A stretch of DNA of 64,000 bases from a bacterium M00.F.Ca.ET.205.01.1.1 (lineage in GTDB: Bacteria > Pseudomonadota > Alphaproteobacteria > Rhizobiales > Rhizobiaceae). Under the pieces are notes generated by a model, which saw nothing but the letters and a program-made list of their open reading frames with translations, did no database searches and was not told the origin of the DNA. Positions 1 to 64,000 of the stretch are shown in pieces. The stretch is taken from the NCBI GenBank assembly GCA_004791255.1, contig SRUQ01000002.1, positions 372,001-436,000 of the forward strand. Reading direction: 5' to 3'. Position 1 is the first letter of the stretch, and each line of letters starts with the position of its first letter. The position numbers and the translations under genes are program-made.

Positions 1-825
1 GATTCGGGATTTCTCGGCCGTCGATGCTCGCCGCTTCCTGTCGGATACGTCCTTGGTCCGTTTGAGCGCGCTCGCCAAGGCCGTGTAGGTCGAGACCCAG
101 GGAAGTCCAATGAACATCTGGATGAGTCTCAGAGGAAGGCCGTCCTCCATGTTCTCGCCGAAAATCGCCTTGCTGGGACCCGTGATGAAAAGGGCCGCTG
201 ACATGGCTGGCCATCCATGCTCTACGACTGACCCGCTCGCGGACTTGTACGCATGGAACCGTTCGAATCCGAGTTCTTCCATGAAGAGGTCCGCCACAGC
301 ACCAGTGAGCCCCTCACCTGCGGAACCCGAGTAGAGTGCAACCTCGGCAGTCCCGTCCCTACGCATAAGCAACGCCTTGCCCTGCTTTTCATCCGTCTCG
401 CCTACTTCCTTGAGGATGCGAACCTCGTACTGCACGTCGTCGATGCTGAATCCGACGCTGGCGGAATCGATCCAACTCCAGATGTCTTTCTTTATTCGGC
501 CTGGGAATCTGCCTTGGAGCGCGGCACGGACCAACAGCAGGATGCTCGACTTGCCTTTCGAGTTCCCCTCTGAAAGCAACGCCCATAGGCCCGGGCCCAA
601 TCCGGACCACTCGAACAGGAATCTGTCCTCCGATCGAAGTGTCTTCTTCTGGCCTTCGATCCTTATCGATGTAGCGGTGACCGTACGCGCCCGCGGCAGG
701 ATAGGCTGCGCCCGAACACCGAACTCCTCAAGCACGTTGGAGACGGCCTCAGCAGTCGCGCCCGCGTCTTCCGCGATCCTTCCAAGCCATTGGGCCGTTC
801 CGGTCGGCAGGTTGTCCTCGCTCAT
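1..825 (-). CDS. SMC/AAA-like ATPase, 5' part only (cut by window edge)
   Basis: The frame starts with an ATG at 825 and stays open to base 1, so about 275 residues are visible and the C-terminus is missing. A P-loop of the SMC/OLD type (EGNSKGKSS, residues 86-94) follows a short N-terminal strand region; the first glycine of the usual motif is replaced by E. The stretch after it (WSWIDSASVGFSIDDVQYEV) reads like the beta-rich arm that follows Walker A in DNA-repair type ABC ATPases. Its ATG overlaps the stop of the upstream gene (ATGA), so the two are translationally coupled. Order and spacing suggest the ATPase subunit of a three-component defence operon. A coiled coil and Walker B would be expected beyond the edge but cannot be seen. 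Confidence 0.75.
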   Translation of the reverse strand, partial: MSEDNLPTGTAQWLGRIAEDAGATAEAVSNVLEEFGVRAQPILPRARTVTATSIRIEGQKKTLRSEDRFLFEWSGLGPGLWALLSEGNSKGKSSILLLVRAALQGRFPGRIKKDIWSWIDSASVGFSIDDVQYEVRILKEVGETDEKQGKALLMRRDGTAEVALYSGSAGEGLTGAVADLFMEELGFERFHAYKSASGSVVEHGWPAMSAALFITGPSKAIFGENMEDGLPLRLIQMFIGLPWVSTYTALASALKRTKDVSDRKRRASTAEKSRI

Positions 826-1490
826 GCTTTCGCTCCCGTAGTGCCAGCGATTCTGCGCAGCACGCGTTCCTTAATGGAGGGGATCGCCTCACCGAACGGC
901 GTGCCGGCATACTCCTCCTCGGCGTAGTGGATGTCCTTCAGCGCGGTTCCGCTCTTGTTCTGGGCGACCTTGAGTGCCCGAGTGGTTTGGCGCTCATACC
1001 AGGCCAGGCCAGGCTGCTCCGACAGCGCCTCTGCGAGGAAGTTCCGGGCCAGTGGACCTGTAAGATATTCGTACATGTAGCCGCCGTTCGGCAGCTTGCG
1101 CCTCATCGACTTCGCGAGGCCGCGGAAACCCAGTATTGCAAGCGACGTCTGTAGGTCGTCGTAGGCGCCGCGACGCCAACGAACCATCTTCACCAAACGG
1201 AGGTCTGGCTCTTCCTCCCGCAAAATTTCGGCAGCTGCGTCGAACAGCGTACCGTCTCCGGTGGACTTGTGCAGGTCCAGTAACTGCTCGGCTAGGTAGT
1301 CCGGGTAGCGCAGCCAGAAGTCGATCGCGAGTGCGCGCTTCTCGCCGAGAAAAACTCGGTCCCAGCCGTCCTGTGGCGTCTCCATTGGAATGCTGCCGCG
1401 CACGAGAATGAACAGCAGCCGCAACGCGTCTCTGAACGCGTGGCCGACTTCTTCGCGAGGATCAGTCGGACCGGCCTGTTCTTCCTGCAT
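822..1490 (-). CDS. Helical winged-helix-like protein, candidate middle component of an ABC-three-component operon
   Basis: This 222-aa protein has no membrane segment or signal peptide. It is mostly helical, with a motif around residues 55-70 (AIDFWLRYPDYLAEQLL) followed by a basic segment (RWRRGAYDDLQ, ~103-113) and a glycine/aromatic turn (LPNGGYMYEYLTGP) that could form the wing of a winged helix. I recognise no enzyme motif. Small proteins of this shape sit between effector and ABC ATPase genes in ABC-three-component systems; the call rests on size, shape and position. It overlaps the end of the DUF4236 gene upstream by 29 bases and the start of the ATPase downstream by 4, so the three genes form one operon. 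Alternative: an unrelated accessory protein of the ATPase. Confidence 0.6.
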   Translation of the reverse strand: MQEEQAGPTDPREEVGHAFRDALRLLFILVRGSIPMETPQDGWDRVFLGEKRALAIDFWLRYPDYLAEQLLDLHKSTGDGTLFDAAAEILREEEPDLRLVKMVRWRRGAYDDLQTSLAILGFRGLAKSMRRKLPNGGYMYEYLTGPLARNFLAEALSEQPGLAWYERQTTRALKVAQNKSGTALKDIHYAEEEYAGTPFGEAIPSIKERVLRRIAGTTGAKA

Positions 1491-2577
1491 GCTCCCCCCT
1501 CGACGAAACGAGCCGCCGCAATTCTGCTGCGAATGTCGCCAATCGACCTTCGGCGCTGATCTGAACCAGTTCGTTCAGGCCGCTGCGGCTCGAAAAGTGG
1601 CCTTCGTCATAAGCGCAGATCGGAATCTGCCTGTTATCCCTGAAGCGCCTGTCCGGTCCCCCATTCCGGTTGGGGTGTAGCCACGTATGCCCCACCACCC
1701 TCGCATCGGATGGAACCCGTCCGTCTTCAACGAACCTTGTGCTCTGGACATCCAATTGAAGCTCACCGTATTCGACCGCGCCAACCTTTGCATTGTCCAC
1801 GACCAGAATCCGATCAGGGAAGAAGTGAAGCACCTGCTTTCCTACAGGGATAGATGGAACGTCGATGTTCGACTTCACGACGCCCGGGCTGGAGAGAGCC
1901 AGCCGGATGTTGCTGCGATTTTGGATCCGCGTCGCGCCGCCGTTGCGCTTCCAATTGCGATCGTTTCCCTCGGCTGCGACGTGCCATATAGAATCTGTTC
2001 CGATCAGGCGTTCAAACGACGCAACAAACCCTTGATATCGCTCCAAAACGTCGGGTTCAAAGTCGTATAGAAGGACAACCGAACGCCGGATTTTGTCCAA
2101 GTAGGAGCCGACAATCATGGCAAACACGGTGAGAACAACACCACCCGCAGCAATGGATTTGAGACTTGCCAGGAGCAAAACCGCGACAACCAACGCTCCG
2201 ACTATGAAGGCAACCATACTTAGACGGATTCTGGAATGTTTGCCGTTAATTTCGGCTAGGAGGGACGCCGCTGACTCCGGAACCATATCGAGTACGGAAC
2301 CGCTCTCGATCTCATGCATCGCGACTTCATCGTGGTGATGGCGTGGAGTCGGCCCCGGTAGGCTGCTCATGGAAACCGGCACTGACTTTCGAACAGGCCG
2401 AACCGAAGGCAAAGTGGCTCGGTAGTAGAAGCCATTTCTTCCAGCATGGATGTAGTTGCCGCGAGGTCCGCTTCCGACCCTGAGTCCCGGTATGCCTACT
2501 GACGCTCCGATTCCGGATTTCGACAAATTAAAACGGAACGGTCCGACTGAAACCGATTTTCGAATATAGAATCTCAC
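1462..2577 (-). CDS. DUF4236-domain membrane protein, candidate effector of the three-gene operon
   Basis: The N-terminus matches DUF4236 (VRFYIRKSVSVGPFRFNLS..., then SVGIPGLRVGSGPRGNYIH). I chose the GTG at 2577, preceded by a G-rich Shine-Dalgarno run, over an ATG 18 bases upstream, because DUF4236 proteins usually start directly at this motif; this gives 371 aa. Two adjacent hydrophobic segments lie near residues 120-165 (LSMVAFIVGALVVAVLLLAS and AAGGVVLTVFAMIVGS), followed by a soluble C-terminal region of ~200 residues of unknown function containing VGKQVLHFFPDRILVVD. It is first in an operon with the middle-component-like gene and the ATPase. If that is an ABC-three-component system, this membrane protein would take the effector place; that role is inferred. 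Confidence 0.7.
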   Translation of the reverse strand: MRFYIRKSVSVGPFRFNLSKSGIGASVGIPGLRVGSGPRGNYIHAGRNGFYYRATLPSVRPVRKSVPVSMSSLPGPTPRHHHDEVAMHEIESGSVLDMVPESAASLLAEINGKHSRIRLSMVAFIVGALVVAVLLLASLKSIAAGGVVLTVFAMIVGSYLDKIRRSVVLLYDFEPDVLERYQGFVASFERLIGTDSIWHVAAEGNDRNWKRNGGATRIQNRSNIRLALSSPGVVKSNIDVPSIPVGKQVLHFFPDRILVVDNAKVGAVEYGELQLDVQSTRFVEDGRVPSDARVVGHTWLHPNRNGGPDRRFRDNRQIPICAYDEGHFSSRSGLNELVQISAEGRLATFAAELRRLVSSRGEHAGRTGRSD

Positions 2578-2937
2578 GATACGCCCCCCCGGCACTCGTT
2601 CCTAATAGCATTGACTTCTAACTGTTTAGCCAAAGATCCTTCAACTGATATTCCGGATCGACTATATGGCTCGCATTCGATTTTTGTTGTTCTCCAATTT
2701 TTCTCCCCAGTCCACCCAGGGGTGCTGTGGGCTAGCAAGGAGTTTTCTCCAGACCTCGCCTGACTCAGCTGCATTCGCACCCTTGGGAATGTCGACAAGA
2801 AAAGGCATAGATCATTCTGCGGCAGGGCACTCCAGCACGACTGGAACACGGCTTTGCACTGCGTGACCGCAGAAAAGCGCGATCTAGATCGCTTATCAAA
2901 GCCGATTTAAGAGAAAACCAATGACCTGCCAGTAGGC
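2578..2937. other. Intergenic region between divergent operons
   Basis: No convincing gene is present; the open frames here lack coding character. It must hold the promoters of the DUF4236 operon (minus) and of the phosphatase gene (plus). It contains a perfect 14-base palindrome at 2879-2892 and, from 2904, the start of a duplicated segment. Confidence 0.6.
2879..2892. other. Perfect palindrome GCGATCTAGATCGC
   Basis: A perfect 14-base palindrome ends 11 bases before the duplicated segment that begins at 2904. It could be an operator for the phosphatase gene or mark the edge of a rearrangement. It is not present beside the second copy of the repeat. Confidence 0.4.
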
Positions 2938-3090
2938 GTGTCCCGAAAGGAACAACGCTTGGCCCATGTCACCTACGCTATCGGGGATGTTCACGGCCGT
3001 GCCGATCTTCTCGAATCCTTGCTAGCCGCGATCGCAGAAGATGCAGATGCGTCCGGTGCCGAACCTCGAGTGCTGTTCCTCGGCGATATC
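2904..3090 (+). repeat. Direct repeat copy 1 (phosphatase leader and first 51 codons)
   Basis: This 187-base segment recurs at 6746-6932 with a constant offset of 3842 and no insertion or deletion, though with scattered substitutions. It includes the sequence just before the GTG start and runs to the codons of the GD(I)VDRG motif. Both copies keep a tiny ATG...TAG frame (five codons with the stop) just before the GTG start. Confidence 0.85.
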
Positions 3091-3816
3091 GTCGACCGCG
3101 GTCCCTGCAGCCGTGAAGCGATGGATCTCGTTTGCGACACCCTCGCCCGGTGGCCGCGGTCACGGCTGATCCGGGGCAACCACGACGCCTACTTCCTAGA
3201 CTTCATGACCGCCGACCAGGTTGACGAGGATAGGTTCGGGAGATGGCTGCGGCGGATCGGCGGCTACCAGACTATGGAGTCCTATGGCCTCCTGTCTGCT
3301 GGCAGCATCCGGGACGCAGCCGACAGGTTTCGAGCAGACCACGCTAGCCACCTGCAGGCGCTGAAAGATGCCTCACCGATCGTCGTCGACGATCGCTTCG
3401 CTTATGTTCACGCAGGAATCGATCCGTCCCGTCCCGTCGGCGACCAGGACCCAAAGGACCTGATGATGATCCGGGACAGGTTCCTCGATCATGAGGGGCA
3501 GCTGTCGCACATCATCGTGCACGGCCACACCCCGACGTCGGACAGCATGCCGGACTCGAGGCCATACCGGATCGCCATAGACACGGGTGCCTATGCCTCC
3601 GGCAGACTGACCTGCCTAGCGATATCCGCCGATGAACGGAACCTTCACTTCCTGTTTGCTACGGCTTCGGGCGGAAGCATCAAGGTCACGCGGGACAGGC
3701 AGACGAATGACCGATTTTATCCAGCTGAAAGCGAAATATCCGGACCTCATTCCGACGACGATGACATTCCAATGCGGTGTCGGGTGGGAACGGGTTCTGG
3801 ATCAATATTTCGGTGA
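2938..3816 (+). CDS. PP1/PrpA-type serine/threonine protein phosphatase (metallophosphoesterase)
   Basis: Calcineurin-like phosphoesterase, 292 aa from a GTG start. Metal-binding motifs are intact: GDVHG (16-20), GDIVDRG (49-55), GNHD (80-83), HAG (158-160) and VHGHTP (194-199), as in lambda-type and PrpA/PrpB phosphatases that remove phosphate from Ser/Thr or Tyr. It is predicted cytosolic. The last ~36 residues are read in a frame that overlaps the next gene by 110 bases and look unlike the family. Either the true C-terminus was lost to a frameshift or the tail is dispensable. The first 51 codons are duplicated at 6780. It lies in an accessory region and could be phage-derived, because small phosphatases of this type are common in phages. 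Confidence 0.85.
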   Translation: MSRKEQRLAHVTYAIGDVHGRADLLESLLAAIAEDADASGAEPRVLFLGDIVDRGPCSREAMDLVCDTLARWPRSRLIRGNHDAYFLDFMTADQVDEDRFGRWLRRIGGYQTMESYGLLSAGSIRDAADRFRADHASHLQALKDASPIVVDDRFAYVHAGIDPSRPVGDQDPKDLMMIRDRFLDHEGQLSHIIVHGHTPTSDSMPDSRPYRIAIDTGAYASGRLTCLAISADERNLHFLFATASGGSIKVTRDRQTNDRFYPAESEISGPHSDDDDIPMRCRVGTGSGSIFR

Positions 3817-4174
3817 GATAGCCCAGGCGTTACCTGCGGGCACTCGACTGAACCTCGATCGGGTTTACGAGAAATACGGGAGTTTGAGGATCGACGCTAC
3901 GGCAGCGGGCACCGTTACTCCCGAGATCCGCCTGGCATTGGACAAGTCGGAGATTCTCGCGGATTCGCGCTCCTGCCGATTTTGCGAGGCTTGCGGCAAG
4001 CCGGGAAGTCTTCGCAACAAGCGAATGTTATACGTCGCATGTGCAGACCATGCTGACGGAGCGGCGGCCCTGCCGCCAGATGAGGGCGGGATCAGACTGG
4101 ACGGAATTGCCTACGAATACGATGAAGAGGCCGACGATCTGGTCGTTGTCGAAGTGGATGGGGAAGTCGACTAG
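3707..4174 (+). CDS. Zinc-ribbon hypothetical protein (phage-type)
   Basis: The likely start is the internal ATG at 3707 (MTDFIQLKAKYPDLIP), giving 155 aa; a longer frame from 3632 has no sensible N-terminus. The fold seems to have two parts: an N-terminal region with FQCGVGWERVLDQYF, a pattern seen in hypothetical proteins of phages and islands, and a C-terminal zinc-ribbon-like motif (C..CEACGKPG ... CADHAD, residues ~89-121) followed by an acidic tail. No enzymatic function can be assigned. The gene begins inside the end of the phosphatase gene (110-base overlap), so the two are probably translated from one message. Confidence 0.7.
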   Translation: MTDFIQLKAKYPDLIPTTMTFQCGVGWERVLDQYFGEIAQALPAGTRLNLDRVYEKYGSLRIDATAAGTVTPEIRLALDKSEILADSRSCRFCEACGKPGSLRNKRMLYVACADHADGAAALPPDEGGIRLDGIAYEYDEEADDLVVVEVDGEVD

Positions 4175-4359
4175 AGCCATTCGGACTGTTGGCATCGCCT
4201 CGAGAGGCATCCGACCTTTCGGCCCGTCTGCAACGCGACCGACAAATCGGCTCTTCCACCGATCGCAACCGCAACCGTTCGCTGAATCCTATCTGTGGCT
4301 GAAAACCGATTGACGTCTCGGGCGCTACCGGTGACCGTTCTAATAGTCGTCAGTGTCGA

Positions 4360-4632
4360 ATGCTCACGAGGATTCGTTACGACCTCGTCGTGGCACGACG
4401 TTTTTTGAACTTTAGGCGGGAATTTGGAGTTCCCCGTGCCTATGGCATCATCGCCACCACTCGCATCACCGATGATCGGATGCTTAAGCTGTTCGCAGAA
4501 GCGACCGACCGCGAGATGAGGCTTGGCGACCTGTCTGCGCGCGCTAAGGTCCAGACGGTTGAGGCGTTCATCAGCTATCTGACCAAGCAAGCTCGAGCTA
4601 TCGCAAAGGGGCGGGCCGTGCTTTTGACCTGA
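4360..4632 (+). CDS. Small hypothetical protein
   Basis: Open frame of 90 aa with a basic N-terminus and a helical, charged C-terminal half (DRMLKLFAEATDREMRLGDL). No signal peptide, membrane segment or known motif is visible, and no strong ribosome binding site precedes the ATG. The amino-acid mix looks more coding-like than that of the opposite-strand frame over the same bases. It may be a real small island gene or a chance frame. Confidence 0.35.
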   Translation: MLTRIRYDLVVARRFLNFRREFGVPRAYGIIATTRITDDRMLKLFAEATDREMRLGDLSARAKVQTVEAFISYLTKQARAIAKGRAVLLT

Positions 4633-5015
4633 CTGACCAGCATTCTGGCACAGCTTACGTACTCAGAACCATGACCAGGGCAGTATCTCGCTTCAACACG
4701 GGTCCGCTGCTGACAAGGTCCATGTGATCGATCCGCTTGATTAAATCCCGGAAGCTTGGCAGGTATGGACGACTTTCCTGCTGCTTGGGATCAGATCACG
4801 TCCTTCGAACATGCGCACCATCGGCGGCAGTAATGGCACCGCTTGCAGCTCTGACCGAACTCGATGTGCTCGGCCTACGGGTCCGGAACGGTTAGTAGCT
4901 CCTGGCCCCCGGGGCGGGACCCTGGGTTTAGCATTGCTGCTTCCTGATGAACCGCATGTGAGGTATTTACTCGACCTGCGGAAGTTCGCCAATCCCCATC
5001 TTCCAGTAGGCACTC
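4633..5015. other. Intergenic, no gene recognised
   Basis: Both strands carry only short frames with biased composition. Nothing recognisable precedes the HNH gene. Confidence 0.5.
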
Positions 5016-5930
5016 GTGACCACATTCCTGCTTAAACTGAATTGTGAACTTCATCTTGGCGGCGCGGTTCCTCGACCAGTCGAGGCAGCGCAGTGGGAGG
5101 GAGTACGAGTGATAATGCCGCATCCGTCGCGCATTTCTGGTGGCCCGGGAAGCCACGTGTCGAATGGAGATACATTAGTCGTGTGGGCACACGAAGACCC
5201 CAATTTTGGCAGCGGGTTGGGTCTGACGGCAGAAGGGGTGGCTCATGACGTCGGACGGGGAGCAGATGGCACGACAGCAACTTTAACAGGTGTTCGCCTA
5301 TTGAAACCACACTTTCAGCTTCGGGGTCGCGCGGAGATAGACACTGGCAGTCGGGTGATAGACCATTTGCGGCGCCTCCGTCACCTGCGAACATACGAAC
5401 TAGAAAGCGAAGAGCTTGCCGAATTCAGGCGCGTCGTGAACGACTTCATTGGACGACAGGAGGCGCTACTTTCCTCAATTAAGACGCAATACATGACCGA
5501 TGAAGAAAAGGCATTGGAGCTGGATCGGGCGACGATACTCGATGGTTTTCAGCGGCGTTTCACGAAGCAAGAGGCGCGGCCAGAGCAGTACAAATTTCGC
5601 GCTGATCTCCTTAGGCTCTATGGCAAGTGCCTCTTGACAAACTGCCGCGTGGAGGCAGTCTTGCAAGCCGCTCACATCATCCCCTTCTCAGAGAGCGTGA
5701 GCTATCGCAATGATACGAGCAACGGTCTCATTCTCCGCGCCGACATCCATGCGCTGTTTGACAAATTCCTTATAGCCATTCACCCGCTGCGGAACGAAGT
5801 GGTCGTAGCGCCAGTACTTTGCGGGACGACATACGAAAAGCTTGCAGGACGCGCGGTCAAACACCGAGCGGCTGTCGACTTCGTTAGATACCACTACACG
5901 TTCTTCCGGGCGGCATTCCAACAGGGCTGA
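5016..5930 (+). CDS. HNH endonuclease (HNH_2 type)
   Basis: A 304-aa protein with an HNH core at residues ~200-253: LYGKCLLTNCR, AAHIIPFSES (H220), then NDTSNGLILRADIHALFDK (N236, H245). This spacing fits the HNH_2 family found in restriction-like and defence nucleases, which use the beta-beta-alpha-metal fold to cut DNA. The N-terminal ~110 residues form a separate beta-rich module of unknown role, with GDTLVVWAHED as a landmark, and could be a recognition domain. A charged helical linker (~120-185) joins the two. No methyltransferase is next to it, so it is not a classical type II pair. It stands alone between two copies of a direct repeat, which suggests acquisition with an island segment. 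Confidence 0.8.
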   Translation: MTTFLLKLNCELHLGGAVPRPVEAAQWEGVRVIMPHPSRISGGPGSHVSNGDTLVVWAHEDPNFGSGLGLTAEGVAHDVGRGADGTTATLTGVRLLKPHFQLRGRAEIDTGSRVIDHLRRLRHLRTYELESEELAEFRRVVNDFIGRQEALLSSIKTQYMTDEEKALELDRATILDGFQRRFTKQEARPEQYKFRADLLRLYGKCLLTNCRVEAVLQAAHIIPFSESVSYRNDTSNGLILRADIHALFDKFLIAIHPLRNEVVVAPVLCGTTYEKLAGRAVKHRAAVDFVRYHYTFFRAAFQQG

Positions 5931-6343
5931 ACTTCGAGGCAATTAGGCCCGTCCTTGCCCGGCGGCTCGACTCGCAAATCCATTCCACGGATTACAACTG
6001 CCTGCAAGCTGCCGCATATTCGTCACTTGCCAATTCCCATTTCGGCCATATCCGAGGAGCCAGAGAGCGTCCGCTACTCTGTTGCCACAAGCTGCCGATC
6101 TGCAACCGACCCCACAATGGTGGGGGGCAGGCCCGCAAAGCCTGAATAGCAATCAGGCTGCCCCGCGGCACACCGTCTCTTCCTTGAGCGATCGGACAGG
6201 CAGAGGCCGAAGGAGTCGCCTTCGGGCTTGGTTAGATCGATCCACTCTGGCCAATCCTGCGGCTTCGGGACCACTATCTGGCGATCTTGAGACGGCCCGA
6301 TGCCGGATCCCGTGCCGTCGTCAGCATGGTGAAGTCGGGCGGC
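5931..6343. other. Intergenic, no gene recognised
   Basis: Only short overlapping frames. A small stem-loop (AGCCTGA/TCAGGCT, arms 6139-6145 and 6153-6159) lies about 210 bases downstream of the HNH gene but has no T-tract, so a terminator is not supported. Confidence 0.45.
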
Positions 6344-6634
6344 TCACTGTCCGTACCGTCCCACCGGATTCCGGCGATGCATATGAGGGTTGTCGACCAG
6401 CAGCGTCTCAGATGCCGCCCGGGCTGGCGGAAGCGGATCGTGTTCACCGCTCTGGTGCTGTTCATCGAACGCCTTCAACAGGGCCAAGGACTCCGCAAAT
6501 GCCATGGGCCCGTTAACTACCGGACTCTCGTTTATAGCGATTGCCACCCTTCGGTGACGTTCTTCCAGATAGGCTTCTTCGCGTAACTTCATTCGCGCGC
6601 GAACTTCCGCCATTAGCTGCCGCGCATTGCTCAT
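6344..6634 (-). CDS. Small charged hypothetical protein
   Basis: A 96-aa frame with an amphipathic, strongly charged N-terminal helix (AEVRARMKLREEAYLEERHRR) and a purine-rich ribosome binding site (AGGG) about 8 bases before the ATG. It has no motif I recognise. The composition is plausible for a real small protein of the island, but nothing in the neighbourhood points to a role. Confidence 0.35.
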   Translation of the reverse strand: MSNARQLMAEVRARMKLREEAYLEERHRRVAIAINESPVVNGPMAFAESLALLKAFDEQHQSGEHDPLPPARAASETLLVDNPHMHRRNPVGRYGQ

Positions 6635-6745
6635 CTGCTGCCCTGTCCCATATCGTGATCGTCAAGTATATTGAGCATGGAAAGATGAATACCCGGTTGC
6701 CGGGGGCCGCTGCTGAGTCAGCTCGCATGGACTGTTCGTGAAACG

Positions 6746-6932
6746 GATTTAAGAGAAAACCAATGACCGGCGGGTAGGCGTGTCCCGAATGGAACGACGC
6801 TTGCCCCATATTACCTACGCCATCGGTGCCGTTCACGGCCGTGCCGATCTCCTGGAATCCTTGCTAGCCTCGATCGCAGGAGATGCAGATGCGTCCGGAG
6901 CCGAACCTCGAGCACTGTTCCTTGGCGATATC
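6746..6932 (+). repeat. Direct repeat copy 2
   Basis: Second copy of the segment at 2904-3090, collinear without indels. It stops abruptly after the codons for GDI, inside the metal-binding motif of the phosphatase, and unrelated sequence follows. Confidence 0.85.
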
Positions 6933-7004
6933 AGCTGCGGTTGGGTCGGTGCCTCAGGAACGTCGCCCATGCGGCCAATTGCGGTCAGCGACGGCAATCC
7001 CTGA
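6780..7004 (+). pseudogene. Truncated duplicate of the protein phosphatase
   Basis: The first ~51 codons match the phosphatase at 2938 closely (ADLLESLLA, GDADASGAEPRALFLGDI), from the same GTG start. Then the frame runs into unrelated sequence and stops after 74 codons. The GDVHG motif has become GAVHG, so the first metal-binding aspartate is lost even in the retained part. This copy cannot be an active phosphatase. It probably records a duplication or recombination that bracketed the HNH segment. Confidence 0.85.
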
Positions 7005-7262
7005 AGGCAACAAATGATAGGAACAGAACGCCTTCTTTCGTGTCCTCCCAGCGCAGTTGATCTTCCTGCTCAGGCAGCAGCTTTCTCTCTAACATCACGG
7101 TTCATCGGTGGTCTGCAGGATGACACACTCGTGGTCCATGAAATTAGTTCGTGCTTGCGAGCCGACCTGCATTGCGCTTGCCGGATGTCCGGCATGGTGC
7201 GACGATCGCGGCGTTCGCCTATATAGGGGGCAACCTTTCAATCAGACGCCGAGCAAACTCAC
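6933..7262. other. Junction region downstream of the truncated repeat
   Basis: No gene recognised apart from the unrelated tail of the truncated phosphatase frame to 7004. The region holds the left junction of the following gene, whose GTG start is at 7263. Confidence 0.45.
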
Positions 7263-8879
7263 GTGGACAACTTGCAGATTATCGACCTTGGTGAATGGGC
7301 CGAGGATGATTTCTCTGGACGGTGCGCACGTGCGGGCATGACCCGCAACAAGTCGCGACAGGACCGGACCGGATGGGACTATATCGTCGAATTTCGCGCG
7401 CGCGCGATTAAAGGCATTCCCGCCGACTTGCAGCCGGTCGACATGTCGGCGCGCGCTCAAGTGAAGTCGAAGGAAAAGGGTAAGCCGTTCGTCGATCTGA
7501 AGCTCAGCAATGTACTACGCTTTGCCAAGGATCCTATGCCGTGTTTCCTGGTCCTGTACCAGGCCACTGATGGCGGGGAGCCGGTGCGGATTTTCGCGCG
7601 ACACTTCTGGACCGACGAAATCGCGCTGGCGCTTCGCCGAGCGCGCAAGGCCCATGGCGAGGGTCGCGAGGATCTGCACAAGCTCACCGTGCGTTACAGT
7701 TTCTCGGACACCGACGAGCATACGGGCGACCTGATCACCTGGATGGACTCGATCGTGTCCGGCAGATCCCGTTACGCCGAGGAAAAGCAGGCGCTTGTGC
7801 GCTCGCTCGGGTTCGAGGATGGTGGTATCCACGGCAGCCTGAGCTTCGCGGCCGAGGATCTCCAAGCGCTGATCGACCATCAGATCGGCCTCCGCGAAGA
7901 AGCACCTCCGGTCACCGTCACGATCAAGCAGCGGCGCTTCGGGATCGACGCGAAGACGCCGCTCTTCTCCGGCATGCCCGACATCGCGCATCTTCGGTCG
8001 CATCCGGTGCCGGCGCGCGTCCGAGTCAGACACCCCGAGGGCGCCGATATCTGGCTCGACGGCAAACTGTTCCTCCCGGCAGTGCCTGCGCCTCAGGAAT
8101 TGATGAAACTGCGGGTGGTAGCGGACTTTCTTGAGATCGTCGTTACCGGTAGCAACAAGGGCAAGCTGACCTTCGATCTCGATCCCGACCGCAAGCGCGG
8201 CCTTACCTCGCATCGTGCCCTGATTGAAATCATGCGACTCGCCGCAGAGGGGCCACTCAAGCTAATGGTGGCGAGCGAGGGCTATCCGAACATTCTGACC
8301 CAGGTCGAGTTGCCTGGGATCGAGGTGGATGATGCGCTTCAACAATTCTCGAATGTGATCGCCTGCTTTGAGAAGGCCAGCGCCGGCGTCCTCCCACCCG
8401 ACCTCGCCGTGTCAAAACGGGATATCGACATCGCCTGGAATGCCATCGTCGACTTCAATGGCATGGTCGCCGGCACCGACTTCAGCGGCGCCTTCGAGTT
8501 GACGGAAGCGCTAAAAGACAAAGTGTCAGTGCCTACTGCCACCTTCTTCTTCGACTATGTCGAGGTCGGGGACTTTGTGTTCGGCGCGGTGGTCCGGCGC
8601 GCGGTCGAAGAATTCGAGCTCAAGGGAACAACCGGGCGAATTTCACTCGGCTCAGCCAAAGTCGTCGAGGCGCTGGTGCGTCGTGCCAGCGGCCAGAAGA
8701 TCTTTGCCGAGCTCTACGAGCTCTACCGCCAAGCGTTCGAGCCCGAGAAGAAGATGGCGTTCGAGATGTTTGGCGGCAGCTACCGAGGTTTGCTGAACAT
8801 GAGCGGCAAGAGCGCGGTAGCGAACGCTCCTGCCAAGTCCGATGGTGTCGACTTGCACCGCCAATCGGCCGCAGAATAG
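7263..8879 (+). CDS. DUF4365-like nuclease-domain protein with long unknown C-terminus
   Basis: A 538-aa protein from a GTG start. The first ~100 residues resemble DUF4365-type domains: GEWAEDDFSGRCARAGM, then DRTGWDYIVEF (D39, E43), then ARAQVKSK (Q66, K68). The E...D-x(3)-E...Q-x-K arrangement fits a PD-(D/E)xK nuclease core, though activity is inferred. The remaining ~430 residues are soluble, alternate helices and strands, and match nothing I recognise. The gene stands alone, with no partner closer than ~385 bases. Its base composition is more GC-rich and codon-regular than the preceding junction DNA. A stand-alone defence nuclease or a recombination-associated protein are the most likely options. 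Confidence 0.65.
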   Translation: MDNLQIIDLGEWAEDDFSGRCARAGMTRNKSRQDRTGWDYIVEFRARAIKGIPADLQPVDMSARAQVKSKEKGKPFVDLKLSNVLRFAKDPMPCFLVLYQATDGGEPVRIFARHFWTDEIALALRRARKAHGEGREDLHKLTVRYSFSDTDEHTGDLITWMDSIVSGRSRYAEEKQALVRSLGFEDGGIHGSLSFAAEDLQALIDHQIGLREEAPPVTVTIKQRRFGIDAKTPLFSGMPDIAHLRSHPVPARVRVRHPEGADIWLDGKLFLPAVPAPQELMKLRVVADFLEIVVTGSNKGKLTFDLDPDRKRGLTSHRALIEIMRLAAEGPLKLMVASEGYPNILTQVELPGIEVDDALQQFSNVIACFEKASAGVLPPDLAVSKRDIDIAWNAIVDFNGMVAGTDFSGAFELTEALKDKVSVPTATFFFDYVEVGDFVFGAVVRRAVEEFELKGTTGRISLGSAKVVEALVRRASGQKIFAELYELYRQAFEPEKKMAFEMFGGSYRGLLNMSGKSAVANAPAKSDGVDLHRQSAAE

Positions 8880-9264
8880 CGTGCATAGAGGTCGGTGCCG
8901 ATCGTTTTCACGAACACGCGCTCGGTACTGAACCGTTCCGGTTCAAAAGACGAAGCGCGACGCCATGAACCTGGCCACTATTCTCGCTCTCAGCCATCTC
9001 GTGGCGGAACGGGGGGAAAGGCAGTCGGCGAACTCGCCGAGCGTGTGGAATTGCCGCGCTGCGGGGGACAGTGAAATACCATGCAGGGCGATGGTGAAAA
9101 TCCGACCCGCACCGCGCCCTTGCCGTTCTGTGGCTCGAAGGGGCGACTGTTTCGCGCAATGTGAGTTGAAATGCGCAATGAACTTCATCGAGATATTCTC
9201 TTGAATATTGACATCCTCAGCACGCCGTTGGATCACTTGCTCTTCCGAGCGCCGGAGTGCACGC
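8880..9264. other. Intergenic region before the GHKL pair
   Basis: No gene recognised. A perfect inverted repeat (TGAACCG/CGGTTCA, 8929-8945, loop of 3) lies 50 bases after the preceding stop; it has no T-tract on the plus strand, so terminator function is doubtful. The promoter of the two-gene unit should lie near 9200. Confidence 0.4.
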
Positions 9265-9486
9265 ATGTCCGAAAAGAGGGAGAAATTCGTGAAGCTTGCC
9301 GAGGGTAGGACCCAGGCGGCTTTGGAGGCTGTCCGGAAAATCGGGAATCTTTCGAACCGGAGAGCCTACGAATTTGATGAGAGTGATGTGAAGAAAATTG
9401 TCAGGGCGCTTCGCGATGCAGCGTCAGATCTCGAACGGAAGTTCGGATCCACGTCGGCAGCCGAGAAGGATGTCTTCAAGCTATAG
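9265..9486 (+). CDS. Small helical partner of the GHKL ATPase
   Basis: The start is taken at the ATG at 9265 (MSEKREKFVKLAEGR), giving 73 aa; a longer frame from 9208 adds an implausible Cys/Ser-rich leader. The protein is highly charged and helical, with a landmark RKIGNLSNRRAYEFDESDVKKIVRAL. I have the impression of a recurrent small family with the pattern IGNLSNR..Y.....DV.KI..AL next to large ATP-binding proteins, but cannot confirm it. It ends 11 bases before the GHKL ATPase gene, so both are surely one operon. It could be a dedicated regulator, antitoxin-like partner or complex subunit. Confidence 0.7.
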   Translation: MSEKREKFVKLAEGRTQAALEAVRKIGNLSNRRAYEFDESDVKKIVRALRDAASDLERKFGSTSAAEKDVFKL

Positions 9487-9497
9487 GGGTCTGTGCG

Positions 9498-11345
9498 ATG
9501 AGCTTCGAACGCCTGACAATCCAGGACGATAAGTTTCTGATCAACCGCCTGATCGGTCAAGCGCCGCGAAATACGCTTGTCCGAGAGTTCTTCATGAACG
9601 CGCAGGAAAGTGCGGCACTGGCGCCCGAAGGTCATCGAACTGTGCATATCTACCCGTCGTTGGTCGGAGGTGTTCGGAAGTTGACGTTCTGGAACACCGG
9701 ACCGGGAATGGATTCCGGGCAACTTCGGACGGCTACCAACATCTCTGCCTCGATCAACAAACAGATGTCGCTGAGTGAAAATTTCGGCATAGGCGCCAAG
9801 GTGTCCGGCCTGACAGTCTCGCCCGCAGGAATCCGCTATCGCTCCTGCAAGGCAGGCGTGGTTCACGAGGTTACAATAGGATTCGACGATGAAGCGGATA
9901 CGTTTGTTCGATTTGCCTTCGAGGTCGAGGGGCGGCAGGAGACCGTCTTCGATGTCACCGAGGCGGTGCGGAAGACAGCCGATCTCTCACACGACTGGAC
10001 GGAAGTCGTGCTCATGGGCGAGGACGACCTGCATGACACGGTGTCGGAGCCGATCGGCAGAGGAATCCGTGTCGATCGCAGCTATGTCGCAACACAGATC
10101 TTTCGGCGGTTCGCGGAGTTTCGTCCGGGGGTCAAAGTGACTTTGGACGTCGCCATGACAAAAGGAGGCGGCCGGGATGAAACAGGAAGGACTCGCACCC
10201 TTAAAACGCTGCAAGACGTGATCCCGCAACTTCCGAACGCTGAAACTGTCACCTGTCCTGAGACAGGTGTAAAAATTCAGTATGTGCACGACCCGAAGCA
10301 CGCCAATTACAGCCACTCTATCAGCGCACTCAACAACCCAGCGACTTCATCGACGTCGTTCTGCTCACTTGTACATAAGGGTGAGCGATACGATTTCCGC
10401 ACCGGACCGAAATGGTCGGCTATTGCCCCAAATTATGGGATACCTTTCGGCTCCACCGTCCTTACGGTCGAGATATACTTACCGGAGAATGCTGCTCTTC
10501 CAAACCAATATCGTGACGCCGTCACCTCCGTCGAGGCGAGAAATCCGATTGCGACCGACGACTATGCCGTGATGGTCCGCGAGCTGATGCCCGAATGGGT
10601 GAAAGACGTGATCAGAAAGGCGCACCCTCCGAGGGACGAGAACCTCGACGATCTGCAGAAAGACCTTCAGAAGCTACTTGACGAGTTCCGCTTACCGACC
10701 TCGACCTACGTGAAGTCGCTCAACACTCCCCAGCGCACCGAGGATAGTGATGTCGGTCTCGACGAGGCTCGCGCGGCTGACATCGATTCGATCGACGACG
10801 AGGAGGATCGCTTCCTTCGCGGCGAACGGAGGTCCGGCCAGAGGGCGACGGAGAAGAAGATCCGGAAGGCCCCAGAGGGCGCGAAGCTTTCCAAGGAGGC
10901 GCAGGCACTTGAGCGTGTCCCTACGATCGAGATACTGGACGATGCTGCGGAGATCGACGGGAAGCAGATGAAGGGTCGTGCCGGCCGCTTTTATAAGGAT
11001 GCGCAGACGCTTTTCATCAACGGCCTTTATTCCGCGGTCGACAGGATGACTTCGGAGCTAGAAGTACACTTCGCAGGGCAAGCAGAAGGCGAGGCGCTTC
11101 GCAGCATCATCCTCAGGGCGGCACAGCGATCTATGGCATTTCGCGTGGGCAAAGCTACCTGCTACGCGATTAGCAAACGGTTGGTTGATGGATGGTCACT
11201 CGAAGATCTCGAAAGGGCGACCTCCCCCGAGTCACTATCTCTAGCGGCGGATGACTATCGTCAGAGTATCACTGCGGCACGGAAGTGGATCAGCGCCGAG
11301 CTCAAGGCGCATGGATTTGCCGCGGCGGAGCCAGAGCCGGCGTAG
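9498..11345 (+). CDS. GHKL (HSP90/MutL-like) ATPase of a two-gene accessory unit
   Basis: A 615-aa protein with a complete N-terminal GHKL ATP-binding fold: N-box REFFMNAQES (E30, N34), G1 box NTGPGMD (66-72) and G2 lid ENFGIGAKVSGL (94-105). There is no histidine-kinase dimerisation domain, transmembrane segment or receiver, so it is more like HSP90/MutL/MORC-type ATPases. The middle (~120-400) is an alpha/beta region; residues ~430-480 are charged and probably disordered; the C-terminus (~500-605) is helical. The partner gene at 9265 lies directly upstream. In an island with several nuclease-like genes a phage-defence role is reasonable, but nothing in the sequence shows the target. Confidence 0.8.
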   Translation: MSFERLTIQDDKFLINRLIGQAPRNTLVREFFMNAQESAALAPEGHRTVHIYPSLVGGVRKLTFWNTGPGMDSGQLRTATNISASINKQMSLSENFGIGAKVSGLTVSPAGIRYRSCKAGVVHEVTIGFDDEADTFVRFAFEVEGRQETVFDVTEAVRKTADLSHDWTEVVLMGEDDLHDTVSEPIGRGIRVDRSYVATQIFRRFAEFRPGVKVTLDVAMTKGGGRDETGRTRTLKTLQDVIPQLPNAETVTCPETGVKIQYVHDPKHANYSHSISALNNPATSSTSFCSLVHKGERYDFRTGPKWSAIAPNYGIPFGSTVLTVEIYLPENAALPNQYRDAVTSVEARNPIATDDYAVMVRELMPEWVKDVIRKAHPPRDENLDDLQKDLQKLLDEFRLPTSTYVKSLNTPQRTEDSDVGLDEARAADIDSIDDEEDRFLRGERRSGQRATEKKIRKAPEGAKLSKEAQALERVPTIEILDDAAEIDGKQMKGRAGRFYKDAQTLFINGLYSAVDRMTSELEVHFAGQAEGEALRSIILRAAQRSMAFRVGKATCYAISKRLVDGWSLEDLERATSPESLSLAADDYRQSITAARKWISAELKAHGFAAAEPEPA

Positions 11346-11505
11346 GGGACCCTATTTCGACCATTGCCGACCTTAAGCTAGTGGTCAAAAGCGGCCTTCG
11401 CAGAGGCTGACCGGCTTTTCCAAGCACATTGAGGCGCATGTTCGTGACGAGCAAGGCCGCTCCAAACGGTCGTTTGGAACTGCGTCGTCCGTTGAAAGAG
11501 CCGTT

Positions 11506-12393
11506 CTAAAGGCCCAGCGCCTTTCTGAAAGTGAGCTCTTCCACGAAATGTATGTGGCCGCCATTCTCGCGAAGCTTCCGGGCTTCAATGATCTTGGTGC
11601 CCTGATGGCTGTGGAGCCAATCGCGCGAAGCGATGGCAGCTATGATCAGATAGTCGGTGCTGCGAGACACGCTCCTGGAGACCAGCCCTCCCCGTTCCAC
11701 GATCCATCCCTCGATAACCTTTCTAGGCCCGAGACTGAAGGCACCCGTCACTACGAATCCTGCGTTCTCGAACACCAACATGCTCGCGTCTCTCAGGACG
11801 CCGTCTATGGATGGCGTGTTCCCGTACGTTGGCAACCCGGTGTCTGCGCAGCTGTCGCCAACCAATCGAACTATCCATCCGCCGATGTCTTCCTCTTCCT
11901 CCATCGACAGATGCCCGTCCGATATCGCCCTGACAGCTACTGCCTTCAAAGCCGCAATCCTGGAGTCATCGAAGAGGTGAACATTCCGGTCGACGCGGTC
12001 GATCAGCTTCTCGACCTCCTTGATTTTCAGGCGATTGTCGCAGGCGATCCCGGCACAGAAGCCGAAGAACCTGTTGCAGCAATCATTTGGGCTGCTCTCG
12101 GAAAATGGTCTCAGGCGATAGTCCACGATTCCGGAGATAATCCCGAAAATCTCCCCGTGGTAATCACTGTATGTGGTGTCCAAGTCCTGGATAAGATCGG
12201 CGGCGTCGGCGTCTCCAAAAAGCTGGAGGAACTGCTCAGCTTCTGCGCGGATCGAAGCGACCTCCAAGCTCTCAATGGATTCGCTGGCAAGAACCCCTTC
12301 AAGAAAACCCAGCCAGTATGCCTCGACCTTCCGACGGTTGCTCTTGGCTTTTATTCGCCCGAGCTCAGATCCGCCGTACTTCAACTCTACCAT
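11506..12393 (-). CDS. BRCT-domain protein with TerB-like helical repeats
   Basis: The start is placed at the ATG at 12393 (MVELKYGGSELGRIK) behind AGGGAGGGG, giving 295 aa; the frame extends further upstream but without coding character. The C-terminal ~85 residues form a BRCT domain like that of NAD-dependent DNA ligase (FVVTGAFSLGPRKVIEGWI, then RGGLVSRSVSRSTDYLIIAA). The N-terminal two thirds are helical, with two repeats of the form KIKEVEKLIDRV and AISDGHLSMEEEEDIGGWI that recall TerB-like modules. No nuclease or ligase residues are visible. BRCT domains bind phosphopeptides, DNA ends or other BRCT domains. The gene converges on the GHKL gene but is on the other strand, so it is a separate unit. 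Confidence 0.75.
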   Translation of the reverse strand: MVELKYGGSELGRIKAKSNRRKVEAYWLGFLEGVLASESIESLEVASIRAEAEQFLQLFGDADAADLIQDLDTTYSDYHGEIFGIISGIVDYRLRPFSESSPNDCCNRFFGFCAGIACDNRLKIKEVEKLIDRVDRNVHLFDDSRIAALKAVAVRAISDGHLSMEEEEDIGGWIVRLVGDSCADTGLPTYGNTPSIDGVLRDASMLVFENAGFVVTGAFSLGPRKVIEGWIVERGGLVSRSVSRSTDYLIIAAIASRDWLHSHQGTKIIEARKLRENGGHIHFVEELTFRKALGL

Positions 12394-12858
12394 CATCCCC
12401 TCCCTGAACAGCAGTTGAAACATATTGGCGACTGGTCCTCGGCGCAATGACATCAGTTCATAAGACCTGACTTGTCTCCGGATAGACATCGGGAAAGGCG
12501 ACAGCATTCAGCCCGACCTGAACTCGCGCGAGCCAAGTCGTACCCTTTGCCATCGACGATGCGCAAAGGAACGACAATTGTGCAAGACACCTGCGGCCGG
12601 CTATGGCGTGCTCAGGAACCGGAACAGGTAGTTCGCGGCTCGATCGCAGACAAGGTCGATGATGGTCTTCATCGATCTGGACCCGGTCCCCACCTGATGG
12701 CCACGAAAATGAACTGACAGCGTACGCGGCCTGGCCGTGGGGGCTTCGACGAACGCACAGCAAGCGAATGGCTCAGCGGTCCGAAGCCGACGGAATCGGA
12801 CCTGACAAACATGCCGGATATACGACCCGCAGCGAGAACTGAACGCCCGATCGGCCGC
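12394..12858. other. Intergenic boundary between island and radical SAM operon
   Basis: No convincing gene is present; the short frames have biased composition. This stretch separates the accessory genes on the left from the FNR-box-driven operon on the right. Confidence 0.5.
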
Positions 12859-13452
12859 CTAAACCACAGCCCATGCAGCAAGGGACAGACGCCCAATGTC
12901 TGCCACGGCGAGCCCCTGAAGCGAAAGCCCGGGCGTATCTTCCGCCTTAGGTGATACTGTCACCTTGAGTGAGCTGATCTTCCCGTCCATGAACGTGAAG
13001 GCGTGGTTGCCTGTAACCTCGAACCCGCGTTTGTCCCCGGTTCCAATCACCGTCGTCCAACCCACGGCTACGCGTTGACCACGGCTGTCCATCTTGCTCT
13101 TCGTCGTTGGCCGCCCTGTCGCAAGTGTCCGCATGCGATTGACCTTCGTATCCACGACGCCGAGCGCGATCTCAGCAGCGAGAGCCGATGCCGGCTTCGA
13201 AGAGCCATCACCGACTAACGTTAGCGGCATCCCGCAGGCGGAAACTCGATTTTTGTAGAGGACGTGGATCGCATTCTTGCCCTTGTAGGTGCCGCTTACG
13301 GGCGGTGCGCCCGCAAACTCGAATACCCCCTCGTCATCCCAGAGGTCGACCAGCTTCTCGACAGCATCTTGTTGTCCGTTGCGCAGTTCCCGGATGTACT
13401 CAAAGTAGCGTGTGACCACGTCGTGTGGGTCGAATGTCATTTCCTGTACCAT
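12859..13452 (-). CDS. NTF2/SnoaL-like protein, last gene of the radical SAM operon
   Basis: The start is the ATG at 13452 behind GGAAGGAGAGG, giving 197 aa; upstream in-frame sequence belongs to the preceding gene. Residues ~8-150 have the NTF2/SnoaL cone-fold pattern: VVTRYFEYIRELRNGQ, VDLWDDEGVFEF, then GTYKGKNAIHVLYKNR, and near the end FEVTGNHAFTFMDGKISSLKV. Proteins of this fold act as isomerases, cyclases or ligand binders; no catalytic Asp/His set can be fixed by eye. It follows the second radical SAM gene by 14 bases, on the same strand, so it is probably cotranscribed and acts on, or carries, the product of the radical SAM enzymes. Confidence 0.75.
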   Translation of the reverse strand: MVQEMTFDPHDVVTRYFEYIRELRNGQQDAVEKLVDLWDDEGVFEFAGAPPVSGTYKGKNAIHVLYKNRVSACGMPLTLVGDGSSKPASALAAEIALGVVDTKVNRMRTLATGRPTTKSKMDSRGQRVAVGWTTVIGTGDKRGFEVTGNHAFTFMDGKISSLKVTVSPKAEDTPGLSLQGLAVADIGRLSLAAWAVV

Positions 13453-13466
13453 ATTCCTCTCCTTCC

Positions 13467-14516
13467 TCAGTGTTGAAGGCAGCCGACGGCCTGGCGATCG
13501 GGTAGCCAGCAGCGTGGGTCGGCGGCGAAAAGCCGGCCGGTCTTGGCGAACGCGACAGCTCGGCAACCACCGCAGCGGGACCGCACCACGCAGGAATTGC
13601 AGCGGCCCTCAAGATTGTCTCGGTCCTGGAGCGAACGAATGATCGGGGACGTGCTCCAGATCGAGGAAAACGAGGCCTGCCGGACGTTTCCGACCGCAAC
13701 TGGGAGTAAGACGCAGGGAAGCACAGTGCCATTCGCGGTAATACACCCCTGCCCACGACCAGCTTGGCAGCCAATGAAGCCCGGCATTTCGGCGACCTCG
13801 TCGTCAACAAGAATTTGCTGAGCAAGATGGCTGACGATTTCGAGCCGGCCTTTATAGTGGGCCTTCAGCCGGCTAGTCGTTTCGATCACAAAGCGCCACT
13901 CGTCATCGGTAAGATCCAGCGAGTCTGTCCCGCGACCGGTAGGCACGTAGCGCGAGAAGTTCAGACGCTGAACGTCGAAGCCAGCGAGACGCTCGACGAA
14001 CGCTTCGAGGTGATCCACGTTAAGCCGGTTGATCGTGCAGCAGACATGCACGCGCAAGCCGACTTGGCTGGCCGTTGCGATGCTGATCAGCACCCGATCG
14101 AAAAGTCCGGGCCAGAGGCGTAAAGCATCGTGGGCGTGCGGGAGACCGTCGAGGCTCACCTGAAGCCGATTCAGGCCGAGATCGGCAAGCTTGCGGGCGA
14201 CGCACTCGGGCAGCTTCGCCCCGTTGCTGGCCACGCCAACCGACATCCCGCTTAATTTCGCATGCGCGATGATCTCGAATAGGTCGCGACGTATAAGAGG
14301 CTCGCCGCCGGAGATACCGAAGTCGACCACACCGGCCGCCGCAAGCTGATCAATCAGGTCGATGACCTCCGGAGTTGCGAGTTCGTCCGATTTTCGCTTC
14401 GCCGAATTGGACGAGCAATGTAGGCAGCGGGCGGTGCATGCGTCAGTGGCGAGCCACACCATATGGAAAGGCATGTCAGGTCGGAATCCGCCGCCTGTCG
14501 TCAGGTCACTGCGCAT
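13467..14516 (-). CDS. Radical SAM/SPASM protein 2 (NirJ/AhbC/PqqE-like)
   Basis: 349 aa from the ATG at 14516, behind GTGGAG; a TTG 15 bases upstream is possible. The radical SAM cluster motif is CTARCLHC (C27, C31, C34), followed by SGGEPLIRRDL for SAM binding and the barrel strands FSRYVPTGRG. The C-terminus carries a SPASM/twitch cluster: CNSCVVRSRCGGCRAVAFA ... DPRCW. This tail is shared by heme-processing NirJ/AhbC/AhbD and by PqqE, so the sequence alone does not decide between a tetrapyrrole and a peptide substrate. It overlaps the PqqD-like gene by 11 bases and is clearly paralogous to radical SAM protein 1 of the same operon. It is predicted cytosolic and oxygen-sensitive, matching the FNR-type box. 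Confidence 0.85.
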   Translation of the reverse strand: MRSDLTTGGGFRPDMPFHMVWLATDACTARCLHCSSNSAKRKSDELATPEVIDLIDQLAAAGVVDFGISGGEPLIRRDLFEIIAHAKLSGMSVGVASNGAKLPECVARKLADLGLNRLQVSLDGLPHAHDALRLWPGLFDRVLISIATASQVGLRVHVCCTINRLNVDHLEAFVERLAGFDVQRLNFSRYVPTGRGTDSLDLTDDEWRFVIETTSRLKAHYKGRLEIVSHLAQQILVDDEVAEMPGFIGCQAGRGQGCITANGTVLPCVLLPVAVGNVRQASFSSIWSTSPIIRSLQDRDNLEGRCNSCVVRSRCGGCRAVAFAKTGRLFAADPRCWLPDRQAVGCLQH

Positions 14517-14796
14517 GGACCGGCTCCACAATGCCGCGGGTCACGAGCTTGTCGAGGAACTCAGTCAATGCGCCGTGAACAGCGACGCGATCGCTATCAA
14601 GCGCGCCGGCCAACTCGTCTTCGATCTCGTTAACACTGCGCAACCCATCACAGAGGTGGAAAACGAGCACGCCAGTTGGCGGCACCAGGTGCATCTCGTC
14701 GGTTCGAGAGTTGTAAAAGAGATGACCATCCTTCCGCGGCCGCGCCACGCACCATTCAGTGGGCTGCAGGACAGTGTCGGGTTCGACCTTTTTCAT
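14506..14796 (-). CDS. PqqD-like peptide-binding protein
   Basis: A 96-aa PqqD-type winged-helix protein: VARPRKDGHLFYNSRTDEMHLV is the beta region, then GVLVFHLCDGLRSVNEI and ALTEFLDKLVTRGIVEP give the recognition helices. In PQQ and other RiPP pathways, PqqD-like proteins bind the leader of a precursor peptide and present it to the radical SAM enzyme; in some heme pathways the same domain is found as a partner of NirJ-like enzymes. A strong AAGGAGG site precedes the ATG. It lies between the two radical SAM genes (10 bases after the first, overlapping the second), so it could serve either or both. Confidence 0.85.
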   Translation of the reverse strand: MKKVEPDTVLQPTEWCVARPRKDGHLFYNSRTDEMHLVPPTGVLVFHLCDGLRSVNEIEDELAGALDSDRVAVHGALTEFLDKLVTRGIVEPVHAQ

Positions 14797-14806
14797 AGCG
14801 GCCTCC

Positions 14807-15883
14807 TTAAATCGGCAAGCCTTCGCCGGCGGCTATGCCGGCGGCCTCGTCAATTTGCATGGTGTTGACCCAGCAGTGCGGGTCGCCGGCGAGCGGGTCG
14901 CCGTCGCTATATGCATAAGCGACGGCTCGGCAGCCACCACATGTCTTTAAGTGGCTGCACGTTCCGCAATTGCCGCTGACGTGGCCCTGTCGATCACGAA
15001 ACTGGGCCAGCAGGAGCGAGCGATCCCAGAGGTTTCGGAAGCCGTCCCGCGGGATGTTGCCGATCGTAGTTGGAAGAAATACACAGGGCGTGACCGTTCC
15101 ATCGGGCATAATGCGCGCGATCAATCGTCCGGCGCCGCATCCGACGTATTTCCGCTGCTCTTCCTCCGTGACCAGGAGGCCAACGCGGCAGTCATGCCAC
15201 ATGATGTCAAGGCGGCCCTTGTACTTTTCCCGAGCATCGACCCATTCGCGCAGAACGGAGTGAAGCTGATCGGGCGCGAGCGCGAGGGCGCGCGTCCCGC
15301 GGCCTGCCGGCACATACTCGGAGAGATTGACCGCATCCGCTCCGAGCTTCTCCGCCAACGCGATAACGTCGTGACCATGCTTCCAGTTGATCTGGGTTGG
15401 CGTGAAGCCGACGACGACCCGTACATCGCGAGCGATGAGCCGCTCGATGGCGCCCACTGCCTTGTCGAAACAGCCGGGAAGTTGCCGAAAATAATCGTGT
15501 GTCGCGGGATCGTGGCTGTCGAGGCTGATGGTGACGCTCTTGACACCAAGTTCCTTTAGGAGGTCCGCGTTCCGATCGTTGATGCACGAGCCGTTGCTGC
15601 CGACGTTGACATTGAGCCCGCGTCTAACCGCGTGCCCGACAAGCTCGTGCCAATGCCGGTGCATGAGGGGCTCTCCACCGGAAAAAGCCAGCACTAGCAC
15701 CCCGGCATCCGCCAACTGGTCGATGAGGTCGAGGGCATCCGGCAGCGGCAATTCACGCGACGGGACCTCGGGTCCGGACGCCGAATAGCAATGGAGACAG
15801 CGAGCATTGCAGTGGTGGGTTATTTCCCACGCGACATAGAGCGGAGCCGCGAATTCGGTCACCGCAGGCTGATTCATTCCCAC
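14807..15883 (-). CDS. Radical SAM/SPASM protein 1 (NirJ/AhbC/PqqE-like)
   Basis: 358 aa from a GTG at 15883, 6 bases after GGAGG; an ATG two codons in is less well spaced. The motifs are CNARCLHC (C25, C29, C32), FSGGEPLMHRHWHEL, LSEYVPAGRGTRAL and a C-terminal SPASM region CGTCSHLKTCGGCRAVAYA ... DPHCW. Landmarks repeat in protein 2 (VP.GRG, CGGCRAVA), so the pair arose by duplication. The family includes heme d1/heme b enzymes NirJ, AhbC and AhbD and RiPP enzymes such as PqqE. No nirS or other heme d1 gene is in the window, which argues against a simple NirJ role. It follows the alpha/beta-barrel gene by 14 bases. Confidence 0.85.
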   Translation of the reverse strand: MGMNQPAVTEFAAPLYVAWEITHHCNARCLHCYSASGPEVPSRELPLPDALDLIDQLADAGVLVLAFSGGEPLMHRHWHELVGHAVRRGLNVNVGSNGSCINDRNADLLKELGVKSVTISLDSHDPATHDYFRQLPGCFDKAVGAIERLIARDVRVVVGFTPTQINWKHGHDVIALAEKLGADAVNLSEYVPAGRGTRALALAPDQLHSVLREWVDAREKYKGRLDIMWHDCRVGLLVTEEEQRKYVGCGAGRLIARIMPDGTVTPCVFLPTTIGNIPRDGFRNLWDRSLLLAQFRDRQGHVSGNCGTCSHLKTCGGCRAVAYAYSDGDPLAGDPHCWVNTMQIDEAAGIAAGEGLPI

Positions 15884-15897
15884 CTGGGCCCTCCTGT

Positions 15898-16206
15898 CTA
15901 GATCAGGTTTGTCAAATCCTCATAGGTTTCGATTTCCACGCCCTCAACGAGAAGTGTCCGCCACTCTCGAAGCAGATTCTGCATCTGCGGGTCGTCTCGA
16001 ACGCGGGCTTCGTCACTCCGGAACGCCTCGATTGTTTCATATTCGATTACTTCAATGAAACAGCGAGGATCATCGATGTTTCGGAGCAGTCTCACCCGAA
16101 CACCCGACAGTGACTCATAGAAGGGGATCGCTTGCTTTAGAAAAGCGGCGAGTTCGCTGTCGTCCCCAGTTCGAGTCCTTATCCTGAGATGCAGTGTGCG
16201 CTTCGT
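15898..16206 (-). CDS. Dimeric alpha/beta-barrel (ABM-like) protein, start uncertain
   Basis: First gene of the operon. The frame reads TLHLRIRTRTGDDSELAAFL, then GVRVRLLRNIDDPRCFIEVIEYE and ends VEIETYEDLTNLI, a beta-alpha-beta-beta pattern of the antibiotic-biosynthesis-monooxygenase/dimeric alpha-beta barrel type. The nearest standard start is a GTG at 16095, but this would remove the first strand and helix. A good ribosome binding site (GGGAGG, 16212-16217) points instead to a start near 16206, where only ACG or ATC is available. Either a rare start is used or a base is wrong or mutated here. Some dimeric alpha-beta barrels handle heme (HemQ, IsdG), which is of interest beside NirJ-like enzymes, but no heme ligand can be claimed. 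Confidence 0.55.
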   Translation of the reverse strand, partial: TKRTLHLRIRTRTGDDSELAAFLKQAIPFYESLSGVRVRLLRNIDDPRCFIEVIEYETIEAFRSDEARVRDDPQMQNLLREWRTLLVEGVEIETYEDLTNLI

Positions 16207-16261
16207 GATAGCCTCCCATTCTGAGCGCGCTTCATGAAACCATCGTCCGCCTGTGAGGAAC

Positions 16262-16275
16262 TTGATCTAGATCAA
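16262..16275. promoter_or_regulatory. Perfect FNR/Anr/Dnr-type box TTGATCTAGATCAA
   Basis: Exact TTGAT-N4-ATCAA palindrome, 56 bases upstream of the probable start of the minus-strand radical SAM operon and 420 bases before the plus-strand MucR gene. The position suits activation of the radical SAM operon under low oxygen by an FNR- or Dnr-like protein. Confidence 0.8.
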
Positions 16276-16696
16276 CCTGATCTGGTCTGTTTGTGACGGC
16301 TCATCACACGCTGATGTGGGTCCGCTCTCAGATTCCGCTCGGACGTTGTTTTCGCGACAAAGCGGGAGCCAGCGCGACTTCGTACATATCTCACTTCTCG
16401 AAGGTGGGCAGCGGGAGAGCCAGTGGCTTGAATAACATCACATCATTCGCCACGGACGAAAGCAGAGGTGAACCGTTGAGCGGCACCTTTCCCAGCCGCG
16501 AATCCAAGGGGTCGTCGCCTGCTTTGTGCGGCTCCGGCGCCGACAGGATAGCCATAAATTGAAACCAAGAACGGCCAGGAGACTTGGAACAGCACAGGCA
16601 GGACTCTCAGTGAGAAGAGATAGCTCGTTCCGCGGGCCAACTTCTTGCGCCATCCGTCTTTCCCCAATACGAATGCGGAAACTGGAGTTTCATACA
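16276..16696. other. Intergenic, upstream of mucR-like gene
   Basis: No gene recognised; the open frames on both strands lack motifs. It should contain the promoter of the MucR-type gene. Confidence 0.5.
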
Positions 16697-17149
16697 TTGA
16701 GCGAACAAGCTGATCGCCGGAACGTGGACCTGATAGGACTGACCGCCGATATTGTTTCAGCGTTTGTCCAAAACAACGCTGTGCCAGTGGCTGGTCTGCC
16801 GGATCTAATATCGTCTGTGAACGCCACTCTTAGAAATCTCGGTCGGCCGGACATCGTTGAACAGCCGCCACTAACACCAGCGGTCAATCCGAAAAGATCG
16901 GTGTTTCCCGATTACATCGTCTGCCTAGAGGATGGAAAAAAGTTCAAGTCGCTGAAGCGGCACCTCAGGACGGACTTTGGGCTCACCGCTGACGAATACC
17001 GCGCGAAATGGGGGCTCCCGCGTGATTATCCAATGGTGGCTCCGAGCTATTCCGCAACCCGCTCTGTGCTCGCAAAATCATCGGGCCTGGGCCGCAAACC
17101 ATCGGCACGTGTCAAGAAATCGACGCCGAAGCGAAAGGCGAAAGCTTAA
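16697..17149 (+). CDS. MucR/Ros family zinc-finger transcriptional regulator
   Basis: 150 aa from a TTG at 16697 with GGAG about 10 bases before; an ATG at 16673 would add eight residues and the frame extends further, but MucR proteins normally begin close to the DLIGLTADIVSAFVQNN motif. The C-terminal half has the Ros-type zinc finger region (FPDYIVCLEDGKKFKSLKRHL), followed by LTADEYRAKWGLPRDYPMVAP, the most conserved MucR signature, and a lysine/arginine-rich tail. MucR proteins bind AT-rich DNA, often as H-NS-like silencers, and control exopolysaccharide, motility and acquired genes in Rhizobiales. It sits at the junction of accessory and respiratory genes. Confidence 0.9.
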   Translation: MSEQADRRNVDLIGLTADIVSAFVQNNAVPVAGLPDLISSVNATLRNLGRPDIVEQPPLTPAVNPKRSVFPDYIVCLEDGKKFKSLKRHLRTDFGLTADEYRAKWGLPRDYPMVAPSYSATRSVLAKSSGLGRKPSARVKKSTPKRKAKA

Positions 17150-17360
17150 CTACTTCGCCAGTTCTGCGGTTGTTACAGTCCTCCTCTAGTGCCGCGACAA
17201 GCTTTCTGTCTGGAAGTTCGGTCTGTTGCCGGGTTGAACTGCCGAGTCCACGCACAGGCTCGCCGGATGTCTCCAAACTGTTGCCGTCGTGTGCCCTTGT
17301 GTGGCTGCATGTTCCGGTGATGCAAGTTCCTGCGCATGTCAGGGCTCCGCGTGATCTGGT

Positions 17361-17374
17361 TTGCGCCGGCGCAA
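17361..17374. promoter_or_regulatory. NnrR-type palindrome TTGCGCCGGCGCAA
   Basis: Perfect TTGCG-N4-CGCAA palindrome, with flanking T and A extending it to 16 bases, 126 bases before the YitT gene start. Resembles the TTGCG-N4-CACAA-like motif reported for NnrR in Rhodobacter. Similar sites recur at six further places in this window. Confidence 0.65.
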
Positions 17375-17499
17375 AGATCGCGCGGCATTTGTCGGCTACA
17401 GATGGCCGTGATCGTTTCGACATGGGCTCAGGAACAGTAGGTCCAATTCTTCAGCACAGATTTGGAAAACCGCTCCTGCCCGCAAACGGGGGCTCGCAA

Positions 17500-18111
17500 A
17501 TGGAACACCGAGAGCACGATAGGCACGGCCTCCATGAGGATGCCTTTGCAATGTTTTTGGGGACGCTCTTCGTCGCACTCGGCACGGTGATCTACGCCAA
17601 AGCGACGCTTCTGGTCGGCGGAATGGCCGGAATGGCCCTTCTACTGCAATACGCCACCGGCATGCAGTTCTGGGTAGCATTTTCTCTTATCAACCTGCCC
17701 TTTTACTATCTCGCGATCAGGCGAATGGGCTGGCGTTTCACAGTCAGGACGTTTCTCGCCGTCAGCCTCGTTTCCCTGTTGTCACGATTATCGGCACGCT
17801 GGGTCGAATTTTCCCTACTAGATCCCACCTACGCAGCCGTGGTGGGCGGTGGCCTGTGCGGGACGGGGCTTTTGATTCTATTTCGCCACCGTACTGGTCT
17901 TGGCGGCATCAATATCCTGGCCATCTTTCTCCAGGAGACCTTGGGGATTAGGGCTGGCTACTTCCAGCTTGCCGTTGATCTCGGAATCCTCGGCGCCGCC
18001 TTGTTCGTCCTGACACCCGATCATCTGGTGCTGTCGATCCTTGGTGCGGCAATCGTCAACATGATCATTGCCATCAATCACAAGCCTGATCGCTATCTTG
18101 GCGTCACCTAA
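17500..18111 (+). CDS. YitT family membrane protein
   Basis: The start is the ATG at 17500 (MEHREHDRHGLHEDAFAMF), giving 203 aa; the longer frame covers the regulatory site and is non-coding. It has five or six hydrophobic segments, with the family landmarks YAKATLLVGGMAGMALLLQY, LINLPFYYLAIRRMGWRF, and HRTGLGGINILAIFLQE. It lacks the C-terminal DUF2179 domain of long YitT proteins, so it belongs to the short, membrane-only form. The substrate is unknown. A TTGCG-type palindrome lies upstream, which would place it in the same regulon as nos and nnrS genes. It is transcribed toward the nar cluster but is convergent with it. Confidence 0.85.
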   Translation: MEHREHDRHGLHEDAFAMFLGTLFVALGTVIYAKATLLVGGMAGMALLLQYATGMQFWVAFSLINLPFYYLAIRRMGWRFTVRTFLAVSLVSLLSRLSARWVEFSLLDPTYAAVVGGGLCGTGLLILFRHRTGLGGINILAIFLQETLGIRAGYFQLAVDLGILGAALFVLTPDHLVLSILGAAIVNMIIAINHKPDRYLGVT

Positions 18112-18281
18112 GGTTCGGAGGGGCAGATCGCTGGCGAACGACACGGCCAAACGACGTCATTAAGCACGTGTTGGGCGTAAGCCAGCGTGAGGCGCCCTCA
18201 CTTCGCATCAAGTCCCGACCGAAGCACCGCATTGCCGTCGGACGGAAGCGGCGGTAGGCATTGGGGACTCTGACGCGCAAT

Positions 18282-18851
18282 TCATGCAACCTCTGTCTTC
18301 GTTTCGCTCATCGGCGACCAACGCGACAGCAGTCGTTCCGCTGCCGTAAGCGGATTGGATACGATCTCGGACAGGTCCATTTCTCGTGCAAGCCCCGCAG
18401 AGAATTCGCGGAACGGCAATAAGTTGATGAGGGGAATACCTATCAGGACGGGAACGGATAGCTCAAGCGCCCTGGCGATCAGCGATCTAAAACCGCCGCC
18501 TTCGACCTCGGTCTTTCCGAATTTGCAGAGGACCAGCAAGGCGGTCTGGCTTGACAACTGCGCTTCGGCAACCGTGCAGGCGCGGAGCAGCCGATCGGTG
18601 TTCAAAACGCAGCCTCGTGCTTGAGGACCTCGATCATCTGATATCGCATGAAGCTCACCTGTGGCGAGGTCCCGAAGATACATGTCGCATTTCAGGCGAC
18701 CTGGGTTCGGCTCACTATGCTGGATGAGGCCGGCCAGTCGCATACCTTGCTCGGCCGCGGCAGCGGTGAATTCCTGCAAAAAAGCTTCGAACTTGGGACC
18801 GTCTGAATAAACGATCGCGGTGACTGGGTAACCAAGGCGGTCGATCTGCAT
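18282..18851 (-). CDS. DUF2478 protein, molybdenum-associated nucleotide-binding-like
   Basis: 189 aa, with the DUF2478 pattern: VTAIVYSDGPKFEAFLQEF, GMRLAGLIQHSEPN, CDMYLRDLATGELHAISDDRG, and later LLVLCKFGKTEVEGGGFRSLIARAL. Proteins of this family resemble nucleotide-binding MobB-like folds and are often found beside molybdenum uptake or cofactor genes; no experimental function is known to me. Here it is the last gene of the minus-strand nar/moeA set, 29 bases after moeA, which supports a role in molybdenum cofactor supply for NarG. No signal peptide is visible. Confidence 0.8.
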   Translation of the reverse strand: MQIDRLGYPVTAIVYSDGPKFEAFLQEFTAAAAEQGMRLAGLIQHSEPNPGRLKCDMYLRDLATGELHAISDDRGPQARGCVLNTDRLLRACTVAEAQLSSQTALLVLCKFGKTEVEGGGFRSLIARALELSVPVLIGIPLINLLPFREFSAGLAREMDLSEIVSNPLTAAERLLSRWSPMSETKTEVA

Positions 18852-18880
18852 GCGAGAGTTTCCTTCCGTAAGAATTTGCG

Positions 18881-20131
18881 TCAGTTAACATCGAACCGCG
18901 GCTGGTCGAACGGAAGCACTTCGAGGGGCGTACCAACTTCGACGGGCGTTGATGCGCCGGGCACAACGGCAACCGCATCCGCGAATGCCAACGGCATCAT
19001 TCTGTGCGATCCGTCCGGCCCGCTGCGATGTGCGGTCAATCGACCCTGGTCGACTTTCAAGCGGACCGGCAGCAGTTCCGTGCGATCCGGCTTGCGGGGA
19101 TGTGTGAAGTTTATCTCGGCCGTGATGCGGTTCGCTGGAGCTTGACCGAGAAGGGCTTTCATCATCGGGCGCACGAAGGCGAGCGCGCCAAACGCTGCAG
19201 CTTGTGGGTTGCCGGGTAGTCCTATGAAATACGCGCCTGCAAGCGTGCCGAAAGCCAGCGGCTTTCCGGGCTTCATCGCCACCTTGACGATGTCGAGGCC
19301 ACCCCCGGCACGTACGACGGCATTGCGCACATGATCTTCTTCGCCGACCGACATACCAGCGGTGACGATGACGAGGTCGGCCGCTCCCGCGATGCTTTCG
19401 AGCGCTTGCGCGATGGCAGTCAGGTCATCACGAACGGTTAGGGAGGTGACATGCGCGCTCGGCGCCGCCAGCAGCGCGCCAAGCATGGGCCCGTTGCTGT
19501 CGTAAACGGCGCCAAGCGGAAGCGGTTCGCCTGCATTGCGAAGCTCGCTTCCGGTCGCGAGAACCGCGACCTGCAAGGGACGGGCAACCGAAACCGTCGC
19601 AATACCAAGCGCGCTTAGCAGCGCAACTTCTGTCCAGCCGATGACGCGGCCTGGCCGAAGGATAGCCGTGCCCTTTGCTACGTCCTCGCCAACCCGTCGA
19701 ATGTGGCAACCAGCTTCGACGTCAAGCCCGAACTGCACGTGATCGCCCCTGCAGGTTGCGTGCTCCTGCATGACGACGGTATCCGCTCCGTCTGGCAATG
19801 GGGCACCAGTCATGACGCGATGGGCTGTCCCCGGCGTCAACAGGTCCGGTTTGTCGCCTGCGCGCGTGCGACCGGACAAAGGGAGGACCAGCGGCACGCC
19901 CGTCTCGCCCGAAAGACGGACGGCATATCCATCCATCGCCGCCTGATTGAACGCAGGAAGGGGGCGCGGAGCTTCGATCGTCGCGGCCAGGACGCGTCCT
20001 ACTGCACGAGCCAACGGCACGTCTTCCTGTCTGTTGAGCGGTTCAGCAAGTGCGACGGCAACGGCTCGAGCGGTCTCAAACGACATTATCTGCGCGTCTG
20101 AGCGGAAGCAGTCGTTGCGCAGGGCACCCAT
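18881..20131 (-). CDS. moeA: Molybdopterin molybdenumtransferase MoeA
   Basis: 416 aa from the ATG at 20131, two bases after the stop of the preceding gene; upstream in-frame sequence is the neighbouring gene in another frame. MoeA inserts molybdate into adenylylated molybdopterin in the cytosol. Landmarks: LPAFNQAAMDGYAVR (domain with catalytic Asp), MTGAPLPDGADTVVMQE, LATGSELRNAGEPL, DSNGPML, VTAGMSVGEEDHV and FIGLPGNPQAAAF. It is part of the nar operon, so it probably provides Mo-cofactor when nitrate reductase is induced. A housekeeping moeA may exist elsewhere; the MoaB/Mog-like gene at 44490 and the molybdenum hydroxylase at 46926 would use the same cofactor. Confidence 0.95.
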   Translation of the reverse strand: MGALRNDCFRSDAQIMSFETARAVAVALAEPLNRQEDVPLARAVGRVLAATIEAPRPLPAFNQAAMDGYAVRLSGETGVPLVLPLSGRTRAGDKPDLLTPGTAHRVMTGAPLPDGADTVVMQEHATCRGDHVQFGLDVEAGCHIRRVGEDVAKGTAILRPGRVIGWTEVALLSALGIATVSVARPLQVAVLATGSELRNAGEPLPLGAVYDSNGPMLGALLAAPSAHVTSLTVRDDLTAIAQALESIAGAADLVIVTAGMSVGEEDHVRNAVVRAGGGLDIVKVAMKPGKPLAFGTLAGAYFIGLPGNPQAAAFGALAFVRPMMKALLGQAPANRITAEINFTHPRKPDRTELLPVRLKVDQGRLTAHRSGPDGSHRMMPLAFADAVAVVPGASTPVEVGTPLEVLPFDQPRFDVN

Positions 20132-20133
20132 CG

Positions 20134-20418
20134 TCAGGAAGCCTTCACCGCCGGCAGGGACTTTTCGAGAATTGCGCGCATGGCCGCGAGGCCGGGATCT
20201 TCCGCTCGGTTCATGAGACCGATGAGCTGCGTCCAATGATCGTCCGATGCGGTGTCCAGGAAATTGCGAACGGCCGAGCCGACGATCTCGGCTGGCAAGC
20301 GACCGGACGCATCAGCAGCCGCAGCCAAACGGGTCAACAAGGCGGGCTCGTCGAACGCCGAGACAAGACCCATCGCAACTCTAGGATCTTCCAGGGAGGC
20401 TATGAGGTTTCCGAGCAT
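20134..20418 (-). CDS. Small helical protein of the nar operon
   Basis: 94 aa, all helical and leucine/alanine-rich (LGNLIASLEDPRVAMGLVSAF, LPAEIVGSAVRNFLDTASDDHW, AAMRAILEKSLPAVKAS), without signal peptide or metal-binding motif. It is placed tightly between ppiC (10 bases) and moeA (2 bases), so it is cotranscribed with narGHJI. I have no family name for it. A role in assembly or maturation of the nitrate reductase is inferred only from position. Confidence 0.75.
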   Translation of the reverse strand: MLGNLIASLEDPRVAMGLVSAFDEPALLTRLAAAADASGRLPAEIVGSAVRNFLDTASDDHWTQLIGLMNRAEDPGLAAMRAILEKSLPAVKAS

Positions 20419-20428
20419 TGCGCCGTCC

Positions 20429-21331
20429 TCACTGCACTAACGGCGAAGATGAACCGTCGATATCGATTCCCCTGATATCCGCCTGACCGACAAGCAGAGA
20501 GACGTATTGAGCCGTCGCTTGCCGATTGACGTGCTCGGTCAAGTAGGCGGCGATGCGCTCCCGAACGACGTCAAACGGGAGTTGGCGGCCGTCGATCCTT
20601 CGCGACAGGCGAATGAGGTGGACGCCGTAGCGTGTCTCCACCGGAGGAGAGATGTCACCGGGGGCGAGTTGAATCAGGGCGGCTTCGAATTCCGGCGTCG
20701 TGTCCCCCGGCCCGATCTGGCCGAGGCTGCCGCCAAGCGCTCCCGATGGGCAATCCGAACAGTCCTGCGCCAGCGCTGCGAAACGCTCCGGTGCGCTTGC
20801 CAGCGCCGATCTGAGCGACAGCGCCTTTTCTCGCGCCGCGGCGAAAGCTTCGTCTTCATCGCGACGGGCGCCGATGAGGATGTGATCGGCTTCGTAGAGC
20901 GATGGCGTCACGAAGCGGCGAAGGTTGTTCTCGTAGAAGCGACGCAGCATCTCCTCGTCCGCTTCCGGCACACGGACTTCGCGTTCGATGAGGCCGCGCA
21001 CTAGCGCATCCTCATCGGTCTCCCGGCGTCCGTCCTGGTCGGTCCTTTGCTCCGTGGCGATATCGAGACGCCGTGCTTCCTGTAGGAGCAATTCGCGAAT
21101 GATCAGCGCGCGCGTCGCCGCTTTCCAGCCCTCACCTGGATTGCGAGCGGGAAAGTTCTGCACTTCGGCGGCGATCGCCTTACGCGAGATCGTCACACCA
21201 TTGACCGTTACTGGGGGCATCGCCACGCGCTCGCGCGATGGAGTCGTGTCGGGCGTCGCCGGTCGGTGCTCGTGCGGATGTTCGCAGGACGGTGCGCGGC
21301 TGGCCGCGTGATCGATGATAAGAGCGGTCAT
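20429..21331 (-). CDS. PpiC-type peptidyl-prolyl isomerase of the nar operon
   Basis: 300 aa. The N-terminal ~45 residues are His/Pro-rich (CEHPHEHRPATPDTTPSRE) and precede a SurA/NifM-like helical region (PPVTVNGVTISRKAIAAEVQ). A parvulin domain occupies ~125-265: EADHILIGARRDEDEAFAAA, CPSGALGGSLGQIGPGDTTPEFE and ETRYGVHLIRLSRRI. There is no clear signal peptide, so it is probably cytosolic, like NifM. Parvulin genes of this kind occur after narI in several denitrifier nar operons, where they are thought to help nitrate reductase folding. The start lies 3 bases after the narI stop. Confidence 0.85.
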   Translation of the reverse strand: MTALIIDHAASRAPSCEHPHEHRPATPDTTPSRERVAMPPVTVNGVTISRKAIAAEVQNFPARNPGEGWKAATRALIIRELLLQEARRLDIATEQRTDQDGRRETDEDALVRGLIEREVRVPEADEEMLRRFYENNLRRFVTPSLYEADHILIGARRDEDEAFAAAREKALSLRSALASAPERFAALAQDCSDCPSGALGGSLGQIGPGDTTPEFEAALIQLAPGDISPPVETRYGVHLIRLSRRIDGRQLPFDVVRERIAAYLTEHVNRQATAQYVSLLVGQADIRGIDIDGSSSPLVQ

Positions 21332-21334
21332 GAC

Positions 21335-22111
21335 TTACTCCGCAGGCTGGGGTGCAGGAATTGCAATAGGCCGCACCGGCGCAGGCGACGGGACAGTTGA
21401 CACAGGCGCAGGCGATCGGCGGGTCGCCAGGCGAGTGCGCACCACCTGGTAGCCGGGGCGACCGAGATACCAGACCGGAGCACTCCAGACGTGGACCAGC
21501 CTCGTGAACGGGAAGACGAGGAAGATGGTCATACCCAACAGGAGATGCGCCTTGAAGATCGGGTTGACGTCGGCGACATAGGCTGCGGCCGCCGGCTGCA
21601 AGGTGAGAATTCCCTGAGCCCAGTTCATGAATTTCACCATCTCGTGGCCATCCATATGACCGAGCGAGACGAAGATGGTGGAAAGGCCAAGAGTGAGTTG
21701 CAGCCAGAGCAGCAACAGAATGGCGATGTCGCCGGGAGCGGACGTATTGCGAATGCGGGCATCGAACAGCCGACGATGGGCGAGAAGCGCGATGCCAACG
21801 AAGCAGGCAACGCCGGCGATGCCGCCGACGGTGATGGCGAGGCCCTGCTTGAAACTGTGAGAGATGCCGAGCGCGTCAAACACCCAGATCGGCGTCAACA
21901 GGCCGACGAAATGCCCGCCGAAGATCGCCAGGATACCCACATGGAAGAGATTGGAACCCCAGCGGAGCTGCCGCCGTCGCAGAAGCTGGGAGGAACCTGT
22001 CTTCCAGGTATACTGCTCGCGGTCGAAACGGATCAGGCTCCCAAGCAGGAAGACGGTCAGGCAGAAATAGGGATACCAGCCAAAGAGCACGTCGTTGATT
22101 GCGTTGGACAT
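21335..22111 (-). CDS. narI: Respiratory nitrate reductase gamma subunit NarI
   Basis: 258 aa with five transmembrane helices, the cytochrome b subunit that takes electrons from quinol and passes them to NarH. The diheme histidines are in FHVGILAIFGGHFVG (first pair) and in KAHLLLG and RLVHVWS (second pair). The C-terminus has a proline-rich extension of ~40 residues (SPAPVSTVPSPAPVRP) beyond the usual length. The ATG at 22111 follows narJ by 14 bases and is the last respiratory gene before ppiC. Confidence 0.96.
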   Translation of the reverse strand: MSNAINDVLFGWYPYFCLTVFLLGSLIRFDREQYTWKTGSSQLLRRRQLRWGSNLFHVGILAIFGGHFVGLLTPIWVFDALGISHSFKQGLAITVGGIAGVACFVGIALLAHRRLFDARIRNTSAPGDIAILLLLWLQLTLGLSTIFVSLGHMDGHEMVKFMNWAQGILTLQPAAAAYVADVNPIFKAHLLLGMTIFLVFPFTRLVHVWSAPVWYLGRPGYQVVRTRLATRRSPAPVSTVPSPAPVRPIAIPAPQPAE

Positions 22112-22125
22112 AGCTAGCCTCCCGG

Positions 22126-22833
22126 TCAGGCCACGTTGTGCCGCGCGTCGCGGTTCGCCGCGCGCATCTGGATTCTCAGCCGATCGACGGAGCAGCCGTC
22201 GGTCGCATTTCCTGGACCGAAAGTGACGGCGGCTTCTTCCCAGGCGGCATCGATGGAAGCCAGGTCGTCGGGCTCGTCATTGATCTCGACCGTGCCGGCG
22301 ACCACAGCGGTTTCGTTTATGATCGAGAGCGCGGCCGTGAACACAGCGGCATAACCTCCGGTCCGCTGGGCCAGCCTTTCCTCAAGCAGCGAGAAAATAT
22401 GGGCGGTTTCCTTGAGCAGGCCACGCGCCTCCTCGAGCGGGCGAGCGGACAGAAACTCAAGGAAAAGCGGGATGAAATCGGGCAACTCGTTTGCCGCGAT
22501 AAGAAGTCCGCCGCGTTGATAGTGCTCGAGCAGATCGACCATCGCCTGTCCACGGTCACGGCTTTCGCCGTGGATGTGCTCGAAGAGATGCAGCGAGTGG
22601 CGACGGGTCTTGTCGAACAACTCCACATAGCGCTCCTGGAGATCGTACAGATCCAATGTGCCCAGATCGGCAAGCAGAGGGCGCAGTTGCTCCCTTGCTT
22701 CGACCGATATCAGCCCCTCGGCCTCGATCGCCGCGGTAATTTCCGGGATTGCCGAGGAAAGGTCCTCCGTCGGATAGGCTAGGAGCGCCGAGAGCGCTCT
22801 GAACGTCCTGTTCGAGATCGGGTCGCTCATCAC
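22126..22833 (-). CDS. narJ: Nitrate reductase assembly chaperone NarJ
   Basis: 235 aa, all helical, of the TorD/DmsD/NarJ family. The conserved stretch LYDLQERYVELFDKTRRHSLHLFEHIHGESRDRG (two adjoining landmarks, residues ~62-95) is typical of NarJ, which binds the NarG N-terminus and gates Mo-cofactor and Fe-S insertion before membrane docking to NarI. Its start overlaps the narH stop by four bases (ATGA), so the two are translationally coupled. The C-terminal ~35 residues are arginine-rich and longer than in E. coli NarJ. Confidence 0.95.
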   Translation of the reverse strand: MMSDPISNRTFRALSALLAYPTEDLSSAIPEITAAIEAEGLISVEAREQLRPLLADLGTLDLYDLQERYVELFDKTRRHSLHLFEHIHGESRDRGQAMVDLLEHYQRGGLLIAANELPDFIPLFLEFLSARPLEEARGLLKETAHIFSLLEERLAQRTGGYAAVFTAALSIINETAVVAGTVEINDEPDDLASIDAAWEEAAVTFGPGNATDGCSVDRLRIQMRAANRDARHNVA

Positions 22834-24356
22834 GCGATCTCCATCGGGTTGGTTGGTCGCTTGGTCTGCTTGGTGCCAAAGAGGTTCGTCTCCGTGGAGC
22901 CGCTCGAGCAGCCGTTTCCGAAGGAGAAGCCGCAGGAGCCGCGCATGTCCTGAGCGTCTTCACTCCATTCGCGGTGTGCCGTCGGGATGACGAACCGGTC
23001 CTCGTAGTTCGCGATCGCCATCACCTTGTACATTTCATCAATAGCCGTGCCCGTCAGGCCGACCCGCGCCGCGATCGACTCGTCGAGGCGACCGTCGATC
23101 GTCTTTGCCCGCATGTAGCTGCGCATCGCGAGCATGCGTTCGAGTGCAAGAGCGACAGGCTCCTCCTTGCCCGCGGTGAGCAGATTGGCGAGATACTGGA
23201 GCGGGATGCGCAGGCTGCGCACATCGGGCATGTCGCCGTCGACGCCCATCTTGCCTGCCGCGGCCGCTGATTGGATGGGCGACAGCGGCGGCACGTACCA
23301 GACCATCGGCAGGGTGCGGTATTCCGGGTGCAGCGGAAAGGCGATTTTCCACTCCATCGCCATCTTCCAGACGGGCGACAATTTGGCTGCTTCCAGCCAG
23401 TTGTCGGGAATCCCATCAGCCCGGGCCTGGGCGAGAACGGCCGGGTCGTTCGGATTGAGGAAAACGTCGAGCTGCGCCTGATAGAGGTCCTTTTCATCGG
23501 GAGTGCTGGCGGCCGCCTCGATACGGTCCGCATCGTAGAGGATCACCCCGAGATAGCGGATGCGCCCGACGCAGGTTTCCGAACAGACCGTCGGCTGCCC
23601 CGCCTCGATGCGGGGGTAGCAGAAGATGCACTTCTCCGATTTGCCGGACGACCAGTTGTAGTAGATCTTCTTGTAGGGGCAGCCGGAGACGCACATGCGC
23701 CAGCCACGGCATTTGTCCTGGTCGATCAGGACGATCCCGTCCTCCTCTCGTTTATAGATCGCTCCCGATGGGCATACCGCCGCGCAGGTCGGGTTGAGGC
23801 AATGCTCGCACAATCGCGGCAGATACATCATGAACGTGTTTTCGAACTGACCATAGATGTCCTTCTGGACACCCTCGAAATTTACGTCCTTCGAACGCTT
23901 CTCGAACTCGCCGCCGAGGATCTCCTCCCAGTTCGGCCCCCACTCGATCTTTTCCATCCGCTCGCCGGTGATCGCCGAACGCGGGCGGGCCGTGGGGAAA
24001 GCTTTCGATTCCTTCGCCGTATGCAGGTGCTGGTAGTCGAAGGTGAACGGCTCGTAGTAGTCGTCAATCTCCGGCAGGTCGGGGTTGGCGAAGATGTTGG
24101 CAAGGATGCGCCATTTGGCGCCCATCTTAGGCTCGATGCGGCCATTCTTCTTGCGCCGCCATCCCCCGTTCCATTTCTTCTGGTTCTCCCATTCCTTGGG
24201 ATAGCCGACGCCAGGCTTGGTCTCGACATTGTTGAACCAGGCGTATTCGACGCCTTCCCTGTTGGTCCAGACGTTCTTGCAGGTGACGGAGCAGGTGTGG
24301 CACCCGATGCATTTATCGAGGTTCAGCACCATCGCGATCTGAGCGCGGATTTTCAT
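22830..24356 (-). CDS. narH: Respiratory nitrate reductase beta subunit NarH
   Basis: 508 aa from the ATG at 24356, which overlaps the narG stop (ATGA); a longer in-frame extension lies inside narG and is discarded. Iron-sulfur clusters: CIGCHTCSVTC near the N-terminus (C16, C19, C22, C26), CEHCLNPTCAAVCPSGAIY, CRGWRMCVSGCPYKK (the W variant that gives the [3Fe-4S] centre) and CIFCYPRIE ... CSETC. It carries electrons from NarI hemes to the Mo site in NarG on the cytoplasmic face. Confidence 0.97.
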   Translation of the reverse strand: MKIRAQIAMVLNLDKCIGCHTCSVTCKNVWTNREGVEYAWFNNVETKPGVGYPKEWENQKKWNGGWRRKKNGRIEPKMGAKWRILANIFANPDLPEIDDYYEPFTFDYQHLHTAKESKAFPTARPRSAITGERMEKIEWGPNWEEILGGEFEKRSKDVNFEGVQKDIYGQFENTFMMYLPRLCEHCLNPTCAAVCPSGAIYKREEDGIVLIDQDKCRGWRMCVSGCPYKKIYYNWSSGKSEKCIFCYPRIEAGQPTVCSETCVGRIRYLGVILYDADRIEAAASTPDEKDLYQAQLDVFLNPNDPAVLAQARADGIPDNWLEAAKLSPVWKMAMEWKIAFPLHPEYRTLPMVWYVPPLSPIQSAAAAGKMGVDGDMPDVRSLRIPLQYLANLLTAGKEEPVALALERMLAMRSYMRAKTIDGRLDESIAARVGLTGTAIDEMYKVMAIANYEDRFVIPTAHREWSEDAQDMRGSCGFSFGNGCSSGSTETNLFGTKQTKRPTNPMEIA

Positions 24357-27300
24357 TCTGCAGCCTCCTTCGGCGCTTCGGATGCGAGCGGCCCTTCGAG
24401 CCAATCGACATTGGCCATCTTGCGGACGACAATGAATTCGTCGCGGTTTGAGCCCACGGTGCCGTAATAGTTGAAGCCGTAGGACTGCTGGGCGTAGCCG
24501 CCGATCATGTGGGTAGGTTTCAGCACCGTTCGGGTGACCGAGTTGTGGATGCCGCCGCGGTGGCCGGTCATCTCCGATCCCGGCGTGTTCACGATCTTTT
24601 CCTGGGCGTGATACATCATCATCATGCCGGGCTTGACCCGCTGGGAGACGACGGCACGTGCGGTGAGCGCGCCGTTGATGTTGAAGACCTCGACCCAGTC
24701 ATTGTCGACCAGGCCGGCCGTCTTGGCGTCGGTCTCCGAGATCCACACCACCGGGCCGCCGCGGTTGAGCGTCAGCATCAGAAGATTGTCCGAATAGGTG
24801 GAATGGATGCCCCACTTCTGATGGGGCGTGATGAAGTTGAGGACGATTTCCTTGTGCCCGTTGGGACGGACGTCCTTGATACCCGGGATCGTCTTGAGAT
24901 CGACTGGCGGCTTCCAGGTGACGAGCCCCTCGCCGAAGGCCCTCATCCACAGGTGATCCTGGTAGAGCTGCTGGCGGCCGGTCAACGTCCGCCACGGGAT
25001 CAATTCGTGGACGTTGGTGTAGCCGGCGTTGTAACAGACCTTCTCGCTTTCGATGCCGGACCATGTCGGCGAAGAGATGATCTTGCGCGGCTGGGCCTGG
25101 ATATCGCGGAAGCGGATCTTCTCGTCTTCCTTCGGCAAGGCAAGGTGTGCATGCTCGCGGCCGGTGATCTCCGACAAGGCTTCCCAGGCCTTGATCGCGA
25201 CCTCGCCATTCGTCTCCGGCGCAAGCATGAGAATGACCTCGGCGGCGTCGATGTCGGTCTCGATCTTCGGCAAGCCCTTGGCCGCGCCTTCGATATGGAC
25301 GCCGTTAAGCGCTCCGAGCGCCTCGACTTCGTGCTTGGTGTTCCATGCGATGCCTTTGCCCCCGTTGCCGACTTTCGCCATCAGCGGCCCCAGCGCAGTG
25401 AACTGGGCGTAGAGATTGGGGTAATCGCGGGTGACAACTGTCACCGACGGCATTGTCTTGCCCGGAAGTGGCTCGACTTCGCCGAGCTTCCAGTCCTTCA
25501 CGTCGAGGGCCTGGGCCATCTCGGCCGGGCTGTCATGCTGGATCGGAGTGAGAACCACATCCTGCTCAACGCCTAACACCTCCTGGGATACTTCCGAGAA
25601 GGCTTTGGCGAGGCTCTTGTAAATCTCCCAGTCGGAGCGCGACTCCCAGGCAGGATCCACCGCCGCCGACAGCGGATGGATGAACGGATGCATGTCGGAC
25701 GTGTTGAGGTCGTTCTTCTCGTACCAGGTGGCCGTTGGCAGCACGATATCGGAGTAGACACAGGTGGTCGACATGCGGAAATCGAGCGTGACCAGGAGGT
25801 CGAGCTTCCCCTGCGGCGCCGTCTCGTGCCAGACGACTTCGGTGTTGCGGACCGCCCCTTCCGGGCCGAGGTCCTTGCCCATCACGCCGTGGGTAGTGCC
25901 GAGCAAATGCTTGAGGAAGTATTCGTGACCCTTGCCTGATGAGCCGAGGAGATTCGAGCGCCAGACGAACATGTTGCGCGGCCAGTTGGCGGGATCGTCG
26001 GGATCATGGCAGGAAAGTTCCAGTTCACCGGATTTCAGCGCGTTGACGACATAGTCCTTCGGCTCAAGGCCGGCGGCTTTGGCCTTGGCGGCGATCGTCA
26101 GCGGATTCTGCTTCAGCTGAGGCGCCGAGGGCAACCAACCCATACGTTCAGCGCGCACATTGTAATCGATGAAACTCTTGTTCCAATCGCCTTCGGGCGC
26201 GGTCGGAGACAGTATTTCAGCAGCCGTCAGGGTCTCATAGCGCCACTGGTCGGTCTGCGCATAGAAGAAGGACGTCGAGTTCATGTGCCGGGGTGGCCGG
26301 CTCCAGTCGAGCCCGAACGCAAGCGGTGTCCAGCCTGTCTGCGGGCGGAGTTTTTCCTGTCCCACATAATGTGACCAGCCCCCGCCCGATTGGCCGATGG
26401 CGCCGCAGAAAACCAGGAGATTGATGATCCCCCGGTAGGTCATGTCCATGTGGTACCAGTGGTTCACACCAGCGCCGAGGATCACCATCGAACGGCCGTT
26501 GGTTTTCTCCGCGTTGGTGGCAAATTCACGGGCAACCGTGATGATCGCATCGCGCTTTACCCCGGTAATGCGCTCCGCCCAGGCGGGCGTGAACGGCACG
26601 TCCTCGTCATAGCTCTTGGCCGCGTGATCGCCGCCAAAGCCACGATCGAGACCATAATTGGCCATCATCAGGTCGTGCACGGTGGCAACTGCCACCTTGG
26701 AGCCATCGCTCAGCTTGATCCGCCGGATCGGAAGATTGCGCGTGAGGATCTCACCGTGATCGGTCGAGACAAAATGCTCGGTCGCGCGACCGCCGAAGTA
26801 GGGGAAATCGACAGCTGCAATCTCGGCTTTCTTGCCAGCAAGCGTCAGCCTGAGCCGAATGTCTTGGCCACTGCCGTCCTTTTCCTCAAGATTCCATTTG
26901 GCGCCCTCGCCCCAGCGATAGCCTATCGAACCGCGCGGCGAGACGAGTGCATCGGTGGCCTCGTCGATCGCGACCGTTTTCCATTCCGGATTGTTGCTCT
27001 CGCCCAAACCGCCAGCGATCTCCGAGGTCCGCAGGAGCCGTTCGGGAACGAGCCGGCCGTCGCGTTCTGTCAGGCGAACCAGGAACGGCAGGTCGGTGTA
27101 TTTGCGGGCGTAGTCGTCGAAATACGGAACCGTGCGATCGAGGTAATATTCGCGAAGAATGACGTGGCCCATGGCCAATGCCAGCGCGGCGTCGGTCCCC
27201 TGCTTCGGGTTGAGCCAGATATCGGCGAACTTGGTCGCCTCGGCGTAGTCCGGGCTGACGACCGCGCTCTTGGTGCCCTTGTAGCGAACTTCGGTATAAA

Positions 27301-28096
27301 AATGTGCATCGGGCGTGCGCGTCTGCGGCACGTTGGAACCCCAGACGATGATGAAGCCGGCATTGTACCAGTCGGCGCTTTCAGGAACGTCGGTCTGCTC
27401 GCCCCAGGTCTGGGGGCTTGCGGGCGGCAGATCGCAATACCAGTCGTAGAATGACATGCACACGCCGCCCATCAACGACAGGTAGCGCGAGCCCGCCGCG
27501 TACGAGACCATCGACATGGCCGGGATCGGCGAGAAGCCGATGACACGGTCGGGACCATGTGCCTTTACCGTATAGGCATTGGCCGCCGCGATGAGTTCGT
27601 TCACCTCGTCCCAGGTGGCGCGCACGAAGCCACCGTGGCCGCGGATGGAGATGTAGGATTGCCGCTTGTCAGCATCCTTGACGATCGAGGCCCATGCGGC
27701 AACGGGCGGCATCGTGGAACGAGCGGCCCGCCACAGCTTCAATAGCCGACCGCGGATCATCGGGTATTTCACCCGCGCGCCGGAATAGAGGTACCAGCTA
27801 TAGGAGGCACCACGCGCGCAGCCGCGCGGTTCATGGTTAGGGAGATCGGGCCGCGTGCGTGGATAGTCGGTCTGCTGTGTCTCCCAGGTGACGATGCCGC
27901 CTTTGACGTAAATCTTCCACGAGCAGGAGCCGGTGCAGTTCACGCCATGGGTGGAGCGCACGATCTTGTCGTGCTGCCAGCGCTTGCGGTAGCCGTCCTC
28001 CCAAGAGCGATCCTCAATGGTGACGATGCCGTGGCCGTCGGAGAAACTGTCGACGGTCTTGCGGAAGAAGGTTAGCCGGTCGAGAAAATGCGACAT
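24353..28096 (-). CDS. narG: Respiratory nitrate reductase alpha subunit NarG
   Basis: 1247 aa, the usual length. NarG reduces nitrate to nitrite at a Mo-bisMGD centre in the cytoplasm. The N-terminal FS0 cluster ligands H50, C54, C58 and C93 are visible (STHGVNCTGSC ... EPRGCARG). SFYDWYCDLPPASPQTWGEQ holds the aspartate that coordinates Mo. GAGVNHWYHMDMTYRGIINL and ETNGEVAIKAWEAL are further family landmarks. There is no Tat signal in the processed sense; the subunit is held at the inner face by NarI. It follows narK by 15 bases. Confidence 0.98.
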   Translation of the reverse strand: MSHFLDRLTFFRKTVDSFSDGHGIVTIEDRSWEDGYRKRWQHDKIVRSTHGVNCTGSCSWKIYVKGGIVTWETQQTDYPRTRPDLPNHEPRGCARGASYSWYLYSGARVKYPMIRGRLLKLWRAARSTMPPVAAWASIVKDADKRQSYISIRGHGGFVRATWDEVNELIAAANAYTVKAHGPDRVIGFSPIPAMSMVSYAAGSRYLSLMGGVCMSFYDWYCDLPPASPQTWGEQTDVPESADWYNAGFIIVWGSNVPQTRTPDAHFYTEVRYKGTKSAVVSPDYAEATKFADIWLNPKQGTDAALALAMGHVILREYYLDRTVPYFDDYARKYTDLPFLVRLTERDGRLVPERLLRTSEIAGGLGESNNPEWKTVAIDEATDALVSPRGSIGYRWGEGAKWNLEEKDGSGQDIRLRLTLAGKKAEIAAVDFPYFGGRATEHFVSTDHGEILTRNLPIRRIKLSDGSKVAVATVHDLMMANYGLDRGFGGDHAAKSYDEDVPFTPAWAERITGVKRDAIITVAREFATNAEKTNGRSMVILGAGVNHWYHMDMTYRGIINLLVFCGAIGQSGGGWSHYVGQEKLRPQTGWTPLAFGLDWSRPPRHMNSTSFFYAQTDQWRYETLTAAEILSPTAPEGDWNKSFIDYNVRAERMGWLPSAPQLKQNPLTIAAKAKAAGLEPKDYVVNALKSGELELSCHDPDDPANWPRNMFVWRSNLLGSSGKGHEYFLKHLLGTTHGVMGKDLGPEGAVRNTEVVWHETAPQGKLDLLVTLDFRMSTTCVYSDIVLPTATWYEKNDLNTSDMHPFIHPLSAAVDPAWESRSDWEIYKSLAKAFSEVSQEVLGVEQDVVLTPIQHDSPAEMAQALDVKDWKLGEVEPLPGKTMPSVTVVTRDYPNLYAQFTALGPLMAKVGNGGKGIAWNTKHEVEALGALNGVHIEGAAKGLPKIETDIDAAEVILMLAPETNGEVAIKAWEALSEITGREHAHLALPKEDEKIRFRDIQAQPRKIISSPTWSGIESEKVCYNAGYTNVHELIPWRTLTGRQQLYQDHLWMRAFGEGLVTWKPPVDLKTIPGIKDVRPNGHKEIVLNFITPHQKWGIHSTYSDNLLMLTLNRGGPVVWISETDAKTAGLVDNDWVEVFNINGALTARAVVSQRVKPGMMMMYHAQEKIVNTPGSEMTGHRGGIHNSVTRTVLKPTHMIGGYAQQSYGFNYYGTVGSNRDEFIVVRKMANVDWLEGPLASEAPKEAAE

Positions 28097-28111
28097 TGCT
28101 CTTGCCTCTGA

Positions 28112-30850
28112 TTATTCGGCTGCGGCCGGTTGGACGGACGCGCCGCGCTTGGCACGCTCGATGTCGTGGAGAAGGCCGCCCTTGCGGGTGTAGACGGCCC
28201 AAGTGATGACGAGGCAGCTGACGTAGAACATCAAGAACCCCCAGAGCGCGGCGCTCGGCCCGCCCGTCAAGGCGATCGAGCTGCCATAGCTCTTCGGGAT
28301 GAAGAAGGCGCCGAAGGCTGCGATCGCTGACGTAAAGCCGGTGATGGCGGCGGACTCCTTCTCCGCCTGCCGACGGCGCGTCTCTGCATCTGCCGTGGGC
28401 ATCAAGCGGCCCATCTCCTTGGCCATGATCACCGGGATCATCTGGAAGGTGGAGGCATTGCCGACACCGGTGGCGAAGAACAGCAGCAGGAAGGCGGCGA
28501 AGAAGCCAAGGAATGCACCAGGTTGATCCTTGATGCCGATGAACCACAAAACCCCTGCTGCACCCGCGATCATTAGGACGAAGACCCAGAAGGTGACGCG
28601 CGCGCCGCCATATTTGTCTGCCAGCCACCCGGTACCCGAGCGCGACAGGGCGCCGACAAGCGGGCCGAGAAAGGCGAACTGAAGTGCGTTGACGTCTGGG
28701 AACAACATTTTCGTGAGCAGCGGGAATCCGGCCGAATAGCCAATGAAAGACCCAAAAGTTCCAGTGTAGAGCCAGCACATGATCCAATTGTGCCGGCGCT
28801 GGAAGATCACAGCCTGCTCGGTGAAGGATGCCTTGGCCGAAGCGATGTCGTTCATGCCGAACCAGGCCGCAAAAGCCGAGATCGCGATAAACGGCACGAA
28901 TACGAAGCCGGCATTCTGCAGCCACAAGGGCGCCTCGCCCGTCGGCCCCTTGACCATGGCCGGATCGCCACCGAACCAGCCGAATATCCCGGCGGTGATT
29001 GCGAGCGGCACGACGAACTGGACGACGCTGACGCCGAGATTGCCAAGGCCAGCGTTAAGCGCAAGCGCATTTCCTTTTTCCGCCTTCGGGAAGAAGAAGG
29101 AGATGTTGGCCATGGAAGAGGCAAAGTTGCCGCCGCCTAAGCCGCAAAGCAACGCAAGCATCAACAGCACGACATAGGGCGTGTCAGGATTCTGCACTGC
29201 ATAGCCGATCCCAACCGCCGGGATGAGGAGCGACCATGTCGTTAGGGTCGTCCAGAGCCTGCCGCCAAAGATTGGCACCATGAAGGAATAGAAGATGCGC
29301 AGCGTCGCGCCCGAGATTCCCGGCAGAGCTGCAAGCCAGAAGAGCTGGTCGGTGGTGAAGGTGAAGCCGACGAGCGGCAGCTTGGCGACGACGACGGACC
29401 ATACCTGCCAGATGGCAAAAGAAAGGAGAAGTGCCGGGATCGAAAGCCATAGGTTACGCCTGGCGATCTGGCGGCCGCTTTCAGCCCAGAATACCTTGTC
29501 CTCCGGACGCCAGTCGGTGAGAGCACCGCCTGATCGGGCCCCTATTGCGGGTTTGGGCATGCCCTGCATCTCGGGGAATGGCGGGAGCTTGGCGAGGGCT
29601 TCGCCAGCGACCCCGCGTTCCATCTGGCGGATGGCGACGTGCATCCACAGGAGCGCACCAGTGACCAGCACAAAGAGCGCCATGAAGCAGCTTGTCCACA
29701 GGCCGGTGAGGTCAAGCAGCAAACCGAACAGGATCGGCAGCACGAAGCCGCCCAAGCCGCCGATCATCCCTACGAGGCCGCCGACCGAGCCCACATGCTC
29801 GGGATAGTAGACCGGGATGTGCTTGTAGACCGCAGCCTTGCCGAGAGCCATGAAGAAGCCCAGCACAAAGATCGTGATGACGAAGCCGACGAGACTCATC
29901 TCCAGGTGGAAGGACGTCGCACCCTTGAGTCCGTGGACCACGTAGTCGGTCGGCGGATAGGACAGGATGAAGGTCGCCACGACCGAGACCAGAAAGGTCC
30001 AGTAGAGCACGCGCCGCGCGCCAAAGCTGTCCGACAGGTGTCCGCCATAGGCCCGAAAGAGGCTCGCCGGCACCGAGAAGGAGGCCGCAATCATGCCAGC
30101 CGTCTTGATGTCGAGACCGTAGACGTTGATGAGATATTGCGGCAGCCAGAGCGCGAGCGCGACAAAGGCGCCGAACACAAAGAAATAGTAGAGCGCGAAG
30201 CGCCAGATCTGCACATTCTTCAGGGGTTCAAGTTCGAGCCAGGCGCTTTTCGGCCTGATGCCGGACCGCCGACGTTCGACGATTACGGGGTCGTCCTCCG
30301 TCGTGAGCCAGAAGATGACGGCCATGACGACGAGGGCTGCTGCCCAGAATTGTGCGACGACCTGCCATCCAAAGGCGACGAGCACGAAGGGAGCGAGGAA
30401 TTTGGTGACCGCTGCACCGACATTGCCGGCACCAAAGATGCCAAGCGCTGTGCCTTGCCTTTCCGGCGGGAACCACCGCGACACATAGGCAACTCCAACT
30501 GCAAAAGAGCCGCCGGCCATGCCAACGCCAAGCGCGGCTACGAGCATTTGCGGATAAGTTTGGGCATAAGACAGCAGAAAGGTCGCGGCGGCGGCGGCGA
30601 GCATGTTCGCTGTAAAGACGATCCGACCGCCATAACGGTCGGTCCAGATCCCCAGCACAACCCTCAAGAGAGAGCCCGTAAGAATTGGTGTGCCGACAAG
30701 CAAGCCGAATTGTGTTTCGCTGAGGCCGAGCTCCTGGCGCATGCGAATGCCGATGATGGAGAAGATGGTCCATACGGCGAAGCAGACCGTGAACGCTGCC
30801 GTGCTCGCACCCAGGATTTGACTGGACTTCGGATACACAGTCGTTTGCAT
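28112..30850 (-). CDS. narK: Fused NarK1-NarK2 nitrate/nitrite transporter
   Basis: 912 aa from the ATG at 30850, behind GAAGGGG; an ATG at 30880 would add 10 residues but has no ribosome binding site. Two complete 12-helix major facilitator units are joined by a cytosolic linker (~415-470, with PPFPEMQGMPKPAIGARSGG). The first half (GVGMAGGSFAVGVAYVSRWF) resembles NarK1-type proton-nitrate symporters; the second (LCGLGGGNFASSMANISFFF) resembles NarK2-type nitrate/nitrite antiporters. The fusion is known from Paracoccus, where it supports the start and the steady state of nitrate respiration. It is the first gene of the nar operon, with an FNR-type site just upstream. Confidence 0.94.
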   Translation of the reverse strand: MQTTVYPKSSQILGASTAAFTVCFAVWTIFSIIGIRMRQELGLSETQFGLLVGTPILTGSLLRVVLGIWTDRYGGRIVFTANMLAAAAATFLLSYAQTYPQMLVAALGVGMAGGSFAVGVAYVSRWFPPERQGTALGIFGAGNVGAAVTKFLAPFVLVAFGWQVVAQFWAAALVVMAVIFWLTTEDDPVIVERRRSGIRPKSAWLELEPLKNVQIWRFALYYFFVFGAFVALALWLPQYLINVYGLDIKTAGMIAASFSVPASLFRAYGGHLSDSFGARRVLYWTFLVSVVATFILSYPPTDYVVHGLKGATSFHLEMSLVGFVITIFVLGFFMALGKAAVYKHIPVYYPEHVGSVGGLVGMIGGLGGFVLPILFGLLLDLTGLWTSCFMALFVLVTGALLWMHVAIRQMERGVAGEALAKLPPFPEMQGMPKPAIGARSGGALTDWRPEDKVFWAESGRQIARRNLWLSIPALLLSFAIWQVWSVVVAKLPLVGFTFTTDQLFWLAALPGISGATLRIFYSFMVPIFGGRLWTTLTTWSLLIPAVGIGYAVQNPDTPYVVLLMLALLCGLGGGNFASSMANISFFFPKAEKGNALALNAGLGNLGVSVVQFVVPLAITAGIFGWFGGDPAMVKGPTGEAPLWLQNAGFVFVPFIAISAFAAWFGMNDIASAKASFTEQAVIFQRRHNWIMCWLYTGTFGSFIGYSAGFPLLTKMLFPDVNALQFAFLGPLVGALSRSGTGWLADKYGGARVTFWVFVLMIAGAAGVLWFIGIKDQPGAFLGFFAAFLLLFFATGVGNASTFQMIPVIMAKEMGRLMPTADAETRRRQAEKESAAITGFTSAIAAFGAFFIPKSYGSSIALTGGPSAALWGFLMFYVSCLVITWAVYTRKGGLLHDIERAKRGASVQPAAAE

Positions 30851-30935
30851 CGGCGACGGCCCCTTCGACAGTTGGTCCATAGAAGCGGAATCGTCCCGCC
30901 CGAAGCCAAAATGGCCAACCTGGCGCCTTGCGACC

Positions 30936-30949
30936 TTGATCTAGGTCAA
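30936..30949. promoter_or_regulatory. FNR/Dnr-type box TTGATCTAGGTCAA
   Basis: One base from the perfect TTGAT-N4-ATCAA consensus, between the divergent narK and Crp/Fnr genes. It is 86 bases upstream of the chosen narK start and 78 bases before the chosen regulator start, so it could serve both directions. Confidence 0.75.
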
Positions 30950-31026
30950 AGACTGCTGTGACTTCTGTCACGAATGATGCGGTGGTGTGGGAGAGCCGCG
31001 ATCGAGGGGACAATCCGTTGCATGGA

Positions 31027-31740
31027 ATGACGGGTGAGGAAGTGGCACCGGAAGCGCTGCGGCTGTTTCGGGCGCTGTCCGTAGCCATGCGCACCGACCT
31101 GCTACGAAACGCCGTGGTGCACAGTGTAGCCTCAGGCACCGTTTTGTTCGAGCAAGGCGATGTGCCGACCTTCCAACTGATCGTGCTGGCAGGATCCGTG
31201 CAATTGTTTGGACGATCAGCCGACGGTCGAGAAGTGCTGATCGAGGCCGTTCGGGCCCAAGACCTCGTTATCCCTGCCGCTGTCTTGACCGGAGCGCCCT
31301 ATCTCATGCAGGCCCGGGTGCCTGAGCCTTCGCGCCTTCTGTTGATTCATGCGGCGGCGTTTCGCGCGGCCGTGGAGACGAACCCTCTGCTGGCACAGGC
31401 GGTGATCGGAAGCCTCGCACAACAGTTTCGACGCATGGTTCGGCAGATCAAGAGCCTCAAGTTAAGGACCGCGATACAGCGTGTCGGATGTTACCTCTTG
31501 GCCCTGTCACAGAGGCAACGCACTCCAGACAAAGCGGCCCTACCGTTTGAGAAGATGCTGATTGCCTCCGAACTTGGTATAACTCGAGAATCCTTTTCGC
31601 GTGCACTGTCCAGCCTGAGCAACTCAGGCATTCAAGTCCATGGCCAAATTGTCTTGATTCATGACGCTCCTCGGCTAGCCGCCGAATGCGGGTACGACCC
31701 CGTTACCGACGGGCCAGATACCGATGACTTCGTAGTCTGA
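31027..31740 (+). CDS. Crp/Fnr family regulator (Dnr/NarR-like) next to narK
   Basis: 237 aa from the ATG at 31027; the frame extends to a GTG at 30958, but that start would lie only 8 bases after the FNR-type box, inside the expected promoter. An N-terminal cyclic-nucleotide-binding-type barrel (GTVLFEQGDVPTFQLIVLAG) is followed by the dimer helix and a winged helix (LIASELGITRESFSRALSSL). The recognition helix keeps E-xx-SR, the residues with which FNR reads TTGAT half-sites. There is no N-terminal cysteine set for an Fe-S cluster, so it is probably of the heme/NO-sensing Dnr or NarR type. Likely targets are the four TTGAT-type boxes in this window. Confidence 0.85.
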   Translation: MTGEEVAPEALRLFRALSVAMRTDLLRNAVVHSVASGTVLFEQGDVPTFQLIVLAGSVQLFGRSADGREVLIEAVRAQDLVIPAAVLTGAPYLMQARVPEPSRLLLIHAAAFRAAVETNPLLAQAVIGSLAQQFRRMVRQIKSLKLRTAIQRVGCYLLALSQRQRTPDKAALPFEKMLIASELGITRESFSRALSSLSNSGIQVHGQIVLIHDAPRLAAECGYDPVTDGPDTDDFVV

Positions 31741-31772
31741 TTGACCGAAATCGCGGCAATCACTGCTTTTGG

Positions 31773-31786
31773 TTGATCCAAGTCAA
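31773..31786. promoter_or_regulatory. FNR/Dnr-type box TTGATCCAAGTCAA
   Basis: Close match to TTGAT-N4-ATCAA, placed 54 bases before the GTG of the 58-aa membrane protein and 33 bases after the regulator stop. The spacing suits a class II activation site. Confidence 0.7.
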
Positions 31787-31840
31787 CGCCTGTCCGTCAC
31801 TCTTGCCGTCACCTCAACCAGTTGAGGAAGGAGAACTGGT

Positions 31841-32017
31841 GTGCCAACGGAAAGCTCGACGATCACCATCCTAGTGTTGGATGTCTTTGCCTTCCTGGCT
31901 GTGCTGGCCTACGCCTCTTTCGAATCGCGTCATAAGTCACGCAAACAGCGCCGTGCGCTGATCCACACGGATTTGGACGAGAGACCTCGCCAGAATTCAA
32001 TCAAGCCGAAAGCCTGA
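31841..32017 (+). CDS. 58-aa single-pass membrane protein
   Basis: GTG start at 31841 behind a strong ribosome binding site (GAGGAAGGAG) and 54 bases after an FNR-type box. The product has one hydrophobic helix (ITILVLDVFAFLAVLAYASF, residues 8-27) and a basic, then mixed-charge cytosolic tail (ESRHKSRKQRRALIHTDLDE). It resembles no family I can name. It may be a small component or regulator of a membrane respiratory complex. Its 3' end overlaps the convergent 71-aa gene by 21 bases. Coding potential is supported by the start signals rather than by homology. Confidence 0.65.
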   Translation: MPTESSTITILVLDVFAFLAVLAYASFESRHKSRKQRRALIHTDLDERPRQNSIKPKA

Positions 32018-32212
32018 AGCGCCAAACATGAGATGGCGACCCGTTATCAGGGGAACCTTGAGGATAGGTCCTTGCTCATCAAAGTCCTGGATCGGCGGCC
32101 CTGCAACGTACGGATGCATCTTCAGCATGGTCTGCCAGATGGTGGGAAAGTCCGCACCTTGGCTGCGCGTAAAGTTGCACTCCCTGACAAGCCTGGAAAC
32201 GACATCGGCCAT
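31997..32212 (-). CDS. Small conserved-looking protein, unknown
   Basis: 71 aa from the ATG at 32212, behind AGAGG; the longer frame upstream covers an FNR-type site. The sequence is compact and patterned: SRLVRECNFTRSQGADFPTIW, then LKMHPYVAGPPIQDFDEQGP and LKVPLITGRHLMFGASGFRL. No cysteine cluster, signal peptide or membrane helix is present. I recognise it as the kind of short protein that accompanies denitrification genes in Rhizobiales but know no function. The FNR-type boxes at 32276 and 32335 lie upstream of it as well as of the divergent GNAT gene. Confidence 0.65.
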   Translation of the reverse strand: MADVVSRLVRECNFTRSQGADFPTIWQTMLKMHPYVAGPPIQDFDEQGPILKVPLITGRHLMFGASGFRLD

Positions 32213-32275
32213 TGGGGGCGACCTCTTCGATAAACTGCTGAATCTTCGAAGACACTTTGATCTCGGCCACCCGCA

Positions 32276-32289
32276 TTGATCTCGATCAA
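32276..32289. promoter_or_regulatory. Perfect FNR/Dnr-type box TTGATCTCGATCAA
   Basis: Exact TTGAT-N4-ATCAA, 63 bases upstream of the minus-strand 71-aa gene and 144 bases before the plus-strand GNAT gene. It is the first of two boxes in this short divergent promoter region. Confidence 0.75.
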
Positions 32290-32334
32290 ATGGGCCGACA
32301 TTTCTCGCCGCGCGGCCTAACTTCACTCGCGTCT

Positions 32335-32348
32335 TTGATGCGCATCAA
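32335..32348. promoter_or_regulatory. Perfect FNR/Dnr-type box within a larger palindrome
   Basis: Exact TTGATGCGCATCAA. It is the centre of a 34-base inverted repeat at 32325-32358, whose outer arms (ACTCGCGTC and GACGCGAGT) are exact complements with a single mismatched pair next to the box. It lies 85 bases before the GNAT gene. The extended arms suggest a second protein site or an RNA hairpin in the transcript. Confidence 0.75.
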
Positions 32349-32433
32349 GGACGCGAGTGGCATCGGCTGCCATTGTGTCGGCGATGAAGCGAAGCTCCAT
32401 CCTATCGAAAAAACTCGAGATTGCAGGCGAAAC

Positions 32434-32958
32434 ATGACCACGGACAGCAACGGCATTCTTTCCACACGCACTGGATTTCGCTTCGAAGTGCGCCGCGCAA
32501 GGCCCGAAGACGAGCCTGCTTTGGCAGAGTTCTTTACCCATGTGACGCCCGATGACCTGCGGTTTCGCTTTCTCGGCGGACTGAAGGCGGTTTCGCATGA
32601 GCGGCTCGTGGCAATGACGCGCTCCGATGATGCCCGGATACACAACTTCCTTGCCTTTTCGGTCAACGGATTGCTGATCGCGGTTGCGATGTTGGCATGC
32701 GATCAGCCTCGCCGGCACGGAGAAGTCGCGATCTGCACTCGTGAAGACCACAAGCACCTGGGCGTCAGCTGGGAGTTGCTCTCATACGTCGCGAAATATG
32801 CCGATGAGTTGGGCCTCGACGCCATCGAGTCGATCGAGAGCCGCGAAAACCGCGCCGCGATCGAACTCGAGCGCGACATGGGCTTCACTGTGACGGCCTA
32901 CCCCGATGATCCGGCGCTTGTTCTGGTTCGGCGACAGCTCGGTTGCACAGCATCTTGA
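32434..32958 (+). CDS. GNAT family N-acetyltransferase
   Basis: 174 aa from the ATG at 32434; the longer frame covers the two FNR-type boxes. The GNAT fold shows in FEVRRARPEDEPALAEFFTH, then GEVAICTREDHKHLGVSWELLSYVAKYADELGL, where the R/Q-x-x-G-x-G/A loop is only loosely kept (EDHKHLGVSW), and ESRENRAAIELERDMGFTV near the end. The family resembles the acetyltransferase domains fused to acyl-CoA synthetases (Pat-like) that acetylate lysines in metabolic enzymes. The substrate cannot be read from the sequence. Two FNR-type boxes upstream imply oxygen-limited expression. Confidence 0.8.
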   Translation: MTTDSNGILSTRTGFRFEVRRARPEDEPALAEFFTHVTPDDLRFRFLGGLKAVSHERLVAMTRSDDARIHNFLAFSVNGLLIAVAMLACDQPRRHGEVAICTREDHKHLGVSWELLSYVAKYADELGLDAIESIESRENRAAIELERDMGFTVTAYPDDPALVLVRRQLGCTAS

Positions 32959-33073
32959 AGCAGCGGCCAGCAGAACCGCCGTGGAGTTGTGGATGGACAT
33001 GGGACCGCTCTGCAACCGGCGCGATCGGCGGACATCAGAGGCGGCCCCCAGTTTCTACAAAACGTTGTGTTCT

Positions 33074-33087
33074 TTGCGCTGGAGCAA
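33074..33087. promoter_or_regulatory. NnrR-type site TTGCGCTGGAGCAA
   Basis: TTGCG-N4-AGCAA, one base from the symmetric form, about 150 bases before ftrA and 115 bases after the GNAT stop. Confidence 0.6.
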
Positions 33088-33144
33088 AGAGGCGGCTGAT
33101 CTCCTAGATAAGTAGACAATCGTAATCATGTTTGTTGGTTCACT

Positions 33145-33168
33145 GGGTTCCGGGATATGTCGGAACCC
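33145..33168 (+). other. Perfect stem-loop upstream of ftrA
   Basis: Arms GGGTTCCG and CGGAACCC pair exactly around an 8-base loop, followed by GTTTCGTT. It lies between the NnrR-type site and the ftrA start. It could be an RNA leader structure, an attenuator or a weak terminator. Confidence 0.4.
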
Positions 33169-33240
33169 GTTTCGTTGCCGATCCGGTAAAATATCAGCCG
33201 AAGGCAAAGATCGTCGCCGTCGATAGCAAGGGAGCAGTCA

Positions 33241-33786
33241 ATGTCTCGTCAGTTGATCTTATTTTCATCAATCACAGCTCTGCTGGTGACCGCTTCAGGA
33301 GCTTGCGCGCTGGAATATCCCATTGGCGAACCTAAACTGATGAGCGGCATGGAGGTTGCCGCCGTCTATCTGCAGCCGATCGAGATGGAGCCAGCTCACA
33401 TCATGAGACCCGCGGCCGATTCCGATATGCATCTGGAAGCCGATATCCATGCCACGCGTGACAATGCCAATGGCTTTGCCGAAGGCGATTGGATCCCCAA
33501 CCTTAGAATCGAATATGTGCTGACCAAGCTCGATGGGAATCAGAAGGTGGGCGGCGTTTTCATGCCCATGGTCGCCAGCGACGGTCCGCATTATGGCGAC
33601 AACGTGAAGCTGATGGGACCAGGCAAATACAGCCTTCAGTTTAGTATTGCCTCGGAAGGGCCTGGCGCGTCCTCGCATTTCGGAAGACATGTCGACAAGG
33701 AGACGGGTGTCGGAGCGTGGCCCGAGACCTTTCACGTCGAATACGAATTCACCTATGCCGGCGTCGGCAAGAAGGGCGGTTACTAG
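33241..33786 (+). CDS. ftrA: Periplasmic iron-binding protein FtrA/P19 (Tp34 family)
   Basis: 181 aa with a signal peptide (LILFSSITALLVTASGACALEY). The P19/FetP/Tp34 landmarks are present: GMEVAAVYLQPIEMEPA, MHLEADIHA (the Met/Glu/His metal site) and GDWIPNLRIEYVLTKLDG, then GKYSLQFSIA. In Brucella this protein starts the FtrABCD ferrous iron uptake system, where it binds iron (and copper) in the periplasm. The order ftrA-ftrB-ftrC-ftrD is kept here. A TTGCG-type box upstream ties iron uptake to the denitrification regulon. No Fur or Irr site was recognised by eye. Confidence 0.92.
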   Translation: MSRQLILFSSITALLVTASGACALEYPIGEPKLMSGMEVAAVYLQPIEMEPAHIMRPAADSDMHLEADIHATRDNANGFAEGDWIPNLRIEYVLTKLDGNQKVGGVFMPMVASDGPHYGDNVKLMGPGKYSLQFSIASEGPGASSHFGRHVDKETGVGAWPETFHVEYEFTYAGVGKKGGY

Positions 33787-33894
33787 ACCTAGGTCAGCTG
33801 CCACTTCGAAATTTGTATTAGCTCATTCTGCATTGCCACCTTCCGGCCTCCTTGCGCGCAACGCAGAGCGGCAAAACAGGACGGACAGCCGAAA

Positions 33895-34254
33895 ATGACC
33901 CTTTTCCCCCCTCCGACGCCGGTCGCCATCGCGGTCTGCCTTCTGGCAAACGCGCATCCGGCAGCCGCTGATGAAGATCCGACCTTTATCATCGAGCTCA
34001 GCGACGGCGCGATCGCGCCGCGATCGATCGAGGTGCCGGCCAACGCGCGCTTCAAACTGGAGCTTCGCAATACCGGCTCCAGTCCTGTCGAGTTCGAAAG
34101 CGTTGAGCTGCGCAAGGAGAAGGTGCTGGGACCCGGCGTGACATCCTTCGTCGTCATCCGGCGTCTCAATCCCGGCGAGTATCGCTTCTTCGACGATTTT
34201 CATCCCGGCATGCCGCCCGCCATGCTCATCGCCAAGGAGCCTGCGATCCAATGA
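33895..34254 (+). CDS. ftrB: Cupredoxin-like ferrous iron oxidase subunit FtrB
   Basis: 119 aa with a signal peptide ending near AHPAAADEDP. The mature part is a cupredoxin-type beta sandwich (SIEVPANARFKLELRNTGSSPVEFES, then PGEYRFFDDFHPGMPPAMLIA). FtrB is thought to oxidise Fe2+ for the permease; like its homologues it resembles the N-terminal domain of EfeO and lacks a classical type I copper set. Its stop overlaps the ftrC start by four bases. The ATG at 33895 follows ftrA by 108 bases. Confidence 0.85.
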   Translation: MTLFPPPTPVAIAVCLLANAHPAAADEDPTFIIELSDGAIAPRSIEVPANARFKLELRNTGSSPVEFESVELRKEKVLGPGVTSFVVIRRLNPGEYRFFDDFHPGMPPAMLIAKEPAIQ

Positions 34255-35099
34255 CCGCTCTCTTCGGACAGGTCGCCTTCGTGGTTTGGCGCGAGAGCAT
34301 GGAGGCACTTCTGGTCGTCGGCATCCTGCAGGGATGGCTGACGCATCACGCTAGCGCGAGAGCCACAACCGGACGATATTTCCTTTGGGCCGGCGTCGCC
34401 GCCGGCGTCGCCGGGGCCGCACTTCTGGCTTTGGTCATCCTGTCCTTGGCGAGCCTACTCGAAGGAGACCGAGAAGATTATTTTCAGATCGCCATGGCCG
34501 GCCTGGCCGCCTTGCTCATACTGCAGATGGTCGTCTGGATGCACAGGCAAGGCAGAGGGCTGAAGCAGGAACTTGAACGCGGCGCAGAGCGCGCGCTGAC
34601 CGGCCGCAACTGGTTGGGTCTTTTCTTCCTGGCTGCTGTCGCCGTGATGCGGGAAGGCAGTGAAACGGTTGTTTTCCTCTACGGCCTTTTGGCATCGGCG
34701 AGCGAAACGACACTGCCCGGGACCCTTGCGGCCGTCGTGGCGGGGTTTGCTTTTGCGGCCGCGTTCTATTGGCTGATTCAAGTGGCCGCCAGGCGCTTCC
34801 CCTGGTCCATATTCTTCCGCGCCACGGAAATCCTTCTGTTGGCGCTGGCCGCATCATTATTGATGGCTGCTCTTGACCGCGCCATGGCGCTGGAACTCAT
34901 CCCGCCGCTCTCCGGATCTCTTTGGGACACGTCCTGGCTTCTGGACGATACGGGCAGGCTTGGCGGCATTGTTGCCGCCATGACAGGCTATCGCGCCCGG
35001 CCCGAACTGATGACGGCCCTGGTTTACGCGCTCTACTGGATCGCCGCCGTCGCACTGCTGCGATCAGCGCGGCCGCATCCCGCAGAACGCGCACCATGA
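34251..35099 (+). CDS. ftrC: FTR1 family iron permease FtrC
   Basis: 282 aa with seven membrane helices. The two REXXE iron-binding motifs of the FTR1/EfeU family are WRESMEALL (helix 1) and MREGSETVVF (helix 4). It moves iron, oxidised by FtrB, across the inner membrane. It overlaps both neighbours by four bases (ATGA), so ftrB-ftrC-ftrD are translated in a chain. Confidence 0.94.
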   Translation: MTALFGQVAFVVWRESMEALLVVGILQGWLTHHASARATTGRYFLWAGVAAGVAGAALLALVILSLASLLEGDREDYFQIAMAGLAALLILQMVVWMHRQGRGLKQELERGAERALTGRNWLGLFFLAAVAVMREGSETVVFLYGLLASASETTLPGTLAAVVAGFAFAAAFYWLIQVAARRFPWSIFFRATEILLLALAASLLMAALDRAMALELIPPLSGSLWDTSWLLDDTGRLGGIVAAMTGYRARPELMTALVYALYWIAAVALLRSARPHPAERAP

Positions 35100-36511
35100 C
35101 GATACGGGTCGCGCCGCAACGACACGTTCAGCCCCTCCCGCCGAGCGACGTCTGGCAGAGGCTCGGGGATTGGCTGCAGCGCAATCAACAGTCGATCCGG
35201 ATCGCACAATGGTCCGTCGTGCTGATCTACGCCATCCTGCTCGTCGTTCCCGTCTTCCTGCCTCTTCCGGACGACATGGCCTATTTGTGGAGCAATTTCA
35301 CCCGCTTTGCGCAGTTTGCCTTCTGGGGTGTCTGGTGGCCGCTCGTGCTCTTGAGCACCGCGCTGGTCGGGCGGATGTGGTGCGGCATTCTCTGTCCGGA
35401 AGGAGCGATAACCGAATTCGTCAGCGGACGTGGACTTGGGAGAGCGATCCCGCGCTGGATGATGTGGCCCGGCTGGCCCACGATCGCCTTCGCCTGCACA
35501 ACGTTGTACGGCCAGATGACGAGCGTCTACCAGTACCCCCGTCCAACGCTCCTGATTCTCGGCGGCTCGACGTTGGCGGCCGCCGTGATCGGCTATCTCT
35601 ACGGGCGCAACAAGCGCGTGTGGTGCCGCTATCTCTGTCCGGTCAGCGGTGTCTTTGGCCTACTGGCTAAGCTGGCTCCGCTGCATTTCCGTGTAGATCC
35701 GCCGCTCTGGCAACAGTCCCAGCTCTCCGGGGTCAAGCCCGGGGCTGTCAACTGCGCGCCGCTGGTGCCGTTCCGGACCATGCGCGGTGCCGCCGACTGT
35801 CACATGTGCGGACGGTGCAGCGGTTTTCGCGGGGCAATCCGTCTGGCTCGCCGTTCGCCGAACCATGAGATTGTTCATGTTGCCGGGAACGCGGCCAAAC
35901 CTTGGGAGACGATACTGATCGTCTTTGGCCTTATGGGTTTGGCCGTTGGCGCATTTCAATGGTCTGTCAGTCCTTGGTTCGTTGCCGCCAAGCAGTGGAT
36001 AGCGGAGCGGCTGGTCGATAGCGGGGTGATCTGGCCGCTCGAAGCCACGGCGCCTTGGTGGATGCTCACCGACTATCCTCAGAGGAGCGATGTGATGACG
36101 CTCCTCGACGGGGCGCTGCTCGTCGGCTACGTGCTTGCGACGGCTATCGCCTGCGGCACGTTGACTACATCGATGCTGGCACTTGCCACACGTAGCCTTG
36201 GTCCCTGGCAGCCGGCCCGACTTCATCACCTTGCCCAAGCACTGATACCCTTGGCCGGCGCTGGGGTCTTTCTCGGCCTGTCCGCGCTAACGGTCAGCCA
36301 GCTTCGTTCGGACGGCATCGAACTTCCATTCGTCGACCCCCTGCGCGCCACGATGCTTACGCTGGCGACTATCTGGTCCGGAGTGCTTTGTTGGCAGGTG
36401 ACAGGTCTCTACAACCGGGAACCTGGCCGACGAGTGCTCGCGATATTCTTCGTCGGGTTGGCCATGATCGTCACCGACGTCGGCTGGCTTCTGCTTTTCT
36501 GGATCTGGTAA
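35096..36511 (+). CDS. ftrD: Membrane polyferredoxin FtrD (NosR/CcoG-like 4Fe-4S protein)
   Basis: 471 aa from the ATG at 35096, overlapping the ftrC stop; the longer frame lies inside ftrC. The membrane-ferredoxin pattern of NosR/NapH/CcoG is present: CGILCPEGAITEF and CRYLCPVSGVFGLL in cytoplasmic or periplasmic loops, plus CHMCGRCSGF. There are six or more hydrophobic helices. In FtrABCD it is proposed to accept electrons released when FtrB oxidises iron and hand them to the respiratory chain. The next gene, nnrS, is convergent. Confidence 0.88.
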   Translation: MTIRVAPQRHVQPLPPSDVWQRLGDWLQRNQQSIRIAQWSVVLIYAILLVVPVFLPLPDDMAYLWSNFTRFAQFAFWGVWWPLVLLSTALVGRMWCGILCPEGAITEFVSGRGLGRAIPRWMMWPGWPTIAFACTTLYGQMTSVYQYPRPTLLILGGSTLAAAVIGYLYGRNKRVWCRYLCPVSGVFGLLAKLAPLHFRVDPPLWQQSQLSGVKPGAVNCAPLVPFRTMRGAADCHMCGRCSGFRGAIRLARRSPNHEIVHVAGNAAKPWETILIVFGLMGLAVGAFQWSVSPWFVAAKQWIAERLVDSGVIWPLEATAPWWMLTDYPQRSDVMTLLDGALLVGYVLATAIACGTLTTSMLALATRSLGPWQPARLHHLAQALIPLAGAGVFLGLSALTVSQLRSDGIELPFVDPLRATMLTLATIWSGVLCWQVTGLYNREPGRRVLAIFFVGLAMIVTDVGWLLLFWIW

Positions 36512-36523
36512 GCCGGCATCATC

Positions 36524-37687
36524 TCACATATCCGGCATGAGCACTCTACGAAAGGCCACCAGAAACAGACCGAAGGCGATAACCCACAAGGTGCTTGAAA
36601 GGCTGGTTAAAGCGGCGCCATAGCTGGGCAGCAAGTCGACCAGAAGGCGCGACAGGCAGCAAATCGTCATCGCTACGAACGCGCCGTTCGCCGGAACCGA
36701 AGACGCGAAGGGGCGGCGGCTGTGTTTGCGGATCATGCTCGCCATGATGGCGAGGGCCATCGTGCCGATGGCGCCGATCGTCCATGCATGAACGGCAACC
36801 GCCTGCCCCAGGCTCGCCGGCGCGAAAATGTGGATCGCCAGAAGTCCGAAACCCACGATGATCCAGCCATATCCTATGTGAAGGGCAAGAACCGTCGCCG
36901 AGGCCGCGCTTCGCCAGCCATTCCATTGGGCGGCTCGCATCGTCTGGCCGCACGCGGCGAGCGCGCTGGCAAGGCCGGTGAGTTGTGTCTGCGGCGCAAC
37001 GACCCACAAACCAAGGGCGCATGCCGCGACAGTCGCCGCCGCGCACTCCAAAACGGCAGAACGGTTGACGGAAATCCGACCCCCCGCGCTCTCGACATAG
37101 GCCACCGTCAAAGCCGGGACGACGCGTCCTCCGATGATCATGACGAGGCCGACGATCGAAGCCAAGGCTAGCCGCAGTGCAAATTCTACTTGGTAGGACG
37201 CTGCTGCGAGCGTGTTGCCACCGCAAAAGACAAGCAGCAGAAACAGTATCTTCAGGTTGCGGCGGTCGCGGCTCGCGATCACCCGTCCCGCCGCGATCAA
37301 GAGGAGCGTCAGCACCAGAAGCGCAGAGAGGGCAAGCCCGGCCGAATGCGACAGAAACAGGAAAGTCCCCCGGCTGCACAGCCATAGAGCAACCAGCAGA
37401 CGCGTGGTAACTGGCGATACTGCGCGTCGTCCTGTCCATCGGGGCAGCGCCGTCAACAGAAAGCCAGTCAAAATGGCTGGAACCATCCCGAAAAGAAGCA
37501 CGTCGCGATGCCAATCGCCGGGAGATATCCCGGTCGGGCCGATGGCCTGTATTCCGAACGCTGATGGCAGCCAGACCGCCGCGCCTACGATCGCGTCCAG
37601 CCCCGCGATTAGAAAAAATGGCCGAAACGGCGCCGACATCTGCCTCTGCTTCGCGTCGAAAGCAAGCGCACTCCCGTCGGCAGCCAT
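36524..37687 (-). CDS. nnrS: NnrS family membrane heme-copper protein (copy 1)
   Basis: 387 aa with about twelve hydrophobic helices. NnrS landmarks: MSAPFRPFFLIAGLDAIVG, FGMVPAILTGFLLTALPRWTGRR, LKILFLLLVFCGGN and LVMIIGGRVVPALT. NnrS proteins protect cells from nitrosative stress during denitrification, and their expression is controlled by NnrR in Rhodobacter. A TTGCG-type site lies 123 bases upstream, in the divergent region shared with the 129-aa gene. A second NnrS gene at 61580 has more typical motifs, so this copy is a divergent paralogue. Confidence 0.88.
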   Translation of the reverse strand: MAADGSALAFDAKQRQMSAPFRPFFLIAGLDAIVGAAVWLPSAFGIQAIGPTGISPGDWHRDVLLFGMVPAILTGFLLTALPRWTGRRAVSPVTTRLLVALWLCSRGTFLFLSHSAGLALSALLVLTLLLIAAGRVIASRDRRNLKILFLLLVFCGGNTLAAASYQVEFALRLALASIVGLVMIIGGRVVPALTVAYVESAGGRISVNRSAVLECAAATVAACALGLWVVAPQTQLTGLASALAACGQTMRAAQWNGWRSAASATVLALHIGYGWIIVGFGLLAIHIFAPASLGQAVAVHAWTIGAIGTMALAIMASMIRKHSRRPFASSVPANGAFVAMTICCLSRLLVDLLPSYGAALTSLSSTLWVIAFGLFLVAFRRVLMPDM

Positions 37688-37809
37688 GCAACAATTCCTC
37701 CACGGGGGATGACTGACACGACGTCCTCGTGCCGCTTCTCAACTCGCAAGATCGGCGGTCGGAAAAAACTCAATCCGAAGGCAATACAGTCGATGATCGA
37801 TCTCCGTGT

Positions 37810-37823
37810 TTGCTCCAGCGCAA
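37810..37823. promoter_or_regulatory. NnrR-type site TTGCTCCAGCGCAA
   Basis: One base from TTGCG-N4-CGCAA symmetry, between divergent nnrS copy 1 and the plus-strand 129-aa gene, about 125 bases from each start. Confidence 0.6.
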
Positions 37824-37950
37824 ACAGGCGGCAAAATGGTCGATTATAGTCAAAAACAATTTTCGAGACCGGGTCGGCCGACTGGAAAGGCGCTGCGTCT
37901 GTTCGCGTTGCGAACGGCCGCGAAAAGTCTGCCCTAGCAGCGAAGAAGAT

Positions 37951-38340
37951 ATGAAACAGAACGTTCCATTGAGTAGTATTGACGACGGCTCCCGGCGCTT
38001 TGCCGACATGGCGGTTGTCGGCCGGCTGGCAAACTTGATCAAGGGCGCCCAGCTAGATTGTGAGTGCCGTTTTAAGCTCGACGAGACGCTGGCGCGATTT
38101 GCGGCTCTGGAAATCCGACGAACTGCCCGCGAACATCTTGCCAATGCCCGCAGTCAACGCGAACGCATCGAAGCCATTCTCTTCTTCCTGCAGGACCTCG
38201 ATGAAATGGGCGCTGCCGAACGGGATCGCAGCGTCTACATGGATCTCGCACTCCTGTTTGACGATATCGCGAGCACCGCAAAGGAGGGTGCATTTTCGAT
38301 GCGGCAACTCAGTTTATCTTCGGTGCAGACCGGGCCATAG
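37951..38340 (+). CDS. Helical hypothetical protein between nnrS and cupredoxin
   Basis: 129 aa from the ATG at 37951, behind GAAGAAG; the frame upstream to 37729 has an unlikely composition. The product is a soluble all-helical protein (MAVVGRLANLIKGAQLDCECRF, LETLARFAALEIRR-like segment, ERIEAILFFLQDLDEMG) with one Cys pair (CEC). I recognise no family. It is followed by the cupredoxin gene on the same strand after 115 bases and is preceded by a TTGCG-type box, so it belongs to the same expression group. Confidence 0.6.
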   Translation: MKQNVPLSSIDDGSRRFADMAVVGRLANLIKGAQLDCECRFKLDETLARFAALEIRRTAREHLANARSQRERIEAILFFLQDLDEMGAAERDRSVYMDLALLFDDIASTAKEGAFSMRQLSLSSVQTGP

Positions 38341-38455
38341 GCGATCAGCCGCAAGAGCTGGTGAAGGCTGCAGGCGGCCCTGCCGACCCGGTTCCGCCGA
38401 TCGCGGTCCAAACAGAGCCCGCGAAACTCAACACATTTCACAAAGGAGAAATCGC

Positions 38456-38944
38456 GTGAAGAAATGCATGATGCCAACAGTTGCCATGGTCCTCTTCGCC
38501 GCACCGGCGCTTGCCACAGGAATGCATTCCGGCACTGAGGGCGGCCATGAAATGATGACTATCGGTCAGCCGGGCATGGCTGCCAAAGCAGCCCGTACCA
38601 TCAGGATAAGCATGATCGAGAATGAAGATGGATCGATGGCGTTCGATCCGGTTTCAGTCACCGTAAAAAGAGGCGAGACAGTGCGTCTCGCCTTCACCAA
38701 TCAAGGCGAATACGACCACGAGTTTGTCATGGACACGCATGAGCAGGTGATGGAGCATAAGGCCGGGATGGAGAGGCTTCCCGACATGGAACACGCCGAC
38801 CTCAATGCGATCCGCATCGGCCCCCAAGGAAAAGGCGAGATCGTCTGGGCCTTCACAAGCGTCGGCAAGTTCGAGTTTGCCTGCCTGATACCGGGTCATT
38901 ATGAGCTTGGAATGAAGGGGGCCCTCACGGTCACTGCCAACTGA
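38456..38944 (+). CDS. Periplasmic cupredoxin
   Basis: 162 aa from a GTG at 38456 behind AAAGGAG; the long upstream frame is discarded. A signal peptide (TVAMVLFAAPALATG) leads into a Met/His-rich linker (MHSGTEGGHEMM) and a cupredoxin domain: RGETVRLAFTNQGEYDHEFVM, then FACLIPGHYELGMKG. The probable copper ligands are the His in YDHEF and the Cys, His and Met of CLIPGHYELGM, a type I copper site. It could carry electrons or copper to nitrous oxide reductase or deliver copper in the periplasm. It stands between the NnrR-box genes and the ubi cluster. Confidence 0.85.
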   Translation: MKKCMMPTVAMVLFAAPALATGMHSGTEGGHEMMTIGQPGMAAKAARTIRISMIENEDGSMAFDPVSVTVKRGETVRLAFTNQGEYDHEFVMDTHEQVMEHKAGMERLPDMEHADLNAIRIGPQGKGEIVWAFTSVGKFEFACLIPGHYELGMKGALTVTAN

Positions 38945-39004
38945 GTCTTGAGGTGACCAGATCGGTCGATCGGCGTGTGCGGCCTCTTTTCGTAGAGCTC
39001 GACA

Positions 39005-39265
39005 TCACTGCGCAGGTTGAGGTCTTCCTATCTCGATCAGCCATTCTGGTGGCCCCGGTCTAAGGCAAACCCAGATGTGTTCGCCAGCAAAGAACGCTTC
39101 GAACTGACGCCTGAGTCTATCAGGATCAGGATCAAAATCGAGAACGACCACGAATGTCTGACCGGGTTTGAGTCCGTCAAACATTGACAATACAGCGGAC
39201 TGCTTCCTTTCAGGTGGAAGTTTCCGTACGTCATATGTCGCGCCTTTCGACGTCTGCAAATTCAT
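39005..39265 (-). CDS. DUF2249 protein (copy 1)
   Basis: 86 aa from the ATG at 39265; a longer frame runs back into ubiX. The DUF2249 pattern is YDVRKLPPERKQSAVLSMFDGL, then FVVVLDFDPDPDRLRRQFEAFF and WVCLRPGPPEWLIEIG, a small alpha/beta fold related to TusA/SirA. DUF2249 genes recur in NO-responsive regulons of denitrifiers, but their role is unknown. It follows ubiX by 37 bases on the same strand. Confidence 0.85.
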   Translation of the reverse strand: MNLQTSKGATYDVRKLPPERKQSAVLSMFDGLKPGQTFVVVLDFDPDPDRLRRQFEAFFAGEHIWVCLRPGPPEWLIEIGRPQPAQ

Positions 39266-39302
39266 TTCTGTCCTTGCACGTTTAGCCAATCCATCAGGAT
39301 GA

Positions 39303-39887
39303 TCACGCGGCTGCGACTTTCTTTTCGCCCCAACGCGTGAGCTTGTCGCCCGGGTCGACGCCCGCCCAGCCAACCAGCCGGGCAGCCATCTCGACCACCA
39401 TTTCCTCAATCGAGGCCAGCTTGACATAGAACGGCGGTACCGGCGGTGCGATGACTGCACCCATCCGTGCGAGTCTCAGCATCGCGTCGAGGTGCCCTTC
39501 ATGGAGCGGCGCCTCGCGAGGCACCACGACCAGCCGGCGCTTTTCCTTCAGGACGACATCGGCGGCCCTGGTGAGAAGGTTGTCGCCTAAACCGTGTGCC
39601 ATAGCCGCCAAGGTCCGCATCGAACAGGGAACGACGATCATGCCATCCGTTCTGAAAGAGCCGCTGGCGATGGGTGCGGCCAGGTCCTGATAGGAATATG
39701 CGTGGTTGGCGACAGACGTCAGTTGGGCAAGGCCGTCGACGCCGAGCTCATGAGCGACGGCCAATCGCGCGCCCTTGGAGACGACGAGATGCGTCTCCAC
39801 CCCGGCCCTGACCAGTTGACGTATGGTCTCCAGCGCGAGCACGGAGCCGGATGCACCTGTGACACCGATTATCAGCCGTTTGGTCAT
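39303..39887 (-). CDS. ubiX: UbiX-type flavin prenyltransferase
   Basis: 194 aa from the ATG at 39887, overlapping the ubiD stop by four bases. UbiX joins dimethylallyl phosphate to FMN to make prenylated FMN, the cofactor of UbiD. Family landmarks: RLIIGVTGASGSVLALETIR (FMN loop), VPCSMRTLAAMAHGLGDNLL and RRLVVVPREAPLHEGHLDAM. The pair with ubiD, and the ubiTUV set on the other side of the shared promoter, point to ubiquinone synthesis under low oxygen. Other UbiD/UbiX pairs decarboxylate aromatic acids, so this remains an alternative. Confidence 0.92.
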   Translation of the reverse strand: MTKRLIIGVTGASGSVLALETIRQLVRAGVETHLVVSKGARLAVAHELGVDGLAQLTSVANHAYSYQDLAAPIASGSFRTDGMIVVPCSMRTLAAMAHGLGDNLLTRAADVVLKEKRRLVVVPREAPLHEGHLDAMLRLARMGAVIAPPVPPFYVKLASIEEMVVEMAARLVGWAGVDPGDKLTRWGEKKVAAA

Positions 39888-41392
39888 TGTTGCCCCTGCG
39901 CGGTCGTCTGCGAAAAAAACCCGTTCCATCGTTGGGATACCTGCTCCTCGATATCGGCTGACATCGTCAGCTCCCTTCCCCATTCGCGAGAGGTCTCGGA
40001 TCCAATCTTGCGCGTCGCATCGAGCCCGATCTTTCCTCCAAGTCCTTCGAGCGGTGACGCGAAATCGAGCTGATCGATAGGGGTCCGATCCACCTGCATC
40101 AGATCGCGCGAAGGATCCATTCGGGTGGCGACCGCCCACATCACGTCCGGCCATGATCGAATGTCGATGTCGTCATCAACCACGACGATCATCTTGGTCA
40201 TCGAGAACTGCGGCAGCAGGGACCAGAACCCCATCATCACGCGCCTGGCCTGTCCAGCATATTTCTTGGCGATCGAGATGACCGCAATCCTGTAGGAGCA
40301 GGCTTCGGGTGGAAGCCACACGTCGATGATTTCCGGTATTTGTTGGCGCAGGAGCGGCTTGTACACATCGAGCAGTGCCTCGCCGAGAACCGAGGGCTCG
40401 TCGGGCGCGCGCCCGGTGAACGTGGTCAGGTAATTTGCCCCGTCGCGAACGCGAACACGCTTGAGCTTGAACACAGGATATCGTTCCGGCGCGTTGTAGT
40501 ATCCGGTGTGATCGCCGAAAGGGCCCTCCAGCGCATCTTCTGTTGAAGAGACGGCACCTTCAAGCACGATTTCCGCACTGGTTGGCACGTGAAGCATGAT
40601 GCTCTTGCAGGGCGCCAATCCGACTCGGCGGTTGTTGATCATCCCGGACAGTGCCAGCTCCGACACACCTTCAGGCGCCGGCATCACCGAGGCGATCAAC
40701 GTCGCGGGATCTGCCCCGATGACGACCGCCACGGGCATCTCGAGACCCCTCGCCTGCCACATGCGATGGTGGGCTGCTCCGCCTCGCATGGGCAGCCATC
40801 TTATGATCGCACGATCACGGGCTAGCACCTGCATCCGGTATATGCCCAGATTGTATGTACTCGGGTCGTCCTCGCCAGGCGGGCGAGTAATGACCACTGG
40901 CCATGTTATGAGGGGGCCGGCGTCTCCCGGCCAACAAGTCTGGACGGGAAGAAGCGAAAAATCCGGATCGGCGTCTCGCCACTCTCTAGGCGGGGAGACG
41001 ATCTTCGGCCGCGCCACGAGTGCACCGCGCGCAGCAGGCAACATCTGTCGGGCCTGACGAAGGTTCTGTGGGGCCTGAGGCGATCTCATCCACGCAAGGA
41101 GCGCGCCGAGGGTTTCTAGACCGTGAAGGTCAGTGCCAAGGCCCCAGGCTACACGTTCCCGGGTGCCGAAAAGATTTGCGACGACGGGAAAGGCTGACCT
41201 GACGCCGCGATCGTCGACAGGCGCCGTAAGGCGGAGCGCCGGGCCTTTCGAGGCAATCACCCGCTTGTGTATCTCGGTCAGTTCGAGCCGTGTCGAAACA
41301 GGCACACCAACCTCACGAAGCTGCCCGTTCCGATCAAGGAACGAAAGGAATGAGCCGAGATCTGAAAACAGGGGAAGGCAACGGTGATGCAT
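39884..41392 (-). CDS. ubiD: UbiD family decarboxylase
   Basis: 502 aa, the usual length. The conserved core includes TYNLGIYRMQVLARDRAIIRW, PVAVVIGADPATLIAS, EGVSELALSGMINN and EGPFGDHTGYYNAPERYP, which carry the R-E-E catalytic network and the prenyl-FMN/Mn2+ site. In ubiquinone synthesis it decarboxylates 3-polyprenyl-4-hydroxybenzoate. It is divergent from the DUF6455-ubiTUV operon, with a perfect TTGCG-type palindrome 65 bases from its start. Confidence 0.92.
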   Translation of the reverse strand: MHHRCLPLFSDLGSFLSFLDRNGQLREVGVPVSTRLELTEIHKRVIASKGPALRLTAPVDDRGVRSAFPVVANLFGTRERVAWGLGTDLHGLETLGALLAWMRSPQAPQNLRQARQMLPAARGALVARPKIVSPPREWRDADPDFSLLPVQTCWPGDAGPLITWPVVITRPPGEDDPSTYNLGIYRMQVLARDRAIIRWLPMRGGAAHHRMWQARGLEMPVAVVIGADPATLIASVMPAPEGVSELALSGMINNRRVGLAPCKSIMLHVPTSAEIVLEGAVSSTEDALEGPFGDHTGYYNAPERYPVFKLKRVRVRDGANYLTTFTGRAPDEPSVLGEALLDVYKPLLRQQIPEIIDVWLPPEACSYRIAVISIAKKYAGQARRVMMGFWSLLPQFSMTKMIVVVDDDIDIRSWPDVMWAVATRMDPSRDLMQVDRTPIDQLDFASPLEGLGGKIGLDATRKIGSETSREWGRELTMSADIEEQVSQRWNGFFSQTTAQGQQ

Positions 41393-41456
41393 GGCGAAAT
41401 CCGGCTCGACCGGATCGTCGGGCGAACAATTTTGCCATCAGGGCTGACGAAGAACT

Positions 41457-41470
41457 TTGCGCTAGCGCAA
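41457..41470. promoter_or_regulatory. NnrR-type palindrome TTGCGCTAGCGCAA
   Basis: Perfect TTGCG-N4-CGCAA, extended by flanking T and A, in the divergent promoter between ubiD (65 bases) and the DUF6455-ubiTUV genes (79 bases). This is one of the two fully symmetric sites of this type in the window. Confidence 0.7.
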
Positions 41471-41548
41471 AGAGCAAACGATCCGTCCCCGCTATTTTCC
41501 CCTCTCACATCATTTCCGAGGAAGGCGATCGAGGCAAAAGGATTTCAC

Positions 41549-42007
41549 ATGGCAGGCAATCTCATGAGCGAAACTGTCGAAGCTTGGCGGTCCGTAATTT
41601 CCCTTCTCGCGGATCGCCGGCAGAGCAGGGCAGCGACAAGAGAATTTTGGGCAATGGGTTTGGATGAGTGCACAGGCATCTTGAATGACATCGGTCTGTC
41701 GCGAAGCGAATTCGACGAAGCCATGCGGCTACCTTACGCTTCGCAAGACCTTCTTTCTTCCGCGATGCGTTCGATTGACATCGATCCTGACAGCTTTCAA
41801 TCGCTGCAAGCCGCGCACCGTTTCATGTCACGCATCTGCATCACCTGCCAGCATCGCCGCCAGTGTCATGGCCACCTGGCCGCCTTCGATTTCGAAAGTC
41901 ACTATCAGGATTTCTGTCCCAACAGTGTGAATTTCGCGGACTTGCAGGCAGACGGACGCAGCCAGTCGATAGCCGGAAAGACCTGCGGAACGATCTCATG
42001 TGGATAG
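41549..42007 (+). CDS. DUF6455-like cysteine-rich protein
   Basis: 152 aa from the ATG at 41549, behind AAAAGG; the longer frame overlaps the promoter. The N-terminal half is helical, with DECTGILNDIGLSRSEFDEA. The C-terminal half has a probable Fe-S or zinc motif, CITCQHRRQCHGHL ... FCPN. This fits the DUF6455 family. It is followed by ubiT after 10 bases, so it is likely transcribed with the anaerobic ubiquinone genes. A redox or Fe-S role in UbiU-UbiV hydroxylation would be attractive but is inference. Confidence 0.7.
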   Translation: MAGNLMSETVEAWRSVISLLADRRQSRAATREFWAMGLDECTGILNDIGLSRSEFDEAMRLPYASQDLLSSAMRSIDIDPDSFQSLQAAHRFMSRICITCQHRRQCHGHLAAFDFESHYQDFCPNSVNFADLQADGRSQSIAGKTCGTISCG

Positions 42008-42017
42008 GATGTACTGA

Positions 42018-42566
42018 ATGGTGACGATTAGCACGGAACCGAGATTGCCGGCGGTCGTTCGCCATCTTTTCCCGGCCTTCGCCGGCTTGCCACTCGGGCC
42101 GCTGCTCACGCTGTCCTTGCGCTCTTTGGCCGGGCGACAGCCTCGATTGTTCGACCGCTTGGGCGAACATCGAACAGCTTGCTATTTCATCGACCCGGTC
42201 GACCTCGGCTTCGCATTTACCGTCGTACCGGACGCAGAGCGTTCGATCGTTCGTGTCGTCAGGAAAAGTGAGGCCGCGACATCAAGCGTCCAGATCAGAG
42301 GACCTATTCTGACACTGTTGAGCCTGCTCGACGGCACGCTTGATGGCGATGCGCTCTTCTTCAGCCGGATCATCTCGATCAGCGGCCGCACGGAGGCGGT
42401 GCTCGCGCTGAGGAACACGATCGAGGATGCCGAGCTTCGCCCGGCGGATCTGCTCGGCTTGCGCGGCGCACTGGCTCGTCTTGTCGATACGGGAATTCTT
42501 GGTGCGCTGGGTGTCGCGCGCCAAATGGCTGATCGAAATTCCAGACGCGAGGCGCCAGAGGCATGA
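42018..42566 (+). CDS. ubiT: UbiT-like SCP2-domain protein
   Basis: 182 aa. An SCP2 sterol-carrier domain occupies most of the protein (CYFIDPVDLGFAFTVVPDAE, QIRGPILTLLSLLDGTLDGDALFFSR). UbiT binds lipid and holds ubiquinone precursors in the oxygen-independent pathway together with UbiU and UbiV. Its stop overlaps the ubiU start by four bases. GALFFSRxISISGRTEA-like sequence is the most typical UbiT landmark here. Confidence 0.9.
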   Translation: MVTISTEPRLPAVVRHLFPAFAGLPLGPLLTLSLRSLAGRQPRLFDRLGEHRTACYFIDPVDLGFAFTVVPDAERSIVRVVRKSEAATSSVQIRGPILTLLSLLDGTLDGDALFFSRIISISGRTEAVLALRNTIEDAELRPADLLGLRGALARLVDTGILGALGVARQMADRNSRREAPEA

Positions 42567-43561
42567 CAAGCGGACGCATGGAACTTGTCTGCCCGGCCGG
42601 AACCCCCGCTACGCTGAGGGCAGCCGTCCAGGCGGGTGCGGATGCGGTGTATTGCGGATTTCGCGATGAAACGAATGCCCGGAATTTTCCGGGACTCAAC
42701 TTCTCCGGGGAAGAACTGGCCGAGGGCGTCCGCTTCGCGCATGACCACGGCAGCAAGGTTCTCGTCGCCATCAACACATTCGCGCGCGTCAACGATGTCG
42801 GCCTCTGGAAAAAGGCAGCGGACACGGCGGCCGAATGCGGCGCAAATGCCATCATCGCGGCGGACATAGCCGTCCTTGATCACGTCGCCAAGAACCATAA
42901 ACAAATTCGTCTTCATCTGTCGGTACAGGCTGCGGCAGCAACGCCGGAAGCAATCCGATTCTATGCGGATAGCTTCGGCATCCGTCGCGTCGTCCTGCCG
43001 CGTGTGCTTTCGGTCCAGGAGATCGCGGCGCTCAATCGTGCCATCGACGTGGAAACGGAAGCATTCGTGTTCGGCGGCCTTTGCGTGATGATCGAAGGCC
43101 GATGCTATCTCTCTTCATACGCGACGGGAAAATCGCCAAATCTGAATGGCGTCTGTTCGCCACCCGAAATGGTGAGTTACGACGACGAGCCGAACGGCAC
43201 GGCGGCACGGCTTTCAGGGTTCACGATCGACCGCTACGAGCCAGGCGAGCCAGTGGGCTACCCCACCTTGTGCAAGGGCAAATTCAAGGCCGGCGGCAAG
43301 ACCTCCTATTTGTTCGAGGATCCCGTCACCCTGAACGCCGGCGGGATGATTGCCGGGCTGAAAGCCGCCGGCGTAACCGCCTTGAAGATCGAAGGACGCC
43401 AGCGTGGCAAAGGTTACGTGACGGAAGTGGTCCGTGCCTTCCGGAAGGCCGTTGACGCCGTCGAGCAAGGTGGCGACGCGATCGAAATCGATCGGATTCT
43501 TGCTGGCCAGTCGGAAGGTTCCCGGCAGACAGCAGGAGCGTATAGCAAGAAGTGGAGATAG
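42563..43561 (+). CDS. ubiU: Oxygen-independent ubiquinone hydroxylation protein UbiU (U32 family)
   Basis: 332 aa of the peptidase U32 family: MELVCPAGTPATLRAAVQAG at the start, NAIIAADIAVLDHV and LSVQAAAATPEAIRFY in the barrel, then FVFGGLCVMIEGRCYLSSY and CSPPEMV with C..C residues that bind the [4Fe-4S] cluster. UbiU forms a complex with UbiV and hydroxylates the ubiquinone ring without oxygen, using prephenate as oxygen donor. The gene is between ubiT and ubiV in one operon. There is no protease function expected despite the family name. Confidence 0.93.
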   Translation: MTSGRMELVCPAGTPATLRAAVQAGADAVYCGFRDETNARNFPGLNFSGEELAEGVRFAHDHGSKVLVAINTFARVNDVGLWKKAADTAAECGANAIIAADIAVLDHVAKNHKQIRLHLSVQAAAATPEAIRFYADSFGIRRVVLPRVLSVQEIAALNRAIDVETEAFVFGGLCVMIEGRCYLSSYATGKSPNLNGVCSPPEMVSYDDEPNGTAARLSGFTIDRYEPGEPVGYPTLCKGKFKAGGKTSYLFEDPVTLNAGGMIAGLKAAGVTALKIEGRQRGKGYVTEVVRAFRKAVDAVEQGGDAIEIDRILAGQSEGSRQTAGAYSKKWR

Positions 43562-43565
43562 GACT

Positions 43566-44465
43566 TTGTCCGCAATTGCGTTGACGCTTGGGCCGGTCTT
43601 CTTCCACTGGTCGCCCGACCGCCTCTCGGATTTCTACCGCAGGATAGCAGACGAGGCTCCGATAGACCGTGTCCATGTCGGCGAAGTCGTATGCGGCAAG
43701 CGGATGCCGTTTTCCGATCCTGTATGGCCTGAGATCATCGAACGCCTTGAGCGCGCCGGAAAGGAAGTGGTGCTGTCCACGCTGGCAGCACCGGCGACCG
43801 TTCGGGAACGCAGAAGCATCGAGGACCTCTGCGGCGACGAGCGGCTGGTCGAAATCAACGATGTCACCGCCCTGCCGTCACGCTCCGGCAAGCCCTTCGT
43901 GACCGGTCCTTTCCTGAACGTTTATAATGAAGCTTCCGCGCGGTTCCTCATCCAGCGCGGTGCCACAACGATATGCCCGCCGGTGGAATTGTCGCTCGCC
44001 GCCGTCGGCGCCATGGCCGGCGCATGTCGCGAGGCAGAATTCGAGATCTTCGCCTTTGGCCGGCTGCCGCTCGCGCTCTCCGGCCGATGCTACCACGCGC
44101 GCATCCATGGCCTTCACAAGGATTCGTGCCAGTTTACCTGTGAGAAGGACCCGGACGGTCTTGCCGTAGACACGCTCGACGATCAGCAGTTCCTCGCGAT
44201 CAATGGCGTTCAGACGCTCTCCAACCAAGTGCAGGCCTTCTGCCCCGCACCTGCGGATCTCACCTCCAGAGGCGTCCGGCGCATCCGCCTTTCTCCGCAC
44301 ACATGCGACATGATCGAGGTGTCGAGGACCTATAGAGCGCTTGTCGACGAGGCGGAGGATCCCAAGGCTGCTCGCTTCATCCTCTCGTGCCTCGATCTGC
44401 CCGGCACGCTCGTCGATGGATACGCCCATGCCAAACCCGGATGGCAGGCGACCGCTTCGATCTGA
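43566..44465 (+). CDS. ubiV: Oxygen-independent ubiquinone hydroxylation protein UbiV (U32 family)
   Basis: 299 aa from a TTG at 43566, four bases after the ubiU stop; the only ATG choice lies inside ubiU, and this length fits the family. Landmarks: ALTLGPVFFHWSPDRLSDFYRRIAD, VHVGEVVCGKRMPF (one cluster cysteine), LSGRCYHARIHGLHKDSCQFTC and FCPAPADL. The four cysteines hold a [4Fe-4S] cluster. Partner of UbiU in anaerobic ubiquinone synthesis, needed for nitrate respiration. Confidence 0.92.
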   Translation: MSAIALTLGPVFFHWSPDRLSDFYRRIADEAPIDRVHVGEVVCGKRMPFSDPVWPEIIERLERAGKEVVLSTLAAPATVRERRSIEDLCGDERLVEINDVTALPSRSGKPFVTGPFLNVYNEASARFLIQRGATTICPPVELSLAAVGAMAGACREAEFEIFAFGRLPLALSGRCYHARIHGLHKDSCQFTCEKDPDGLAVDTLDDQQFLAINGVQTLSNQVQAFCPAPADLTSRGVRRIRLSPHTCDMIEVSRTYRALVDEAEDPKAARFILSCLDLPGTLVDGYAHAKPGWQATASI

Positions 44466-44489
44466 AGATGGATCTCGAACGGAAAAAAA

Positions 44490-45020
44490 ATGACCCAGAT
44501 TGCAATCGTTACGGTGTCAGACCGTGCAAGCCGCGGCGACTATGAAGATCTTGGCGGGCCTGCCATCGAGCGCTGGCTTCGACGTGTCGTAGCATCGCCT
44601 TGCGTCTTCATCCGTCGCTTAGTCCCCGACGGCGTGGAAAGTGTCCGGAATGTGCTCATCGAGCTTTGCGACCAATGCGGCGTTGATCTTATCCTGACGA
44701 CGGGAGGGACCGGTCCATCTCCGAGGGATCTTACCCCAGAGGCAATGCAACAAGTCATCACCAAGGAACTTCCCGGTTTTGGCGAACTCATGCGGCAGGC
44801 CAGCTTGCGGCAAGTCCGCACAGCCATTCTTTCACGTCAGACTGCGGGAGTGCGCGGCCGTTCGCTGATCATAAACCTGCCAGGCAAGCCGGCTTCGATC
44901 GACGTATGCCTGAACGCCGTCTTTCCTGCCGTGCCTTACTGTCTCGAACTGATCGGCGCAGCGCCAATCATACCCGAGCGATGTTCGGATGATCTCGCAT
45001 CGACAGCGCCTTTTGATTAG
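44490..45020 (+). CDS. moaB: MoaB/Mog-type molybdopterin biosynthesis protein
   Basis: 176 aa of the MoaB/Mog family, which adenylylates molybdopterin before Mo insertion. Motifs: IAIVTVSDRASRGDYEDLGGP, LILTTGGTGPSPRDLTPEA (substrate loop) and RGRSLIINLPGKPASIDVCL. The length and the SPRDLTPEA loop fit Mog as well as MoaB. It is 24 bases after ubiV. It would supply cofactor for NarG and for the molybdenum hydroxylase at 46926. Confidence 0.9.
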   Translation: MTQIAIVTVSDRASRGDYEDLGGPAIERWLRRVVASPCVFIRRLVPDGVESVRNVLIELCDQCGVDLILTTGGTGPSPRDLTPEAMQQVITKELPGFGELMRQASLRQVRTAILSRQTAGVRGRSLIINLPGKPASIDVCLNAVFPAVPYCLELIGAAPIIPERCSDDLASTAPFD

Positions 45021-45423
45021 GAGCTGTGGAGAATCACCTGATCCATAGGATCGTAGCTGCGAGGGGCGACAACGTGAGAATTCCCGCCTGTTTTCTCAAG
45101 CGAGTTGCGACGCGTCGGACCTGTTTGAGCTTTAAGAAGCAACATTCGACCAGGGTGGCTTGGCGTAGCGCGGCGTCTTTGTTCATTGAGCCAAATGCCC
45201 TGAACTCAGCCGCGCCGCACGCACCTAGGCTTCCCGCTGGGAAGCCAATGGCGGCAGCTTGCTGATCTGCTCCTCTTTGTTCCAGCGCAAAGACGCGGAC
45301 CTTTATCTGGGCAATTCATGGTCCAACGGTTGGCACTATTTCGTCCTCGTGACGGTGCGTCGCGGCGAATGGGCTCGCTCTGAGTTTCAAAGCCGTTGTG
45401 TTGAAAATGCATGGAGCTTCGTC
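45021..45423. other. Intergenic region with hairpin and NnrR-type site
   Basis: No gene recognised. It contains a perfect stem-loop (GGCTTCCC/GGGAAGCC, 45228-45246, loop of 3, no T-tract), placed where the ubi/moaB transcript could end, and the NnrR-type site at 45277-45290 for the next gene. Confidence 0.5.
45277..45290. promoter_or_regulatory. NnrR-type site TTGTTCCAGCGCAA
   Basis: Matches TTGCG-N4-CGCAA at 8 of 10 informative bases (the right half is exact), 133 bases before ric. Confidence 0.5.
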
Positions 45424-46119
45424 ATGAACACCCAACTCTCAGGTCCAGATTTATGGGAACGCACCGTCGGCGAAATAGCCGCTACGCTGCCCGGCGCCAC
45501 CGCCGTTTTCCGCAAATTCAAGATCGACTTCTGCTGCAACGGCGATCTCACCCTCGATGGCGCCGCGCACCGGCGCGGAGTCGATCCCAACGAGCTTGAG
45601 CGCGCGTTGGAGGCGCTTGGTACCGACACCTCGGGGACAGCGGCGCCGGCTGCGATGGACAGCGACGAACTGATCAACCACATCGAAGCCTGCTACCACG
45701 AGGCGCACCGGCGCGCTCTGCCCGAGCTCATCGCCCTGTCGCGTAAGGTTGAGGCGGTGCATCGCGAACATCCGAAGGTGCCGGCCGGCCTTTCGGATGC
45801 GTTACGGCAGATGCAGAGCGAACTGGAGCAACACATGGCCAAGGAAGAGGCCATTCTGTTTCCAGCAATGCGGCAGTGGGGCAAAGGCAAGTTCGACATC
45901 CCGATTTCGGAACTGCGGCACGAGCACGACGACCAGGGCACCTTGCTTCGGCTCCTCGAAAGCCTCACCGACGACTTCGCCACGCCCGACGGAGCCTGCC
46001 GCTCCTGGCAGGCGCTCTACGTCGGCACGGCTCAGTTTGCCGAAGACCTGATGGAACACATCCACCTGGAGAACAACATCCTGTTCCCGCGGTTCGCGGC
46101 AACGGAGAGCCGGGCCTAG
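45424..46119 (+). CDS. ric: Iron-sulfur cluster repair di-iron protein Ric (YtfE/ScdA/DnrN)
   Basis: 231 aa from the ATG at 45424, behind GGAG; upstream in-frame sequence covers the regulatory site. The N-terminal ScdA-type domain has GEIAATLPGATAVFRKFKIDFCCNG (vicinal cysteines), and the C-terminal hemerythrin-like domain has the di-iron ligands in HHEACYHEAH-like, LEQHMAKEEAILFP, LRHEHDDQG and LMEHIHLENNILFP segments. Ric/DnrN repairs Fe-S clusters damaged by NO or peroxide and is a classic member of NO-responsive regulons. It stands alone, with an NnrR-type site upstream. Confidence 0.95.
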   Translation: MNTQLSGPDLWERTVGEIAATLPGATAVFRKFKIDFCCNGDLTLDGAAHRRGVDPNELERALEALGTDTSGTAAPAAMDSDELINHIEACYHEAHRRALPELIALSRKVEAVHREHPKVPAGLSDALRQMQSELEQHMAKEEAILFPAMRQWGKGKFDIPISELRHEHDDQGTLLRLLESLTDDFATPDGACRSWQALYVGTAQFAEDLMEHIHLENNILFPRFAATESRA

Positions 46120-46925
46120 CCGCCTAACGTCGACGACGATTGCAGCTATGCGGATCGCCTAGCGAATCCTCGACTGTGGGCTTGGCGCTGGGTGACGTAG
46201 CCACTGTTGTCGTCAACACCAACTCACTATGGACCGACGCGCCTTTCCAGCTCGTCCAACCTGTCCCTGATGTCGTTGGCATCGGCCAGGTTGCTCAAGT
46301 CAGCTTGCAGTGCGCTGTGAGAACGTCGTTCTGAAGGCCTACTACTTCGATCCGCGCCGCCCTCGAATGTCCGTTACGCCGCCAAGGCTGCTTTGACCTC
46401 ACGGTACCGGCGGGCGTTTTCGAGTTCGGCGGGGTGGATATTCGGCTTGCCCATGTATCTGCCTCGAGTCATTCGTTGCACGATGGCGACCGCCTCTTTC
46501 AGCCGACGGCAAATCTCGGCGAACTCTGCTCGCATCGCAGGAAAAGGCGAGTTCTCAAGATCGCTCCTGCATAACGACTTCAGACACAAATGGTTCAGGG
46601 ACTAAGGTCCGGGAAGCACGTGAAATGTGGTCGGGATCGTCATTTACCTGGGTGATCGACCCCTAGCTTTCGGTCCAAAGCTCTTCGCCGTGCCGCTATC
46701 CTCGTTTTGGGCGCGTGATCGATTGGCATACCCCTGCCCTCGCAGCTATCCCACGACGTATTCGCGAAACTTCAAGGGATCTGCCCTGCTTACCGATTGA
46801 TGTAGGCCGGCATCGGCGGTGAAAAAGCATGGGAGAGAACCGCCTGGAAAGCACGGAGGCAATCCAAGCTTTGGAATGAGAGCAGTGTTGCTGGAGCGTA
46901 GACGTATTTGCATGACTATTGTCCT
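46120..46925. other. Gene-poor stretch between ric and the molybdenum hydroxylase
   Basis: About 800 bases with no recognised complete gene; one short minus-strand frame (46374-46589) is reported separately. The lower coding content and a sudden change of neighbours suggest an old insertion or deletion site. No inverted repeats of an insertion sequence were found by eye. Confidence 0.5.
46374..46589 (-). CDS. Short hypothetical frame, possible remnant
   Basis: 71 aa, basic and helical (ICRRLKEAVAIVQRMTRGRYMGK, then ENARRYREVKAALAA at the C-terminus). No ribosome binding site of note and no family. It may be the last part of a larger gene that has been lost or a chance frame. Confidence 0.3.
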   Translation of the reverse strand: MCLKSLCRSDLENSPFPAMRAEFAEICRRLKEAVAIVQRMTRGRYMGKPNIHPAELENARRYREVKAALAA

Positions 46926-49172
46926 TCAGCTCACTGCAGCGAGAATGCGTTCGGGTACCAGCGGCAAATCTGTCAGTTCGGTGCCCAGAGCGTCATTGAC
47001 GGCGTTGACCACAGCCGCCGCAACCGGAATTGTCGCGATCTCTCCGACGGCTTTGGCGCCGAAGGGGCCGGTCGGCTCACCCTCTTCGATGAGCAGGACT
47101 CGCATCGGCGGCATCTCGGACGCGTTGACCAAGGTGTAGCGGCTGAAGCTATCGCCACGCATCCGGCCAGTGACGCGGTCGATCGCGACGTCTTCGTAGA
47201 GCGCATAACCGATACCGATCTGGATACCCCCGTGGATTTGACCCTCCACCAGCATCGGGTTGATCGCTCGACCGACGTCATGGGCGGCAAGATAATCCGT
47301 TACCCGCACGCGGCCTGTGAGCCTGTCGACCTCCACTTCCGCAAAATGCGCCGCGTATGAGCCAGGATTGGCCTGGGCGCGATAGATTTCGGTCGCCGCG
47401 GGCAGCTCTTCCCCCCGTGCGGCTAGGCGAGCAGCGAGATCGGAGAGCGCCAGGCCCGAGCCGTCCGGGCGGCGCACTGCGCCCGCCTCGAGCCGCAAAC
47501 CACTGGCTTCTGTATTCAACTCCAGGACCGCAGCAGCCCGGATCGCTTCCGCGAGCGCGATGCCTGCACGTCGGATTGCTTCGCCGCAGATATAGGTCAT
47601 GCGACTGGCCCGTGTGCCGAGATCATATGGACAGCTATCGGTGTCGGCGGGAACGATGGCAATGTCGCAAGCCCTAAGACCCAACGTCTCGCCTGCGATC
47701 TGCGCAAGCGTCGTGTCGGCCCCGCAGCCGAGGTCGTGGAGCGCGCAGACAAGTTCCGCTCGGCCGTCGGGCAGGAGCCGCAGCGTCGCCGTAGTCTCCT
47801 CGTGGAAACCGGGATAGCAGCCGTTGATGTGTGTGGCCGAGGCTACCCCTGCCCCTCGCCGCCACCGCCCACGCCCGGCATCCGCCCTCCGGCGCCCCTG
47901 CCAGCCGAATGCATCGGCCCCGCGTATCAGACATTCTCTCCCCCGAGCGTTGCCGACGTTGAGCCCCTGCCAAGGTTCAATCGCGTTAGGCTCGATCAGA
48001 TTCCTCAGCCGCATCTCCACCGGATCCACCCCCAGCCGCCGCGCGGATATGTCAAGCGTGATCTCGGCTATCGTGTGGATCTGGGGGGACCCGTAACCGC
48101 GAAAAGCGCCTGCCGGGACGGTGTTGGTGTAGACTGCGCGGCCCGTGTAGCGCTCGGCGGGAACGTCATAAAGCCGAACCAGCCTTTGAAGCATCGAACT
48201 GGGAAGATAGTTGCCGCCGGTGCAATAAGCGCCGATGTCCACCAGCGTCTCGGTGTCGCGCGCCAGGATTCGGCCGTCGGAGCTAAGCGCGATCCGCATC
48301 CGGCCGACGACGCTCGACCGCGTGCGGGTCGCTGTGAAGGTTTCATGCCGGTCGTAGCGGATCATCACAGGCCGCCCCAGCGCCAGCGCGAAGAACGCGC
48401 ACAGCGGATCGAGAATCGGCTCGGCCTTGCCGCCGAAGGAGCCGCCGATGGGGGTCTTCACGACGCGTATCTGATCCTGTGGCACTCCCAATGCCTGGAC
48501 GACGACAGCCTGCACGGCAAAAACGCTCTGACACGGTGAAAGGATCAGGATTCGGCCGTCGGGTTCAGGTTTGGCAATGCAGGCGTGAGGTTCAATGGCA
48601 CAGTGATGGCTGCGCGGCATCGTGACATGTGTTTCCACCACCAGGTCAGCCGCAGCAAATCCCGCATCAAGATCGCCATGCGTGAAGCTTTCGTCGGCCA
48701 CGGGGTTCATGAAAGCGGGAATGCCATCGTCCCGCATCACTGGCCCGGCGTGAACGAGCGCGGCTTCAGGATCAAATATAGCGGGGAGATCTACGTATTC
48801 GACTACGACTAGCCGTGCCGCGTGCCGCGCGATCTCCTCCGTCTCCGCAACCACAGCCGCAACCCGGTCGCCAATATGGCGCACCACCGGCGGGAACATC
48901 CGCTCGTCCGCCAGCGCCTCCTGTCCGGCGAACCAGATCGAGCTGTTGTAGTATCGTGAGGGCGTGTTTTCATGCCAGAAGACTGCGTGTACGCCCTCTA
49001 CCGCCAGTGCGGCCGTGGCATCGATAGAGGCGACGCGGGCATGAGCACGTGGGCTCAGAACGAGCGCGCCGTGCAGCGATCCTTCGACATGCAAATCGGC
49101 CGTGAAGCGCAATGCGCCCGTGACCTTTGCCACACCGTCAACGAGCGGCACGCGACGGGAAATCTGATTCAT
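46926..49172 (-). CDS. Xanthine dehydrogenase family protein, molybdopterin-binding subunit
   Basis: 748 aa, the large subunit of a molybdenum hydroxylase. Family landmarks: VDGVAKVTGALRFTADL, VKTPIGGSFGGKAEP, GAFRGYGSPQIHTIAE (Mo-pterin loop), YDLGTRASRMTYICGEA and PTGPFGAKAVGEIATIP with the conserved catalytic Glu near the C-terminus. The three-gene order (Fe-S, FAD, Mo) is on the minus strand with four-base overlaps. The CO dehydrogenase active-site loop (VAYRCSFR-type) is absent, so it is not CoxL. The substrate, possibly a purine, aldehyde or N-heterocycle, cannot be told from sequence. Confidence 0.9.
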   Translation of the reverse strand: MNQISRRVPLVDGVAKVTGALRFTADLHVEGSLHGALVLSPRAHARVASIDATAALAVEGVHAVFWHENTPSRYYNSSIWFAGQEALADERMFPPVVRHIGDRVAAVVAETEEIARHAARLVVVEYVDLPAIFDPEAALVHAGPVMRDDGIPAFMNPVADESFTHGDLDAGFAAADLVVETHVTMPRSHHCAIEPHACIAKPEPDGRILILSPCQSVFAVQAVVVQALGVPQDQIRVVKTPIGGSFGGKAEPILDPLCAFFALALGRPVMIRYDRHETFTATRTRSSVVGRMRIALSSDGRILARDTETLVDIGAYCTGGNYLPSSMLQRLVRLYDVPAERYTGRAVYTNTVPAGAFRGYGSPQIHTIAEITLDISARRLGVDPVEMRLRNLIEPNAIEPWQGLNVGNARGRECLIRGADAFGWQGRRRADAGRGRWRRGAGVASATHINGCYPGFHEETTATLRLLPDGRAELVCALHDLGCGADTTLAQIAGETLGLRACDIAIVPADTDSCPYDLGTRASRMTYICGEAIRRAGIALAEAIRAAAVLELNTEASGLRLEAGAVRRPDGSGLALSDLAARLAARGEELPAATEIYRAQANPGSYAAHFAEVEVDRLTGRVRVTDYLAAHDVGRAINPMLVEGQIHGGIQIGIGYALYEDVAIDRVTGRMRGDSFSRYTLVNASEMPPMRVLLIEEGEPTGPFGAKAVGEIATIPVAAAVVNAVNDALGTELTDLPLVPERILAAVS

Positions 49173-50038
49173 CCCGCCGCTTCCTCGAAGAGCCGATCAC
49201 GCGGGCTCAGCCCCATGGCCTGCGCAATTAGGTCGAGTCCCAACCCTGCGACCGCGCGGCGTTTGTGGAGTTGCGAATTCCGGCCGGGAATGGCCGTGTC
49301 GACCTCGTCGATCAACGCCGCAATGAAGTCGCGCAACGTGGCGGCCCCGAGCTTACGGCCCGCGAGCGCCACCTCTGCCCGGTGTAGTCTGCTAGAAACG
49401 GGACCAAGCGCTCCAGCTGCGACCCGCACGACGCCGAAATGGTTGCTCTGAAACTCCGCCAGCAGTGCGAGATTGAGGCGCGAGATGGTCATGTCCTGCC
49501 GAGATCCGAGTTTGACGAAGGCGCTTCGCGGCAGAAGGCCACGCTCTGGCAAGATCACTTCCGTAATCAGATGACCGGAGTTTGGAAGGTATTCGCACAG
49601 CGCGGCCTCGTATTGTGTCCCGTCGTGTTTGAGCAACGCCAGTCTTGTTCCCGCGGCGACCAACACGGGCATCAAGTCAGCGGCTGGGGCGGCATTAGCG
49701 ATGTTGCCACCGATGGTGGCCCGGTTGCGGATCTGGACCGACCCGCACTGTGCGGCAGCCTCGCATAGGGCCGGAATCCGCACTCGCAGCCTGCAATCCG
49801 CGGCAAGCGCTGCGACAGTGGTGGCACCTCCGATACGAACATCCGTGCCATCCGTGGAAATGAAGGCCATGCCCGCCACGCGCGCGAGATCAATGAGCAG
49901 TCCGGTTTCAGGGAGCGGACGGCCCGCGATCAGCATATCCGTCCCTCCGGCGACGAAATGCACCGGCCCCGCTTCCGCGGCGAGCGTCGCCCGCAACTCG
50001 GCCATATCGACAGGCGCTGAGACCGCGAGCGCATTCAT
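49169..50038 (-). CDS. Xanthine dehydrogenase family protein, FAD-binding subunit
   Basis: 289 aa from the ATG at 50038, overlapping the stop of the [2Fe-2S] gene; the longer frame is inside that gene. FAD motifs: VHFVAGGTDMLIAG and RNRATIGGNIANAAPAADLMP, both in the position usual for CoxM/XdhB-type subunits. It accepts electrons from the Fe-S subunit. The C-terminus (RAVAGLGLDLIAQ) fits the family length. Confidence 0.9.
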   Translation of the reverse strand: MNALAVSAPVDMAELRATLAAEAGPVHFVAGGTDMLIAGRPLPETGLLIDLARVAGMAFISTDGTDVRIGGATTVAALAADCRLRVRIPALCEAAAQCGSVQIRNRATIGGNIANAAPAADLMPVLVAAGTRLALLKHDGTQYEAALCEYLPNSGHLITEVILPERGLLPRSAFVKLGSRQDMTISRLNLALLAEFQSNHFGVVRVAAGALGPVSSRLHRAEVALAGRKLGAATLRDFIAALIDEVDTAIPGRNSQLHKRRAVAGLGLDLIAQAMGLSPRDRLFEEAAG

Positions 50039-50505
50039 CGCTCTGCCCCCTGGCGCGCGGCAGCTGCGGTAGCGACCGCCTGCACGATGGTCTCGAAGCC
50101 GGTGCAGCGGCAGATATTGCCTGCCAGTGCATGGCGGATTTCGGCTTCGCCTGGGCTGGGATTGGCATGCAAGAGTCCCTCGGCTGCCAGCACCATCCCC
50201 GGCGTGCAATATCCGCACTGCACTGCACCCATCTTCAAGAAGGCCTGCTGCAGATCGTTGACGCCGCTCCCACAGAGTCCCTCGATGGTGGTGATTTCGC
50301 GCCCTGTGGCTTGAAAGGCGAGCATCAGGCAGGAATCAACCGGCTGGCCATCCAGCAGCACCGTGCAGGCGCCACACTCGCCTTCGCAACAGCCTTCCTT
50401 GACACCCGTCAGGCCAAGGACGTCGCGAAGAAACCCGCTCAATCGGGAGATTGGCGAAATCTCCGTCTCGATCGCCTGACCGTTAACCTTCAGCGACATT
50501 CTCAT
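50035..50505 (-). CDS. (2Fe-2S)-binding subunit of the molybdenum hydroxylase
   Basis: 156 aa. The plant-ferredoxin-type cluster is GCCEGECGACTVLLDGQPVDSC (residues ~38-59, including C39, C40, C44, C47 and C59), and the second cluster is CGYCTPGMV ... NICRCTGFETI. It starts the operon; its FAD and Mo partners follow with four-base overlaps. It carries electrons from the Mo centre to FAD. Confidence 0.93.
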   Translation of the reverse strand: MRMSLKVNGQAIETEISPISRLSGFLRDVLGLTGVKEGCCEGECGACTVLLDGQPVDSCLMLAFQATGREITTIEGLCGSGVNDLQQAFLKMGAVQCGYCTPGMVLAAEGLLHANPSPGEAEIRHALAGNICRCTGFETIVQAVATAAAARQGAER

Positions 50506-50620
50506 GGCGAGGAACCATCCTCGCCTTTGATGTTTCGAAGGTTAGCTAGGCGGCGGCCAGACCAGTCGGTGGCGACGAAAAAGAATGCTTGCAAAGTGCT
50601 GCCGGACGTTGGGCTGGTCA

Positions 50621-50899
50621 TCAGCTGCCGCAGCAACAATCGCAGCCAGACGATTGCGGTCTGCTGATTTCGACGCGCCAGACCTCCGGCCCTCGCTCAA
50701 GGTATTCCCAAGCGAATACGCCGGGATATCTGGCCTCGATCTGATAGTGCAGAGGTCGTGGGTCGTGATCGTTGACGATGATGAAAGAAGAACCCTCGGC
50801 CAACGCGGTCGCCACCCCGAAGATTCGCGGGTGACGATCTATCGGGGCGATGGTCCGCACGTCGATCAAGAGTGTCGATGCAAGTTCTGGGTCTGCCAT
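50621..50899 (-). CDS. DUF2249 protein with cysteine-rich tail (copy 2)
   Basis: 92 aa from the ATG at 50899; a longer upstream frame has poor composition. DUF2249 pattern: TLLIDVRTIAPIDRHPRIFGVA, SFIIVNDHDPRPLHYQIEARYP and VWRVEISR. The end, SSGCDCCCGS, has four cysteines in five residues, unlike copy 1 at 39005, and might bind a metal or carry persulfide. It lies 115 bases before the molybdenum hydroxylase operon on the same strand and after a broken hemN. Confidence 0.8.
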   Translation of the reverse strand: MADPELASTLLIDVRTIAPIDRHPRIFGVATALAEGSSFIIVNDHDPRPLHYQIEARYPGVFAWEYLERGPEVWRVEISRPQSSGCDCCCGS

Positions 50900-51125
50900 G
50901 TCGATTGAATTCCCGGCCGCCAGAAACGTTGGAGCCAGGAGACGGCGGCGATGGTCGATCCCGGTGCGAAAATCTACCCCGTGGTCAGCCAGCCTATTTG
51001 TCGAAACGCAAACAATTCCGAGAATCCTGGAGGGACTGGGAAATTGCCGCTTGTTGACATTTTCCAAAGAGCCGTACGGGCGAACGGCTAGTATGACTGA
51101 CGTTCCGTCCGTCCTGAGAAAATAG

Positions 51126-51394
51126 GAGATGCCCGTCCTTCCTCATTATACCAGCGACCCAACGGCTCCGCGTTCTCGCCCGCAAGTGGGGTCCAGGTAC
51201 CTATGCCGACTGGGTGGCGACTTCCTAAAGGTGAGCCAGTATCGCTTCATCTCCACATCCCCTTCTGCCGATTGGCGTGTTGGCACTGCCGTTGCCACAC
51301 CACCATCACGAGAAAGGACGAGCCTATTCTCGATTATCTCGCAGTCTTGCGGGAGGAGATTCACTTGGTAACCGATCGTGGCAGAGCCGCCTGA
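51126..51394 (+). pseudogene. hemN: Remnant of hemN (oxygen-independent coproporphyrinogen III dehydrogenase)
   Basis: Pieces of the HemN N-terminus appear in three frames. From the ATG at 51128-51130, behind ATAGGAG, the peptide VLPHYTSDPTAP matches the family start VPRYTSYPTAP. A second frame gives GPGTYADWVATS and then a stop. A third gives PKGEPVSLHLHIPFC, then the radical SAM motif CRLACWHC, and TTITRKDEPILDYLAVLREEI. The frame then stops after about 70 more bases. Frameshifts plus truncation rule out a working enzyme. HemN makes heme without oxygen and is often in NNR/FNR regulons, so this looks like a decayed member; another intact copy must be elsewhere if the cell grows anaerobically. 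Confidence 0.8.
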
Positions 51395-51446
51395 CAATGC
51401 GGGCAACTAGACTTGTTCCTTTGCCGCCTATCCGCGCTCCCCGATT

Positions 51447-52445
51447 TTAAGACTTGACGTGCGTCCATAGAACGTCTTGCGAAAGAACATACGCGTCTAC
51501 GCCATCGAGGCGTCGGACCGCACCGGCAATTGTCTCCACGTCCATCAAGCTGAAGGCGGTCGACAGCGCATCCGCAATCGTGGCAGTCAGCGCGACGACG
51601 CTCAGGCTCGCATAGCGTTGTGGAGTGGATCCGGTTCGCGGATCAATAATATGGGTAAACCGGCCGTCTTCATCGAACTGAAAGCCGGCCGGGCTCGAGG
51701 TGGCGACGGCGCTGTCCGTCAGCGGTAAGACTTTCAGAATCGAATCGGAATTAGAGGGATCAGTTATGCCAATGCGCCAAGGCCGGTCCTCCAGCGCCGA
51801 TCCGATCGCACGGCTTTCGCCCATGTCGACGAGCGCGTGCTCAACGCCGCCGGCACGCAGCAGATCGACAACCTTATCCGTTACGTAACCTTGCGCGATG
51901 CCGTTGAGCGTGAGCGCCGACCCGGCCACGGGCAATTCGATGCGGTCTTCCGAATAGGCCATCTTGTCAAAGCCGACCCGATCAAGTGCCTCCTGTATGA
52001 CCTGACGCGAGGGCCCGGCGGCAGTGGCTCGGGGATCGGAAAAGTGACGTTGATACGCGATCCACAATGGCTGAACCGTAGGATCGAAGGCGCGCTCGGT
52101 GAGACGCCAGACGTCTTTGCAACAACCAAGGATTTCGACGAGATCCGTTGCTGGCGAGACCAGGAATCCTTGGCGATTCAGTCTCGTAAGGTCCGAATCC
52201 TCGCGATAGAGGCTGAAAATCCTTTCCAAGCGGCGGACTTCGGCGGCAACTTGGTCAACGAGCCTCAAGGCCAAGGCTCGGTCGGGATGGTTGATGAGCA
52301 GCGTTGCCTGGGCGCCCATAGCTTCTCCGCGCCACGAGACGGCCGACGGTGTCGCCAGAGCTTTGCGAGCGAGCGGAAGCAGCGCCATTCCAGCAGCAGC
52401 AGCGGTTATGCCAATGAACCGACGGCGAGACATATGGGAGATCAT
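51447..52445 (-). CDS. nosX: NosX, ApbE-type FMN transferase
   Basis: 332 aa from the ATG at 52445, five bases after GAGGG. A Tat signal (SRRRFIGITAAAAGMALLPLARKALA) directs it to the periplasm. ApbE landmarks: RGEAMGAQATLLI, SLYREDSDLTRLNRQG, LTLNGIAQGYVTDKVVDLL and HIIDPRTGSTPQ, with conserved residues for FAD cleavage and FMN transfer. NosX covalently attaches FMN to the threonine of NosR. It is the last gene of the nos operon. Confidence 0.93.
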   Translation of the reverse strand: MISHMSRRRFIGITAAAAGMALLPLARKALATPSAVSWRGEAMGAQATLLINHPDRALALRLVDQVAAEVRRLERIFSLYREDSDLTRLNRQGFLVSPATDLVEILGCCKDVWRLTERAFDPTVQPLWIAYQRHFSDPRATAAGPSRQVIQEALDRVGFDKMAYSEDRIELPVAGSALTLNGIAQGYVTDKVVDLLRAGGVEHALVDMGESRAIGSALEDRPWRIGITDPSNSDSILKVLPLTDSAVATSSPAGFQFDEDGRFTHIIDPRTGSTPQRYASLSVVALTATIADALSTAFSLMDVETIAGAVRRLDGVDAYVLSQDVLWTHVKS

Positions 52446-52452
52446 AGCGCCC

Positions 52453-53007
52453 TCAATTTGCGTTGTCGGGATCAAGCGATTGCGGGCCCGAGCTGCCATA
52501 GGAAGCCGTCTCGGACTCCTGCCCCAGAACGTAACCGCGCGGCAGGTCGGCGAAGTCCAAGACCTGACCGCCATGCTCATTGGCAAAAGCCCGGGCGGAT
52601 TCGCTGGAGGAGAAAGGCACCGCTTCCGCCGTTCCCATGCCACCTTTCCTGTCACTGCCGATGACGAAAAATGCGTCCTTGGCATTCACCCAGTTGTTGA
52701 TGCCTGGATTATCCCAGTTGGGTGCCTTCGCCATGTCGGACACGTAGATCGCCCGAATGTCCTTGGGTTCCTCTGGCAGCATGGTAAAGGCGATCGTGTC
52801 GCGGGCCGAGGAGAACCAGATGGGCTCGTCGTACTTGGCAAGGATAACCTGCCCTTTCGGGCCTGGATGTTCGAGGATGTTCATGCCGCAATAGCGGCCC
52901 ATCGCATCTTCGGTCATGGCGAACGGCGCCGGCGTCTTGTCCGGGCCGCGCTGACAGCCGGCTATGGCTATGAGGCTTCCGGCGAGGAGTGTCAGTCCCA
53001 AGCGCAT
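52453..53007 (-). CDS. nosL: NosL copper-binding lipoprotein
   Basis: 184 aa from the ATG at 53007; the long upstream frame overlaps nosY and is discarded. The signal ends in a lipobox (LIAIAGC), so the protein is anchored to the membrane and holds Cu(I). The typical stretch MGRYCGMNILEHPGPKGQVIL carries the Cys-Met pair, and GMGTAEAVPFSSSESARAFAN is the second landmark. It delivers copper for the CuZ site of NosZ. Confidence 0.92.
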   Translation of the reverse strand: MRLGLTLLAGSLIAIAGCQRGPDKTPAPFAMTEDAMGRYCGMNILEHPGPKGQVILAKYDEPIWFSSARDTIAFTMLPEEPKDIRAIYVSDMAKAPNWDNPGINNWVNAKDAFFVIGSDRKGGMGTAEAVPFSSSESARAFANEHGGQVLDFADLPRGYVLGQESETASYGSSGPQSLDPDNAN

Positions 53008-53009
53008 CC

Positions 53010-53840
53010 TCACAGCTCCCTCCTCGAAAATATGAAAGCGGCGGCCGCCATCGGCGCCACCGTCCACGCTGCTAATGCCGCCACGAGCGAAAAAGAACCG
53101 AGCGCGACACTCTGGACGGTTCCAGCCATGCCGGATGCCGAACTGATGTCGGCAGTACCCATGAGGTTCAGCAGCCTGTACGCATCGGTCGGATTGAGAA
53201 GAAGCAGTGCATTTAGCATGCCGGCAGTCACGAATCGCCCCTGATCTGCTACCAGCAATCCCAGCAACCCCATGTCGTAGATCAGCACGAACAGGAGCCA
53301 GATGCCGATCGCGATCCCACTCGCGGTTCCGTGGTCGCGTGAGACCGCGCTGACCAGATAGCCGATCGCCACGAACACGGCTCCGAGCAGCACCGACGAG
53401 GCCGTCATTGTTGCGAAGGCGAACCAACTGGCGCCGCCGATCGACTTTCCAGTCGCCGCCAGCGCAATCGCGGCAACGCCATACCCAATGAGGGTCGCAA
53501 ATGCCAGGATCGCAAGATGGCCAAGGAACTTGCCGAGAAGCACTTGCCAACGCCGGACGGGATAGCTCAGCAGCAACGTCATCGTGCCGCGCTCGATCTC
53601 GCCGACAATCGCATCATGGGAGATCAGTAAGGCGATGAGCGGAACGATGAATATGGTGAGACTGGCCAGGCTCACCACGACCACGTCAAGAGCGCCGGCC
53701 CCGACATTGCCAGTTGGCGCACTGCCGAGAAACGTCAAGGTTAGCGCGAGCGCCGCCAACAGTGCTGTCGCTGCCACCACCCAGCGGTTTCGCAGCCCTT
53801 CGCGGATTTCCTTGACGGCCAGAAGCGCGATCGTACTCAT
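53010..53840 (-). CDS. nosY: NosY, membrane permease of the NosDFY complex
   Basis: 276 aa with six hydrophobic helices (VVVVSLASLTIFIVPLIALLI, ILAFATLIGYGVAAIALAA, ASSVLLGAVFVAIGYLVSAV among them) and the ABC-2 type pattern EIERGTMTLLLSYPVRRWQVLLGKFLG. With NosF it forms the ABC transporter that, with NosD, supplies or matures the CuZ site. The start overlaps the nosF stop. Confidence 0.94.
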   Translation of the reverse strand: MSTIALLAVKEIREGLRNRWVVAATALLAALALTLTFLGSAPTGNVGAGALDVVVVSLASLTIFIVPLIALLISHDAIVGEIERGTMTLLLSYPVRRWQVLLGKFLGHLAILAFATLIGYGVAAIALAATGKSIGGASWFAFATMTASSVLLGAVFVAIGYLVSAVSRDHGTASGIAIGIWLLFVLIYDMGLLGLLVADQGRFVTAGMLNALLLLNPTDAYRLLNLMGTADISSASGMAGTVQSVALGSFSLVAALAAWTVAPMAAAAFIFSRREL

Positions 53841-54754
53841 GCTGATGGTCTCCCGCCGAGGAAATGGGCATAAAGTTCATCGAGGCCGGGCGGCACCATC
53901 TCGATGTCGTCGAACGGCACGTCGGCGCCAGCTGTCCGGCGCAGGAACGCGATCTTGCTATCGGGGGACGCGTCCAATTCGATAGTATGGCCGTTCACCT
54001 GTCGGAGATCCGGCCGATTTCCCATCCAGTCCCTGATGCGCTGGACGCCGCCGTCGGTAGCCCTCATCCGAATGACCGTCGGCAGGCGAGCGATCCGCCG
54101 CAATTCGTCGAGCGACCCGTCCGCGATCTTCTTGCCTTCGTTCATTATAATGACGCGCGTGGCGTTTCCTTCGAGTTCGTTGAGGGCGTGCGACGACAGA
54201 AGGATCGTTGTCCCCGCATCCCGCATTTCACGCACGATCCGATAGAATTGCTGGCGCAGTTCTGGATCGAGGCCGGTGGTCGGCTCGTCCAGCAGAAGAA
54301 CCCGCGGCGTTCCGATCAGCGCTTGCGCCAATCCCAGCCGCTGCCGCATGCCCTTCGAGTAAGTTCCAATGCGTCGGTCCGCAGCATGCGCAAGACCGAT
54401 TCGATCCATCAGCTCGTTCACGGAACGCGGGCTCTCGCCCTTCAATCCAACGTAGAAACGAAGCATTTCGCGGCCGGTCAGAACCAGATTGAACGAAACG
54501 TTCTCCGGCAGATAGCCAAGATGTCTGCGAACGGCGGAATTTCCGGCTGACGTATCCTGCCCCAGCACGGTTACGGAACCTGATGTGGGGCGGCTCAGCC
54601 CAAGCATGAGCTTGATCAGGGTCGTCTTGCCCGCACCGTTGTGCCCAACGAGGGCGACGGTCTCAGCATCACTCAGTGCGAATGAAACTTCATCGACGGC
54701 CCTGACTCTGCCAAAGTGCTTGGCAACGGAGTTCAATTGAATGTTGACGCTCAT
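53837..54754 (-). CDS. nosF: NosF, ABC transporter ATPase
   Basis: 305 aa with a complete nucleotide-binding domain: Walker A GHNGAGKTT, signature YSKGMRQRLGLAQ and Walker B VLLLDEPTTGLDP. The C-terminal ~90 residues are typical of NosF/YhaQ-like ATPases. It powers NosY in the NosDFY complex. Four-base overlaps tie it to nosD and nosY. Confidence 0.95.
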   Translation of the reverse strand: MSVNIQLNSVAKHFGRVRAVDEVSFALSDAETVALVGHNGAGKTTLIKLMLGLSRPTSGSVTVLGQDTSAGNSAVRRHLGYLPENVSFNLVLTGREMLRFYVGLKGESPRSVNELMDRIGLAHAADRRIGTYSKGMRQRLGLAQALIGTPRVLLLDEPTTGLDPELRQQFYRIVREMRDAGTTILLSSHALNELEGNATRVIIMNEGKKIADGSLDELRRIARLPTVIRMRATDGGVQRIRDWMGNRPDLRQVNGHTIELDASPDSKIAFLRRTAGADVPFDDIEMVPPGLDELYAHFLGGRPSA

Positions 54755-56133
54755 TGGCTCTCCTCCGTGTCGGCCGGCTTCATCAGTGGATGGCTGTCGA
54801 CGACGCCGCCGGGAAAGACTGCGGGAAATCGGGTCTGCGCCCAGCGGATCACCTGCACCGCAGGGCTATTGACGAGAACCTTCGCCGCCGGCGCTGTCCA
54901 CAGGACCTTGTCGATCATATCGTTCGGCCGGTAGGAGTTGTCGCCGATGCCGTCGCCGTTCAGGTCGAAAGCCGGGTTGTCGCTCCAGTAGTTACCTCGG
55001 CCGCCGCTCGACCAATCGAGGTAGCGCGTACCGACATATTTCACCTGGTTTCGATTGCGGATGAAGGCGTTACCGGCCATCTCGTTGCCTTCCGAACCGG
55101 CCGTAAAATGCACGCCGATCTCGCAACCCTCGAATCGATTGCCGCGAAAGCGGTTCTTGTTTGCATTATAGATGAACACGCATTTCTCGGGGCCTAGGCG
55201 GGTAATGGCCCCTGTCGCAGTCACCACCCCGTCCGCGTCGCCCGCAGGAAGTCCGTCCGTGTCGGCGAAACGCTGTCCGTTGCTCGCCCATCTGCCGATC
55301 GGCTGCCTTCGGCCGCGGACCACGTTGCCGCTTATTTCTGAGCCATTGGCATAATTGAACAGCAGCCCGTTATCGCGGTCGCCGTCGGACAAATTGCCCG
55401 TGACCCGCAGCCTGCTGGAATACATGATGGCGTAGCCAACGACATTGCCGACTGAAACGTTGTCGCTGATCACGCTGTCGTTTGTGTACATGTAATGAAT
55501 GGCGAACCGCACATCGTGGAAGATGTTCGCGCTGAATTCATTGTGTTTGCTGGCAGTCGCGAAAATGCCATCGCGTCCAAAGCTGATCTGGTTGCCCACG
55601 ACCTTGGCGCCAGGCGCGTTCCAGACGGAGACGCCATTTCCAGCCTGGTTCGTCCGCCCTGTGCGCATGCCCTCTATGCGGTTGCCCCTAGCGACGGCGC
55701 CCGCAGCGCCATGGAGATATATTCCGTAGAGGTTGCCGAGGATCGCGTTTCCCTCGACGATCGCGCCCTTGGCGGTCTCTTTCACGAACACGCCGGCGTC
55801 CATCGCATCCAAGTTGGATCCGGAACCGACAATCTCCAAACCGCGCACCGCAGCATTCGCTGTCTCCACGGTGATAACGCTTCCCTGGCCATCACCTTCG
55901 ACGATTGCTCCTGCCTGGCCTTGCAGCGTCACCCGTTTGGTGATGGAGACCGGACCACGGTGCCTGCCGGTTGCCAGCAACAGCACGTCGCCGGGCGCGG
56001 CGGCATCGAGGATCGTTTGAAGGGGCGTCTCATCGGCCGGCACGGCGATTTCCGCCGCACCGGCATTGCTACCGGGAATGGCGACAAGAAACGCCGCCAT
56101 TCCCAAAGTTGCGAGGGTGGCCAATCGAGCCAT
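54751..56133 (-). CDS. nosD: NosD, periplasmic beta-helix protein
   Basis: 460 aa from the ATG at 56133, four bases after the nosZ stop; longer in-frame sequence belongs to nosZ. A signal peptide (MARLATLATLGMAAFLVAIP) is followed by repeated right-handed beta-helix coils (VEGNAILGNLYGIYLHGAAG, IEGMRTGRTNQAGNGVSVW, RGNRFEGCEIGVHFTAGSEG). NosD binds NosY and accepts copper-site components, probably sulfur and copper, for CuZ assembly. Confidence 0.95.
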   Translation of the reverse strand: MARLATLATLGMAAFLVAIPGSNAGAAEIAVPADETPLQTILDAAAPGDVLLLATGRHRGPVSITKRVTLQGQAGAIVEGDGQGSVITVETANAAVRGLEIVGSGSNLDAMDAGVFVKETAKGAIVEGNAILGNLYGIYLHGAAGAVARGNRIEGMRTGRTNQAGNGVSVWNAPGAKVVGNQISFGRDGIFATASKHNEFSANIFHDVRFAIHYMYTNDSVISDNVSVGNVVGYAIMYSSRLRVTGNLSDGDRDNGLLFNYANGSEISGNVVRGRRQPIGRWASNGQRFADTDGLPAGDADGVVTATGAITRLGPEKCVFIYNANKNRFRGNRFEGCEIGVHFTAGSEGNEMAGNAFIRNRNQVKYVGTRYLDWSSGGRGNYWSDNPAFDLNGDGIGDNSYRPNDMIDKVLWTAPAAKVLVNSPAVQVIRWAQTRFPAVFPGGVVDSHPLMKPADTEESQ

Positions 56134-56137
56134 GCCG

Positions 56138-58063
56138 TCACGCGGCCTGCGGCTCGACGAACATGCGGCCCTGCATCTCCATGTGCATGGCATGACAGAA
56201 CCAGGAGCAGTAATACCAGTAGACGCCTGCCCGGTCGGCCGTAAACGTCACCGAAGCTGTCGCCTGGGACGCAACCTCCATGTTGATCCCGTAGTTGACG
56301 ATGGCGAAGCCATGGGTGAGGTCTTCCACCTCATCGATGTTGGTGACGTAGACCGTGACCTCGTCGCCTTGCTTGACGGAGAAGCTCTCAAGTCCGAACG
56401 CCGGTGCAGCCGACGTCATGTAAACGCGAACCTTGTTCCCGTCGCGGATGACTTCGCTATCCGCGAGCAGGTCGATGCCGTCAGCAGCTGCCTGTTTTAC
56501 GGCGTCAGCGAAGAACGCGTCCGCTCGATCCCATGCGCTGACGGGATTTATTTTCGACCGGTGGACCAAGGTTGCGTCATGCGGTTCGGCAAAGCTTGGC
56601 CCGTCATGGACGAGCGCCATGGTATCGCCCGAGATATCGATGAGCTGGTCGTTCTCCGGCTTAAGCGGGCCAACGTTGAGGAATCGATCCTTGGAGAACT
56701 TGTTGAGGGAGATGAGCCATTTCCCGTCCGCCTCCTTGGTCTGTCCCATCGAGGAATGGTTGTGGCCGGGCTGATAATGGACGTCGAGCTTCTGACGGAT
56801 CGGATCGACCTTCTCGCCGGCGAAGGAGCGCCTGGCGTCGTCGATATTCCATTTGCAGATCTGGCTGTCGATGAACAGGGTGGTGTAGGCATTGCCTCGG
56901 CCATCGAAAGCTGTGTGCAACGGTCCAAGACCGAGCTGGGGTTCCGCCACGACGGCATCGCGCGGCTGGATCTTGTCGTCGAAGAGGTCGTCGAACTTGC
57001 GCACATCGAAAACCGTGCAGGTGGGCGACAGCTTGCCGTTGGCCACCACATGGATTCCATCTGGCGCGGTATTGATGCCATGCGGGCTGTTCGGGACGGG
57101 AACGTAGCGGGTGTAGGGCGAACCGTGGCGTCCGTCGATGACCGGCACGCCGCCGATTTCCTTGAAATCACCCTTGGCGACGGCTTGCTCGATGCGCTTG
57201 AGATTGAAGATGACGACCCAATCCTGCTCTTTCGCCATCGTCTCGGCCAAATTGACGCCTTCTTCGGAATTGTAGCAGGTGGCATAACAATATTTGCCCT
57301 GGTAGTCGGCATCGACGTTGTCGAGATTGCCGTCGACCATCACCTGCCATGCGACCTTCATTGTCTCCCCGTCAACGGCGGTGAAGATGGCGTGGTACTT
57401 CGTCTTGTCGTCGAGGACCTTGCCGTCGTTCGGGATCGGCACCCGGTCCTCGCCATTGCAGAACACGTAGCCTGTCTTCGGATATTTCTGGACGCGCAGA
57501 CCGTGCACGGTGTGCTGGTTCGGCAGCTGGATGATCTTGTCGCATTTCATCACGTCGAGGCGGATGCGGGCTACACGCGTATTGGCCTTGTCGTTCGCGA
57601 ACAGGTAGCGGCCGTCATAGGTGCCGTCCGTAAACGAGAGGTGCGGGTGATGAAGATCGCCGTTGAGGTAGATGCCGCCCTTGTCCTTCAGGAATTCCTT
57701 GGTTTCCGGCAGCAGCCCTTCGGTCAGCACCTTGCGGCTTTCGTTGGTCAGGCCCCATCCGGTCGCGCTGCAGCGGTTGAAGACGGGGATTCGCATCAGT
57801 TCGCGCATCGAAGGCGCGCCGACAATGCGGACTTCGCCGCTTTGGCCGCTCGAAAAGAACACATAATATTCGTCGAGCTCGCCTGGCATGACCTCGAACT
57901 TTTGCCCTCCCGTCGCAGCGCTCTGTGCCGCCGCCGGCGACACCATGCTCCCGCCCAATGTCAGCGTGCCGCCAATGCCCGACGCGCCGGCGGCCGCCAC
58001 GATTGCTGACGTACCCAGCAGCTGGCGCCTGCTCAGGGTTCTCTTGCGGTCTTCTTCCGACAT
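56138..58063 (-). CDS. nosZ: Nitrous-oxide reductase NosZ (clade I, Tat-exported)
   Basis: 641 aa with a Tat signal ([18 protein letters not shown]), typical of clade I. A seven-bladed beta-propeller carries CuZ, with His ligands in the [21 protein letters not shown] and [13 protein letters not shown] segments. The C-terminal cupredoxin domain has the CuA set in [14 protein letters not shown] and [15 protein letters not shown]. It reduces N2O to N2 in the periplasm, receiving electrons from cytochrome c or pseudoazurin (62865). The ribosome binding site is AGGAGACGG. It follows nosR by 24 bases. Confidence 0.98.
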
Positions 58064-58087
58064 ATTCCGTCTCCTTCTGGTTGAGTC

Positions 58088-60412
58088 TTAGGTCGTTGAA
58101 CTGGGAACCGGGCTGCTTTGCTCGATTGGCTTGCCTTTGAAGGCGATCACTGGCTTGGCCGGCCCCTTGCCCCGGCTCGACGGTGACGCGAGCGCCTCGA
58201 ATTTTTCGCGCTTTAGCCGCACCTGGATCATGTGCGGGCAGCGATGGTCGTCGTGGTAGAGTTCCTGGCAATGCATGCAGTAGATGCATTCGTTGACGTT
58301 GATCTGCCCCTCGGGATGGATCGCCTGAACGGGACATTCCTTGGCGCAGCGCTGGCAGGGCGAGCCGCAGTCGGGATAGCGCTTCAGCCATTCGAACATG
58401 CGGATGCGCCCTGGGATGGCGAGCGCGGCGCCGAGCGGGCAGAGATAGCGGCAGTAGAAGCGTTCGATGAACAGGCCGGCGACGAGAAGCGCCAGCGCGA
58501 AGATCACGAACGGCCATTCGCGGGCGAACTTCAGGATGATCGCGGTTTTGAACGGCTCGACCTCGGCGTAGGTCTCGGCCATTCCCGCCGAATAGAGCGA
58601 AAGGCCGAAGAGGCCGAGGAAGATGATGTACTTGATTGGCCACAGCCGCTCGTGCAGGCCGAAGGGCAACGTGATCTGGGGTACTTTCAGCCACTGCGCC
58701 AGATTATTGGTCAGCTCCTGGAGCGCGCCGAACGGACAAAGCCAGCCGCAAAACGGCCCACGGCCCCAAAAGAGCAGCCCGGCCGCAACGGCACCCCAAA
58801 GGATGAAGATGAGAGGTGCAGACAGAAAGAATTCCCAGCTGAAGCCGCTGATCAACGAGTTGAAAAACGTCAGCACATTGACCACGGAGAGCTGGGCATT
58901 GGCGTACCATCCAAGCCAGACCAGTGTGAAAAGGAGATAGCCGCGTCGCACCCAACCGAACAGGCGTGGCCGCCGAACCAGCCAGTTCTGGAAGAAGAAG
59001 ATGGCGGTAAGGACAAGGAGCGCGGCCACGGTGATGGCGACCGAAACTGTGTCCATCCTCCAAATTTTCATCCAGAGCGGTTCCTGGTCGGGGAAAGTCG
59101 CGCCTGGCTCTTCAGCCGACGCAGGTGTTGGCGCGGCCGCTTCCGAAACCGATTTGACGGCCTCCTGCACCGGTGGCTCTTCGATCGCCAGGTAACGGTC
59201 GGGAAGAGCATAGCCGACATTGAACGGAAGGACTGCCTTGTCCCGCGCACCATAGCTGCGCTGGGCTAGCAACTGCAGTTCCCAAGGCTGTGTGAGATCG
59301 AGCGAAAATTCATCCGGTACGGAAAACAATGCAATTTCGCGCAGGCTCGGCGCGCCCTTCGCCGCCAGGTCGCCGAGCCTCGTGTGATTTCGATCGCGGA
59401 ACCGGACGCCTTGGCCGTCTTGCAGCAGTTCGATCCGGTCAAAAATCCCGCCCCGCACATAGCCTGAACCCTTGAAGGAATAAGCGCCGTCACCGGCAAC
59501 AATGATCGCCTGCTGCCCGGGCTTGAGCTTCTTTTGCAGCCGCTCGTAACCGGCATCTCCCAGAAGGCTGCGACCGATCGTCGGCACGCTGACCGCAGCC
59601 ACATACAAGTCGACGAAGCGATCGCCTGGATTGGCTGTCTCGGGCTTGGCGGACGCTTCTGGATGGCCGGCTTGAGCAAAAGCGTCGGAGACCTCGCCGA
59701 CGGTGAGGCGGAGGCTGCGAATTGAGCCATCGCCGAGGAGCGAAGCCCAATCGCGGATTTCAGACTTGGACAGATCCGGTTTCTTGATCACGACTTGGGC
59801 GACTGGCGTCGCAGTCGAACTGGCTGCACCAAGACGGTTGCTCCGGATCAGTTTGACGGCGGAGCGGACGACGCTGTCGCTCATCACCAGAACTGTCACG
59901 GTGGCACCGCTGACGATGTCGACCTGCGGGAGTTGTTCTGCCCCTGCAGCGACGCGGCTGAGGTCCTTGCCGATCAATGAGTTGAGTGCCGCGACGACCT
60001 TTGCCTGCGGTATGCCTATGAGGACGATCGGTTCCTTGTGCTCGACCAGCTTGATCCCGCGGATAATCCCCGCGGCATCAATGCCGACAAGGATCCTGAT
60101 CGGTTTTCCCGAATATCCAACCGCGCTGGAAAAGTCGGTGTTGAGGTAGGCGTACCCGATTTTTCGGGTTCCCGAGTAGATTGGCGCCAGCGGCGGGACG
60201 CCTTCGAATTCCCCGTATCGATCGCCACCCTGGATCAGCTCCCCCGGCTTCGTGGTTGCCAAGTAGTCCTTGAGTGTTCCGGCATGGGTGGGTGCCGACC
60301 AGACAGCTAGGATTGCCAGGGTTGCAATTGCCCACGCAGCAAGACGGCGCCAGTTCCTCGAGAGTCGTAAGGAAGCGGTTGACGTATATCGTTTGGAAAT
60401 GCTCCCCGGCAT
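58088..60412 (-). CDS. nosR: NosR, membrane FMN and 4Fe-4S protein of nitrous oxide respiration
   Basis: 774 aa. A signal-anchor (LAAWAIATLAILAVW) leads into the periplasmic FMN-binding domain, with the flavinylation motif SGATVTVLV (FMN goes on the second Thr). Then come the polytopic region and polyferredoxin motifs CGWLCPFGALQEL, CRYLCPLGAALAIP and the double cluster CQRCAKECPV ... CIYCMHC. NosR passes electrons from quinol to NosZ and is needed for nosZ expression. A TTGCG-type site lies 96 bases upstream, shared with the divergent ferritin-like gene. Confidence 0.97.
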   Translation of the reverse strand: MPGSISKRYTSTASLRLSRNWRRLAAWAIATLAILAVWSAPTHAGTLKDYLATTKPGELIQGGDRYGEFEGVPPLAPIYSGTRKIGYAYLNTDFSSAVGYSGKPIRILVGIDAAGIIRGIKLVEHKEPIVLIGIPQAKVVAALNSLIGKDLSRVAAGAEQLPQVDIVSGATVTVLVMSDSVVRSAVKLIRSNRLGAASSTATPVAQVVIKKPDLSKSEIRDWASLLGDGSIRSLRLTVGEVSDAFAQAGHPEASAKPETANPGDRFVDLYVAAVSVPTIGRSLLGDAGYERLQKKLKPGQQAIIVAGDGAYSFKGSGYVRGGIFDRIELLQDGQGVRFRDRNHTRLGDLAAKGAPSLREIALFSVPDEFSLDLTQPWELQLLAQRSYGARDKAVLPFNVGYALPDRYLAIEEPPVQEAVKSVSEAAAPTPASAEEPGATFPDQEPLWMKIWRMDTVSVAITVAALLVLTAIFFFQNWLVRRPRLFGWVRRGYLLFTLVWLGWYANAQLSVVNVLTFFNSLISGFSWEFFLSAPLIFILWGAVAAGLLFWGRGPFCGWLCPFGALQELTNNLAQWLKVPQITLPFGLHERLWPIKYIIFLGLFGLSLYSAGMAETYAEVEPFKTAIILKFAREWPFVIFALALLVAGLFIERFYCRYLCPLGAALAIPGRIRMFEWLKRYPDCGSPCQRCAKECPVQAIHPEGQINVNECIYCMHCQELYHDDHRCPHMIQVRLKREKFEALASPSSRGKGPAKPVIAFKGKPIEQSSPVPSSTT

Positions 60413-60507
60413 CGGCTTCCTTCATTACGTTCTCAAGCTGGGAGCTAGCTGGTTTCGTCCGCCAGCGGCCTCTGGCGTGTGTGTCGGCGGTTTTGGACGA
60501 GAGTTCT

Positions 60508-60521
60508 TTGACGCAGCGCAA
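60508..60521. promoter_or_regulatory. NnrR-type site TTGACGCAGCGCAA
   Basis: The right half-site is exact, the left is TTGAC, an intermediate between the TTGCG and TTGAT classes. It sits 96 bases before nosR (minus) and 55 bases before the ferritin-like gene (plus). Confidence 0.55.
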
Positions 60522-60575
60522 ATAACTTCCAGGCAGTCGGCCTAGTGTTGAAAAAAACTGGCATCGGAGAGAGTC

Positions 60576-61436
60576 ATGTCTCGTTTGCAAGCAGAGCCGG
60601 CGGCGCCGGTCAGGTCTATGGCCGAACTTCTGGCAATCGCATTCGCGATGGAGAAAGAATCTGCGGAAAGGTACGCGGAACTGGCACAGCGAATGCGCGA
60701 TAAGGGTCAGGCGAGATTGGCCGAGGTCTTCGAGCGCCTGGTCAAGGAGGAAACGGGCCATATCGAAAACGTCACTCGCTGGTCCCGACAATCCAGTGGC
60801 AATGATCCGGATCTGAGGCAGCTCCGATGGACGCCGAAAGGTGTTTTCGATGACGAGAACACGGCCGTGGTCTCGCCGGAACTTGTGGACCCTTACCATT
60901 CGTTTGCGATGGCAGTGAGAAACGAAGAGCGCGCTTTTGCCTTTTGGTCCTATGTAGCTTCGAACGCACCCTCAACGGAGATCCGATCCGCTGCCGAGCA
61001 GATGGCCAGAGAGGAACTGGAACATGCCCGTGTTCTGCGGATCGAACGCCGGCGTGCATTCTCTTCGCGTCGTGAGGCCCACGCGACATTAGCCGGCGCT
61101 GGCGATCTCGCCACCATGGAAGAACTGGTCGCGATCCGATTGAAAGCATTTGCGGCGTTTCGCGGGGAACATGACAGGACCGTGCTTAGCGATCTGGCGG
61201 CAGAGGCACGAGAGCTCGCGCAACAACTCACTGCCAGTCCGCTTGGAACGAACACGTCAATCAGCGACCGATCGCCGGAATCCTTGGATGCTCTCTGCGA
61301 GCTGCTGGCCGAATCCTACCTCAACGCGGGGGAAAGCCTTCCCCTCCAGGCCGACCGCGACCGAGCTCAAATCCTAGCAACGACTGCCATCAAGCGCTTG
61401 GCTACTTTGAGATATCTCGACGAACAGCCGATATGA
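60576..61436 (+). CDS. Ferritin-like/rubrerythrin-type di-iron protein
   Basis: 286 aa. Two ferritin-like helical pairs supply iron ligands: EKESAERYAEL, KEETGHIENVTRW, RNEERAFAFW and AREELEHARVLRIERR, the pattern E...ExxH...E...ExxH of a rubrerythrin di-iron site. No rubredoxin domain is present. The C-terminal third (ATMEELVAIRLKAFAAF to the end) is helical and unassigned. It starts 55 bases after a site shared with nosR, so it is probably induced with nos. It may remove peroxide or NO-derived damage, or store iron. Confidence 0.8.
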   Translation: MSRLQAEPAAPVRSMAELLAIAFAMEKESAERYAELAQRMRDKGQARLAEVFERLVKEETGHIENVTRWSRQSSGNDPDLRQLRWTPKGVFDDENTAVVSPELVDPYHSFAMAVRNEERAFAFWSYVASNAPSTEIRSAAEQMAREELEHARVLRIERRRAFSSRREAHATLAGAGDLATMEELVAIRLKAFAAFRGEHDRTVLSDLAAEARELAQQLTASPLGTNTSISDRSPESLDALCELLAESYLNAGESLPLQADRDRAQILATTAIKRLATLRYLDEQPI

Positions 61437-61579
61437 TTGGTGGCGCGATCAGTGTGTGGGTTCAACACCGCAATTCGCCAATTGCCTGCTCCAATGTGAT
61501 ACGAATTCCGGATTCGTCATACCAAGCGATGTCGACGCCATTCCGTTTCTTTGGATACGGTGCGGTCCAGGTTAGCGCG

Positions 61580-62785
61580 TCAAGAAGGCGCTTTGTTCGG
61601 CTGCCGCGCACGTAATTTGGGTTGAACGAGCATCCCGCCAAACAGGGCCGCGTAGCCGAGGAAGGCCGCCACCCACAACATCGCCGATATGTGGAGGAGC
61701 ATTGCTTGCGCAGGTAGGAACGCGGCGCCGATGCGCATGACGGCCGCAAGCACGATCGCGACAAAGACCACGCGTGTGCCAACGTTCGCCTGCAAATCGC
61801 GCCCTGTGTGCCCAAGCGTGGCTCGGGTCATGACGGCGAGCGTCATGCATGCCACCGCTCCTACGCTGAACGCGTGAATGCCCGCCGCGGAAGGGACAGT
61901 CTCCGGCAGGACGACGGCAAGTCCGGCGAGCAGAAAACCGATCGGCACAAAGGCAAACGCGACGTGCAGGATCACCACCAGCGGATCACGCAGCGTGCGA
62001 TCACCCGCCCAGCGCACAAGCCGGATAGCGTTGAGAGCCGATCCGGCGATCAGCATTGCGCCTGTCGCGCTACTTTCAGGAACGAAGGCCCAAGCCGCCA
62101 ATGCGGCCGCGGACAGCGCGATCGTTGCTACGTCGAAATGGCTGAACGGGGCCGGCAGGCGTCCCTGATTTTCGCGAGCCAACCAATTCCGGGTGAAACT
62201 GGGAACGATGCGTCCGCCTATGATCATGATGAGAGCGACGGCAGCCCCGAGGCCGAGCCGGCGGCTGATGTCCGAGACGCCCTGGTAGTGTGCTTCGACA
62301 TGAAACATCACGTTGGCCGCCAGAAGCACGGCGACCGGCAACAGCACCTTGAGGTTCCGCCAGTTTCGGCCCGCGATGATTTCGGTCGCGGCGGCGGCCG
62401 CTACCGCCAGGAGAAAGGCGCAATCGACTGCGGCTCCGACGAGCCAGCCGGTCTGCACCGAAAAGAACACCGCAACCCGCCCCGCAAGCCACAGCAGGAC
62501 GAGCGCCAGTAGCGGCAGGCCTTGCACCGGCAGACGTCCGGTCCAATTCGGAATAGCGGTCAGCAGGAATCCCGTGACGATCGCCGCGAGATAGCCAAAC
62601 AGCATCTCGTGGACATGCCAGTCTACGGGCAGGAAGGCGCTCGAGGTTTCGAGCCGACCATAAAACAACGGCAGCCACAACAGGATCGCCCCTCCGGCAT
62701 ACAGCGAGCCGAGCAGGAAGAACGGCCGGAAACCGTAGGAAAGAACCGCCGGATAAGCGCCAGGCCGGGTGCGAGGAATTGCCAT
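61580..62785 (-). CDS. nnrS: NnrS family membrane protein (copy 2)
   Basis: 401 aa from the ATG at 62785; a GTG nine bases upstream is possible. About twelve helices with the full NnrS set: SYGFRPFFLLGSLYAGG, VHEMLFGYLAAIVTGFLLTA, IPNWTGRLPVQG, MIIGGRIVPSFTRNWL. It is more typical of the family than copy 1. NnrS relieves nitrosative stress and is NnrR-dependent in other species. It is 79 bases after pseudoazurin on the same strand. Confidence 0.93.
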   Translation of the reverse strand: MAIPRTRPGAYPAVLSYGFRPFFLLGSLYAGGAILLWLPLFYGRLETSSAFLPVDWHVHEMLFGYLAAIVTGFLLTAIPNWTGRLPVQGLPLLALVLLWLAGRVAVFFSVQTGWLVGAAVDCAFLLAVAAAAATEIIAGRNWRNLKVLLPVAVLLAANVMFHVEAHYQGVSDISRRLGLGAAVALIMIIGGRIVPSFTRNWLARENQGRLPAPFSHFDVATIALSAAALAAWAFVPESSATGAMLIAGSALNAIRLVRWAGDRTLRDPLVVILHVAFAFVPIGFLLAGLAVVLPETVPSAAGIHAFSVGAVACMTLAVMTRATLGHTGRDLQANVGTRVVFVAIVLAAVMRIGAAFLPAQAMLLHISAMLWVAAFLGYAALFGGMLVQPKLRARQPNKAPS

Positions 62786-62864
62786 CTTATGCACTTTTCA
62801 AAGAGGACCCCCAGGCGGACTGATGTCCGTCCGGAGGATCCCGCTGGTTTTCTGAATGCTGCCT

Positions 62865-63308
62865 TCAATTGCCCGCTGGAACTTCAGCCAATAGGGTTTC
62901 GAACACTTTCTTCGCCTTCCCTGACTGCTTGACCGCGGCTGCCTTCGCCAGATTGACCGGCTTGCCGACCACAATCAACGCCACCATGCCCATCCCATAA
63001 TGAGGCGCGCACTTCACGCCGTAGACACCTTCCTTGTCGAGTGTAACGGTGATTTGTTCGCCCGGCTTGCCCTTGAAAGTCTTCGCGCCGTCCGGGATCA
63101 TGCCGTTGATCGTCTCGGCATCGTGGCCCTTATCGGTTGGCACGAACGTGACAGTGTCACCAGGCGCTGCCTGGACAAAGTCAGGCTGGAAGACCATCAC
63201 GCCTTTCTCGCCCTTGTTGAGCATCTGGACCTGATGGTCGGCGGCCTGCGCCACTCCAGCCAACACCGACGCCGCGAGCGCGGCGGCGATTACGATTGCA
63301 TTTCTCAT
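62865..63308 (-). CDS. paz: Pseudoazurin
   Basis: 147 aa with a signal peptide (IVIAAALAASVLAGVAQAAD). The type I copper ligands are H in VPTDKGHDAE and C, H and M in VKCAPHYGMGMVAL. Pseudoazurin carries electrons to periplasmic reductases such as NirK and NosZ. The C-terminal helices (KAAAVKQSGKAKKVFETLLA) are usual for the family. A TTGCG-type site lies 79 bases upstream, in the space shared with nnrR. Confidence 0.96.
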   Translation of the reverse strand: MRNAIVIAAALAASVLAGVAQAADHQVQMLNKGEKGVMVFQPDFVQAAPGDTVTFVPTDKGHDAETINGMIPDGAKTFKGKPGEQITVTLDKEGVYGVKCAPHYGMGMVALIVVGKPVNLAKAAAVKQSGKAKKVFETLLAEVPAGN

Positions 63309-63386
63309 GATCTTACCTTTCTGGTCAATTATGCTCGACGGCGTTTACCGCTGTGGCTTTTCTAAGCTGTGTCCGGCCTGAGAACT

Positions 63387-63400
63387 TTGCTGCAGCGCAA
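63387..63400. promoter_or_regulatory. NnrR-type site TTGCTGCAGCGCAA
   Basis: One base off TTGCG-N4-CGCAA. It lies 79 bases before pseudoazurin and 136 bases before the nnrR start, between the two divergent genes. Confidence 0.65.
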
Positions 63401-63535
63401 ACAAAGTTGGGAAATGAGGAAAAAGGCCGCGGTGTGTGCCACTTGCCGCCCGTCGGTGGCCTATGACATTGTGTGGCTCGACAGATACGGAATGCCTTTC
63501 ATGGTCACAGTAAAGTTTCGGAAGGGGCGCTGCAG

Positions 63536-64000
63536 TTGAGCCGCCTCGATCGCTCATTGATTGCCGGGCTATCTGCCTTTCAGGGTATGGCCCCCACGGA
63601 TCTCGACTACATAATCGGTCAAGCCCGGTCGTTACGGATTGCCAAGGACCAACCCGTGTTCGAGCAGGAGCAGGAAGCTCATTCGTTCTTCTTGCTGCTC
63701 GACGGCCATGTCCGTGTCATCAAGACAACGCCTGATGGCCAAGAGGTGACGGTGCGCTACATTAGCCCCGGCGAACTAATGGGCATTGCTCACGCGCTGG
63801 GCCGCACTACCTATCCGGCCAGTGCGATCGCCGCCATCGATTGCGTGCTTCTTGCCTGGCCAGGTCACTTGTGGCCAAAATTCGCAAACGCCTTCCCCAA
63901 TTTTGGCGCCAACACATATAAGACCGTAGGCAGCAGGTTGCAGGACGCTCACACGCGCGTCGTCGAGATGTCCACCGAACAGGTGGATCAACGAGTCGCC
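63536..64000 (+). CDS. nnrR: NnrR, Crp/Fnr family regulator of denitrification (5' part only)
   Basis: The frame runs open to the right edge; 155 residues are visible from a TTG at 63536, behind GGAAGGGG. The effector domain has the NnrR-like pattern FQGMAPTDLDYI, PVFEQEQEAHSFFLLLDGHVRVIKTTPDG and VRYISPGELMGIAHALGRTTYPASAIA. The DNA-binding helix is beyond the window, so its recognition residues cannot be checked. NnrR proteins activate nir, nor and nnrS genes in response to NO. The divergent TTGCG-type site suggests it controls pseudoazurin and possibly itself. Genes for nitrite and NO reductases would be expected further right. Confidence 0.9.
   Translation, partial: MSRLDRSLIAGLSAFQGMAPTDLDYIIGQARSLRIAKDQPVFEQEQEAHSFFLLLDGHVRVIKTTPDGQEVTVRYISPGELMGIAHALGRTTYPASAIAAIDCVLLAWPGHLWPKFANAFPNFGANTYKTVGSRLQDAHTRVVEMSTEQVDQRVA

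Follow-up and report, generated by a model that had tools for sequence, protein, structure and literature searches.

A putative anaerobically induced, RiPP-like operon combining two radical SAM/SPASM enzymes and a PqqD-like protein with an NTF2-like protein that ends in a near-invariant tail

We analysed a stretch of 64,000 nucleotides (the window, in the following), in which five genes on the minus strand (12859-16209) follow each other with gaps of 10-14 bases or with overlap. The identities assigned with Pfam are, in order of transcription: an ABM-fold protein, a radical SAM/SPASM protein (rSAM1), a PqqD-like protein, a second radical SAM/SPASM protein (rSAM2, 39% identical to rSAM1) and an NTF2/SnoaL-like protein. 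Gene calls and Pfam agree in this respect with an initial annotation of the stretch, which had described five closely spaced genes including two radical SAM/SPASM enzymes with a PqqD-like protein in between. The features that are relevant to the argument are:

16262..16275, no strand: perfect FNR-type palindrome TTGATCTAGATCAA, some 55 bases 5' of the first gene
15898..16209, minus strand: ABM-fold small protein (dimeric alpha/beta-barrel type), predicted ATC start; accessory
14807..15883, minus strand: rSAM1, radical SAM/SPASM protein with CxxxCxxC and SPASM cysteines
14506..14796, minus strand: PqqD-like protein (RiPP recognition element family PF05402; Pfam E 9e-8, over the cut-off)
13467..14531, minus strand: rSAM2, second radical SAM/SPASM protein; start TTG at 14531 or ATG at ~14516
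12859..13452, minus strand: NTF2/SnoaL-fold protein of 197 aa; proposed precursor with folded leader and C-terminal core
12901..12951, minus strand: linker that joins the tail to the last strand of the NTF2 fold; its LxxL-type motif is a possible, weak PqqD recognition site
12862..12900, minus strand: near-invariant C-terminal tail DIGRLSLAAWAVV, directly followed by the stop codon; proposed modified core

Where the ABM gene should begin there is no ATG, GTG or TTG, and its start is likely an ATC at ~16209. The Pfam ABM match of its product is not significant by itself (E 0.064); the fold is backed by a structure model (pLDDT 86.9) and by PDB matches to ABM proteins. None of the five operon genes encodes a peptidase, protease, exporter or transporter. 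Genes for nitrate reductase and nitrous oxide reductase are found near the operon.

The palindrome reported in the initial annotation is indeed present and perfect. The window as a whole contains three perfect FNR-type sites and three with one mismatch, where 1.26 sites with at most one mismatch are expected, and none of 100 shuffles of the window reached six. Within the 150 bases 5' of the first gene, a perfect site appeared in only 3 of 5000 dinucleotide shuffles. All six loci that were compared have a TTGAT-N4-ATCAA box with at most one mismatch no more than 150 bases from their first gene (the window, the close loci L006, L007 and L014, and the diverged loci L016 and L024), the chance of such a box being 0.3-0.7% of shuffles per locus. 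The operon is thus likely to be switched on when oxygen is absent, with FNR or a homologue presumably acting at the box, which suggests a role in anaerobic or denitrifying life and not that of an antibiotic.

The gene order rSAM1-PqqD-rSAM2-NTF2 is common to the window, L006, L007 and L014, so that the set, whose conserved synteny had been put forward as a check, is not confined to a single genome. The ABM-fold gene lies in front in three of these four loci and was not found in L007. The two diverged loci, one of which is located on a plasmid of Indioceanicola profundi, contain a tailed NTF2-like protein, a PqqD-like protein, two related SPASM enzymes (rSAMa and rSAMb) and a probable B12-binding radical SAM protein (B12-rSAM). 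A PqqD-like protein is encoded beside the enzymes in all six loci, the L016 copy scoring below the Pfam cut-off (20.1 of 23.4). Among the 57 NTF2 matches with a longest contig of at least 3500 bases, 26 had a contig size identical to that of a listed rSAM1 match (about one expected by chance over all 120). The occurrence is patchy: one of 146 genomes of the genus carries the system, and genome draws at the level of class and phylum (385 and 398 genomes; E 1e-10; at most eight candidates per genome scored) gave a match in the window's own genome only. Searches against plasmids with B12-rSAM, rSAMa and rSAM2 retrieved the same Indioceanicola record only; the NTF2 protein had no match there, and the divergent Indioceanicola copy was reached via rSAM1. 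A phage or viral origin was considered and rejected: the NTF2 protein has no relative on viral contigs, and NTF2, PqqD and ABM proteins have no match in PHROG.

Both enzymes were compared to the curated families of related function and scored below the NCBIfam cut-offs for NirJ, AhbC, AhbD, PqqE, MftC and the GeoRSP enzyme, which excludes membership as defined by these models. The scores (rSAM1 and rSAM2) were: NirJ TIGR04051, 173.3 and 164.8 (cut-off 515.45 bits); AhbC TIGR04546, at most 168 of 650 bits; AhbD TIGR04545, at most 211 of 500 bits; PqqE TIGR02109, 120.4 and 125.4 (cut-off 381.35 bits); MftC TIGR03962, 159.7 and 146.2 (cut-off 265 bits); and GeoRSP TIGR04303, 203 and 155 (cut-off 400 bits), the former being the second-best NCBIfam score of rSAM1. 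Similarly, the PqqD-like protein of the window stayed below the cut-offs of all five NCBIfam families that it matched (TIGR04302, 20 of 100 bits). The match of rSAM1 to the viperin models of PADLOC (E 4.6e-19), which in the best one covers residues 17-131, a part of the radical SAM core, was read as superfamily kinship and not as a sign of a defence function.

Two trees were built with 9 of the listed 120 rSAM1 homologues and without AhbC and AhbD; a row with a very long branch (TIGR04347) was present in the first and dropped from the second. In the second tree rSAM1 grouped with rSAMa (97/94) and rSAM2 with rSAMb (96/93), a grouping that was flagged for a long branch and that in the first tree did not form one clade for rSAM2 and rSAMb. 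The NirJ, PqqE, MftC and TIGR04053 references fell outside both enzyme clades, although AU tests did not reject the joining of either enzyme group with NirJ, PqqE or MftC (p 0.066-0.11). Within these bounds, neither the cut-offs nor the tree put the enzymes inside one of the characterised pathways tested, an outcome that would have spoken against the initial annotation. Given the tree groupings, both enzymes, the PqqD-like protein and the tailed protein seem to travel as a group.

The initial annotation had treated the NTF2-like protein as an unexplained partner. It now appears as the most likely substrate, on account of a near-invariant C-terminal tail that had been missed. The search for NTF2 homologues gave 191 matches, and in 119 of the best 120 the motif D[IVLM]GxLxxxAWxV plus 1-2 residues forms the end of the protein; the sequence of the lone exception (P0164) stops inside the tail. 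In the 119 intact homologues the protein ends one residue after the motif in 115 and one residue later in 4. Over 89 non-redundant sequences, the mean information of the 13-residue tail is 4.07 bits per column, whereas residues 1-167 reach 2.82 and the linker 2.55. The diverged NTF2 proteins of L016 and L024 are only 22% and 24% identical to that of the window and end in IEDMGKLASVAWMVA and IEDLGHLSAMAWMVA, respectively, both retaining D-x-G-x-L-x3-A-W-x-V; the L016 protein had a single, near-identical match among 5.8 billion proteins. Between window and L016 the identity is 6/13 in the tail and 40/150 elsewhere, and of the near-invariant columns the tail keeps 6 of 9 and the domain 18 of 37, which is only a modest contrast. 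Invariant residues are numerous in the NTF2 domain as well. A DNA pattern for tail plus stop matched in 3 of 322 genomes, each time at an NTF2 gene of the same kind, and its reversed control in none of the listed genomes. No Cys, Tyr or Lys is invariant in the tail, and residues 182-192 form a helix in the structure model.

No separate precursor gene came to light. A screen of this kind, which had been put forward as a check, compared 681 short ORFs (20-140 aa) from the window, L006, L007, L014 and L016. It reached ~2-4 kb beyond the operons on the upstream side and 0.3-4 kb on the downstream side, and no ORF outside the genes was convincingly conserved. There were 35 matches with both sides outside genes; the best (E 2e-5), between an ORF upstream in L007 and one downstream in L014, we take to be an effect of composition. 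The earlier remark that no precursor peptide is visible therefore holds for a separate small gene and fails for the tail of the NTF2-like protein, which is a conserved candidate. No peptidase or exporter is annotated around the L024 operon, in a stretch whose gene table is incomplete. Full-text literature searches returned no description of radical SAM enzymes together with an NTF2/SnoaL protein and PqqD and no paper on the GeoRSP/SynChlorMet names; the papers brought up by other searches appear to concern other systems, and the RRE papers searched do not mention NTF2 or SnoaL in their main text.

Taken together, we favour the explanation (probability roughly 0.6) that the operon is an anaerobically induced, RiPP-like modification system with a folded NTF2-like protein as precursor and its C-terminus as core. 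The PqqD-like protein would present the tail DIGRLSLAAWAVV to both radical SAM/SPASM enzymes, and rSAM1 and rSAM2 would modify it, possibly at different residues; we infer that the tail serves as substrate and not as a docking helix. Binding of PqqD may take place at the LxxL stretch before the tail: section 7 of PMC12710340 gives W/Y/LxxP/L/I as the motif of PqqD-type RREs. The likeliest targets would be the invariant Trp and the C-terminal Val residues, and the chemistry could be a carbon-carbon cross-link or a C-terminal change of the kind made by PqqE and MftC. The ABM, VOC or B12-rSAM proteins may represent tailoring variants. Since the core is nearly constant across distant bacteria and neither the five genes nor the annotated surroundings of the L024 operon include a peptidase or exporter, we consider a conserved protein-borne or cofactor-like group a more probable product than an antibiotic.

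The conservation of the tail also provides an argument against the RiPP reading. RiPP cores are usually more variable than leaders, and the proposed core is the least variable part of the protein; such conservation would suit a helix for docking or recognition just as well. The NTF2-like protein would then act as scaffold or partner enzyme and use its tail to bind PqqD or the radical SAM enzymes, the reaction occurring inside the pocket of the NTF2-like protein or on a small molecule bound in it. The predicted helicity of the tail, the many invariant residues of the domain and PDB matches that include isomerases, hydrolases and SnoaL-like proteins binding small molecules are all compatible with such a role. 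We nevertheless regard it as unlikely, because the near-constant distance between motif and protein end (115/119) is what a C-terminal core would show and the ORF screen of five loci yielded no other gene that convincingly resembles a substrate. A targeting signal, for instance for loading into an encapsulin shell, could likewise reside in the tail, as C-terminal cargo peptides are known for encapsulins. We rejected this option as extremely improbable: an encapsulin (PF04454) match was present in none of the five host genomes searched (Indioceanicola left out), against 3 of 14 controls, and targeting would leave PqqD and the radical SAM enzymes unexplained.

The initial annotation had proposed either a tetrapyrrole or a peptide as substrate. 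The peptide is favoured by the PqqD-like protein and the tailed NTF2-like protein in the five other loci, and modification of a tetrapyrrole in the manner of NirJ, AhbC or AhbD seems very unlikely. It is true that AhbD, NirJ2 and NirJ are among the best NCBIfam scores and that nitrate and nitrous oxide reductase genes are nearby, but the scores fall far short of the curated cut-offs (AhbD 211 of 500, NirJ 173 of 515 bits), MftC and the GeoRSP enzyme score similarly, and no protein of the window's own genome passes the NirJ cut-off. Moreover, the NirJ references lie outside both clades, although the AU tests did not reject a join, and the PqqD-like protein is constant across the loci. There is similarly little chance that each genome encodes a short precursor peptide elsewhere and that the NTF2 protein is a tailoring partner. 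The ORF screen covered only the flanks of five loci, which leaves room for such a peptide, yet no substrate-like sequence other than the tail was found to be clearly conserved. Moreover, the operon occurs on replicons that are not related to each other, one of them a plasmid, and a precursor encoded away from it would presumably be lost there.

If the modification of the NTF2 tail is real, a folded protein with a near-invariant core would constitute a new class of substrate for radical SAM chemistry, with a defined tail available for testing. According to the abstract of PMC10858898, RiPP leaders are understood as short with little structure, and the idea that structured proteins can be substrates is recent. 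Up to some two hundred proteins (191 matches), currently labelled 'hypothetical', 'nuclear transport factor 2 family' or 'ketosteroid isomerase-like', would together with their 'radical SAM/SPASM' neighbours become one named system. The five-gene set is rare and, with the predicted modification of the tail, would be a new kind of peptide-modification system. More speculatively, and with some doubt on our part, it may define a new RiPP class, in which two SPASM enzymes, joined in a second subtype by a B12 radical SAM enzyme, convert the Trp-containing tail of an NTF2-fold precursor into a protein-borne cofactor-like group. This group would be produced under oxygen scarcity only and would serve anaerobic metabolism as a scaffolded peptide cofactor.

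Several known systems resemble parts of this arrangement. In PQQ biosynthesis (PqqA-PqqD-PqqE) a PqqD-like protein also accompanies a SPASM enzyme; PqqA carries a Glu/Tyr pair, which is absent from the operon's tail, the remaining operon genes include no pqq gene and the PqqE scores are low (120 and 125 versus 381). In mycofactocin biosynthesis (MftA-MftB-MftC) a SPASM enzyme and a PqqD-like chaperone act on a ribosomal precursor, at its very C-terminal end. In contrast to the short peptide MftA, we find here a folded NTF2 protein of 197 residues, together with two SPASM enzymes, and the MftC references are outside both clades (the AU tests did not reject a join). MftC, as described in PMC9062424, decarboxylates the C-terminal Tyr and joins it to the neighbouring Val. 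The enzymes of heme d1 and siroheme-derived heme (NirJ, AhbC, AhbD) share the SPASM tail architecture and a denitrification neighbourhood with the operon, which differs by its PqqD-like protein and proposed NTF2 precursor and remains below all cut-offs. GeoRSP also combines a radical SAM/SPASM enzyme with a PqqD-family protein, but the cut-off of 400 is missed, PqqD reaches 20 of 100 bits and an NTF2 partner is not known to be part of that system. Proteusins have a large, partly structured leader with a C-terminal core; their leader is nitrile-hydratase-like, while here it would have a SnoaL_2/NTF2 fold and the enzymes are SPASM proteins with PqqD. Structured proteins as substrates of RiPP enzymes are described in a passage of PMC10858898. 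In the case of the QHNDH gamma subunit (QhpC/QhpD), a radical SAM enzyme modifies a protein subunit and the modification is kept in the mature enzyme, as outlined in part of PMC7876137, which parallels the protein substrate proposed here; QhpD makes Cys-Asp/Glu thioethers, in contrast to a tail that lacks an invariant Cys and an operon that lacks protease and exporter. With the RRE-dependent RiPP systems, finally, all six loci have in common that a PqqD-like recognition protein is encoded together with the modifying enzymes.

The operon placed in the window by the initial annotation was recovered with its five genes, all on the minus strand and separated by gaps of 10-14 bases or overlapping.

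Genes of the window operon, in order of transcription
15898-16209, minus strand: ABM-fold protein, first transcribed gene
14807-15883, minus strand: radical SAM/SPASM enzyme rSAM1, second gene (Pfam Radical_SAM and SPASM)
14506-14796, minus strand: PqqD-like protein, third gene (Pfam PqqD, E 9e-8)
13467-14531, minus strand: the paralogous enzyme rSAM2, fourth gene (Pfam Radical_SAM and SPASM)
12859-13452, minus strand: NTF2-like protein, fifth gene (Pfam SnoaL_2, E 1.7e-6)

For the first gene the Pfam ABM match was suggestive only (E 0.064), and an AlphaFold model made from three sequences (pLDDT 86.9) matched ABM-family structures (best E 7e-7). Where this gene should begin, ATG, GTG and TTG are all missing and an ATC lies two bases past GGGAGG, the copy in a Hyphomonadaceae MAG (locus L006) reading GGGAGG, two bases and ATG, and the window gene has either a rare ATC start or been weakened. 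Downstream of the operon lie two long ORFs, 9498-11345 (+) and 11506-12507 (-), for which neither Pfam (at 1e-5) nor PADLOC gave a match.

The system is best read as RiPP-like, with the NTF2-like protein as putative precursor and the PqqD-like protein as recognition element; the NTF2 domain and the linker would form the leader and the C-terminal tail the core. The window protein ends DIGRLSLAAWAVV, followed by the stop, and 119 of the best 120 homologues (191 found) share the C-terminus D[IVLM]GxLxxxAWxV with one or two more residues after it; in the remaining one (P0164) the sequence breaks off inside the tail. When three parts of the protein were compared in 89 non-redundant sequences, conservation was highest in the tail, at 4.07 bits per column, followed by residues 1-167 (2.82) and the linker (2.55). 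A DNA pattern written for the tail and its stop codon, with codon degeneracy allowed, had matches in 3 of 322 genomes from the order, all at NTF2 genes of this type, and the reversed control had no match among the genomes listed. Excerpts of the literature describe PqqD-like proteins as binding leader peptides and recruiting modifying enzymes (PMC7470986), and W/Y/LxxP/L/I motifs as ligands of PqqD-type recognition elements (PMC12710340); a loose LxxL-type stretch, weak evidence as a motif, immediately precedes the tail in 114 of these best 120 homologues. MftC, in an excerpt of PMC9062424, decarboxylates a C-terminal Tyr and joins it to the adjacent Val, which by analogy makes the Trp-x-Val-Val at the C-terminus a plausible target of radical chemistry.

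The main rival takes the tail for a docking helix, which we consider unlikely; the model of the NTF2-like protein (pLDDT 85), whose PDB matches are SnoaL/NTF2-type proteins, has strands and helices up to residue 165; the linker comes next, then a helix spanning 182-192 and an end modelled with less certainty. A targeting tail is less probable still, as is a precursor encoded elsewhere: the unannotated peptide envisaged in the initial annotation is retained here as the tail, and as a gene of its own it did not materialize, since the surroundings of five operons yielded no convincing separate short ORF. Around the L024 operon (Indioceanicola profundi plasmid NZ_CP030128.1), in a 17 kb stretch whose gene table is incomplete, neither a peptidase nor an exporter is annotated.

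Tetrapyrrole chemistry, the other substrate class suggested at the outset, also ranks below the docking helix. Both enzymes scored far under the curated NCBIfam cut-offs of AhbD (best 211 versus 500 bits), NirJ (173 versus 515), MftC (160 versus 265), PqqE (120-125 for both, versus 381) and GeoRSP (203 versus 400), as taken from the 25 top-ranking families out of 71 and 73, respectively. The window's own genome has no NirJ above cut-off, its hits being rSAM1, rSAM2 and one more radical SAM protein. A 30-sequence tree was built with plasmid-derived references for NirJ (3), MftC (2), PqqE (2) and TIGR04053 (2), AhbC and AhbD being left out; rSAM1 and rSAM2 each formed their own clade in it. Since joining these groups with NirJ, PqqE or MftC was not rejected in AU tests (p 0.066-0.11), the tree sets the enzymes apart from these references without proving distance.

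The gene order proved to be common to the window, L006 (five genes), Afifella pfennigii (L007; four genes, no ABM gene being found at the locus) and L014, a genome of the same taxonomic order (five genes). For 26 of the 57 NTF2 matches whose longest contig had at least 3500 bases, the contig was exactly as long as that of a listed rSAM1 match; a chance control with jittered contig sizes gave about one match over all 120 NTF2 matches. Source names among the matches listed include Mesorhizobium, Rhodopseudomonas, Competibacteraceae, Polyangiaceae, Methylomirabilis, Actinoplanes and Longimicrobium. The system was present in 1 of 146 genomes of the window's genus, 2 of 297 and 3 of 397 of the order (two overlapping draws), 1 of 11 of the Afifella family and 2 of 28 of another family (f16; one with a divergent form), and only in the window's own genome in the class (385 genomes) and phylum (398) draws, at most 8 candidates per genome being scored in these two and in the 397-genome draw. 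This sporadic presence points to horizontal transfer.

A second subtype carries a fourth enzyme, in the order VOC, NTF2, rSAMa, PqqD, B12-binding-type radical SAM, rSAMb in L016 (genome G1234) and NTF2, rSAMa, PqqD, radical SAM protein, rSAMb in L024, rSAMa and rSAMb being related SPASM enzymes.

Fourth enzymes of the second subtype (61% mutual identity)
L016, 4664-6112: probable B12-binding radical SAM protein
L024, 9330-10778: probable B12-binding radical SAM protein

B12 binding is only probable because the scores lie under the cut-offs: slightly so for the B12-binding domain in L016 (30.5 versus 32.1 bits, Pfam), and in L024 for each of the several B12-binding radical SAM families matched. 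The best NCBIfam match of the latter protein, a very weak one (95 of 750 bits), is the RiPP enzyme ApyD. The NTF2 proteins, ending IEDMGKLASVAWMVA (L016) and IEDLGHLSAMAWMVA (L024), are 22% and 24% identical to that of the window and 41% to each other; between window and L016 the contrast of tail (6/13) and domain (40/150) is modest. In the 30-sequence tree rSAM1 grouped with rSAMa (97/94) and rSAM2 with rSAMb (96/93), the latter grouping being absent from a first tree that included a long-branch row. Behind the operon on the Indioceanicola plasmid lie TIR-domain and SIR2-family genes (L024, 12203-15300). Two other plasmids gave further loci. On pTs417 of Candidatus Thiodictyon (L034, 5659-11736) there is a different cluster, in which a protein of 474 residues that carries the annotation PqqD family and also matches rSAM1 is followed by genes for radical SAM, amidohydrolase, YcaO and TfuA-like proteins. 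On a Microvirga ossetica plasmid (L035, 5983-12825) three xanthine-dehydrogenase-type genes are preceded, at a distance of about 2 kb, by a radical SAM gene (product 30% identical to rSAM1).

The perfect FNR-type palindrome reported earlier is indeed present at 16262-16275. When the 150 bases next to the first gene were scanned, the best site in every one of the six loci had at most one mismatch to TTGAT-N4-ATCAA (none in the window and L006, one in L007, L014, L016 and L024), at 39-124 bases from the start, a level reached in 16-34 of 5000 shuffles for single loci, which is strong sequence evidence for an FNR/FixK-type box. From this we infer a response to oxygen. Other products encoded in the window are MoeA, a nitrate reductase beta subunit and nitrous oxide reductase, as well as an MFS transporter, a Crp-family regulator, UbiU and UbiV. 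FNR-type boxes, two without and two with a single mismatch, are spread over 30936-32348, around the gene of the Crp-family regulator (30958-31740) and farther out, and UbiU and UbiV of anaerobic ubiquinone synthesis (42563-44465, plus strand) score above the NCBIfam cut-offs.

Full-text literature searches, with subscription journals largely outside their reach, returned no paper on such a system. Peptide modification by RRE and SPASM proteins is already known; what would be new here is the proposed folded precursor.
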